From positions 1 to 35,366 of IMG/VR virus record IMGVR_UViG_3300037245_000649: a stretch of DNA of 35,366 bases; one strand, 5' to 3'. Both the position numbers and the translations under genes were made by a program. The notes beneath the pieces are model-generated. The model worked only from the letters and a program-made list of their open reading frames with translations, had not been told where the DNA came from and did no database searches. The DNA comes from a virus. Below are positions 1-35,366 of the stretch, piece after piece (the first letter of the stretch is position 1; the number at the start of each line of letters is the position of its first letter).

Positions 1-488
1 ACTGACTTCGACAAACCCTTAAACCATGTGTCAAGCTTGTGCTGGTTATCTGGTCCGCCGAATGCTTTCGTGGTGACAAGCGTTCGCAAGACTGCGTTGC
101 TCGGCATGACCATGCTTATGTCAAGTGGCACCGTTCGTTCAATTGTATTGATGTTCCATTGTGCCTCAAATCGACTCACACCAACAAGGCGACTTATGGC
201 TTGCTTCTCAGCACGAACAAATCCGGCGATTGCCGTTTGTCGTACTGTTGCGAGCATTTGATTAAGCCGCTTGATCCGTCGTGCGCTGCCAATCGTTTTA
301 ATGTCTTTAACTTTGTTTAATTCTGCTATTAACTTTTGAAAGATGCTCGGGAAAACGTTCTGCTTCATGAAACGCCCGATGCGCAACGCTTCGCCCTTCT
401 CAAGTTGCTGCAAAAACACCGCGTGACGAGTGTATCTGTTCAGCAACTGCTCGTTGACTGTAATTCGTTGTAGGGTTTTCTTTGCCAT
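1..488 (-). CDS. Phage head morphogenesis protein (Mu F / SPP1 gp7-like), C-terminus cut by window edge
   Basis: Reading the minus strand from the ATG at 488 gives an uninterrupted frame of about 162 codons that runs off the left edge. It begins MAKKTLQRITVNEQ and is rich in basic and helical residues. Position directly after the portal gene (15-base gap) and general character fit the minor head protein family of Mu gpF and SPP1 gp7, which sits inside the capsid near the portal and often follows it. No Shine-Dalgarno is obvious before the start (the leader is A-rich). The family call rests on gene order and style more than on a diagnostic motif. The remainder of the protein, including any C-terminal fusion domain common in this family, is outside the window. 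Confidence 0.65.
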   Translation of the reverse strand, partial: MAKKTLQRITVNEQLLNRYTRHAVFLQQLEKGEALRIGRFMKQNVFPSIFQKLIAELNKVKDIKTIGSARRIKRLNQMLATVRQTAIAGFVRAEKQAISRLVGVSRFEAQWNINTIERTVPLDISMVMPSNAVLRTLVTTKAFGGPDNQHKLDTWFKGLSKS

Positions 489-503
489 TGTGTTTGGTGT
501 TTA

Positions 504-2090
504 TTACTCTTCGTCGAGCAGATCATCGTCGTCATCGAGCGGCTCTTCGTCGTCGATGAGTGCTGCGGCGGCTTCGAGATTTGCGATGTCTTCTTCCTCA
601 TCTGCAACGGCTTTGGCTTCTGCTTCTGGGTCCATGTCTTCTGAAAATACGCCGCGTCGTTGTTCTTCACGGAGCATTAACTCATTGGTGATTTGACGTT
701 TGTCCCGCATTTTGTGGAGCAAGTCTTTGTCACCACCACCCAAGACTGTCGCTTCAAAGTCGTGGAAAATATCGACTTGCATTGTTTCGGGCGGGTCAAT
801 CTTGCGCCACTCCGACGCGAGTTCTAAAGCATGGAGTAGTCCGCGTTCTGCTGCGACGACCCACGCCTGTAACTGACTCACCGTTCGACTCTCGTCGATT
901 CGGTCCGTCGTCGCTGTGACTGCGACGTTCTTGACCATTGGCTGGTTACCTAAGACTTGCATCTTTTTCTCAAGGTCTGCTAAGTCATTCTCGCCCGCTT
1001 CGATGCCCTTGCCTGCTGGCTCAACATACATCAACTCCGCTGTCTCAGACTCTGTAAGAATCGCACGCATGGGACCAACAACAACACCGTCTGCCGCGTC
1101 AATTTGTTTCTTGGGTATTCCCCTGCCAAAGAGAAGTGCGAAACGAGAGTACTTCAAAATGTTACGCTGGTCTGAATAGCTCTGCCAATGTGCTAAGTTG
1201 AGCCACGCCAAGTCTTCCATTGGTGGGTCAGCGGTCAAGAATCCTGTTTTGTCTGCATAGATTGTAATCAGCGGAATCTTGCCGAGCGTCGATGGGCCTG
1301 CACCGACGATGTCATATTTATTTGGGTCATCATCGTCTTGACGCCATATTTCCCAGCTATCTTTGTTGAACACGTTGATGTATTTAACTTCCATGTCATC
1401 ATAGTCGCCGTTTGGCTCGATGGCCGTCTCTTGGACGCGGATTTGCGTTAAGTTCGTGACATTGTTTAGTGTCTCTGTTTGCCAGCCGATCAAGTCTACC
1501 GGCGATATGTTCCAAAAGAATACTCTTGCACCCGCATCTTTTTCGCCTTGGATTGTTATGTTTGCAATGCTGGCTGCGGTGTCGCCTGTGGATTGGCCAG
1601 ACGTTTGCTGGTTAGAATCCTGACGGTTGCGTGCAGTTGACTCACTACCATCGTCGCCCGGTGCCATGTTACTGTGGTCAACATAAATATGCGCCTTGCC
1701 AAACTTGATAAGGTTCTCAATAATGCCCTTGGCGAAGTCGCTCAGGGTAGTCCCCATGCCGTCTACGTCTTCTTCGAGATATGACAAGCCATCTGGCAAG
1801 TCTGTGACAATGACGGGAACCTTAAACGGACGATTGCGCAGTTTGCTTATTGTGTCTTTTAGCGCATTGTATAGTATCGACCTATGAAGACGCGAAAAAT
1901 ACGAGTCGTCGAGTTCTTGTGCTTCCTGTGGGAGCCACTTCTTCGCTGCCTCTCTCATCGCCCGTGTCCCGCCGAGCAAATCGAGAATCAACTCCCACGC
2001 TTCCGCCATCTGCGAGTAGCCTGTGCCAGGTACTGCGACGGGTGAAACTTCATCTGTCTGATTTGTATTTACTGGTCCGTGGTCTGACAT
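504..2090 (-). CDS. Portal protein (DUF4055-like), 528 aa
   Basis: Twelve copies of the portal form the ring at one capsid vertex through which DNA is packaged and ejected and to which the tail attaches. The N-terminal third has the layout I associate with DUF4055 phage portals: a GGTRAMREAAKKWLP segment near residue 40, a Y-x-x-RL-x-R stretch with a following helix, and ISKLRNRPFKVPV near residue 85. The length of 528 aa fits a portal. The C-terminus becomes very acidic (a DDDDDLLDEE ending), which is common for portals and scaffold-contacting tails. It lies just upstream of the head morphogenesis gene, as expected. Unlike most phages, it is separated from the large terminase by about 14 kb of other genes. 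The leader ACGCGAGAATATAA before the ATG has only a weak ribosome-binding site. Confidence 0.85.
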   Translation of the reverse strand: MSDHGPVNTNQTDEVSPVAVPGTGYSQMAEAWELILDLLGGTRAMREAAKKWLPQEAQELDDSYFSRLHRSILYNALKDTISKLRNRPFKVPVIVTDLPDGLSYLEEDVDGMGTTLSDFAKGIIENLIKFGKAHIYVDHSNMAPGDDGSESTARNRQDSNQQTSGQSTGDTAASIANITIQGEKDAGARVFFWNISPVDLIGWQTETLNNVTNLTQIRVQETAIEPNGDYDDMEVKYINVFNKDSWEIWRQDDDDPNKYDIVGAGPSTLGKIPLITIYADKTGFLTADPPMEDLAWLNLAHWQSYSDQRNILKYSRFALLFGRGIPKKQIDAADGVVVGPMRAILTESETAELMYVEPAGKGIEAGENDLADLEKKMQVLGNQPMVKNVAVTATTDRIDESRTVSQLQAWVVAAERGLLHALELASEWRKIDPPETMQVDIFHDFEATVLGGGDKDLLHKMRDKRQITNELMLREEQRRGVFSEDMDPEAEAKAVADEEEDIANLEAAAALIDDEEPLDDDDDLLDEE

Positions 2091-2165
2091 TTATATTCTC
2101 GCGTTGTTACTCAAGGTGCTTATCTTGTTGGTAGTTGTGTGTGCTTGTTGTTCGGCGTTGTGTCG

Positions 2166-3089
2166 TTATTCATTCGACACAAGCCATTCGTTAAAACGTG
2201 CTATGCAGTCGTTGATTGTTTTGATAGGTACTGCAAAACACACACCAGCACTTTGCCTAACAACCCATTGCCCCGTAACCCAGACGCCAATCACATTGCC
2301 TTGTGTATCCAATATGGCGCAGCCCGAATTTCCTGGGTTCAGCATCATATCAAGTTGAATACGTTCTGCTCGACCCTCTTTAATGTGCTTTATGTGTTTA
2401 CTATTTGGGTTACTAATAATCCCTGCTGACGCTGAGAATAGAATCGAGAACGGGTGCCCAATTGCAATTACAATATCGCCCCGTCGAAGTGCGCGGTACG
2501 GATTAGCAATCGGGAGTTCTGATACTAAGCAATAGTTTGGGTCTGACGTATCAACAACAAGAATCGCGAGGTCATCTTTAATGTACTTGAATATTCTTTT
2601 AACCGCGATTCGGTCGCCGCACGTTAATTCTATTTCGTATTGTGTATTCCTTAGACTTCGGTCAACAACGTGCTTGGCTGTCATTATGTAGCCATTAGCT
2701 GCGTCGATTACAAAACCCGAACCGTTGATTTGATTGATCGGGTTGCTTGAGTCGGTAACACCCACGACGGCGGGCATGGCTTGTTTGATGAGTGATGGAA
2801 ATATTAGTGACGTTTCGTTGTGTAGCGTGTTTCGTAGGTCTTGTGTTGCTTGCCGTAGGTCTTGCGATTGTTTAGCCAGCGCGTCATATTCGACACGATG
2901 GTAGTAGTCTACGTCGTTTGTTCTATCATCGAGTCTTGATAAATTACCAGCTACATTTGAAACGCGATGGTTGAGAACAGAAACTCCGCGCAGGGACCGA
3001 GCAGCGAGTACTGCAAACACTACAAAAACTAAAAGCTGAACAACTAATGCTGCGTGCTTGTTTAGTTCTGCTCTGAGCTTCATTTCCAT
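2166..3089 (-). CDS. Membrane-anchored trypsin-like (HtrA/DegP-like) serine protease, 307 aa
   Basis: Residues about 13-30 form a hydrophobic helix (ALVVQLLVFVVFAVLAA), likely an uncleaved membrane anchor, followed by a polar, probably coiled-coil linker to about residue 95. The remainder is a chymotrypsin-fold protease of the HtrA type. The three catalytic residues are visible: His140 in MTAKHVV, Asp173 in KDDLAIL, and Ser255 in NPGNSGCAIL. The GSGFVID strand before the histidine is also typical. No PDZ domain follows, so it is shorter than cellular DegP. It sits between the PIG-L gene and the portal, where many phages carry a prohead protease. However, the anchor argues for action at the membrane or in the periplasm rather than inside a prohead. 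The start is ATG at 3089, with another in-frame ATG two codons later. Confidence 0.85.
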   Translation of the reverse strand: MEMKLRAELNKHAALVVQLLVFVVFAVLAARSLRGVSVLNHRVSNVAGNLSRLDDRTNDVDYYHRVEYDALAKQSQDLRQATQDLRNTLHNETSLIFPSLIKQAMPAVVGVTDSSNPINQINGSGFVIDAANGYIMTAKHVVDRSLRNTQYEIELTCGDRIAVKRIFKYIKDDLAILVVDTSDPNYCLVSELPIANPYRALRRGDIVIAIGHPFSILFSASAGIISNPNSKHIKHIKEGRAERIQLDMMLNPGNSGCAILDTQGNVIGVWVTGQWVVRQSAGVCFAVPIKTINDCIARFNEWLVSNE

Positions 3090-3098
3090 TCTTTCAGT

Positions 3099-3740
3099 TT
3101 AATTATCTTCGTTGATGATAAACAAATTGCACGTCTCGATTGGTGGATAGCACCATGTAAACGCTTGACGATCTTCATAGATTCTTTTGCACCTAGCGTA
3201 AAAATCTAAGTCTAAATGCTGAATTTGTTTGCTGATCTGCTTCCCGTAGTATGCGTCTCTGACACTTTGAGGAATTGCATCACTCGATCTGTGATTCGAT
3301 TTCTGAACTATATCAGTAAATATTACATTCTTGGCATTTTCGTTTTGAGACACTAGTTCAAACAGCAGACGGTGACTCATGTGGCCATATTCTCCACAGA
3401 TATTGTGGCTCGCTACATAGTTAGGCTTAATGTCACTGATTGCTTTTGATATTGTGTCTTCGATTTCTTTGACTGCGTCTGTAAGCAAGTAGCTTGCTCG
3501 ACGTGTTGGCAAATTACCAAAGTTGTTATCTACATCGAGACACTCATGCAATTTGATATTTTCTTGCTGACAAACTTCTTGCAAAGCAGCCCTACGATGT
3601 GGTCCCTTCCTATTCAAATCACTGCAAATTACGACGAGATACTTTTCAATATCCTGTCGCTGATACACAGACCACAGCCATAAAAATTCATCATCAGGAT
3701 GCGCGACGATACCTAAGATTTTGTCACCACTATTTATCAC
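3099..3740 (-). CDS. PIG-L/LmbE-family deacetylase, 213 aa
   Basis: This family uses zinc to hydrolyse N-acetyl groups from sugars such as GlcNAc conjugates. The signature AHPDDE lies at residues 13-18, and the second metal/catalytic segment GEYGHMSHR at about 116-124, with His123 as expected. The size is normal for the family. I take the GTG at 3740 as start, since no ATG lies before the motif; a GAGGCGAACA stretch precedes it and the first codons overlap the end of the GIY-YIG gene by 11 bases, suggesting translational coupling. Its position with two glycosyltransferases and several methyltransferases in the same leftward run suggests it trims a sugar used in a phage modification, but the substrate cannot be read from sequence. 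Confidence 0.88.
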   Translation of the reverse strand: MINSGDKILGIVAHPDDEFLWLWSVYQRQDIEKYLVVICSDLNRKGPHRRAALQEVCQQENIKLHECLDVDNNFGNLPTRRASYLLTDAVKEIEDTISKAISDIKPNYVASHNICGEYGHMSHRLLFELVSQNENAKNVIFTDIVQKSNHRSSDAIPQSVRDAYYGKQISKQIQHLDLDFYARCKRIYEDRQAFTWCYPPIETCNLFIINEDN

Positions 3741-4797
3741 TGTTCGCCTCTAGCTCTTTAATCTGTGATCTCAGTTTCTTAATGTGCTTTATTTTCTTGG
3801 TTACTCGATTCTTAGCCACTATCTCAGGTTGCCTCATCGGGTGATTATCACCAGTCATCCTCTCGTGCCTAATACAGCCGCAACTTTTGGTGTTCCCCGA
3901 TCGCAAACTAATACCTCTAACGACCTTCTCGTCACCACAAGTGCAACTGCATCTATACCAATCTGATCTGCCCTTTATATCTGATACGTACTCTACGACA
4001 TAGAGCCTGCCAAATGTTTGGCCCAACATTTTATTTACTGTTTTCGTTCTCTTGTAGCAACCACAACTCTTCACCCTGCCGGACCGCAAACTTGACCCAC
4101 TAATAATTTTTTCATTGCCACAATCACACCTACATAGATAGCTGTCTATACTTTTTGACGGCTCTGGTAAATACTCTATAACATAAACTTGGTAGAACGT
4201 TTTACCAACCATCTTCTTAATATTTGCTTGCCTCCTAGAGCACCCGCAACTTTTAGTATTTTTGTTGCGTAAGTTTGTGCCCCAGATATTCTTTTCATTA
4301 CCACAAACGCAGACACAACGATACTTATCCTTCTTGCTTGTGGATTCTTCTGGTATATATTCCGCGACATACAACGTACCGTATGTCCTACCCAGCGTGT
4401 TCCTGACAGTTTCAGCACGTTGCTTATGCCCTAGTTCTTTACCCGCAGCACTTATTTTGGCACGGGCTTCTTCTTTATTTGGGTTATTAGTAAACGTGTC
4501 TCCGCCTTCACCACCTGCTGTGAGATTATAACCATTTGGCATAATTGAGTTGAAGTTTCTGATCTCTTCGATCTCGATCCTATCTGCGTCATCGCGAGAA
4601 TAACAAACATGAAGTGGCGTCACTTCCCAATCGTCATACTTATTAATCGCATTATGAATCGGAAGGTTCTTACCAGTTCTACCCTTAATATGGTCAGATA
4701 TTCTGCGTTTTATATCACACGTTTGACCAATGTAATACTTATCTGATGTTGGAAAGTAGAACGCATAAATATAGATTGTCCCTTTCTTTTTATCCAT
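3730..4797 (-). CDS. GIY-YIG endonuclease with three Cys-rich DNA-binding repeats, 355 aa
   Basis: The N-terminal domain is a GIY-YIG nuclease: IYIYAFYF near residue 8, YYIGQT near 21, an arginine-rich helix near 30, and the NGYNLTAGGEGG strand near 88 that follows the catalytic glutamate. Three repeats of about 53 residues follow (about 134-186, 195-247, 257-308). Each has the pattern G-x(2)-[FY]-x(2)-LYV…Y-x-C-x-C-x-CG-x-EK…G-x-[SN]-LR-x(4)-KSCGC. Each repeat has five or six cysteines and probably binds zinc and DNA. A linker (ERMTGDNHP) and a basic coiled-coil tail end the protein. The same repeat and linker occur in the HNH gene at 34759. Such free-standing proteins are usually homing endonucleases that spread at insertion sites in phages. 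It ends inside the start of the deacetylase gene. Confidence 0.88.
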   Translation of the reverse strand: MDKKKGTIYIYAFYFPTSDKYYIGQTCDIKRRISDHIKGRTGKNLPIHNAINKYDDWEVTPLHVCYSRDDADRIEIEEIRNFNSIMPNGYNLTAGGEGGDTFTNNPNKEEARAKISAAGKELGHKQRAETVRNTLGRTYGTLYVAEYIPEESTSKKDKYRCVCVCGNEKNIWGTNLRNKNTKSCGCSRRQANIKKMVGKTFYQVYVIEYLPEPSKSIDSYLCRCDCGNEKIISGSSLRSGRVKSCGCYKRTKTVNKMLGQTFGRLYVVEYVSDIKGRSDWYRCSCTCGDEKVVRGISLRSGNTKSCGCIRHERMTGDNHPMRQPEIVAKNRVTKKIKHIKKLRSQIKELEANSDK

Positions 4798-4802
4798 ATT
4801 AT

Positions 4803-6161
4803 CTACCAGTGCTTAGCTATTGTCTGCTCGACTTGCTTCGCTGAAAGTTTATAAGTACGAGGTATTAAACACTCCCCATCTTGCCAGTCGAATTCTACTA
4901 AGTCTTTCGCAAGCATTTCGTTGTACATCTCAGAGACGGGCCAGCCTACTAAACGACCTGCGCCACGCGGTATAAACGAATACGGTAACTGTGACACGTT
5001 GCGAGTGAAAAGTAGCGTTCGTTCGATTTCTTTCTCGCCTTCGTTCGGTGCGCCGACAATAAATCCACCAGAGTAGAACATTTTCTCGCGTTCGAGATTT
5101 TCGATTGCGTGTACTACGTCTTTGAACCGAAAACCCTTGTCTATGTATTGAAGCGTCTCGTCGTTCGCCGATTCAAAGCCCGCACAGATCACACGGCAAC
5201 CGGCGTTCTTCATCATTCGGATTGTGGGCCGATCAAGGACGTTTATACGTGACTGGCAAATCCATGTTAATCCTGTTGATTCGTGGAGCGTTTTGAGTTC
5301 TTTGCAGAGCGATTCAAGATATGTAGCGTTCGCCGTTGTGTTGTCCCCCCTGAAGTGTATTGTTCTGGTGCCGTACAAACGCTGCATCATACGTATTTCG
5401 TCCGCCACAGACGCCGCTGGGCGTGTTTTGTGCCGCTGTTGCCATATTGACTTGCTGCTACAAAACGAACAAGCGTGTGGGCAACCTCTGGACGCTACGA
5501 CGACGTCTGTTGGTGGCTGGCATACGCCATTGCCATCACAGCACTGCGTCGGATGCGTTGGAAACTGAACTCGTTTGTAATTACCAATGTCGATGCAGTC
5601 GCGGGCCGGATATTTCACGTCGTCGAGATTTATGTTTAATGCTGGTGGCGATATTATATCATGGTGACATAAGCCGTCAATCAATTCTGCATCAGGACAC
5701 GCATTTGGGTCTGCGAAATCTAATATGAATTTTCTAAACGACTGCTCAGCCCAACCACGAAAGACGAAATCGAAATATTTAACGTGCTTCGCTGGGTTTG
5801 CGCTGGCATTTGGGCCGCCATAAATTGTACAAATGTCTGGCTGTTGTTCTTTGAGTGACGCGGCGACTTGCGATGCCTGCGGCCACTCCGTCAAAGTGCC
5901 CCCGAATCCTACGATGTCCGGCTTTTGTTTTAAGATGTATTGTGTTAAGTCGTGCGTTGACAACTTCTGGATGTTATTGTCTACGTACGTGACATTGCAA
6001 ACGTCTCGAATCGCTGCGACGATATATAACATGCCGAGGCTGACCATCGGGTTTGGTCGTGGGCCGATGTTTGGGAAACGGTGCTTCTGGTAAAGCTCGA
6101 CGAACGACTCGCGGACTTGGTTTGGGTAGATTAAGATTACTTTAGGTTTTTGATTTGTCAT
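4803..6161 (-). CDS. B12-binding-domain radical SAM enzyme, 452 aa
   Basis: The first ~150 residues form a cobalamin-binding Rossmann-like domain (VILIYPNQ start, DIVGFGGT near 82, IYGGPNAS near 113). The radical SAM core begins with the cluster motif SRGCPHACSFC, whose cysteines are Cys227, Cys231 and Cys234 (C-x3-C-x2-C). They bind a 4Fe-4S cluster that splits S-adenosylmethionine. Later segments (FRGDN, CAGFESAND, GGFIVGAPNEGE) match the rest of the barrel. Members of this class are often radical methyltransferases or ring-rearranging enzymes in natural-product and lipid pathways. The start ATG overlaps the stop of the cytosine methyltransferase (ATGA). The substrate is unknown; the surrounding methyltransferases and glycosyltransferases suggest a modification of DNA, glycan or protein. 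Confidence 0.88.
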   Translation of the reverse strand: MTNQKPKVILIYPNQVRESFVELYQKHRFPNIGPRPNPMVSLGMLYIVAAIRDVCNVTYVDNNIQKLSTHDLTQYILKQKPDIVGFGGTLTEWPQASQVAASLKEQQPDICTIYGGPNASANPAKHVKYFDFVFRGWAEQSFRKFILDFADPNACPDAELIDGLCHHDIISPPALNINLDDVKYPARDCIDIGNYKRVQFPTHPTQCCDGNGVCQPPTDVVVASRGCPHACSFCSSKSIWQQRHKTRPAASVADEIRMMQRLYGTRTIHFRGDNTTANATYLESLCKELKTLHESTGLTWICQSRINVLDRPTIRMMKNAGCRVICAGFESANDETLQYIDKGFRFKDVVHAIENLEREKMFYSGGFIVGAPNEGEKEIERTLLFTRNVSQLPYSFIPRGAGRLVGWPVSEMYNEMLAKDLVEFDWQDGECLIPRTYKLSAKQVEQTIAKHW

Positions 6162-7084
6162 ATAATCAAGTCCTCGAATTGATCAGATGATAATTGCGCG
6201 GCGTTCTGAGCCTCTTGCATAGTCTTATTCCAACGAATACAACTAAAAATATGGGCAATCACATCAACTGTAAACCCGTTCCCAAGTGACTTATGTCTAG
6301 CGGTCTGACACACACAACTTGTATAATTATCCGGGACTGTTTGAAGTCGCTCTTGTTCCAACAAAGTTGTTTTTCGTATTCGTCCATTAGCTGTTAAAAT
6401 GGCAGGCATGTCACCACAAGTTATTGCCATGTGTTTTTTGGTTAAGTACGCAGCTTGACGGCGTTGACTCTGAGAAATTGGCTTTCGAAAGTCATAAAAC
6501 ACGCTGCTACTAGTATAGTTTCGTGAAAGAGTGGCTAAATCATCCAAATATTTGAATGGTCCATCGCTATCAACAATATCCTCAGTTACAAGATTCAAAT
6601 CAACTGGAGTATCTATGTCAACATTTGACCAGTATAATCTATTTCGGCTTTGCGCTGAAAGTACAGACGAGTTTATCAAGACAGGTCGCACACCAAGTTG
6701 TTCAGAAATAACATCTTGATGCTCTTTCTTCATTCTAACGTTTTCAAGAAGAAAATACTTTGGCTTGCATTCTTTTAATAGCCTGACATATTCAAAGAAA
6801 AGCTTGCTACGCTCGTCGCTGAAATTCAACATTTTACCCGCAAATGAAAACCCCTGGCAAGGCGACCCGCCAACAAGCAAATCAATTTTCGGCAAATCTG
6901 TTGCTCTAATCTTTGTCACGTCGCCGAGTTGTATTGTGTTTGGGTAATTATATTGTGTAACTTTCATTGACGCAACTTCAATCTCAGAAGCAAAGTAATT
7001 CGCGACTTTGAAACCCGCCCGCCCTAGTGCTATTTGAGCACAACTAATTCCATCAAACAAAGATAGCACGTTTAGTGGTTTCAT
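6158..7084 (-). CDS. DNA (cytosine-5) methyltransferase, 308 aa, with C-terminal tag
   Basis: The expected C5-methyltransferase motifs are in order: motif I LSLFDGIS-C (SAM binding, residues 7-15), motif IV GGSPCQGFSFAG with catalytic Cys76, motif VI LLENVR (Glu114), motif VIII QSRNRLYW (about 145-152), and near the end a GNGFTVDVI motif X-like helix. The enzyme methylates carbon 5 of cytosine in DNA; its specificity cannot be read here. At 308 aa it is a compact member with a short target-recognition region. The last residues read AAQLSSDQFEDLII, nearly identical to the tail of the endonuclease at 7793 and similar to that at 8587. The stop overlaps the radical SAM start (ATGA). No typical Shine-Dalgarno precedes the ATG. 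Confidence 0.93.
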   Translation of the reverse strand: MKPLNVLSLFDGISCAQIALGRAGFKVANYFASEIEVASMKVTQYNYPNTIQLGDVTKIRATDLPKIDLLVGGSPCQGFSFAGKMLNFSDERSKLFFEYVRLLKECKPKYFLLENVRMKKEHQDVISEQLGVRPVLINSSVLSAQSRNRLYWSNVDIDTPVDLNLVTEDIVDSDGPFKYLDDLATLSRNYTSSSVFYDFRKPISQSQRRQAAYLTKKHMAITCGDMPAILTANGRIRKTTLLEQERLQTVPDNYTSCVCQTARHKSLGNGFTVDVIAHIFSCIRWNKTMQEAQNAAQLSSDQFEDLII

Positions 7085-7121
7085 ATTGCATCGCCAGATG
7101 TTGTTGCTCTATTTATTTACG

Positions 7122-7796
7122 CTAACTCGGCAATCGCAGCATCTTTTCAGCAACGACAAACAACGTTTCGTCGCGATAGTGCGGTTCGTGGACTTTGAAT
7201 GTTTTTAGTATTTTGAATTCATTAGGTCGCTGACCGCTGCTAATATGGCAGGGTTGTCGCGGCTGCTTATGGTTTAATTGACGCATCACAAGTTCTTCAG
7301 TGAGTGTCACTGGATGCCCGTTGCTGGGTTTTGTGCGTAACGGAAACGATCCGAAGAAGAGTCCGCCGGGTTTTAACAGACGTTTGGCTTCGAGCATCCC
7401 AAGTATGAAATGCTCGTTGCTCGTCGCGTGGTCAAAGACGTTCCACGCGAATAACACGTCTGCAATTTCGTCTTTCAATGGTATGTCGTCGAAGTCTGCT
7501 GTTATTGAGTCTATGTGTGGTGGGAGTTTGCCCATTGCTCGGAACTCTGGTGCGAGTGCGTCTACGAGAATTGCCTGTCTTGACGACTCACGTATGTAGT
7601 GTAATGCGCCACCAAACGCGCCGCCACCAATGTCTACAGCTACGTCAATCATACTAATCCCTATTCGCCCGAACTGCTGCATAAAAAACTCTATGACTTC
7701 AAACAGCCCGAATTTTTGGCGGATGTTTGCGAGATAATAGTCGTCCGACTCTGCGTCCCAGTACGCTAGTTCGTGTTCTTTTGTCCAGGGTTTCAT
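7122..7796 (-). CDS. Class I SAM-dependent methyltransferase, 224 aa
   Basis: The SAM-binding glycine loop is VDIGGGAFGGALHYI (about residues 53-67), followed by ILVDAL (the acidic residue after strand 2), a SITADFDDIPL strand 3 region, and VLFAWNVFDH (the strand 4 region). LKPGGLFFGSFPL matches the Methyltransf_11-type strand 5. These features place it among small-molecule or sugar/protein methyltransferases rather than DNA methyltransferases, because no DPPY or PCQ motif is present. Its ATG overlaps the stop of the endonuclease gene (ATGA). It lacks the QLSSD tail seen on its DNA-acting neighbours, which supports the idea that the tail is specific to the DNA enzymes. The substrate is unknown. 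Confidence 0.82.
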   Translation of the reverse strand: MKPWTKEHELAYWDAESDDYYLANIRQKFGLFEVIEFFMQQFGRIGISMIDVAVDIGGGAFGGALHYIRESSRQAILVDALAPEFRAMGKLPPHIDSITADFDDIPLKDEIADVLFAWNVFDHATSNEHFILGMLEAKRLLKPGGLFFGSFPLRTKPSNGHPVTLTEELVMRQLNHKQPRQPCHISSGQRPNEFKILKTFKVHEPHYRDETLFVVAEKMLRLPS

Positions 7797-8578
7797 ATAA
7801 TCAAATCCTCGAAGTCATCGGATGATAGCTGTGCTGCGTTCGTTACAGTTTCTTGAATTTTCTTGATAACAATATCTTTTGCATCTTTTACATCATGTTC
7901 CCAAAACCGAATCACAGTATACCCAGCCTTCTTCATATACGCATCTTGCGATTTATCTAAGTTGCATCGTTTCTTCTGACGAGCATCTTTTATCCCATCA
8001 TATCCATGCCAATAGTCACCATCCCACTGAATCACGATATTAAGTTCGGGTATGAGAACATCTACAACAAACTTCTTACAAATAAGCACCTGCGCCAAAT
8101 ATTCAATCTTCAGTGTGTCTAATAATCGGCACTCTGCGACTTCTAACTTATTTGGGCTCTTGTTATTCTGCTGTACAAGGTTTCCCTCAATCACTGCGTT
8201 GCGTTTCCAGGCGGGACACGCTGTTCTGCATTCTATGGAACAGTACGTAGGATTGTGCTTGGATATTCTTGACGGACTCCACTTAAATTCATTGCCACAC
8301 GTCTTACAAGTAAACTTTAATTTATTCCTGCCTTGCCACTGATTAGCACACTGCGCAGAACAAAAATAGTGCTTACGTTCTGGGTACGCTTTTGGTTTAT
8401 ATGACTCCCCGCCACAAACATCACACAGAATATTCCTACCCGTTTTGCATTGTGGTTTGTTAGACCTACGATAGCAGGCCAACGAACAATACTTTGTGTT
8501 CTTAACTGGCCTCCTTGTTTCTACTTCTATACCGCAGCCTATACACTTAAATCGTCTTATTTTATACTGATTATTCAT
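7793..8578 (-). CDS. Zinc-finger plus Vsr/DUF559-like endonuclease, 261 aa, with C-terminal tag
   Basis: The N-terminal half contains three cysteine clusters, each with a C-x2-C pair and a later C-x3-C pair (CIGCG…YCSLAC, CDVCG…FCSAQC, CKTCG…YCSIEC), probably zinc fingers binding DNA. The C-terminal half is a PD-(D/E)XK-type nuclease of the Vsr/DUF559 style: a helix with LEVAE, VVDVLIPELN, IVIQWDGDYWHG, and AGYTVIRFWEHDV. A glutamine stands where many relatives have the acidic residue before the DG (IVIQWDG). It ends in AAQLSSDDFEDLII, the shared tail. I choose ATG at 8578 because the extension above it has only a TTG. It follows the DNA methyltransferase stop by 8 bases, so the two may work on the same DNA sites as a restriction or mismatch-repair-like pair. 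Confidence 0.82.
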   Translation of the reverse strand: MNNQYKIRRFKCIGCGIEVETRRPVKNTKYCSLACYRRSNKPQCKTGRNILCDVCGGESYKPKAYPERKHYFCSAQCANQWQGRNKLKFTCKTCGNEFKWSPSRISKHNPTYCSIECRTACPAWKRNAVIEGNLVQQNNKSPNKLEVAECRLLDTLKIEYLAQVLICKKFVVDVLIPELNIVIQWDGDYWHGYDGIKDARQKKRCNLDKSQDAYMKKAGYTVIRFWEHDVKDAKDIVIKKIQETVTNAAQLSSDDFEDLII

Positions 8579-8586
8579 GGCGTGAC

Positions 8587-10170
8587 TCAAATTAACAAAT
8601 CACCAAAATCATCAGAAGAAAGTTGTTCCGCGACGCCGCTTATTTCCTCCGCAGTCATCTGCGTATCCACAACCTCTTCAAACGTATGCTTGATGCTCCT
8701 CGAAGTTGCTATCATTACATGATCTAAGATCATGTCTATTCCAATGTACTTCATTCCATTTGCTTCTGCCGCAAGCAGCGTCGTACCTGAGCCACAAAAT
8801 GGGTCTAAGACTATTTGCGGCTTATCCTGGTTTGGCATTTTGATTAACTTACACAGATAATCCATTATAGCTAATGGCTTCGTCGTAGGGTGATTGTTGC
8901 GAAGACACTTGCCTGCTGGCCTGTTTGTTTTGGCGTCCGCCGTATGTTGTTCGGTGCCAAACTCACAGCACTGAGCGCATGGCACAAAATCTTTTAATCC
9001 AAACTCGCGTTCGCTTCGACTTGCTTTGGCTGTGTAGAAGAATCTCGACGCTCCGCCGGAGTCTCCTGGGTAGGTTGGTCCTTGCGGCTGATAGTTTCCT
9101 TGTCCGGGTCTAAATTTACTTTCTGGTTTTGCGCTACTCGGACTGTTACAAGACGGTCGATTTCCGCTTTGGGCATCCATGATGCGAATCGGACAATCGG
9201 GGACGCAGGCGTAAACGTCGATCGTCTCCTGGCCGTTCTCGTCACCGTGCATTATTGTCGTATGCTTATTGGGCTTATATCCCCAAGAACCTATAATAGT
9301 CTCATGACTATAAACGCCATCTTTGCAATTTGGGCGATTATTACCCTTGATTTGTTGCGTGCCGACTTGTACGCAGTCCAGCGAGTGACTTAGGATTACG
9401 TTTGCGGGCCAACGTCCTGACGGTTGCACAAACTCAGACTGAATTACTTTAGTTGCGTAACTTGTTGCTTGTGACGATTGTTTCTTACTGTTGCAATTTG
9501 GATCATAACCGCCACCATTAAGACTGTCGCTTGTCGAAATACGACCTGCGTCTATGTTCAAACCGGCGACGCCCCACTTGCGGGCGTTTTGGGCGTATGT
9601 TAATCCCTTTTCGAGTGGCTTCATTGCCAAGATGATCGGCTCGAACGCTGGTTTCAACGCTGTTCCGTATCCGTTCCATTGTTTTGCGATGTCCGTCGCG
9701 GGGTGCGAATACACGAATCTCTCAGCCTTATCTGCCTGCGCGAAAGTTACGCCTGCCGTAATGCGGGGTTTGCGTTCTTGAATTGCGTATATCTCTCGCT
9801 TTGCGCCTGCTTCCTTGTCCAACGCTTTGCTTATGTCCATGCTCTTCGGAAATCCGCTGCCATAAATCCACATTAGCGAGTCTTTCAACTGCCAACCCGC
9901 GTCTTCGATTGCACAAGCTACGCGGTGGTACGTCCGCGTCCCGCCGAAGCAGAACAACGTTGCGCCGGGCTTTGCAACTCGCAAGACTTCTTCCCACATT
10001 GTGACGTTATACGCTACGCCGCTCGCGTCCCATGCCTTCGACATGAAGCCAAGCTCGTAAGGTGGATCAGTTATGACCGAGTCAAAGAAGTTCGACGGAA
10101 AGTCTTTCAGGACGTCTTGATTCTTGCCATGCAAAACTCGATTTAGTTTTATTTTGTTTGGGTTTAGCAT
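8587..10170 (-). CDS. Beta-class N4/N6 DNA methyltransferase, 527 aa, with C-terminal tag
   Basis: Motif IV DPPYELGF (catalytic, Asp35-Tyr38 from the chosen start) comes near the N-terminus, and motif I DPFCGSGTTLLAAE plus YIGIDM near the C-terminus. This IV-then-I order defines the beta class, which methylates adenine N6 or cytosine N4. The GSGFPKSMDI stretch after motif IV and a long middle target-recognition region match common phage enzymes. I choose ATG at 10170 (reading MLNPNKIKLN): the longer frame up to 10293 would overlap the glycosyltransferase gene by 95 bases and adds unlikely sequence. The last residues are AEQLSSDDFGDLLI, a variant of the tail on the two other DNA enzymes. It may protect phage DNA from host restriction. 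Confidence 0.9.
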   Translation of the reverse strand: MLNPNKIKLNRVLHGKNQDVLKDFPSNFFDSVITDPPYELGFMSKAWDASGVAYNVTMWEEVLRVAKPGATLFCFGGTRTYHRVACAIEDAGWQLKDSLMWIYGSGFPKSMDISKALDKEAGAKREIYAIQERKPRITAGVTFAQADKAERFVYSHPATDIAKQWNGYGTALKPAFEPIILAMKPLEKGLTYAQNARKWGVAGLNIDAGRISTSDSLNGGGYDPNCNSKKQSSQATSYATKVIQSEFVQPSGRWPANVILSHSLDCVQVGTQQIKGNNRPNCKDGVYSHETIIGSWGYKPNKHTTIMHGDENGQETIDVYACVPDCPIRIMDAQSGNRPSCNSPSSAKPESKFRPGQGNYQPQGPTYPGDSGGASRFFYTAKASRSEREFGLKDFVPCAQCCEFGTEQHTADAKTNRPAGKCLRNNHPTTKPLAIMDYLCKLIKMPNQDKPQIVLDPFCGSGTTLLAAEANGMKYIGIDMILDHVMIATSRSIKHTFEEVVDTQMTAEEISGVAEQLSSDDFGDLLI

Positions 10171-10198
10171 TGTTGATCTGGTTCGCCGTGTAGGTTGG

Positions 10199-11041
10199 TC
10201 AACTGAACTTTGCAATTTCATCTTTGAAAACTCGTTGGGTTTCTTCGTGGCCGAGATGCAACATGATTGGCGGTATTGGCATTTGCTGACCACGAAGTTG
10301 TTGCGTGTATTGTTTTATGTACTCAGCTTCGCCACCGCATACACACCACTGTTGTGGCAAGTACAACGGCGTGAATCCTGTTTGCCATGAAGCCTTGGTT
10401 ACCGCGAGCGTGCCTCTGCAAGTGTTGTCACGCAGTTCGCTTTGCAATGTAATTAGAAAGTTGCGTGCTCGATTGTGTTTCGGCGATACGAAGAACGGCG
10501 CGAAGTTTACGGCGGGCGAGTGACTAGGCACGCCTATTCGCCACAAATCGTCGAGGTCTTTTTTTAAGACGTCTGCGCCAAATGCGTTCGCCCAGGTGTA
10601 TATTCTTGGATTTAATGGCAACGCTGCGCCGAATCGTTCAGCCATGTCGAAACCATCAACGAAATTCTTGTCAATAATTAGCATGTCGTCGTCGAGAAGC
10701 AATATCGAGTCGAATTGAATGCTCGAATAATCTTGCAACTTGAACGACTCAGTGACTACCCACTTGACTTTGTAGTAGTTGCTATTACGCACGCCGCTGC
10801 GTGGTTGGTGTGCTGGCCAGAGTCGCGTGACGTATTCTCGATGTATGCCCCCGAAAAAGTATGCATCGCCAATATTAGAGTCTTCCGTCGTGATAATGTG
10901 AATTGGGTAGTCAACGAAACGTCTGATGTTGTGTACAAGTCGTTCGACTTGCGTCGCGCGGTCGCCAAATGCTGCGATTACTATTGCGCGTTTGGGTTGT
11001 TTCTTTTTGTCTGTGATTTTGTTTTCTGGTTCACTTGTCAT
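10199..11041 (-). CDS. GT-A-type glycosyltransferase, 280 aa
   Basis: The protein opens with RAIVIAAFGDRA, a nucleotide-sugar-binding strand, after a basic start. Near the middle is SILLLDDDMLII, the acidic DxD-like motif that holds the metal and sugar nucleotide in GT-A enzymes. Downstream come NPRIYTWANAFGADVL and the substrate-side segment QTGFTPLYLPQQWCVCGGEAEY. No transmembrane helix or signal is visible, so it should act in the cytoplasm. The start codon overlaps the stop of the larger glycosyltransferase (ATGA), so the two are translationally coupled and probably act one after the other. The acceptor could be modified DNA, a virion protein or a small molecule; sequence does not decide. 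Confidence 0.78.
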   Translation of the reverse strand: MTSEPENKITDKKKQPKRAIVIAAFGDRATQVERLVHNIRRFVDYPIHIITTEDSNIGDAYFFGGIHREYVTRLWPAHQPRSGVRNSNYYKVKWVVTESFKLQDYSSIQFDSILLLDDDMLIIDKNFVDGFDMAERFGAALPLNPRIYTWANAFGADVLKKDLDDLWRIGVPSHSPAVNFAPFFVSPKHNRARNFLITLQSELRDNTCRGTLAVTKASWQTGFTPLYLPQQWCVCGGEAEYIKQYTQQLRGQQMPIPPIMLHLGHEETQRVFKDEIAKFS

Positions 11042-12579
11042 GGCAAGAGTCCCTCGAAGAGCAATTCCTTGAGGCGTGACTTGAGATGCAAGACGTGGAC
11101 ACTTTCGTCGTGATACGCTCGAAGAAGTTTTGCTTTTCCCGATGCTGTTTGTTCGCCGTCAGCGTGCGGTGCAAAGTTGAATGTACAACCGACGTCAGTA
11201 ATCTTAACACCGAAATGCTCTTTCAAACGGTCGTCACCAAGATACGCAACGTTCCACATATCTTGGTCAATATACCAGTCTGCTGGATTCTCTTGCTTGT
11301 CATGCCCAAATCGTTTTTGGTACGATATCAAATCTGGGTCTGTTAACTCGTAAACCTGGCCAATCAAGAAACGTAAAAAGTCTTTGACACGATCATTAAC
11401 ACGAAACATCACAACGCCACCATTGATTGGGTACTTATATGGCTCGCATCTTGTCGTGACTCCAATGTCGAAACGATCTGAACGACGATACTCTTTCGTG
11501 GCACTATCAATTGCAAACGCCAAAAACGGATCACGCATGAAGTATAAGTCACCATCAGCGCTAATCACGCGACTTCCGTTTGGCAAGCCGCAGATGAATC
11601 TGTATTGAGTCAGCACTTTCGACCCCATGCGACCGATTGATCGTTCGTCGGGCGTCACGAATTGTGTCAACACTTTTCGACTTTTCTGGTCTGCTGATTC
11701 GTAAGCACCCTGTTTTTGGAAACTATAGTCTTTCAACTCATCGCTGAATACTACAATGTTTGTTTCCTCGTCTGACACTTCGTCGAGCGTCCGGAGTGTC
11801 TTAGAAATCAAACGGGAATCAAAGCCGTAGTCTGTAATCAAAACGTACTGCCCTGAACCGTCGTGATTCGCGCAATGCAACGATGGGAGTAGCTGCTCTT
11901 TCATAACGCGGTTTTTTAATGCTCTGAGACGTTCGTTGTTCAACGTTTCTTCGTATACTGTGCTTCCCGGCGTCGCAAGTGGCAGAATCCATTGGCTCGG
12001 TCGCGCGATGTTGACGATTGGGACGTTGTTCTTTGCGCAATGCAACGAAAAATAAAGATCGCGCATGAAGGGAATTTTGAACAAATTCAAACCCAGTTGA
12101 CAATCTTCAAATGTCAAAACATGGAATCCGCAGACACCCACGCCGCACAAGTCGTTGAAAATATCCCGCTCAAGCCTGTCAGAAAAGCCCCAAGTCTGCT
12201 TACAATCTGTGTAGTCCCCTGCTGGTAGCACGAGATTACTTCCGTGCGCCGTGCAGACAACTTTATGCTCATGCCTGCGAAGAGCCTCTATTAATTTTTC
12301 ACAGAAATCCTGTGGATACATCAAGTCGTCGTCCATGCAAAAAACGTATCCAGACTCGGGCACCCAGCTCCATATACTGTCGTGCGCGTGCCTATTCTCC
12401 GTATTCAGGTGACAAACAACTTTCTGTTTGTCTTTTAGCCACTCAGGAACTGATTCATAAAAGTTTAGCACCAAGTGTATGACATCCACTTGATCATAGA
12501 TTCTTTTGAGAACAATCTTGAGTGACTTTTCTCTTTCTTTCACTGATGCTATCAGTGCTGTTCTTGTTTCTTCTGCCAT
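11038..12579 (-). CDS. Two-domain glycosyltransferase, 513 aa
   Basis: The first ~240 residues look like a family-2-like GT-A domain: IASVKEREKSLKIVL start and YVFCMDDDLMYPQDF with a DxD motif near residue 80. The remainder is a second nucleotide-diphospho-sugar transferase domain: YVLITDYG start, RVISADGDLYFMRDPF with a DxD, NGGVVMFRV, and YIDQDMWN, a pattern seen in GT8/GT77-style enzymes. Two acidic donor sites in one chain imply two successive sugar transfers, or one active and one structural domain. A clear Shine-Dalgarno (AAGGAG, 8 bases before ATG) precedes the start. It is the first protein gene after the tRNA pair in the direction of transcription and heads the modification island. 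Confidence 0.8.
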   Translation of the reverse strand: MAEETRTALIASVKEREKSLKIVLKRIYDQVDVIHLVLNFYESVPEWLKDKQKVVCHLNTENRHAHDSIWSWVPESGYVFCMDDDLMYPQDFCEKLIEALRRHEHKVVCTAHGSNLVLPAGDYTDCKQTWGFSDRLERDIFNDLCGVGVCGFHVLTFEDCQLGLNLFKIPFMRDLYFSLHCAKNNVPIVNIARPSQWILPLATPGSTVYEETLNNERLRALKNRVMKEQLLPSLHCANHDGSGQYVLITDYGFDSRLISKTLRTLDEVSDEETNIVVFSDELKDYSFQKQGAYESADQKSRKVLTQFVTPDERSIGRMGSKVLTQYRFICGLPNGSRVISADGDLYFMRDPFLAFAIDSATKEYRRSDRFDIGVTTRCEPYKYPINGGVVMFRVNDRVKDFLRFLIGQVYELTDPDLISYQKRFGHDKQENPADWYIDQDMWNVAYLGDDRLKEHFGVKITDVGCTFNFAPHADGEQTASGKAKLLRAYHDESVHVLHLKSRLKELLFEGLLP

Positions 12580-12627
12580 CGCGCCAACTCCTTCAGAAGG
12601 TTTACTTGTTTAGTTTTAGACTACAAA

Positions 12628-12701
12628 TGGACAAGACTGGAATCGAACCAGCGGCCTTTCCGGTGCAAACGGAACGCTCTACCTAGCTGAGCTACAAGCC
12701 C
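12628..12701 (-). tRNA. tRNA-Ala (anticodon TGC), acceptor stem partly mismatched
   Basis: The minus strand folds as a cloverleaf of 74 bases. The anticodon stem is TTCCG/CGGAA around loop TTTGCAC, giving anticodon TGC at 12665-12667. The D stem is GCTC/GAGC and the T arm GCTGG-TTCGATT-CCAGT. The acceptor strands are GGGCTTG and CTTGTCC with discriminator A. The third pair is G3-U70, the classic alanine identity element, which strongly supports the call. The fifth and sixth pairs are both T-T mismatches. CCA is not encoded. It reads in the same direction as the surrounding genes. Confidence 0.85.
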
Positions 12702-12723
12702 TAGAGCAATAATTATAATTCCT

Positions 12724-12782
12724 GCGGCGGACGCCCTCGATTTATAATGTAGGTGTCGGTTAGACGTTGAGTCGTCCGCCGC
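12724..12782. repeat. 9-bp perfect GC-rich inverted repeat (hairpin) between the two tRNA genes
   Basis: GCGGCGGAC at 12724-12732 and GTCCGCCGC at 12774-12782 are perfect reverse complements separated by 41 bases. As RNA on the minus strand this would form a very stable stem in the spacer between tRNA-Pro and tRNA-Ala. I looked for a third tRNA here: the length (59 bases) and the missing TTCGA-type T-loop do not fit. It may be a tRNA remnant, a processing signal, a small structured RNA or a terminator-like element; a short AT-rich stretch (12706-12722) follows in the transcript. Confidence 0.5.
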
Positions 12783-12817
12783 GTATGATAAACGCCCTGC
12801 TCCCTAGCTAAAATGAA

Positions 12818-12891
12818 TCGGAATGGGAAGACTCGAACTTCCAATCTCTGCGCCCCAAACGCAGCGCCCTGCCAAATTAGGCTACACTCCG
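12818..12891 (-). tRNA. tRNA-Pro (anticodon TGG)
   Basis: The minus strand folds as a full cloverleaf of 74 bases: acceptor CGGAGTG/CATTCCG (one G-U pair) with discriminator A, anticodon stem CTGCG/CGCAG around loop TTTGGGG giving anticodon TGG, and T arm GGAAG-TTCGAGT-CTTCC. A C1-G72 first pair is the hallmark of bacterial proline tRNAs. CCA is not encoded, so the host enzyme must add it. It probably supplements a host tRNA pool for CCN codons. Confidence 0.92.
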
Positions 12892-12974
12892 AAACACCCA
12901 CCACATTTGAGCTTTAGCAACGTGCTGCATAGCGAAGTTGGCTTGGCGGGTACATTGTTGTTCATTGTGTCATC

Positions 12975-12986
12975 CGTGACGTCACG
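12975..12986. repeat. 12-bp perfect palindrome upstream of the tRNA pair
   Basis: CGTGACGTCACG reads the same on both strands. It lies in the 140-base non-coding spacer between the gene ending at 13032 and tRNA-Pro. It could be a dimeric regulator site for the tRNA/modification operon, but a single palindrome of this size is weak evidence. I saw no other clear element in this spacer. Confidence 0.3.
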
Positions 12987-13031
12987 CTAACCTCGAAAGT
13001 CTAACGTGTTGCGTCCTTGCTACCAATTTGT

Positions 13032-13433
13032 TTAACTTACTGACGTTACACCACTGTCATCGAGAATTACAATCGTGTCTTCTAACTCATCAACCATCTC
13101 TATTTGATCAAATGCCCAGCGTGTAAATTCTTGCCCTGTATCAAACTCGCAAACTCTATCAACGTGCCCATCTAGCCTGCGAGATTCTTGAAAATTAACC
13201 ATATCTTGTACTGCTTCGATGGCTGTCTTAAACGCGCGAATTCCCCCGCCTACTACACCTTTGGACGGAATCGACCAAACCCCAAAAACTTGACAAAATG
13301 CAAACATATTATCAACATTATAAAGTCTGCTCACATCGCCAATATACACTGTTGCATATATTTTGTTGCCCATTAAATTTACATCTGAAACCTCTACTGC
13401 ATCTGATTCAATTGTTTGAATTAGTTTACGCAT
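13032..13433 (-). CDS. Hypothetical protein, 133 aa
   Basis: I do not recognise this protein. It begins MRKLIQTIES, has a beta-rich middle (KIYATVYIGDVSRLY, FGVWSIP) and an acidic C-terminal third (EFDTGQEF, VDELEDTIVILDDSG). No membrane segment or cysteine cluster is visible. I choose ATG at 13433 rather than the ATG at 13487 because GAGG lies at good spacing before it and not before the longer form. It is followed downstream by the tRNA pair. Confidence 0.6.
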   Translation of the reverse strand: MRKLIQTIESDAVEVSDVNLMGNKIYATVYIGDVSRLYNVDNMFAFCQVFGVWSIPSKGVVGGGIRAFKTAIEAVQDMVNFQESRRLDGHVDRVCEFDTGQEFTRWAFDQIEMVDELEDTIVILDDSGVTSVS

Positions 13434-13502
13434 CCTAATTTCCTCGTTTAACGTATCAAGCCGCGCTGCTTCTCGTCGAAGACACATGGTTCGAATGTTT
13501 CA

Positions 13503-13814
13503 TTAACTTGTCGTTGACATACCCCCACATTCAGGACAATCGTCCTGCTCGAAATCTACTAAGCATACATGGTCTTTACCCAGAACGAATATCGTTTCGA
13601 TATTTTTGCCATGGCGGTCATTCAAATATACCTTCGTCCCCTTCTCGTCCTCCTTGTTAATAATGACCCATATTTTACCGCAATTATACTGGTCATTATC
13701 ATCATCAGGGCCAATCCCTATGCTCAGCGTTTTACCATCTTCACAGAACGTAATATGGTCAGACTCGTGGTGGCTTAATGCTTTCTCGTGCCCGCTTACA
13801 ATAGTTAATCTCAT
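13503..13814 (-). CDS. Hypothetical protein, 103 aa
   Basis: Not recognised. A short acidic beta-rich protein with a C-terminal C-x2-C pair (DDCPECGGMS) that could help bind a metal. One GIGPDDDNDQYNCGKIWVII segment suggests a small sheet with an acidic loop. The start ATG at 13814 has AAAGG eight bases upstream. It sits among small genes downstream of the terminase; co-transcription with them is likely from the spacing. Confidence 0.6.
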   Translation of the reverse strand: MRLTIVSGHEKALSHHESDHITFCEDGKTLSIGIGPDDDNDQYNCGKIWVIINKEDEKGTKVYLNDRHGKNIETIFVLGKDHVCLVDFEQDDCPECGGMSTTS

Positions 13815-13839
13815 GCTCGTCGCCTTTGATTTATAACTC

Positions 13840-14412
13840 TTAACTTACCGAAGTAGTATTGCTAATTGTACCAACAACAGTCTTCTCAAGATCAACAATC
13901 TTCTTATCTTTGTCCTTGAGTTTGCGTTTGTCTTTGGGTCGCGTGACGCCCATCGCGCCAATTCCGAATGCGGCGAGCGTCGGGACTAGAAGGCCGATCG
14001 GTCCAGTCGGCGAAAAAACCGTGCGCTTGAACTGCTCCGCATCTTCAATATTTGAGAAATGCCCTTTTGCAATATACGCATAGTGTGACGCCTTATCAAC
14101 AAGAAGCCTACCTACGTCTCGCTGTTCGACTTCGTTCTTGCGTTGCATTCGTATTGCGAGTTGCTTTGCGTCCCACAACGTTGGCCACGGGAATATCGAC
14201 GTTATGTTGCTCATGTCACTTGCGTCATTTGCGCCGCTTAAATTACTTGATTCATTGGCAGGGTCATACTTTTTTGCTTCTGGTCCGATGTACGTTGGGA
14301 TCAGCAAGTCTTGGAAACACCCGGCGCTGAACATTGCGACGAGGACTAGGACTAGGAATGGGATTATTAGTTTGCTAAAGTTTGGTCTTGGAATTCTTGG
14401 CTTACTTACCAT
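13840..14412 (-). CDS. Putative lipoprotein with second hydrophobic segment, 190 aa
   Basis: From the ATG at 14412 the protein has a basic N-terminus (VSKPRIPRP), a hydrophobic core (LIIPFLVLVLVAMF) and SAGC at residues 29-32, resembling a lipoprotein signal with Cys32 as the lipidated residue. The residue at -3 is Ser, which is less typical. A second hydrophobic stretch (GPIGLLVPTLAAFGIGAMGV) lies near residue 135 and is followed by a strongly basic helix (RPKDKRKLKDKDKK). Lipid anchor plus C-terminal membrane helix is the plan of unimolecular spanins, the lysis proteins that fuse inner and outer membranes, but other membrane roles are possible. The longer frame to 14535 is rejected because AGGAG lies 7 bases before 14412. 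It overlaps the preceding gene by 11 bases. Confidence 0.6.
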   Translation of the reverse strand: MVSKPRIPRPNFSKLIIPFLVLVLVAMFSAGCFQDLLIPTYIGPEAKKYDPANESSNLSGANDASDMSNITSIFPWPTLWDAKQLAIRMQRKNEVEQRDVGRLLVDKASHYAYIAKGHFSNIEDAEQFKRTVFSPTGPIGLLVPTLAAFGIGAMGVTRPKDKRKLKDKDKKIVDLEKTVVGTISNTTSVS

Positions 14413-14686
14413 CGTCATTCTCCTCTTTGGTTTGCACGTCATCGAAGCACGGTTCGCCGTATTGAAAGTCAGGACACTCATAGACTGGCGTACACAAGTT
14501 GAACGCCAAACAGTTTGCGTAAACCGCGTTAGCAATCACGCAATTCTTTTCCGGTGTCCCCGGTCTGAATAGCCCGCAATACTTGCAGAGACAATTGTCC
14601 CAATGCGTGCCTCTCAAGTCTTTGCGTACTGATACAACTGTGCCATGATGCTCGTATGCTTCGAATTCAACTTTCTTTTCTGCCAT
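14402..14686 (-). CDS. Cysteine-rich hypothetical protein, 94 aa
   Basis: The protein starts MAEKKVEFEAYEHHG and contains about nine cysteines between residues 30 and 80, including CLCKYCGLF, a PEKNCVIA segment and CTPVYEC. This Cys pattern is common in small phage proteins of unknown function and probably binds one or more metal ions. The start at 14686 is set by GAGGAG eight bases upstream. The end overlaps the start of the lipoprotein gene by 11 bases, indicating coupled translation. Confidence 0.65.
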   Translation of the reverse strand: MAEKKVEFEAYEHHGTVVSVRKDLRGTHWDNCLCKYCGLFRPGTPEKNCVIANAVYANCLAFNLCTPVYECPDFQYGEPCFDDVQTKEENDDGK

Positions 14687-14945
14687 TGTCGTTCTCCTCA
14701 ATTATCTGGTTGACAACTACTGATCGTATATTACCCGCCTGTATTTGGATACGTTTTGGCAAACAACAACTTTCATCTTCAAAACCATCAAATATGTGCC
14801 AGTAGCCTTTCGTTACTGTTAGGAATGATTTTGTGTATAGCCTATAAAATTCGCCCGATTCTACTGTTACCTCGACCCGGACCAATTTACCTACAAACTT
14901 CTCTATACGTTTTTTCTCTTCTTCCTTCTTTTCTTCGCCAGTCAT
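14667..14945 (-). CDS. Hypothetical protein, 92 aa
   Basis: Not recognised. The N-terminus is a charged helix (TGEEKKEEEKKRIEKF), followed by a small beta-rich body (VGKLVRVEVTVESGEFYRLY, WHIFDGFEDE) reminiscent of an Sm- or SH3-like barrel; I cannot confirm this. Start options are 14993, 14975 and 14945; I prefer 14945 because AAAGGG lies at useful spacing. Its end overlaps the next gene by about 20 bases. Confidence 0.5.
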   Translation of the reverse strand: MTGEEKKEEEKKRIEKFVGKLVRVEVTVESGEFYRLYTKSFLTVTKGYWHIFDGFEDESCCLPKRIQIQAGNIRSVVVNQIIEENDNGRKES

Positions 14946-15029
14946 TCTCTGCCCTTTCGTTTGTTTATTCAACATTTTCTGCCTATTCGGCACTGTGCTA
15001 CTTATTCTTATAACGATTCCAGATAAACG

Positions 15030-15266
15030 TCACGCAAAGGACAACGATCCGCTTGCGCCGGATTCTGAACTTGATTGCATTGGCTTATTTTTGACTGCTG
15101 GTTTGTCTAAGTCTACGCGAGACAATTCAAGGCTGAAATTTAACTTGTCCACTTCTCTTGCAACACTGCACACAAAGTCCATTCCCCCTCCAATTGGTGT
15201 TTGTCTGCCGTCTGTTGTAGTGACGCTCGCTGCGTCCCAGTTTGGTATGTCTACTATGAATTTCAT
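15030..15266 (-). CDS. Hypothetical protein, 78 aa
   Basis: Not recognised. From ATG 15266 (reading MKFIVDIPNWDAASV) the protein is mostly polar with a serine-rich end (SSSESGASGSLSF). GAGGAG eight bases upstream selects this start over the longer frame to 15323. The VDLDKPAVKNKP stretch suggests a flexible C-terminal half. It is one of a series of small genes between the terminase and the tRNAs. Confidence 0.6.
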   Translation of the reverse strand: MKFIVDIPNWDAASVTTTDGRQTPIGGGMDFVCSVAREVDKLNFSLELSRVDLDKPAVKNKPMQSSSESGASGSLSFA

Positions 15267-15344
15267 TTGCCGTCTCCTCGAACTATTGTTCGCCTTTCGC
15301 CTCTGTTTTGTTTGTTGCGTCACGCACGACGATCGTCGTGGCGA

Positions 15345-15710
15345 CTAATTACTCTGGCTCCGAACGTAAATTAACGCGGTGATAATATCCTCGTCAGCTA
15401 TATCACCATAACCTACCCGCATCATCTCTCGCAGTACGTCAAAGTTTCTTGCACTGACGTTGTGTTCAATTCCTAGTAACGCTGGTGGCAGTTTACTGAA
15501 CTCGCCTTTCCAGTGTCCAAGAATTCGTCCCGTTCCTTCGTTGGCGCAATCTGCTGTGCATGGTCCTCGATGCCCGACCGAGCAATTCATTAGCAGCAAA
15601 TCGGTTCCAACAGGAATCGTAGACCAGTGGTCACCCTTTCTAATCGTGCAGCCTACGTCGCCTACTGCAATATCAAACGAATGATCTATGTTCTTCAAAC
15701 TTTCGCTCAT
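15345..15710 (-). CDS. Hypothetical protein, 121 aa
   Basis: Not recognised. The N-terminal two thirds contain CTIRKGDHW, NCSVGHRGPCTADC and GRILGHWKGEF, with four cysteines that might form a metal site or disulfides. The C-terminal third looks helical (FDVLREMMRVGYGD, EDIITALIYV). A strong Shine-Dalgarno (GAGGAG before ATTAAAATG) sets the start at 15710. No signal peptide or membrane helix is visible. Confidence 0.65.
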   Translation of the reverse strand: MSESLKNIDHSFDIAVGDVGCTIRKGDHWSTIPVGTDLLLMNCSVGHRGPCTADCANEGTGRILGHWKGEFSKLPPALLGIEHNVSARNFDVLREMMRVGYGDIADEDIITALIYVRSQSN

Positions 15711-15749
15711 TTTAATCTCCTCAGATTATTTGGTTTATTTGAATTTGCA

Positions 15750-15962
15750 TTAAAGTCGATCGTCGTGGCGACGCTGTTTGCGGAATTGTTTGTCCGCGCG
15801 TTTACGGGCTTTGCTTGATAGCTGGCGTGTCACTGATAAGTCGCCCGTCGCACCACTGTTTGCTGATATTTGTACGTCGCCTGTTGATAGTTGGCTGTCG
15901 TCGAAAAGTGTGTCGCTCGACGTGTCTTGCTCGTCTGGGTTGTATTTGTATGATCTGCTCAT
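15750..15962 (-). CDS. Small basic-tailed hypothetical protein, 70 aa
   Basis: From the ATG at 15962 the protein reads MSRSYKYNPDEQD, has an acidic/serine-rich first half and a strongly basic C-terminus (SSKARKRADKQFRKQRRH) that could bind nucleic acid or the inside of the head. The start follows the previous stop by two bases. The longer form to 16007 would overlap that gene and is less likely. Function unknown. Confidence 0.5.
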   Translation of the reverse strand: MSRSYKYNPDEQDTSSDTLFDDSQLSTGDVQISANSGATGDLSVTRQLSSKARKRADKQFRKQRRHDDRL

Positions 15963-15964
15963 GA

Positions 15965-16270
15965 TTAACCTACACACATAACATGATCTGGCTGTTGATA
16001 TTTCCAATACGGATTAGGGCGATATTCCCAAGGCAGCGGACGTCTTGGCCATTGAATATCTTCTACTGGCCACGGATAACTTCGTCTGCCGCACGTTGGG
16101 CAATGACCGCAGTTTGGACAAACGTGTGGTTGCGTATCAAATGGCTCGAATGGCCTAATTGACGGGCGTGGGTCCGGGAACTCTCTGCCCGGATTTAATT
16201 TATCTGTTATTTCTTTAAGTGCTTCCTGCATCTCTTCAATTGTTTTTGGTTCGGGTTGTTTCGCTTTCAT
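15965..16270 (-). CDS. Proline-rich zinc-knuckle protein, 101 aa
   Basis: The start MKAKQPEPKTIEEMQ leads into a helix, then a proline/tryptophan-rich segment. A compact cysteine cluster CPNCGHCPTCG (four Cys within nine residues) near residue 51 is a probable zinc site. The C-terminal 40 residues are rich in W, P, Y and R (WPRRPLPWEYRP). GAGG before AACAAAATG sets the start at 16270, 20 bases after the terminase stop. Unknown role; its place directly after the large terminase suggests a packaging or head accessory. Confidence 0.6.
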   Translation of the reverse strand: MKAKQPEPKTIEEMQEALKEITDKLNPGREFPDPRPSIRPFEPFDTQPHVCPNCGHCPTCGRRSYPWPVEDIQWPRRPLPWEYRPNPYWKYQQPDHVMCVG

Positions 16271-16289
16271 TTTGTTCCTCTTGTTAAAA

Positions 16290-17651
16290 TCAAAATCCTC
16301 TGTTACTCCAAGCCGCTCCGCCGCCCAGCGGATGCTCAACACACATAAAATATCCCAGAGCATCAGATATGTGCGTCAATAAGCTCTTAGTGTCACTCTT
16401 TAAGATGCCACCTTCGTCATCACAACTGACGCCTTCAAGGTCTCGTATAAGATACTTGCACTTGCGATCTACGATTGTGCCTATGTAGCCCGCAGCAGAA
16501 CAAACTCTGGAGTTAACAGTATTTATCCTGACACGAATTGGCGGGTTAGATTTTGGCCAATTTTCTTCAACATTGAAAGGGCCATCAAGTTTTGCATTTA
16601 TGATGTCAAGGTCACTACCTGCGACACCCGACGATGTGTGCGCGCCACCTGTTGCATCCGCATAAAGTTTAACGAGTCCCTTGTGGTGTCTCCACCGTTG
16701 AAGCAATTCGTTACAAACTTTCTCCGTCGTACTGCCTTTTTGTAAAAAGACTTCGTCGATGACACTCGTTATTGTCCCCTTGTTCTTCCCCTGATTACGT
16801 TTGATTAGCCACTCAGGCGCTGGCAACTCCTGAGAAATCACTGCTGTTCCAGGAACTCTATTGAAGTCAAAACTAAAACACAGCGGGTAGCTTTCGTTAT
16901 ACAGTACTCTTTCTTTATCTGGCGGGCAATTCAAGTTATCATCGAAAGTATAATACGCTCGACCTGAGAAGTTGACAAACTCGCCACCATATTCCTGCGA
17001 ATATGTTAGCTCATCAAGTTCACCCCTTGCTGCTTCTGCCTCTTCAGGATTAATCTCTGCTGTACACCAGCTAAACGAATCCCAATCGTCTCGTTTCAGC
17101 GCGTCCTGACAAATTTGGTAGTAATGATTTCTGCCCTCCGGCGTCCCTATGAGCCACGCCTGCCCAGGGCGACCAATCGTTGACAATGCGGGTCTAATAT
17201 TCTGATCCCATACTGTGGACTTGCAATTTCCAAACTCATCACCAACAAAGAAATCTAACGCACTGCCCTCAACTCTTTCAGGTTTATCAAGACCAACAAC
17301 GGAAATCGTTGCGTTGTTCCATAAAGTTATCTTCCTGAAACTTAGTGATACGCTTCGCTTGCCATTGAGTAAAGCCCACGGGGGTACAAGTGCCAAAATA
17401 TCGTCCCACCAGATATCGACGCTTTGTCGCCACGTCGGTGCAGCAGCAATGAATCTGCCCTGCGGCTTATCGCATCGCATTGCTTCAATAACAATCTTTC
17501 TCTTTGCAAGTTCCGTCTTGCCTGCACGACGTCCAGCGTGCGCCACTTTGAAACGAGTGGTACTGTTCCAAAGCCTGTTCTGCTCTGGGTGGTAGAAAAG
17601 CTTTGTCCATCGTGGCGTTAATGCAGAGTTGGCGTTTATTGCTTCTGTCAT
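16290..17651 (-). CDS. terL: Terminase large subunit, 453 aa
   Basis: This is the motor that translocates DNA into the prohead and cuts the concatemer. The N-terminal ATPase has Walker A AGRRAGKT (residues 39-46), the adenine-side AAPTWRQ segment near 69-75, and Walker B LDFFVGDE ending in Asp138-Glu139. LIGTPEGRNHYY (about 167-178) is the coupling motif. The C-terminal RNase H-like nuclease has its first acidic residue in CFSFDFNR (Asp262), the second in KLYADATGG (Asp332), and a third probably in LTHISDALGYF near the end. The size is normal for this family. It precedes the small zinc-knuckle gene and follows two genes, of which 18023 is the likely small subunit. Confidence 0.94.
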   Translation of the reverse strand: MTEAINANSALTPRWTKLFYHPEQNRLWNSTTRFKVAHAGRRAGKTELAKRKIVIEAMRCDKPQGRFIAAAPTWRQSVDIWWDDILALVPPWALLNGKRSVSLSFRKITLWNNATISVVGLDKPERVEGSALDFFVGDEFGNCKSTVWDQNIRPALSTIGRPGQAWLIGTPEGRNHYYQICQDALKRDDWDSFSWCTAEINPEEAEAARGELDELTYSQEYGGEFVNFSGRAYYTFDDNLNCPPDKERVLYNESYPLCFSFDFNRVPGTAVISQELPAPEWLIKRNQGKNKGTITSVIDEVFLQKGSTTEKVCNELLQRWRHHKGLVKLYADATGGAHTSSGVAGSDLDIINAKLDGPFNVEENWPKSNPPIRVRINTVNSRVCSAAGYIGTIVDRKCKYLIRDLEGVSCDDEGGILKSDTKSLLTHISDALGYFMCVEHPLGGGAAWSNRGF

Positions 17652-17700
17652 TGTTGCATGTCTTGTTGTTCAATTGTCAAAACCCGCATCTCGCACTTGC

Positions 17701-18054
17701 CTATCTGACAAAATGGTTGTTTATTCCTCTAGCCCAATCACTAATCAAAGTCCAGGCTTTGTTCGCCGTGTGACGAATCGCTGCGATTGCTCTCGCCGTT
17801 CGTGTTTTGTATTCTAGCTTGAGCGTGCATTCCGGGTACGCTTTGGAAACAAACTGATTTTGGCTGTTTCGTTGTAGTTCTATTGGCAGCGGCTGAATAC
17901 GACGAACTTCTTCAAGTATCTGGTGCTTTAGCTGCATGTCTCTACCATACTGACGACCATGCGCAGTCACATTAACTTTCATCTTTGCCGTGCCTTGCAA
18001 GTTGACCGTCTTGCCTGTATTACTACCCTGATTTTGGTTCTGTTTCTTTTCCAT
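17701..18054 (-). CDS. Hypothetical protein between candidate small terminase and TerL, 117 aa
   Basis: Not recognised. The first 20 residues are polar and Gln/Asn-rich (MEKKQNQNQGSNTGK); the middle is basic and probably helical (LKHQILEEVRRIQPLP), the end includes RTARAIAAIRHTANKAW. GAGGA eight bases upstream supports the ATG at 18054, and the gene overlaps the end of the upstream gene by 32 bases. The location suggests a packaging accessory. No catalytic motif is visible. Confidence 0.6.
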   Translation of the reverse strand: MEKKQNQNQGSNTGKTVNLQGTAKMKVNVTAHGRQYGRDMQLKHQILEEVRRIQPLPIELQRNSQNQFVSKAYPECTLKLEYKTRTARAIAAIRHTANKAWTLISDWARGINNHFVR

Positions 18055-18589
18055 CGCCTTGTTCCTCGTTTTTGTTTAGCTTATTGTCTGTGTCACTTGT
18101 GTCTGCATCGCTTTGTGATTTGTCTGTGTTTGCGTCGCTTGATTCTTTATCCGTTTCTTGGCCGACCGTCGCTTCGGCGGCGCGTAGAAACTCGTGAATC
18201 TTCTTGGCTTGTTCAGCCGGATCGTCGTTCGTAACGTTTTCTAGATTAAGAAGTGCGTCGAGGCGTTCCGCTGCACGTAGTCTGTCGCACATCTTTGCAG
18301 GAACGCCGTTACCGAATTCACCGGACTTGTGATAACCACGCATGACTAATTCGTACCACGCGATTTGTTCGCCTTTATATTCTTCGACGGGAATATGATA
18401 TCGTTCGACGATACGTGCCCTTGCGGACTTAATGAGATTCTTGACTGTGCTGCTTTTGAGTTCCGGGTCTTTGAGCATCTCACGAAGTTGAAACGCGACC
18501 ATGCTCGTCGTCCATTTCTGCGCTATCCAGTCACAGACTTGGTCGATTAGTGGGTCGCTGTCTCTGTATTCTCGCTGGAAGTCGGTCAT
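18023..18589 (-). CDS. Candidate terminase small subunit, 188 aa
   Basis: Small terminases recognise the phage DNA and regulate the large subunit. Here the N-terminal ~65 residues are helical with a possible helix-turn-helix (VCDWIAQKWTTSMVAFQLRE, then STVKNLIKSARARI). The middle contains RLRAAERLDALLNLE, similar in style to the oligomerisation helix of small terminases. The C-terminal 50 residues are a highly charged, disordered-looking Asp/Ser/Glu tail. Gene order (two genes before TerL) supports the assignment; no single diagnostic motif does. The leader is ACAAGACGAACAACA, without a clear GGAG. Confidence 0.5.
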   Translation of the reverse strand: MTDFQREYRDSDPLIDQVCDWIAQKWTTSMVAFQLREMLKDPELKSSTVKNLIKSARARIVERYHIPVEEYKGEQIAWYELVMRGYHKSGEFGNGVPAKMCDRLRAAERLDALLNLENVTNDDPAEQAKKIHEFLRAAEATVGQETDKESSDANTDKSQSDADTSDTDNKLNKNEEQGDGKETEPKSG

Positions 18590-18634
18590 TGTTGTTCGTC
18601 TTGTTGCATTACGTTCGTGTGTTGTTCGTCTTGT

Positions 18635-18958
18635 TTAATCCTCTGCGGGCTCCGAGAACCCTAGAAACTCTGGATGTGTGGCGTACCAATGTGAATCGTG
18701 ACTCTCTGTAAGATGTTCCCTACAAATCCTGAAATTCTCGCCGTGCTCTATAGTTCTTCCACGGTCGTCAATTAGCTCGAAGTCAATACCATCCTCGAAT
18801 GATTCCAATAGCTGGCCATCTTCAGAACAACCGAGGATGTCGCATGGTTTCTGGCTGTCATCCATGTCACATTCGCCCTCGCCTTGCATATACGTGGGGC
18901 GTCCGTCGTGACCCGCCCAGGTGTATTCGAATTCGTCTTCGTAGTCTTTGCCGTTCAT
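18635..18958 (-). CDS. Acidic hypothetical protein, 107 aa
   Basis: Not recognised. A strongly acidic protein starting MNGKDYEDEFEYTWAGHDG, with a CDILGCSEDG turn, GIDFELIDDRGRTIEHG and FRICREHLTESHDSHWY. The spaced Cys/His residues (C-x4-C, then C-x2-H and more His) could form a metal site. GAGGA five bases from the ATG supports the start. The acidic charge recalls DNA mimics, but there is no direct support for such a role. Confidence 0.6.
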   Translation of the reverse strand: MNGKDYEDEFEYTWAGHDGRPTYMQGEGECDMDDSQKPCDILGCSEDGQLLESFEDGIDFELIDDRGRTIEHGENFRICREHLTESHDSHWYATHPEFLGFSEPAED

Positions 18959-19022
18959 TTATATCCTCGTTTATTGCTTGTTTTTCTATTCTTGTTTTCT
19001 ATTCTTGGTTGGTTTATTAAGC

Positions 19023-19592
19023 CTATTCAGGCTCACCCTCATAAACGCGGCTAGACGTAATGCGGCAACTCCTCGCGCCATCAGAGTCAGTATGTCGCGA
19101 TTTCTGTCTTGTATATTCTGTTCCGCCTGCCTTAACAACTTGGCCAGTACATTTGTTACACGCACCGCGAACGCCGTTTCCACGGCAATCGTCCCAGCAA
19201 TTACCTGTGTACGCAGAGTCACACGTCCCGGCGTCTATGGCTGCGTCCCGCCTGTCTAACTTCTCCTGCTTCTCAAAGTCCCTCATATCAATCCGAGCGT
19301 CGATCGCTGCCTGTCGCCGGTCTGACCGATTCTGAGAAAACACAGGACTCACCGCTTCACGCTGTTCTTTCAAAAGCTGATGATTTTTAATCAGCCAATG
19401 TTTCACCCAGGGCGTCGCCAGACTCTCAAACGATGCGTCTAGCGTATAAAACTTCGGAATCAGCCCGCTTACTTCTGAGAAATATTCTCTGCAAAAGCAG
19501 TCTGCTGGCCAGTGTGCTGGCCGATGGCGAAGATGCGGCAGAATTCTTGTGTCGATTTTCTTGGTTTCATTCTTGTTTATTGCATCGCGCAT
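19023..19592 (-). CDS. Hypothetical protein with DnaJ-like Cys cluster, 189 aa
   Basis: Not recognised overall. From ATG 19592 (MRDAINKNETKKID) the first half contains PADCFCREYF and a tryptophan-rich helix; the middle is a charged, probably coiled-coil segment in which RRQAAIDARIDMRDFEK and RRDAAIDAGTCD look like an internal duplication. The C-terminus has CWDDCRGNGVRGACNKCTG, close to the DnaJ zinc-finger pattern C-x2-C-x-G-x-G. AAGGAA just before 19592 and the small gene ending at 19606 favour this start over the ATG at 19637. Confidence 0.6.
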   Translation of the reverse strand: MRDAINKNETKKIDTRILPHLRHRPAHWPADCFCREYFSEVSGLIPKFYTLDASFESLATPWVKHWLIKNHQLLKEQREAVSPVFSQNRSDRRQAAIDARIDMRDFEKQEKLDRRDAAIDAGTCDSAYTGNCWDDCRGNGVRGACNKCTGQVVKAGGTEYTRQKSRHTDSDGARSCRITSSRVYEGEPE

Positions 19593-19605
19593 TTCCTTCT
19601 TCTCT

Positions 19606-19770
19606 CTACTTAACCTTATAAACGGTTGAAATCTCAAAATTGCAACACTTATTTTGAAAATAGCCTAAAATCGCCATTACTAGCACATAAATGCAGATAA
19701 TTCTTGAGATTATTATTTGCAATGTCACCGTGTCAGGCGTTTTCGGCGGGAGTTTGTTATCACTTTTCAA
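19606..19770 (-). CDS. Possible single-helix membrane microprotein, 54 aa (TTG start)
   Basis: A minus-strand frame, open between stops, encodes a polar N-terminus (KSDNKLPPKTPDTV), then one hydrophobic segment (LQIIISRIICIYVLVMAILG) and a short tail. There is no ATG; a TTG at 19770 with AGG nine bases upstream is the best start, and a GTG lies further in. It ends 13 bases before the start of the next gene, which fits the tight packing here. The evidence is the hydropathy pattern and fit into the gap only, so this remains tentative. Confidence 0.35.
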   Translation of the reverse strand: MKSDNKLPPKTPDTVTLQIIISRIICIYVLVMAILGYFQNKCCNFEISTVYKVK

Positions 19771-20039
19771 CCCGTTTAACCTAAAACCTGCGTTTCCAGC
19801 TCAATAACCCACATTCCTATGAAACATAATATATCTTATGGGACGTGGTTAGTCGCTCGCCGAACGTTTGTGGATACTATTTGGCGAAATGAGTGCCACA
19901 AAGACGCTTGTATTGCACAGAATATCCACAAACCGGCTCAGAACGCACCAGAATTGGCCGTGTGGCGTCGAAGTGCCACAGATTGGCGTGGTTGTACGTT
20001 TTGGGTCGTTCGTTGCCCTACGCGGCGTTGTAGTGTTAT
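19771..20039. promoter_or_regulatory. Non-coding patch with inverted DnaA-box-like pair
   Basis: I support no gene in these 269 bases. GTTTGTGGATA (19866-19876) and TATCCACAAAC (19923-19933) are an 11-bp perfect inverted repeat, and each contains TATCCACA, eight of nine positions of the DnaA-box consensus. A nonamer AGTGCCACA occurs twice in direct orientation (starting about 19892 and 19971). The patch lies upstream of the late genes, so it may hold their promoter or a secondary origin. I see no convincing -35/-10 pair. Confidence 0.35.
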
Positions 20040-20189
20040 TCAACACTTCTTGCGTTGTGGGCAATGCAGGCAATACACATGCGTTGGCCACGCCTTTAGT
20101 GGGTAAAATATTGTGGTGCTATAGAACTCGACTTCGTCCCACGAATGAAATCCCCACTTACATTTTAGCTTTTGAATTATCTTTCTCAT
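20040..20189 (-). CDS. Small zinc-ribbon-like protein, 49 aa
   Basis: From the ATG at 20189 the protein reads MRKIIQKLKCKWGFHSW and ends in HVYCLHCPQRKKC. A Cys-x-x-x-x-His first half and a C-x2-C pair at the end resemble the short zinc ribbons seen in phage early proteins. GAGGAT with suitable spacing precedes the chosen start, better than for the ATG at 20231. The gene upstream ends inside this ribosome-binding site. Confidence 0.6.
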   Translation of the reverse strand: MRKIIQKLKCKWGFHSWDEVEFYSTTIFYPLKAWPTHVYCLHCPQRKKC

Positions 20190-20199
20190 CTGGTTATCC

Positions 20200-20316
20200 T
20201 CAAAGATTCTGAACATACTTGATAAACGCAACGACGCTCGACGCCACGTTGTACGGCCCGATGATTATTGTTGTTGCGGCGATCGCGCCGGTTAGAAGTC
20301 CTGTTATGAATTTCAT
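20200..20316 (-). CDS. Membrane microprotein, 38 aa
   Basis: This short frame begins MKFITGLLTGAIAATTIIIG and is one hydrophobic helix with a short amphipathic end (VVAFIKYVQNL). Its ATG overlaps the stop of the upstream gene (ATGA) and GAGGAG lies ten bases before it; its stop overlaps the Shine-Dalgarno of the next gene. This tiling makes it convincing despite its size. Possible roles include holin-like or membrane-partner functions, but the sequence does not decide. Confidence 0.6.
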   Translation of the reverse strand: MKFITGLLTGAIAATTIIIGPYNVASSVVAFIKYVQNL

Positions 20317-20531
20317 TCTTTCAACTCCTCGTCTTCGTCTTTAAGCTCATTATCAATAAAGTATTCTACATCGCCCGGCTGGATTTCACATCCCAACTTT
20401 GCTTTCATCCATTCCAAAGCTTCTCGATACCAGTATTCTGCAATTGTTTTGCATTCATCACAAGCCATGCCTGCACAATTGACACCAAGGTCACAATCGA
20501 AAGGATTAAATTTGTCTTCAAAGTTTTTCAT
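20313..20531 (-). CDS. Hypothetical Cys-containing protein, 72 aa
   Basis: Not recognised. The first third carries four cysteines (FDCDLGVNCAGMACDEC), a likely metal-binding knuckle, followed by a helix (IAEYWYREALEWMKAK) and an acidic tail (DNELKDEDEELKE). GGAG precedes the ATG at 20531. It overlaps the membrane microprotein start by four bases. Confidence 0.65.
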   Translation of the reverse strand: MKNFEDKFNPFDCDLGVNCAGMACDECKTIAEYWYREALEWMKAKLGCEIQPGDVEYFIDNELKDEDEELKE

Positions 20532-20588
20532 TATTCGTCTCCAAGTCCACCTTTGGTTTATTTAACACACGACATTGCTTACAGTAGT

Positions 20589-20696
20589 TTACAATAGATT
20601 TGCGGCGGCAACAAGGCCAACAAGAAACGACACAAGTATAATTTCGAGTGTGTGGTTGATTAGCCATTTGCGGATTGCTTTTGTTTTAGTTTTCAT
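20589..20696 (-). CDS. Membrane microprotein, 35 aa
   Basis: The frame begins with basic residues (MKTKTKAIRKWLIN) and continues into one hydrophobic helix (IILVSFLVGLVAAANLL), so the positive end should stay in the cytoplasm. CCGGAG lies eight bases before the ATG. The start lies 40 bases after the NADAR gene. No homology is recognisable at this length; it could be a small inhibitor or holin-like peptide. Confidence 0.55.
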   Translation of the reverse strand: MKTKTKAIRKWLINHTLEIILVSFLVGLVAAANLL

Positions 20697-20735
20697 TCTT
20701 GTTCTCCGGTTTATTGTGTTTGGTTTCAATATTGC

Positions 20736-21194
20736 TTAATGCTGCACATCATGTTTCTCATCGTAGCAAATTCTATCTTCACGAATCTGCATTAGAATCT
20801 TGCCAAGATGATTCAAGCCAAACTTCCCGACGCACTGCGGACAGCAGCAGTTGCCCCAGAAATTATCGTGCCACATATTTTCTTCTTCGATATACGTTGG
20901 CCAAGTATTTAATAACTTTCTCATTAACAAGATATTCTGGTCAAACTTCGCAAGAACAATCTCACGCATTGTTTCGAGTTGCTTGTCTTTCCAGTCAGCG
21001 CAACGCACAATGATATTCCCTAGTCTCTTTGCTTCCACCGGCGTCGCAGCGTTGAGAATCTTTTGCACGTCTTCGCCGTTCAATGCTTTCGCAGCTTGAA
21101 ACGCATGTTCCGCTGTTGTCCAGGTTTCGTTTTGATATTGAATTTTACAGTTGTGAAAGTTGCTGAGAAACGAATACTCTTTTCTGAATTTCAT
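20736..21194 (-). CDS. NADAR (YbiA/DUF1768-like) domain protein, 152 aa
   Basis: The protein matches the NADAR family along its length: EYSFLSNFHNCKI at the start, TWTTAEHAFQAAKAL (about 26-40) with the conserved Glu-His pair, NIIVRCADWKD, LAKFDQNILLMRKLLNT, and near the end MWHDNFWGNC…GLNHLGKILMQIR. NADAR enzymes break N-glycosidic bonds in ADP-ribosylated or related nucleosides; some reverse guanine ADP-ribosylation, and E. coli YbiA acts in riboflavin-intermediate clearance. In a phage it could reverse a host ADP-ribosyltransferase defence. A CCCPQC insert near residue 117 is unusual. AAAGG precedes the ATG. It is the first gene leftward of the repeat-rich control region. Confidence 0.88.
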   Translation of the reverse strand: MKFRKEYSFLSNFHNCKIQYQNETWTTAEHAFQAAKALNGEDVQKILNAATPVEAKRLGNIIVRCADWKDKQLETMREIVLAKFDQNILLMRKLLNTWPTYIEEENMWHDNFWGNCCCPQCVGKFGLNHLGKILMQIREDRICYDEKHDVQH

Positions 21195-21420
21195 TGTGTG
21201 CCTTTCTACGTTTGACGTTCGGTTATAAATATCATTCGCGGGAAGAAGAATTGTAGCTAGGTGTATTAGTTGAAAATGCGTCTGTTGTTTGGCAATCCCG
21301 CGTGCGCACGGAAACTTTTGCTGAACGTTTGAAAATTTATTTCAATGTTGCGTTTATTACAAATCTCTTTCCCGTGGTTACTATGTCAAACAGGCCTGAA
21401 ACACGCTTGAAACCATGCCG

Positions 21421-21461
21421 CGTAATACAACTATAATACAACGAAAATACAACAATAATAC
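21421..21461 (+). repeat. Left arm of inverted AATACAAC array
   Basis: Four boxes of the form AATACAAC or AATACAAA are spaced about 11 bases apart, roughly one helical turn. The 31 bases at 21431-21461 match the reverse complement of 21711-21741 at 29 positions, and the 10 bases before them match partly as well. Helically phased boxes suit cooperative protein binding on one face of DNA. Confidence 0.75.
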
Positions 21462-21506
21462 AAACAGACGTATACTTAACTGTATATTCTAACAGTAGTT
21501 ATGTAT

Positions 21507-21646
21507 GCGTAATACAAGTAATACAACTTTTAGAAGAAAGTTGCCCACGCGCGTAGTAAATAATCAGATAATAGTATATACTACTATATTATAAGCGCCT
21601 ATGGCAGCAGTGCGAACCAAAACTTGTATTATTTGTATTACCGAAA
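21507..21646. repeat. Inner inverted box pair and central palindrome
   Basis: GTAATACAAGTAATACAACT near 21508 and a stretch near 21623 reading CTTGTATTATTTGTATTACC are inverted relatives of each other and of the outer arms. Between them lies an AT-rich core with the palindrome TAGTATATACTA. The nested symmetry centres on about 21580. Confidence 0.6.
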
Positions 21647-21710
21647 TTTTTGGCGAACGTAACTATTGGTAAATTATACGGTTACGTCATAACATAGTGA
21701 CACTACATTT

Positions 21711-21751
21711 GTATTATAGTTGTATTATCGTTGTATTATAGTTGTATTATT
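21711..21751 (-). repeat. Right arm of inverted AATACAAC array
   Basis: Repeats of TTGTATTAT with about 11-base spacing, the reverse complement of the left arm (29 of 31 positions between 21711-21741 and 21431-21461). Together the arms enclose about 250 bases of AT-rich DNA. Confidence 0.75.
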
Positions 21752-21768
21752 TACGTCCTCAACGACAC

Positions 21769-21856
21769 ACAACGCACATATTTTCAATATACAACGCACA
21801 TATTTTCAATATACAACGCACATATTTTCAATATACAACGCACATATTTTCAATAT
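21769..21856. repeat. Four perfect 22-bp tandem repeats
   Basis: The unit ACAACGCACATATTTTCAAT plus AT is repeated four times without change (21769, 21791, 21813, 21835) and a decayed fifth copy (ACAACGTACGTATT) follows. Each unit spans about two helical turns, as in iterons. Translation of the plus strand through it is a repeat artefact. Confidence 0.9.
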
Positions 21857-21893
21857 ACAACGTACGTATTCCAACAAGCACGTGCGTATTAAA

Positions 21894-22024
21894 ACTTGCA
21901 GCCTCGCGGGAATGAGAATTATAACTTGCAGCCTCGCGGGAATGAGAATTATAACTTGCAGCCTCGCGGGAATGAGAATTATAATTTTACAGCCTCGCGG
22001 GAATGAGAATTATAATTTTACAGC
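21894..22024. repeat. Four 30/31-bp tandem repeats, second iteron set
   Basis: Three identical 30-bp units starting ACTTGCAGCCTCGCGGGAAT (21894, 21924, 21954) are followed by a 31-bp variant starting ATTTTACAGCCTCGCGGGAA (21984) and a partial copy that ends at 22024, just past the stop of the gene to the right. The shared core is CAGCCTCGCGGGAATGAGAA. Three helical turns per unit and position next to the replication gene suggest initiator binding sites. Confidence 0.9.
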
Positions 22025-22027
22025 ACG

Positions 22028-22294
22028 TCAGCATTCAACTGGTTTAATTAACTGTGCTACTTTAATAACTTCAATTGCATCCATCAGTGACATATTGGGG
22101 TCCATTAGATTCAAATACTCTTTGACAAGCATAGCGTAGTCTAAAAACCCCCTTACATCAGTACCGTAGTAGTCAAGGATTTCACTAGTTAGGCGATTAA
22201 ACTGCGTACAATCATCTGAACTATCTTCAGGTGTCTTAAAATCTCGCCCGTTCATAATATCAGCAATTCTCTGCTCAAGCTCTTTTTCTCTCAT
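22028..22294 (-). CDS. Hypothetical protein after the primase-helicase, 88 aa
   Basis: Not recognised. A mainly helical, charged protein beginning MREKELEQRIADIMNG, with an acidic loop (FKTPEDSSDDC) and hydrophobic helices (EILDYYGTDVRGFLDYAML, LMDAIEVIKVAQLI). The ATG at 22294 has GGAG six bases upstream; earlier in-frame starts lie in a 25-bp duplicated leader and lack a well-placed ribosome site. Its stop abuts the 30-bp repeats, so it is the last gene of the early operon and could be a replication accessory. Confidence 0.6.
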   Translation of the reverse strand: MREKELEQRIADIMNGRDFKTPEDSSDDCTQFNRLTSEILDYYGTDVRGFLDYAMLVKEYLNLMDPNMSLMDAIEVIKVAQLIKPVEC

Positions 22295-22295
22295 T

Positions 22296-22345
22296 TCATT
22301 CTCCAATAGCATTTCAAAACTCATTCTCCAATAGCATTTCAAAAC
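22296..22345. repeat. 25-bp perfect tandem duplication at the helicase stop
   Basis: TCATTCTCCAATAGCATTTC plus AAAAC occurs twice in direct contact (22296-22320 and 22321-22345). On the minus strand it covers the helicase stop codon and the ribosome-binding site (TTGGAG) of the next gene, so both a stop and a GGAG are present twice. It lengthens the spacer without changing the helicase end. Confidence 0.85.
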
Positions 22346-24897
22346 TCGTTCCTCGCGGCCCCTGGCGCACAACGGTCGTCAAGAGTTCCGTCAGTTCCCG
22401 TTCGTCGTAAACCAGACCAACGCCATGTTGTAGTTTTGTCACCAGTTCTACTCCCTGTTGACTTATCAATATGCCGCGTATTAATCTTCTTCTTACTAAT
22501 CCCAGATATCGAAGACAATGCATCTTTGAATTGCGGCCCGCTTAATTTATTTTTAACTCTAAACTCTTCACAATATTGATCGTAGTACGTCTCCATATCT
22601 TTCAACTTAACAACCCACTGTACAACGTCGCCCGGCTCATTCTGATCAAACCAGTCACGAACAAGTCTCAAAACAGGATTCGCACCAGTTTCAAATTGTT
22701 CACGCATCTCAGCAGACGATGCAGGCTCAATAAACCCGTCGTTGGCAATTAATTTCTCACCAGATTCGAGTACAAGATTCATTAATCCGGGCAATTCACT
22801 GCGCCACACATCTATAATATTAATTATCATGTCGCCACCACGAACGTAAACATGTTTGAACACCAGAAACTTTAGTCTTACAGCCAAACCACTAGAATTA
22901 GCGTGCATACGCAGCGGTTTATTACCTGCGATAATCATCTGTGCTGGAATAATCCGCGTCTCAATAATGCCGCCCTTTCTCTCAACACGTATTGGCTGGC
23001 CTGCTGCAATGCTTAACATATTTTCTGTAAGCGTGCCATCCATAAAGTCTTTTTTCGTTACATTTTCATCGTCACACATCAGTACTTTAGAGAATATTGT
23101 CCTGAACAATTCAAATTGATTTCCAATTTTACTAAGACTTATTGCTTCGCAACTTTTCACACCAATAAATTCAGCAATTAGTTGTAAGTATTTTGATTTA
23201 CCTGTATCAGGTAGCCCAACCATACTTAGAATACTTTTGTACTTACCCGGCGCAGATATCATACACAGAAATATAAATTGCAAGAACAACTCTATTGATT
23301 CGACGTCATCATCCCACTGCACCCGTAGCGACTCTTGAATTTTTGGGCACTTTGCGCCGGCGTCATAATCAAATGGCAACGCATGGCGAGCGATGCACGA
23401 CTGCATGTTTCTAGGATAAGCACGTCGCGACGGGATATGAAAGTTGCTGCTTTTCATAATCACTATGTCACTTGCCGCCCAGTCGCGTTCATGCTCTGGC
23501 ATGTATGAACTCCGAAAAATGGGCATAGTTGCGTGCTTATGTATGTCAAGCCCGACCTCTATTTGACATGCGCGCAGAATCTCTTCGTAATCTCTCGGTG
23601 TTCCTTTGAACGGCGCGTTGGGGTCTTTAGATTTTCCGTCACCGCAGTATTTCAACATCCGTTGAATCGTTTTGAGTTGCGTGTCCGGTTCAGTCTCATT
23701 ATAGAGCAGTGACTTTATGCATCCTTTCAACCAGTCTTTATCATAAGACAACAGCAGCCCGTCGGTCAACGAGTGATAAACGCTGTACCACGTTTCCCAG
23801 ATTGGGCCGGGAAATCCCTTCTCAAATATCAAGCCCGTCATCTCGCCGTTTTCAATTCGTGCTTTGATCGACTCGCATGGCTGCCACTCTTGCAAATCGT
23901 TACTCAACGCGAGTGCCAAGAGTGCAGCTTTCGCTCTCGCGTTTCCGTCATCTGCCCGCCCAACACCAGCACCCACACCGTTCAACGCCCAACTAGCGTC
24001 ACGTCCAGAACCACCTACATTCAACCAATCAGTGACGTCACTATGATTGCCAATCTCTTTCAGGCCGGGCAGCCTAAGTAACTTTACGCTTGTACTTTTT
24101 CCGTATCTATTATGCGCAGCTTTGAGCGCTTTCGTCTCGCCTGCGTTCATGCCGTTCGTGCTATCTTCGTCATAGTCAACGAGAATAACCACACAACGAC
24201 CGTCGAGCGGCGAAGTGTCAGTCTTAATCCAATCGTTAATTAGTGCGGCGGTAGGTGTTAGACCCAGCTTCCGCAGAGTCTTCGCGTCTTTTGACCCTTC
24301 GCACATAAATACTATATTGCCATCACCGCGCTCAGCGCCGTCGTCATTCTCGCTCTTCCGCGACACAACAACGCCATGTAGATTATATAGTATCCGCAAC
24401 CCACCGCCTGCACCGCCTGCGCCACCCCCACCGTCCTTCGGCACGCCGTAAATCCACTTATCAGCACGCTTGCCTTTGCTATCTACATGCACTGCAACTT
24501 TCGCACCGTCGCTGTCAATGCTATCAACTGTTTTGCTATACTTTGGATTCAAACGACGAACGGCGAAACGACTTTGACTTGTCTCTTTATCGTACTTAAC
24601 TTCCTGATATAAAAGTTCTCCATCTTCTGTTATAAAGTCATAGGTAGCAATGATTTGTGGCGCGCCATACAGAATTCCCAACCCGCTGAATCCCATTGCA
24701 GATACAATTTCAATTACCTTGCAACCGCCGTGACATTGTATGCCAATCTTGCCGTTCTCATTGAGCGTCGTCCATAGCGAATTATTTGCATCCCCGTGCG
24801 ACGGGCAGAGAGACATACACTGGTATTCCGCCTGCTTCTGCACGCCTTGAAGCTTGCCAATAAACTTCTCAAAGCGATTTATATCCTCTTGTTTCAT
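22339..24897 (-). CDS. Primase-helicase: CHC2 zinc finger, Toprim and SF3 (D5-like) helicase, 852 aa
   Basis: The N-terminus has a primase zinc finger (Cys27, Cys31, His34, then CHGGC at 55-59). A glycine-rich linker lies at 156-166. The Toprim domain shows MCEGSKD (Glu200) and ILVDYDED (Asp241, Asp243), which bind the metals for primer synthesis. The C-terminal third is a superfamily 3 helicase: Walker A GLPDTGKSK (561-569), Walker B VLMCDDEN (about 605-612) and the sensor IIAGNKP (about 655-661), with the preceding D5-N-like region. The combination gives primer synthesis and unwinding in one chain at the replication fork. Its last residues (GAARNEF) fall in the duplicated 25-bp segment. The origin-like repeats lie two genes away. 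Confidence 0.93.
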   Translation of the reverse strand: MKQEDINRFEKFIGKLQGVQKQAEYQCMSLCPSHGDANNSLWTTLNENGKIGIQCHGGCKVIEIVSAMGFSGLGILYGAPQIIATYDFITEDGELLYQEVKYDKETSQSRFAVRRLNPKYSKTVDSIDSDGAKVAVHVDSKGKRADKWIYGVPKDGGGGAGGAGGGLRILYNLHGVVVSRKSENDDGAERGDGNIVFMCEGSKDAKTLRKLGLTPTAALINDWIKTDTSPLDGRCVVILVDYDEDSTNGMNAGETKALKAAHNRYGKSTSVKLLRLPGLKEIGNHSDVTDWLNVGGSGRDASWALNGVGAGVGRADDGNARAKAALLALALSNDLQEWQPCESIKARIENGEMTGLIFEKGFPGPIWETWYSVYHSLTDGLLLSYDKDWLKGCIKSLLYNETEPDTQLKTIQRMLKYCGDGKSKDPNAPFKGTPRDYEEILRACQIEVGLDIHKHATMPIFRSSYMPEHERDWAASDIVIMKSSNFHIPSRRAYPRNMQSCIARHALPFDYDAGAKCPKIQESLRVQWDDDVESIELFLQFIFLCMISAPGKYKSILSMVGLPDTGKSKYLQLIAEFIGVKSCEAISLSKIGNQFELFRTIFSKVLMCDDENVTKKDFMDGTLTENMLSIAAGQPIRVERKGGIIETRIIPAQMIIAGNKPLRMHANSSGLAVRLKFLVFKHVYVRGGDMIINIIDVWRSELPGLMNLVLESGEKLIANDGFIEPASSAEMREQFETGANPVLRLVRDWFDQNEPGDVVQWVVKLKDMETYYDQYCEEFRVKNKLSGPQFKDALSSISGISKKKINTRHIDKSTGSRTGDKTTTWRWSGLRRTGTDGTLDDRCAPGAARNEF

Positions 24898-24951
24898 CCG
24901 TCACCCGACTCCATAACTTGCGATTAAAACTGTGCGATTCACGATTGCTTG

Positions 24952-25398
24952 CTACATGCCAAATCTTTGAATTTCTAAAACACGAGACCTAAGAAAGTCA
25001 CGTTCTGCTTTGACATTGCTGTTAAATTCAAGACTTGCTTGAGGCATAGAAGAGTGCCTCGGTCCTCGTATAGGATTAGCAATTAAAATACCATATTCAT
25101 TTGGAATATACTTTAACGCATTTGATTCTATCTCTGAATACAAGTCTTTTGTTAGCATATAATATCTGTATGTACCCATACCTAACGATGGATTTTGTAT
25201 ATGTGGTTTATTTTGGTCTGCACGCAAATCAGCTAACGTTCGCTTGCATTCGATCGTGTAACAATCGCATTGTGACCAGCCAATAGCATCGGGCATTTCC
25301 GAGATTCGTGCAGACCCTTGTTCACTGAAAACTGGGTTGCAAGAAAATCTTCCAGACAGTCTCTGCTTAGCACATATAACTAGTTCTTTGTGTGTCAT
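24952..25398 (-). CDS. PD-(D/E)XK nuclease-like protein, 148 aa
   Basis: The core motif is visible as MPDAIGW (Asp37) and YTIECKRT (Glu50-x-Lys52), followed by a helix ADLRADQNKPH and the strand MGTYRYYMLTKDL. This arrangement resembles MmcB-like and other small resolvase-type nucleases, where the acidic residue and E-x-K chelate the metal. At 148 aa it is a single domain. It lies between the P-loop kinase and the primase-helicase, so a role in recombination, repair or host DNA breakdown is plausible. No Shine-Dalgarno is obvious. Confidence 0.7.
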   Translation of the reverse strand: MTHKELVICAKQRLSGRFSCNPVFSEQGSARISEMPDAIGWSQCDCYTIECKRTLADLRADQNKPHIQNPSLGMGTYRYYMLTKDLYSEIESNALKYIPNEYGILIANPIRGPRHSSMPQASLEFNSNVKAERDFLRSRVLEIQRFGM

Positions 25399-25488
25399 TA
25401 GTGTTTACACCCACTTTCACGATTAAAAGTAAAATGTTGAACGGCGAACGAATCGCGGCGTCCACCGCCCAACTTCAATCAGATTTAT

Positions 25489-25998
25489 CTACGTACTAAC
25501 GTACAAGATTTCATCAAAACCCTCGTCTACTGTTGGTATAACAAATTGGTCATTTTTCTTGCGCCATACAATGTCCCATACTTCTTGAGATGTGCCATAG
25601 TTAGCATCGGGATTAGACTTTCGTTTCAAGCTTTCCAGTCTGGGTACAAATGGCATACAGACAGCAGTCACGTCTATATCTGGCCAAGTAACATCAAAGA
25701 TGTTTCGCCTGCTTAATACGTCGCCATTAGTTTCATCCACAATGACGTTAACACCGCGATCTAATAGACCCTCTATCATCTCATTTGTTTCGAGTTCGAT
25801 GAGGTCTTCAAGGTTCTCGTCAAAGATATACTTGTCACCGCCACCTAGCATCCAACGAATAGCGTCCTTTGACACCACAGCCCAACGTTCATCTTTATGC
25901 TCACCAGTATGCTCATCTTTTTGTTCAGATAGAAATTTCTTGATCCACGTTGATTTACCGCTGCCTACATTCCCAACCATTATGTATAGCCTTGTCAT
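25489..25998 (-). CDS. P-loop kinase (AAA_33/polynucleotide-kinase-like), 169 aa
   Basis: The Walker A motif GNVGSGKST is at residues 9-17, directly after a MTRLYIMV strand. The later VVSKDAIRWMLGG and VNVIVDETN segments match the kinase half of T4 polynucleotide kinase and relatives: SKD-x-IR and DETN are the substrate-side motifs. There is no phosphatase domain. These enzymes transfer phosphate to 5' ends of DNA or RNA or to small molecules, and phages use them to help repair nicked tRNA. The ATG overlaps the stop of the small upstream gene (ATGA). Confidence 0.83.
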   Translation of the reverse strand: MTRLYIMVGNVGSGKSTWIKKFLSEQKDEHTGEHKDERWAVVSKDAIRWMLGGGDKYIFDENLEDLIELETNEMIEGLLDRGVNVIVDETNGDVLSRRNIFDVTWPDIDVTAVCMPFVPRLESLKRKSNPDANYGTSQEVWDIVWRKKNDQFVIPTVDEGFDEILYVST

Positions 25999-26198
25999 TT
26001 CTGATCTCCAAGCCTAGCTTTACGGAGTTCATCCACCAAGTCATCAATCTTACGGCACAGCCTATCAATATCGACCGTCTGTGACGAACAATGTGGGGAA
26101 TCTTGAGTTGACGACCGGTTCGTCGGTACTGGCAGGCAGGACCAACAATCACAACTCGAACTATGTGAATCGGGCAACTCATCATAAGGTCCATGCAT
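25995..26198 (-). CDS. Small Cys-rich coiled-coil protein, 67 aa
   Basis: Starts MHGPYDELPDSHSSSCDCW; the first 45 residues are Ser/Cys-rich (CDCWSC) and the end is a charged heptad helix (IDRLCRKIDDLVDELRKARL). AGGAG lies seven bases before the ATG and the stop overlaps the kinase start by four bases, which identifies this frame rather than the overlapping alternative (25955..26194). Function unknown. Confidence 0.6.
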   Translation of the reverse strand: MHGPYDELPDSHSSSCDCWSCLPVPTNRSSTQDSPHCSSQTVDIDRLCRKIDDLVDELRKARLGDQK

Positions 26199-26212
26199 AT
26201 CTATTCTCCTTG

Positions 26213-26578
26213 TTAATTAGTAGTATCATCTTTCTTTCCATCAATCTCTTCCGCAGTATAAGTCGGAACAGCCTCGCCGCTACACGTAAATGTCTTGACT
26301 TCTATCTCTTCGTCTCGCATACAATGTTGCTCCCACGCTTTTTCGGGTTCAAGTTTCACAACCACGACGATCGTATCTCCACCCATCATATAATGACTGC
26401 AATTCCGGTCATGTTCTTCCGCCCAGCTCTTCGCCGCATATTCAGCCGCAACAGCATAGACCTCGTCCCATGTCTCGTCGTCATACTCAGGACACTGCAC
26501 CAACCACAACGGTGGACATTCGTGTCCCTTCTCATAACTATAAGTCCAAGCATTGCAATTTGGGCATCTGTCTGTCAT
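26213..26578 (-). CDS. Hypothetical zinc-ribbon protein, 121 aa
   Basis: From the ATG at 26578 (MTDRCPNCNAWTYSY) there is a C-x2-C pair, then HECPP, then a middle containing many acidic residues and histidines (EEHDRNCSHYMMGGD), a beta segment TIVVVVKLEPEKA, and an acidic end. The start overlaps the upstream stop (ATGA). It looks like a small zinc-binding early protein; no family is recognised. Confidence 0.65.
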   Translation of the reverse strand: MTDRCPNCNAWTYSYEKGHECPPLWLVQCPEYDDETWDEVYAVAAEYAAKSWAEEHDRNCSHYMMGGDTIVVVVKLEPEKAWEQHCMRDEEIEVKTFTCSGEAVPTYTAEEIDGKKDDTTN

Positions 26579-26979
26579 GAGTTCACCAGCCAATCCGGTC
26601 GATGTGTTTTGACCCATTTCATAACGTCGATCGTTTCGCGTTTCACAACTTCACACGCCCAACTTTCGTATTCATCCAGAACAGTCTTGGCGAAAGTCTC
26701 AGCAGATTCTTTCATTGCGTCTGTAGCATCTGAATAACTGCGAGCCGGGTCACTATAGTCTTCGTCTAGCCTTTCCAGGAGTTGCGATAAAACGTCGTCG
26801 CCCAAGTTTTCTGGGGTGGGCAACGCCATTTTAGCATACCCGCAAATCTCCAGAGTTTCTGGCAACGCAGTCATCTCATCTAAGACATACTCAATAGCTT
26901 CGTCCTGGTCCTTGTGCGTGAGTCGTTCTTCACTTTCTTTATCCCAGTATACGATTGGTCTTTTTTCTTTATCAGCCAT
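26575..26979 (-). CDS. Acidic hypothetical protein, 134 aa
   Basis: Not recognised by name. It begins MADKEKRPIVYWDKES, is rich in Glu/Asp and helix formers, and ends in VMKWVKTHRPDWLVNS. The pattern YVLDEMTALPETLEICGYA resembles small early proteins found in many lytic phages, of unknown function. AGGAG with eight-base spacing supports the start at 26979, and the upstream frame's stop (26991) touches this ribosome site. It overlaps the next gene by four bases. Confidence 0.65.
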   Translation of the reverse strand: MADKEKRPIVYWDKESEERLTHKDQDEAIEYVLDEMTALPETLEICGYAKMALPTPENLGDDVLSQLLERLDEDYSDPARSYSDATDAMKESAETFAKTVLDEYESWACEVVKRETIDVMKWVKTHRPDWLVNS

Positions 26980-26990
26980 CAGTCTCTCCT

Positions 26991-27237
26991 TCAGCCACGA
27001 CCGCCAAATTCTCTTTGACCTTCGGGCGGCAATCGTAGTGATCTTTCATATTCTGTTTCTTTCAAATGCTTCTTTTCGTCGCGACGTTCTTTTTCGCGTC
27101 GCGGCGTTAAGTACTTTGGTTTCTTTTCAGTTCGTTCGTTCTATCTTAATACATCCACAACCCTGGCACCAAAAGATTGTTCCGTAGCCGCCCTTTCGGT
27201 CTGTTGACACACCAAGTTCTTTCCATTCTGGTTTCAT
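26991..27237 (-). pseudogene. Small zinc-ribbon gene split by a (GAAC)3 tetranucleotide frameshift
   Basis: The first frame (ATG 27237, stop at 27127) encodes 36 aa, MKPEWKELGVSTDRKGG…WCQGCGCIKIERTN. Immediately after, another frame without any start codon encodes EKKPKYLTPRREKERRDEKK…GQREFGGRG and stops at 26991, exactly at the ribosome site of the next gene. At the junction the minus strand reads GAACGAACGAACTGA. If one GAAC is removed the two halves join in frame as …KIERT-EKKPKYL…, an 80-aa protein. The total length of 247 bases is four more than 81 codons. It may be a disrupted gene, a slippage-switched gene, a frameshifted one or an assembly error. Confidence 0.65.
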
Positions 27238-27527
27238 CAGTCTTTATCCTTCCCAGTCAACGCACGATGCATGTCTCGATCAAAGTCATCCGGCATCAAG
27301 TCGAACAAATATCGCATTGCCATCGCAGCGACTTGAATCGCCTCATCGCACGACCCGTAAAGATTGTTCGATTTAATATCGTCCCACAACTCGTCAACTT
27401 CTTCGAGCAATATCGCATAGCCTTCGTGTGGATTATGAAACTTACCAAACTTTTCCGTCGCCCGATACAACTCCTTCTTCACTAAGCCTTGTATCTTTAA
27501 GAACTTTCGTATTTCTTTGTCAGTCAT
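27237..27527 (-). CDS. MazG-like NTP pyrophosphohydrolase, 96 aa
   Basis: The segment HNPHEGYAILLEEVDELWDDIKS holds the EE-x-x-E/D-type metal-binding helix of the all-alpha MazG/dUTPase-like superfamily, and EAIQVAAMAMRYLFDL is the matching second helix. At 96 aa it is a single minimal domain. Such enzymes remove pyrophosphate from nucleotides, including alarmones or non-canonical dNTPs, and are common in phages. The start overlaps the previous gene by eight bases, and the stop overlaps the next start by one base (TGATG). Confidence 0.72.
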   Translation of the reverse strand: MTDKEIRKFLKIQGLVKKELYRATEKFGKFHNPHEGYAILLEEVDELWDDIKSNNLYGSCDEAIQVAAMAMRYLFDLMPDDFDRDMHRALTGKDKD

Positions 27528-27744
27528 TTGTCACCCAGAATTTCCACCATTTGCGTATGTAGTTCGAGCAATCAAAACTTAAATTAAGTTTCTCACAGTT
27601 ACTTGTTGAGAAGTCAACAACTATATGCCCAATACTATCAACAGATTTTACGTCTTTTAGTTTGCAGAACCAGCCCCAGTTTATACCTAGTGACGCAAAC
27701 TCGCGATACTTACATTGTTTGCAATTCTTACAATAAACTTTCAT
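27520..27744 (-). CDS. Small Cys-rich zinc-binding protein, 74 aa
   Basis: Begins MKVYCKNCKQCKYREF, with several cysteines in a zinc-knuckle arrangement (C-x2-C-x2-C), then CKLKDVKSV and CEKLNLSFDCSNY. This is the C-C-C-C style of small metal-binding phage proteins. The ATG at 27744 shares a base with the upstream stop (TGATG); the GTG one codon earlier is less likely. Function unknown. Confidence 0.65.
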   Translation of the reverse strand: MKVYCKNCKQCKYREFASLGINWGWFCKLKDVKSVDSIGHIVVDFSTSNCEKLNLSFDCSNYIRKWWKFWVTND

Positions 27745-28496
27745 CACCGCCCTCGTTTCTTCGACGCGCGACGCAGCTTCAAACTACGCCTCGCGCTCTT
27801 AGTAAGTTTATGCCGCACGCTATTGTCGCCACCGGCGTGTGACTCAATATCATTCATCATTCTTTGCACAGCCATCTGCTGCCGAATCAAGTCACCAGCA
27901 ACGAGCAGTTTAACACAAAGCGACTCATTCAAACACTCTTGCGACTCTGGTCGTTCGCATCGCACGATTGGCAATCGGCTCTCGCCGCCCGGCTCGCTAT
28001 AGGAACCGCCACCAATGTCAAGCTCTTCACCAACATACACACCATCAGCGTTACCAACCTGTACACCATCAGCGTTAACGCCATCCGTATCAATCCAATC
28101 CGTTTCTTCGTCCGCGTCAATACTCGCGTCCACGCCTTCAAGAAGTTCGTCCCATTTTACATCATTTTTGGCGTTTCGTGCGGCTAATTTGTCTTGTGCA
28201 ACGTTCAATTTGCCTATTGCGGCGTCTAATGTAGCATCTAATGGCGTATCGTCGTCCGTAACCCGCCCAGAATCGCCAGGGTCGCGTTTTTCAGTCACCG
28301 GCGCGTATTGCCCCGTCTTCGCACCGTCAACGAACCAAGGGCAACGCGGGCACGTCATGTTGTACCAATCTGAACCGCCAGACTTGTTGGGTGCGTCGAT
28401 AATATCTGCGCCAACGCTATCAGCCCCGACGTACCGCTTCAAGATGCTCGCCAAGATAGGGTTTGTTTTACTTGTCATCTCAGGTTTTGGTCCCAT
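27744..28496 (-). CDS. Hypothetical protein with basic tail, 250 aa
   Basis: Not recognised. From ATG 28496 (MGPKPEMTSKTN) it has a CPRCPWF pair near residue 50, a charged middle, a repetitive acidic stretch (DGVNADGVQVGNADGVYV, three DGV units with related spacing), a likely helical segment (VKLLVAGDLIRQQMAVQRMM) and a very basic C-terminus (RRSLKLRRASKKRGR) fit to bind nucleic acid. GGGAG before GAATAACAATG supports the start; the upstream gene ends two bases before it. Confidence 0.6.
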   Translation of the reverse strand: MGPKPEMTSKTNPILASILKRYVGADSVGADIIDAPNKSGGSDWYNMTCPRCPWFVDGAKTGQYAPVTEKRDPGDSGRVTDDDTPLDATLDAAIGKLNVAQDKLAARNAKNDVKWDELLEGVDASIDADEETDWIDTDGVNADGVQVGNADGVYVGEELDIGGGSYSEPGGESRLPIVRCERPESQECLNESLCVKLLVAGDLIRQQMAVQRMMNDIESHAGGDNSVRHKLTKSARRSLKLRRASKKRGR

Positions 28497-28498
28497 TG

Positions 28499-29041
28499 TT
28501 ATTCTCTCCCATAATCTGTAACGTAACCACACTTTTTGCACTTGATTGTTCTCGACCCATCGCCGTACGTAGTGACCACAGACTTCGCCGCATCATGTTT
28601 ACATTTCTCTAACCCAACACGCTCGTCGTTAATTACTCGCGGCAGCGCAGCGTAGTCAGCAGCAGTCAAGATTTCGTCGCGAGTCTTTAATCGTTCAATA
28701 CGCTCTAAGTTGGCAATACTTTTGCACCTGTCTTTTAGCATATCACAAACATCATCATGTCTGCAATCACAAAAGTCTTCGGTTTGTGGTGTACTTGGCG
28801 TACTCTCACAAGTACCACTCGGTATTGAAACAACTTTGCTGGGCTCTTTTGACTTGTCGCCCGTCTCACCAAGCTCATCGAGAATCGCACGACGCACGTT
28901 TCTGATCCGATCACGGGCGTCATCTTGAGGGTGTAAGTTAACAATCTTCAGCATTTCTTCGAACGCTGCAAGCCACGTCTCAGAAATGTGAAATGGGTGC
29001 CCTGCGTTATTGTCCATCAGCTTTTTACTTTCGTCATTCAT
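28499..29041 (-). CDS. Hypothetical protein with C-terminal zinc ribbon, 180 aa
   Basis: Not recognised. The N-terminal half is helical (ETWLAAFEEMLKIV, DRIRNVRRAILDEL); the middle is a Ser/Thr/Pro linker with CDCRHDDVCDML; the C-terminal part ends TIKCKKCGYVTDYG with a C-x2-C and upstream CKHD, forming a likely zinc ribbon. GGGAG precedes TTGAACGATG. The gene sits in a tight leftward series with neighbours about 3 bases apart. Confidence 0.6.
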   Translation of the reverse strand: MNDESKKLMDNNAGHPFHISETWLAAFEEMLKIVNLHPQDDARDRIRNVRRAILDELGETGDKSKEPSKVVSIPSGTCESTPSTPQTEDFCDCRHDDVCDMLKDRCKSIANLERIERLKTRDEILTAADYAALPRVINDERVGLEKCKHDAAKSVVTTYGDGSRTIKCKKCGYVTDYGRE

Positions 29042-29044
29042 CGT

Positions 29045-29476
29045 TCAACTCCCATCGTTCAAGTTTATTTTAGTGCCATCCGGGTTTAAGCCCATCTCAT
29101 GTCGAATCTGGGCCTCAGTCGGATAAGCCTCGCCCCCGTTATCTGCTAGCCGATCAGCAATAGTTAGTATACTCTTGCGGAGTTTGCTATCAATAAATCG
29201 TCCCAGACGCCCACCTCTTCTCATTCTCATTTGACCCAGCGACGCGAGTAGAACATCTGCATACGCCACAAGCAATTCGTCAGGAATCATATCAGGATAC
29301 TTGCAAAGACGAATTATTCGCTCGTCCTGTTCCGCGAGTTGTTCTTTAGTAAAGTACAACCACCTTTGCATCATCGGGTCTTTCCCGCTGCTTGTTGTAT
29401 TTTCTGGGCCGCTTGATCCGTTCGACGCAGCGACTTTCATCTTTGCAATGAATATGTCTAGTTTACTTTCGTTCAT
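29045..29476 (-). CDS. Hypothetical helical protein, 143 aa
   Basis: Not recognised. It begins MNESKLDIFIAKMKVAASNG, has a polar linker (SSGPENTTSSGKDP), and then a mostly helical body (EQLAEQDERIIRLCKYPD, LVAYADVLLASLGQMRMRRGG, KSILTIADRLAD). The basic RMRRGGRLGRF stretch might contact nucleic acid. AAGGA seven bases before the ATG supports the start. It follows the BCS1-like gene by 10 bases. Confidence 0.6.
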   Translation of the reverse strand: MNESKLDIFIAKMKVAASNGSSGPENTTSSGKDPMMQRWLYFTKEQLAEQDERIIRLCKYPDMIPDELLVAYADVLLASLGQMRMRRGGRLGRFIDSKLRKSILTIADRLADNGGEAYPTEAQIRHEMGLNPDGTKINLNDGS

Positions 29477-29486
29477 CGTTCAATCC

Positions 29487-30737
29487 TTAATTATGTATTT
29501 TAGTATCGTAACAAAACGCAATAATCGAGTCGAGCGACTCGCCCATGACGACTTTGCTTTGAAGGTCAGCAACGGTCACATCTTTACAAAGGTCACCAAG
29601 CTTTGGCGCAACACACTTGCCATCGCCCGGGTCAATACCAAAGAACGCCTCAGCAAATTCGTCAAAGACTTCGCCCGTGACGTACCCCAACTCTAGTTTC
29701 ACGTCGATACGACCCGGTCGAAGCAGCGCGGCGTCGAGTTTCTCAATATGGTTCGTCGTCATAATAACAACTCTGCCATGACTAATTGATATTCCGTCTA
29801 GCGCGTTTAGTATTCCCGAAATCCCGCCGCTGATAATTGCTTTCGTACTTTCACTGTACTTATTTTCGCCGTCTTTATTTTTGGCGTCTCTATTTGAAGT
29901 GGACGGATTAGAATCAATATCCTCGACGACAATAATATCTTTGTCATCTTCAAAATCAGCTACTGCGTCAAGTTGCCATGCGGGAATTACGGCAAGTCCT
30001 GTATCAAGATGTGCGGCGATTGCACGAATCAACGAAGTCTTTCCGGTTCCGGGCGGTCCATGAAGTAAGATTCCAAGCTGGTATGGTATTCCATGTTCAA
30101 TGTACCATTGTTCACTGTCTTTGAATTTTTTGAGTGTGTCGAGCAACTGACAACGCAAGTCTGATGACATAAAAATTGAATCAAGATTTCGTTTTGGCTG
30201 CTTCGATGTAGACCAGCATTCCTTGTTGTATTTACGGATCATTGTCATCGTGCCAGAATCTTTGTCGCTGCATTTTTTTATTTCAGTCAAGAGTTTGTCA
30301 AAAAGGGAGTGCCCGCGACCCAGTTTTGATAACACAACTTCTTCTTTGTCCTGGCTTGTGCGAGTATCAACGCGAGTGAGTTCAATTAGCAACGGTGTCT
30401 TACAGTACCACATTAAGTGGCACCCGTAACCAACAGTCTTAATTGTGTCGCTTTCACCCCATGTGCCATTAGTAATTTTTAATCGCCTGAATTTTTTACT
30501 ATATCCGTTAGCCTCAAGCCAGATCATTAAGTGGTAGAACGACTTATGGTATGACGTAATTGTGATAGACGTAGTCAAGTGCTTTTTCACAAACCGTGCT
30601 ACGTCCGTCGGGACTTTCCTCAACAAGTACGTGGCGACGCCGAGAATCCAAGCGGAAATCGCAGCGGCCATAAATTGGTTGCCGCCGGACACACTTGTTA
30701 TCCATGCCAATACTGTTGTCAGCAAATTTTCAATCAT
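29487..30737 (-). CDS. BCS1-like AAA+ ATPase with N-terminal membrane helix, 416 aa
   Basis: Residues about 21-40 form a hydrophobic segment (QFMAAAISAWILGVATYLL), a probable membrane anchor, as in BCS1. A BCS1_N-like beta region follows (FYHLMIWLEANGYS, and a strand pattern to about residue 120). The AAA core has Walker A HGPPGTGKT (226-234), Walker B IIVVEDID (268-275), then ISGILNALDG, VIMTTNHIEKLDAALLRPGRID (sensor 1 and arginine finger region). Mitochondrial BCS1 moves a folded protein across a membrane. In a phage it may remodel or translocate a protein at the host membrane. An acidic/Ser-rich insert follows the Walker B. AGGAG precedes the ATG. Confidence 0.87.
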   Translation of the reverse strand: MIENLLTTVLAWITSVSGGNQFMAAAISAWILGVATYLLRKVPTDVARFVKKHLTTSITITSYHKSFYHLMIWLEANGYSKKFRRLKITNGTWGESDTIKTVGYGCHLMWYCKTPLLIELTRVDTRTSQDKEEVVLSKLGRGHSLFDKLLTEIKKCSDKDSGTMTMIRKYNKECWSTSKQPKRNLDSIFMSSDLRCQLLDTLKKFKDSEQWYIEHGIPYQLGILLHGPPGTGKTSLIRAIAAHLDTGLAVIPAWQLDAVADFEDDKDIIVVEDIDSNPSTSNRDAKNKDGENKYSESTKAIISGGISGILNALDGISISHGRVVIMTTNHIEKLDAALLRPGRIDVKLELGYVTGEVFDEFAEAFFGIDPGDGKCVAPKLGDLCKDVTVADLQSKVVMGESLDSIIAFCYDTKIHN

Positions 30738-30769
30738 CGCTCGTCTCCTGATCGCGGATTAAATCACAA

Positions 30770-30937
30770 TCATAACTCCAAATCACATCTATTACAAACA
30801 CCAGTCTGGTGCAATAAATTACCACATCTGCCGCACGTATTCCGCAACGACGAGAGACCAATCGCCTGTTTCCACTTCGGCCAACGACTAATGATTCTCT
30901 TCGCAAGTTTGAAGTGCTTATTTTGTTTGTCACTCAT
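30770..30937 (-). CDS. Zinc-ribbon microprotein, 55 aa
   Basis: The frame from the ATG at 30937 reads MSDKQNKHFKLAKRIISRW and later CGRCGNLLHQTGVCNRCDL, two C-x2-C pairs separated by 10 residues, a typical zinc ribbon. A second ATG one codon upstream overlaps the previous stop (ATGA); AAAGG spacing favours the inner one. The overlapping alternative frame (30730..30933) lacks these features. The basic N-terminal half might contact DNA or RNA. Confidence 0.6.
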   Translation of the reverse strand: MSDKQNKHFKLAKRIISRWPKWKQAIGLSSLRNTCGRCGNLLHQTGVCNRCDLEL

Positions 30938-31188
30938 CATACACCTTTCGATTCAAGATGCTTGATTTTCCTTTTCAAATCTTCGAAATGTAGCATCAAG
31001 TTTTTGTTTCGTTTCTTCAGCAGCTCTATTTTCTTTTCAAGCACAGGGCACATCGTACAAAGCGGGTGCGACGTTGGATGTTCTGCGTCCCACTTTGCGG
31101 CGTCACATGTGTCTCGCGCCATCTGGCGTTTGAAATTCTCACTGCCTGGTCCGTTGTCGTAGAAGTCACCATAACTTTCGTTACTCAT
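30937..31188 (-). CDS. Coiled-coil protein with Cys pair, 83 aa
   Basis: Begins MSNESYGDFYDNGPGSENF; the middle has CDAAKWDAEHPTSHPLCTMC (Cys and His suited to metal binding) and the last 35 residues form a heptad-rich helix (EKKIELLKKRNKNLMLHFED). GGGAG precedes GACGAACGATG, the leader shared by several early genes. Probably a small structural or adaptor protein; function unknown. Confidence 0.65.
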   Translation of the reverse strand: MSNESYGDFYDNGPGSENFKRQMARDTCDAAKWDAEHPTSHPLCTMCPVLEKKIELLKKRNKNLMLHFEDLKRKIKHLESKGV

Positions 31189-31234
31189 CGTTCGTCTCCC
31201 GCTTCTTGTTCGTCTCCCAATTGAAAACTCGCAT

Positions 31235-31432
31235 TTATAATTCAGGGCAACCCGGCCCAGCAGGTGGTGCGGGTGTGTGATTGATAGTTGTTTCTTCTAT
31301 CAACATACCGCTACCCAAACAATTACCACAAGCTTTCTCTGTAATTGTCGCATTGTGTATATCATGATCCGAGTGCATCTGGACGCCACGACCCTTACAA
31401 CTGGTACAAATTATTTTCTTTCTCATGCTCAT
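31235..31432 (-). CDS. DnaJ-type zinc-knuckle protein, 65 aa
   Basis: Contains CTSCKGRG near residue 9 and CGNCLGSG near residue 35, two copies of the DnaJ C-x2-C-x-G-x-G motif that together bind one zinc ion. The rest is polar and ends in a Pro-rich tail (TPAPPAGPGCPEL). GGGAGACGAACG precedes the ATG. These stand-alone DnaJ-zinc proteins are common in phage early regions. Confidence 0.7.
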   Translation of the reverse strand: MSMRKKIICTSCKGRGVQMHSDHDIHNATITEKACGNCLGSGMLIEETTINHTPAPPAGPGCPEL

Positions 31433-31460
31433 CGTTCGTCTCCCATTTAATTTAATTTAA

Positions 31461-31874
31461 TTAATCAACCTCGTCAAACTCACCAACCAACTGCGAATCA
31501 AGCCCTGCCAGAATATCAAGCAGCCCGTCTAACCGAGCCACTTTGGTCACTACATGCCGCTCGAAATCTTCAAGTATGTATTCATATTTGTCCCAGTGGC
31601 CACCCGCACAGTTATCAAACGCAACGCATCGAAACACAAAGACTGGTACGTTTCGCAATTCAATTGCAGCAGCAACAGATTTTTGTTTTGGGCTCGCACC
31701 GTTTTTGTTCATCTTGAGTTCAAGAAAACCCAGCCACCGCCTATGAATCACTTCCAGATCAGGCACGCCGCTGCGTTGTAACATGTGCCCATGTACATTC
31801 AAAATCCAGGCGCACTGCGACTCCAAGACTTTACACAACCGATTTGAGAATATTGTTTCTGGTTTTTTAGCCAT
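31461..31874 (-). CDS. PD-(D/E)XK (VRR-NUC/resolvase-like) nuclease, 137 aa
   Basis: From the ATG at 31874 (MAKKPETIFSNRLCKVLES) the protein shows the small nuclease plan: an N-terminal helix with a possible Glu, RSGVPDLEVIHRRW containing the PD motif, LGFLELKMNKNGASPKQ with E-x-K, and an interacting helix and strand (VAAAIELRNVPVFVFRC). The spacing P-D…E-L-K and the following S-P-x-Q resemble VRR-NUC and Holliday-junction resolvase-like proteins. Its start overlaps the Tat-signal gene by eight bases. The longer frame up to 32093 is rejected for the same reason. Confidence 0.72.
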   Translation of the reverse strand: MAKKPETIFSNRLCKVLESQCAWILNVHGHMLQRSGVPDLEVIHRRWLGFLELKMNKNGASPKQKSVAAAIELRNVPVFVFRCVAFDNCAGGHWDKYEYILEDFERHVVTKVARLDGLLDILAGLDSQLVGEFDEVD

Positions 31875-32121
31875 TAGTCTTTGTCCCAATCCAACTAACA
31901 CGTTCGTCAAGTATCTTGGCCGCGACGTCAAAAGACTCAGTATCAATCGGCCAGTTCTTGTAGTAATACCAAACCCATCCGTTTGCGGCACAGTCAAGAG
32001 CTGCGCACGCAGGGTTAATTGCAGCGGGTATAGCAACCCCAGCACCAGGCACAACACCCGCCAAACTACTCGGCGCGGCGACGGCCAACCCAATTATTTT
32101 CAAGAACGATCTTCGTTTCAT
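31867..32121 (-). CDS. Exported small protein with twin-arginine (Tat) signal, 84 aa
   Basis: The N-terminus MKRRSFLKIIGLAVAAPSSL fits the Tat consensus (S/T)-R-R-x-F-L-K with RR at residues 3-4 and a moderately hydrophobic core, so the mature part may be exported folded. The remaining ~60 residues include PACAALDCAANG, WVWYYYKNW and a helical end. The start overlaps the upstream stop (ATGA). There is no recognisable mature-domain family. Short Tat-signal frames recur in phage genomes; the role is unknown. Confidence 0.65.
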   Translation of the reverse strand: MKRRSFLKIIGLAVAAPSSLAGVVPGAGVAIPAAINPACAALDCAANGWVWYYYKNWPIDTESFDVAAKILDERVSWIGTKTNG

Positions 32122-32306
32122 ATTAAATCTCGTGATATACTAGACAACGTTGTCTTATACCAAACAAAGAATCTTACGCCACAATCAGTCTCAGTGGATT
32201 CACATCGAGCCAAAAATTCTATGCTGCCTTTCTCTGGCCCGCCACGTCGGGGTATGCACTCTAGGTTTACGTCAGTCGATCCACATTTAGGGCATCTTAG
32301 TATCAT
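32118..32306 (-). CDS. Zinc-ribbon protein, 62 aa
   Basis: Begins MILRCPKCGSTDVNLE, with C-x2-C at residues 5-8, and later ARCESTETDCGV giving the second pair of cysteines; the body is beta-rich (FFVWYKTTL). This is a typical small zinc ribbon, often in nucleic-acid-related proteins. The start at 32306 has GGAAG nearby and follows the upstream stop by two bases. The longer frame to 32357 is less likely. Confidence 0.65.
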   Translation of the reverse strand: MILRCPKCGSTDVNLECIPRRGGPEKGSIEFLARCESTETDCGVRFFVWYKTTLSSISRDLI

Positions 32307-32307
32307 A

Positions 32308-32625
32308 TCACTTCCAGTCCAGAATAAACCCACAACACCTGTCAATCCCAAACGCATACTGTTCCGGCCAGTCGTCGATCTTCACAACAGCGTGGCGACC
32401 CACGACGTGGCGACCCTCGACGTTCGCCTTGAGTCGATCCATGTCCGCTTTGAGCGGCAGAAGATATTCAAACAGTTGACACATCAGACTATCGTATTCT
32501 CTCGCAAGTTCATGCGTTTCTTTATCAAACTCTTCGCGTTCTTTCTTCAATCTGCTCATCGCGAATGCGTTAAGCAGCCAAATCAAAATCATAGCAGCAA
32601 TTATTACCCAAATTATCCAAGTCAT
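32308..32625 (-). CDS. Membrane protein with coiled coil, 105 aa
   Basis: The N-terminal 22 residues are a strong hydrophobic helix (MTWIIWVIIAAMILIWLLNA) and the next ~55 residues are a charged helical segment (SRLKKEREEFDKETHELARE). This is the plan of a small inner-membrane protein with a cytoplasmic or periplasmic coiled coil, such as i-spanins (Rz) or holin partners. VEGRHVVGRHAV reflects a 15-base imperfect tandem repeat in the DNA (32391-32416). The start shares one base with the upstream stop (TGATG). Confidence 0.65.
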   Translation of the reverse strand: MTWIIWVIIAAMILIWLLNAFAMSRLKKEREEFDKETHELAREYDSLMCQLFEYLLPLKADMDRLKANVEGRHVVGRHAVVKIDDWPEQYAFGIDRCCGFILDWK

Positions 32626-32966
32626 CAGTCACTCCATTTAGTTTCGTTAAGTTCTCTGGTCAACCGTTCGACGTCGCAACGCAGCGAGTCACGTTCACAC
32701 ACTAAATTATTCCGTTCATCAACAAACGAATCAGCCTTTCGTTTCAGGCCCAAAACCATCTGGCGGAGTTTGTCTGCGTCCTCGTACATTCCACTTGTGC
32801 CGTCGTTCTTGCCGCTGATAACGTCTTCGACAAGTTTTGTTGCACAATGCAAACTGTACAACGAGCCACGAAACCACGCGGGATGCGCCCAATCTGTGCT
32901 GTCACATTCCGGGTCGTCCCAGCCAACGTGCTTTTGTATCCAGCGTTTAATTCGTTTACGCACCAT
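32625..32966 (-). CDS. Hypothetical protein, 113 aa
   Basis: Not recognised. It has a basic N-terminus (MVRKRIKRWIQKHVG), a middle with WDDPECDSTDWAHPAWF and LHCATKLVEDVI, then a coiled-coil end (LRCDVERLTRELNETK). ATG 32966 shares a base with the upstream stop. It is followed by the membrane coiled-coil gene, with which it could form a pair. Confidence 0.6.
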   Translation of the reverse strand: MVRKRIKRWIQKHVGWDDPECDSTDWAHPAWFRGSLYSLHCATKLVEDVISGKNDGTSGMYEDADKLRQMVLGLKRKADSFVDERNNLVCERDSLRCDVERLTRELNETKWSD

Positions 32967-33736
32967 CAATCTCTCCGATAAATATCATCGTTATCAGCAA
33001 GGCCTGTGCCATCAGACTTTTCGCCACCAACACGTCGAGCATTTGCGTCCGCGTCTTTTATATCACCGTCGTTCATATATCTGTCGTCTGGGTCTGCGTC
33101 GCCACAGCTTGCACAACTATCTCGGTATGCGTTACACCCCTTGCATGGTCGAAGCGTATCGTCGTCCGATTCAATGTCGTCAACGCCAGTATACGCGCAA
33201 CACGAACCGTCGCACCCAGCACAGTCGCTGTTACATTCGTCGCCCTCACTGACACAATCTTCGCAATCACAGCACATTCCGTTGCACTCGCCCTCAACAT
33301 AGCTGGCCGGTTCGTCGTCTAGGGTATAACTGTCTGGATCGTTTGGGTTAACGTCTTTGATCAGTTTGGCAAATCCCATATCGACCATGCGTTGTTTCAA
33401 TTGCTGCTCAAACAACATTATTTTCAGCCGCCATTGCTCTACTCGCAATTGAACAAGCAAGTTTACCTGCTCAAGACGTCCGACCTGAAGCCCACGGTAC
33501 AAAATTTGAGTATAGTTCGACGCCTCTAGCAAGCCCAATCGTATTGTTGTCTCGCTAAACGCAGTGTCCGGGTCTATAATGTCGTCCAACGCAATATCCT
33601 TGGTCTCCCAAATCACTCTGTCATTGAACACCAGTCGCACGACGTTCGCCTTGTACCACTGCACTGTCACGTCTACCATGTCATTTCGTTCGTCGTCAAC
33701 ACTATCGCCTTGATTATCTTTTCGTTCGTCGTTCAT
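32966..33736 (-). CDS. Acidic, highly cysteine-rich protein, 256 aa
   Basis: The first ~120 residues are acidic and mixed alpha/beta (VTVQWYKANVVRLVFNDRVI, LRVEQWRLKIMLFEQQ). After residue 140 about 17 cysteines are packed into ~80 residues: CNGMCCDCEDC, CNSDCAGCDGSCC, PCKGCNAYRDSCASCG. This density suggests several metal sites or a disulfide-rich domain; the acidic context (DDIESDDD) is striking. No family is recognised. It overlaps its neighbours by one to three bases. The role could be metal storage, protein binding or zinc signalling, none shown. Confidence 0.6.
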   Translation of the reverse strand: MNDERKDNQGDSVDDERNDMVDVTVQWYKANVVRLVFNDRVIWETKDIALDDIIDPDTAFSETTIRLGLLEASNYTQILYRGLQVGRLEQVNLLVQLRVEQWRLKIMLFEQQLKQRMVDMGFAKLIKDVNPNDPDSYTLDDEPASYVEGECNGMCCDCEDCVSEGDECNSDCAGCDGSCCAYTGVDDIESDDDTLRPCKGCNAYRDSCASCGDADPDDRYMNDGDIKDADANARRVGGEKSDGTGLADNDDIYRRD

Positions 33737-33882
33737 ATCATCCTACTTTGCAAGTTAAATGTGTACGTTACAAACGCGGACCACACAATGCAGAAAATCA
33801 CGGCGTTGCGCATTCTTTTGCACCAATACGCATAGCGTTCATCCTTGTTCATATCCGTACATGTTTTTTGATTGTAACTCAT
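33733..33882 (-). CDS. Small membrane protein, 49 aa
   Basis: The frame from ATG 33882 reads MSYNQKTCTDMNKDERY, then a basic patch (CKRMRN) and one hydrophobic helix (AVIFCIVWSAFVTYTF). The ATG overlaps the upstream stop (ATGA) and the stop overlaps the next ATG by two bases (ATGATATGA), which makes it a convincing member of the operon. Function unknown. Confidence 0.6.
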   Translation of the reverse strand: MSYNQKTCTDMNKDERYAYWCKRMRNAVIFCIVWSAFVTYTFNLQSRMI

Positions 33883-34094
33883 ATTTGATAGTCCAATACG
33901 TACTCGTCTGGTTCATTTGACCATTCGTCACAAGTACCAGCGGGTTCAATTATTCGCCATTGATTCGCAGCTTCGTTCTTAGGGCACTGGTGGTCATTAA
34001 GCCAGCTATTGTATTTGTAAAACTTGCAGTCAGAACACTGCTTATGTTTATCTGGGGGTATTGGCGATTGGTAATTTAACATCGAGTCTATCAT
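33879..34094 (-). CDS. Small zinc-binding protein, 71 aa
   Basis: From ATG 34094 (MIDSMLNYQSPIPPD) the core is QCSDCKFYKYN…HQCPKN…GTCDEW, four cysteines in two pairs, like a compact zinc-binding domain common in phages (C-x2-C-K-F-x…C). AGGTG before ATATG supports this start, which lies eight bases after the upstream stop. The longer frame to 34130 would overlap that gene. Function unknown. Confidence 0.6.
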   Translation of the reverse strand: MIDSMLNYQSPIPPDKHKQCSDCKFYKYNSWLNDHQCPKNEAANQWRIIEPAGTCDEWSNEPDEYVLDYQI

Positions 34095-34102
34095 ATCGCA
34101 CC

Positions 34103-34762
34103 TTAAACTTCTTTGAATTTCTGTGAACATTCACTTCTCGCAATGTCGCAGAATTTACATTCCATGCGACTCGGAGTCTTACGACACGCTACTTCTGGAC
34201 CAATTATTTTGTCGATCGTCGCGAAAATTTGGTCTCTTAAACCAGTATCATCCGCGATCGTGTTCGGAATCTGAATGTTGGGCGTGCCTTCTTTGTAAAC
34301 GACGCAGCCACTAAACTTTGTTGTGGCGTAGCCGGGCACTGCCAGCGGGAGCATCTGAATATAGATATACACTTGGACACTATCACTTGTTTTCGGCTTT
34401 CCCGATTTGGCATCCGAAATTTCTGCAAACTCAGTGCCATCATTATTCTGTCCGAATGCGAGTATGTCTGGTTTGGCTGAGATGACACACTTGTGCCCTG
34501 CGTTGCTACAATAGTCAAGTTTGAACGAGTTCTGATCTTCGATTAGTACACGATGTCCCCGCGCAGTCAGCTCGTCAACTCTACTTCGCAGAATCTTTGT
34601 GTGCGCTATGTTCCACATCGCCGAGTTAAAGTCACTAGGAGTCTTGTCATAGTTCTGGTAGTGACATTTTAGCCAGCTCTTGAAAAAACAGTTGTCTTCG
34701 CCCGCTATTAATCGAGTAATCCAAGTCGGCCAAACAAACGGAACTTTGCGTAAAGTTTTCAT
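34103..34762 (-). CDS. Cas4/RecB-like Fe-S PD-(D/E)XK nuclease, 219 aa
   Basis: The nuclease core is SAKPDILAF (Asp99) followed by FAEISDAKSGKPK with D-x-K (Asp117, Lys119) and an adjoining helix SDSVQVYIYIQML, which resembles the Q-x(2)-Y helix of RecB-family enzymes. An N-terminal cysteine (DNCFFKSW) and three C-terminal cysteines (MECKFCDIARSEC) can hold a 4Fe-4S cluster as in Cas4. Such proteins are 5'-3' exonucleases in recombination, or, in phage, processing of host or phage ends. The ATG overlaps the HNH gene stop (ATGA). No cas1 or cas2 neighbour and no CRISPR array is visible. Confidence 0.78.
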   Translation of the reverse strand: MKTLRKVPFVWPTWITRLIAGEDNCFFKSWLKCHYQNYDKTPSDFNSAMWNIAHTKILRSRVDELTARGHRVLIEDQNSFKLDYCSNAGHKCVISAKPDILAFGQNNDGTEFAEISDAKSGKPKTSDSVQVYIYIQMLPLAVPGYATTKFSGCVVYKEGTPNIQIPNTIADDTGLRDQIFATIDKIIGPEVACRKTPSRMECKFCDIARSECSQKFKEV

Positions 34763-35366
34763 ATTAAAATGTCCTTTAGACTTTCAAAATCGTATTCATC
34801 AGTATTGTAAACAAAGTCTAATTCGTCAGACTTGTTCATAGATCGGATTTCCCTTTCTATTGTTGAGTGACAACTGTTGCATAACGTCTGAATGTTACTG
34901 GGTACGTCATTATAGTGGTTGGAATCCTTATGGTGAATATGCAACTGCCTACCCGTGTCTTTAATTTCTGCCTCTTGAGTTTTGTTGCACCTTTGGCACG
35001 TATACTTGTCACGTCTCCGCATTTCGTTGTAGAATTTTATCGTGGCAGTGTGCGCACCATCTGTGTACCCTGGGCCAGATTCACCCGTCATTCGTTCTCT
35101 TGCTGCGTCATCTCGATAGCAACCACAACTTTGACTTTTGCCGCTGCGTAAACTGTCGCCCCTAACTACACGTTCTTCGCTGCAATCACATTTGCACAGC
35201 CAAGCAACTTCGCCGTGTATCCTTGTGCTAAGTTCTCGGACAACACGCCAACGTCCAAACTTTTGACTCATTAAATCTATATCGGATTGATAGCAGCCGC
35301 AACTTTGACTATTGCCGTTGCGCAGATTCAACCCGCGCACAGATTTCTCTCTAGTGCAATCGCAAC
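34759..35366 (-). CDS. HNH endonuclease with SCGC repeats, N-terminus cut by window edge
   Basis: The visible C-terminal ~200 residues include the end of one repeat (CDC-x3-KSVRGLNLRNG-x-SQSCGC), a full repeat (FGRWRVVRELS…CKCDCSEERVVRGDSLRSG…SCGC), an ERMTGESGPGYTDG linker, and an HNH nuclease: YTCQRCNKT…LHIHHKDSNHYNDVPSNIQTL-CNSCH. The repeat and linker are the same kind as in the GIY-YIG protein at 3730. The frame stays open to the window edge, so the N-terminus lies outside. It is likely a homing endonuclease. The end DEYDFESLKDILI is weakly like the shared tail of the DNA enzymes. Confidence 0.88.
   Translation of the reverse strand, partial: CDCTREKSVRGLNLRNGNSQSCGCYQSDIDLMSQKFGRWRVVRELSTRIHGEVAWLCKCDCSEERVVRGDSLRSGKSQSCGCYRDDAARERMTGESGPGYTDGAHTATIKFYNEMRRRDKYTCQRCNKTQEAEIKDTGRQLHIHHKDSNHYNDVPSNIQTLCNSCHSTIEREIRSMNKSDELDFVYNTDEYDFESLKDILI

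Follow-up and report, generated by a model that had tools for sequence, protein, structure and literature searches.

The window analysed here is the whole of IMG/VR record IMGVR_UViG_3300037245_000649 (35,366 bases), which is classed as linear and is therefore probably a fragment. Its assigned genes lie on the minus strand throughout and include those for portal, terminase, methyltransferases, NADAR, an SF3 primase-helicase, a BCS1-like ATPase and others; the terminase large subunit and portal genes mark the element as a phage and not a helper-dependent satellite. Within this series is a gap of about 830 bases (21195-22027) that is gene-free, as the preliminary description of the sequence had proposed, the sole long frame in it being mostly translated repeats. 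It was likewise correct that the primase-helicase is the second gene from the gap, with a small ORF standing between them. The features of the region, in order of position, are:

20736-21194, minus strand: NADAR-domain gene, the far-side boundary of the gap
21236-21258, no strand assigned: diverged single copy of the 30-bp motif (TCGCGGGAAGAAGAATT, 83%), 42 bp upstream of the NADAR gene
21423-21464, plus strand: outer left array, four TAATACAAC-type boxes at 11-bp pitch (9-mers at 21423, 21434, 21445 and 21456)
21509-21531, plus strand: inner left doublet, boxes at 21510 and 21519, 9-bp pitch
21558-21597, no strand assigned: central AT-rich segment (AT 0.80), the proposed melting site
21619-21641, minus strand: inner right doublet, boxes at 21623 and 21632, 9-bp pitch
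21708-21749, minus strand: outer right array, four inverted boxes at 11-bp pitch (21708, 21719, 21730 and 21741)
21720-22139, plus strand: sole long frame in the gap, 139 aa, largely a translation of repeats
21769-21856, plus strand: four 22-bp direct repeats, with the core ATACAAC at 21789, 21811, 21833 and 21855
21883-22018, no strand assigned: four 30/31-bp direct repeats, which contain CAGCCTCGCGGGAATGAGAATTATAA and are unrelated to the boxes
22028-22372, minus strand: small ORF between the primase-helicase gene and the gap, following the primase-helicase gene
22339-24897, minus strand: SF3 primase-helicase, 852 aa, the proposed initiator

The small ORF is without a family match, and its real start is probably an internal ATG. 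The NADAR-domain gene, which adjoins the proposed origin, belongs to the riboflavin-intermediate N-glycosidase family and has a weak match to a NADAR anti-phage family. Elsewhere in the window, a BCS1-like AAA ATPase (BCS1_N + AAA) is encoded at 29487-30737 and has relatives in many large phages; genes for tRNA-Ala(TGC) and tRNA-Pro(TGG) are adjacent at 12628-12892, and none lies in the repeat region. Three neighbouring and otherwise unrelated minus-strand genes, for a C5 methyltransferase (6158-7084), a DUF559 protein (7793-8590) and an N6/N4 methyltransferase (8587-10293), end in near-identical C-terminal tails, AxQLSSD(D/Q)F(E/G)DL(I/L)I, a looser version of which (YDFESLKDILI) closes the HNH protein at 34759-35364; the common element is possibly a docking tail.

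The exact box word TAATACAA is found 11 times in the 35-kb window, both strands counted, and every copy falls within 21423-21749, where six copies in one orientation are followed by five in the opposite one, with a single run of each. The commonest 8-mer of the 833 bp is present in 11 copies, compared to a maximum of 4 in 1000 dinucleotide shuffles, and the best inverted repeat of the 381-bp core scores 36, where 500 shuffles gave no more than 20; the repeats are real and stand well above chance. The outer arms (42 nt, 95% complementary, centre 21586) correspond to the inverted repeat originally placed at 21431-21461 and 21711-21741, but are slightly longer, reaching from 21423 to 21464 and from 21708 to 21749. 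The inner arms (23 nt, 91% complementary) are centred at 21575, 11 bp from the outer dyad centre, and contain the inner inverted boxes that had also been reported; the accompanying view that the outer boxes are helically phased holds, at an 11-bp pitch, and the inner ones have a pitch of 9 bp, not 11.

Of all 40-bp stretches enclosed by the boxes, the richest in AT (0.85) lies between the two inner doublets; across the whole record, it belongs to the top 0.1% of such windows. The central AT-rich palindrome noted in the preliminary description is indeed there, as a perfect 12-bp TAGTATATACTA centred between 21577 and 21578. With centres at 21586, 21575 and 21577.5 for the outer arms, inner arms and palindrome, respectively, the strong symmetry claimed about position 21580 is near-concentric and not exact. 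All 11 exact boxes fit the dyad, forming iteron sets of opposite orientation on either side of the AT-rich region.

Both of the additional iteron sets said to accompany the boxes are present, but the set of 22-bp repeats is not unrelated to the boxes, because the core ATACAAC is common to both. It comprises the four exact repeats that had been counted, as identical contiguous copies flanked by degenerate edges, and holds the box core at a two-turn spacing, an occurrence whose chance for a random 22-bp unit is 0.5%. The 30/31-bp repeats also number four, as described, with copies starting at 21883, 21913, 21943 and 21974. The motif TCGCGGGAATGAGAATTATAA is found in four copies at this end of the gap; one more, diverged, lies at the opposite end, close to the start of the NADAR gene.

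The primase-helicase is made up of an N-terminal zinc/TOPRIM-like region, an SF3 AAA+ domain at about residues 505-780 and a C-terminal helix-helix-strand-strand element. Its family matches consist of DUF5906, a weak match to papillomavirus E1 and several phage primase PHROGs (phrog_864, 5.6e-26); the match to TIGR01613, 'phage/plasmid primase, P4 family' (2.7e-18, 65.9 bits), lies under the curated cut-off of 108.7. A PDB sequence search with the window primase alone returned no match. An eight-sequence profile proved too divergent for use in scanning; a profile made from eight related phage primase proteins matches entry 7ola (1.2e-86). An AlphaFold model of the protein, confident between about residues 364 and 836 and of low confidence ahead of them, has as its best PDB matches 7ola/7om0 (E 1.8e-17), the primase-helicase of SaPI5, an initiator whose putative origin is located just downstream of its own gene. 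Within the last 90 residues, model residues 762-828 form a helix, helix, strand, strand succession in the order expected of a winged helix; the RFX winged-helix family is matched by two aligned primase relatives, and the isolated C-terminal domain model of the window protein is unreliable (pLDDT 44). This secondary-structure pattern suggests that the C-terminal domain is a winged helix; in phage P4, DNA binding involves a C-terminal winged helix. The array is located on the 3' side of the primase-helicase gene, with the outer array beginning about 590 bp past the gene and the small ORF in between.

Scanning proteins directly with the primase and terminase of the window revealed no close relative, and blastn of the repeat region against phages gave no match. 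The nearest genome relative, L096, matches the window in terminase (65%), portal (51%) and radical-SAM protein (56%) and has glycosyltransferase genes, all arranged in a similar order; its 29-kb fragment has many structural genes in common with the window and contains neither the primase nor the array. When viral contigs were scanned for a pattern of three phased AATACAAC boxes, five loci emerged, none of which has a protein matching a window protein; some of these loci carry a different 11-bp repeat, from another phage group. Three loci of another phage group (L003, L005 and L006), which are without any protein in common with the window, contain four tandem 11-bp boxes of the AATACAACCAA type, along with TGTTTGACTCAAACA palindromes at scattered positions.

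Because the collections searched gave no close relative with the window primase, phages with distant SF3 primases were compared instead: 80 viral contigs and seven cultured or environmental phages, corresponding to 53 non-redundant loci, each scored for the strongest 7- or 8-mer cluster in every 600-bp window. In 15 of the 53 loci, compared to 4.7 expected (binomial p=4e-5), the 600-bp window immediately downstream of the SF3 gene holds the strongest cluster; directly upstream placement, found in 6 of the 53 against the same expectation of 4.7, is not enriched. At a score of at least 5.4, a cut-off chosen after the table was seen, the top cluster adjoins the SF3 gene in 17 of 23 loci. As a strong cluster is absent from the other 30 of the 53, about half of the loci, the rule is common and not universal. 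In unrelated viruses, noncoding DNA adjoining such genes tends to carry the strongest word cluster of its locus, for the most part around the segment richest in AT.

The box word itself varies by lineage (GGGACAA, ACGGTAA, AGTGTAAC, CCCGTGAC and others), and same-orientation doublets spaced by 8-12 bp, with a mode of 9 bp, are found in 16 of 18 adjacent arrays (17 of 19 if the window is included). In at least 12 of these 18 arrays, in whose choice AT content played no part, the most AT-rich 40 bp belongs to about the top 0.2% of the locus. Most comparison arrays fall short of a perfect dyad and, tested singly, give no significant dyad. L031 and L033, whose primases are the nearest to that of the window among those found (24%), show box sets mirrored about a segment of 93-95% AT, directly upstream of the gene.

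This arrangement has counterparts in characterized mobile elements. The origins of PICIs lie 3' of rep and consist of two iteron sets around an AT-rich region, and a PICI rep-ori segment worked in a plasmid test (PMC6092414); the Rep helicase of SaPIs recognises iterons through its C-terminal domain, with the origin directly downstream of the gene (PMC7581432). The window resembles these systems in having an SF3 initiator helicase, fused to a primase as in SaPI5, and two inverted iteron sets that flank an AT-rich region near the 3' side of the initiator gene (PMC6092414, PMC7581432). It differs from them in lying in a tailed phage instead of a satellite, in its two tiers of boxes per side (an inner 9-bp doublet and an outer 11-bp quartet), in the extra 22-bp and 30-bp repeat sets, and in the small ORF between gene and array. 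Because the SaPI/PICI layout here sits inside a phage, what is common to them is the type of replicon, and the element is not a satellite. The symmetry of the locus is more elaborate than that of a simple iteron origin, as the preliminary description rightly stated, although its layout was already known from SaPI/PICI replicons.

The alpha protein of phage P4, which acts with ori1 and crr, likewise combines a TOPRIM-type primase and an SF3 helicase in one protein with short iterated boxes (PMC4234260); unlike in P4, no second distant cis region was found in the window fragment, and the window primase is only weakly similar to the P4-family model, below its cut-off. The D5-type helicase Cch2 of SCCmec also binds short repeats downstream of its gene via its C-terminal domain (PMC7581432), but its putative origin has three 5-nt direct iterons, compared to the dyad of 12 boxes in the window. 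Similarly, the ORF904 primase-SF3 protein of pRN1 has its origin just downstream of the gene (PMC4234260), whereas this is a 100-nt stem-loop without iterons, served by an archaeo-eukaryotic primase, in place of iterated boxes. The box word of P4 differs from that of the window.

Taken on its sequence, 21195-22027 is probably the replication origin of a tailed phage and would belong to the pri-rep-ori class found in SaPI/PICI elements and phage P4. An origin had been put forward in the preliminary description as a candidate, and comparison supports it through the SF3 initiator family, the recurrence of the layout near such genes and the PICI/SaPI literature. Strand composition does not enter into this assignment. 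Synonymous-site AT and GC skew switches at about 20.4-22.4 kb, at the array and within the stretch 20313-22400 (gene-order permutation, 0/200), despite the one-strand arrangement of the genes; however, the sign of the switch is opposite to the usual leading-strand bias, which is an excess of G and T, and its position coincides with a gene-module boundary, so that it is not counted as origin support. Raw GC skew is confounded by one-strand coding and the fragmentary record; since the 35-kb record is a fragment, whole-genome skew and coverage are unreadable, and a further origin may sit beyond it.

The region contains ten promoter-like sites, mostly on the minus strand and three of them within the 22-bp repeats, against 4.9 +/- 2.0 expected from shuffles, so a regulatory role for part of it is possible alongside origin function. 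Together with the synonymous-site composition switch and the diverged 30-bp motif that precedes the NADAR start, this would suit a transcription control region placed where two gene modules meet, with boxes and/or repeats that bind a phage regulator of the leftward genes (NADAR onward). Such an explanation of the whole locus is nevertheless unlikely, considering that AT-rich repeats inflate promoter-like matches and that a regulator does not predict mirrored box sets around an AT peak recurring near SF3 primases in unrelated viruses. Moreover, a Pfam scan of the window proteins tested recognised no ParA/ParB, integrase or DNA-binding regulator, which weakens both alternatives raised in the preliminary description, control by a phage transcription factor and a partition system. 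Tandem iterons combined with direct repeats, both of which are present here, resemble plasmid centromeres and could in principle be the partition site of a phage-plasmid; but neither ParA nor ParB nor ParM was matched by Pfam among the window proteins scanned (the record being a fragment), the neighbouring gene encodes an initiator-type primase-helicase, and a dyad with an AT-rich centre is a feature of origins, leaving this possibility with hardly any weight.

It is also very improbable that the locus is a structured origin of the pRN1 type, at which the inner inverted repeat would extrude and the resulting structure, instead of the boxes, would be recognised. As single-stranded DNA, the inner inverted repeat does fold better than its shuffles (z -2.45), and a stem-loop like that of pRN1, lying downstream of an SF3 replication gene, has been published (PMC4234260); yet the hairpin is only moderate, the inversion of the boxes alone accounts for the fold, and an Rfam search produced only chance-level matches, under the family cut-offs. 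The repeats are, on the other hand, clearly iterated boxes with a helical pitch, and a single hairpin needs no 12 boxes in four groups.

With the region read as an iteron origin, the neighbouring SF3 primase-helicase would bind the TAATACAAC boxes via its C-terminal domain, and two opposed helicase rings would assemble, one per inverted box set. The core would be formed by the inner 9-bp doublets; the outer arrays, at 11-bp pitch, would increase occupancy or constrain the DNA. The AT-rich palindrome between the rings would then melt, after which the rings would separate and both forks be primed. The 22-bp repeats may act as accessory initiator sites, for loading or copy control, and the 30-bp repeats could be a separate element, perhaps regulatory. 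More tentatively, and with a rather low likelihood, the origin could be two-tiered, presenting one initiator box at 9 bp in the inner doublets, at 11 bp or one helical turn in the outer arrays and at 22 bp or two turns in the side array; these tiers might serve distinct initiator states, namely ring loading at the inner boxes, a filament-like or DNA-constraining state at the outer ones and copy control at the side array.

In summary, the gap would be a further member of an already known class of replication start sites, with no new mechanism involved, and it places a compact candidate origin of clear limits near a predicted initiator in an uncultivated phage. Together with the distant loci, it suggests a rule whereby a lineage-specific 7-8-bp word, arranged in 9-bp doublets around a local AT peak, lies near phage SF3 primase-helicase genes. 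Such a rule would allow origins to be predicted in many uncultivated phages, and the box-specificity code of their initiators to be tested.
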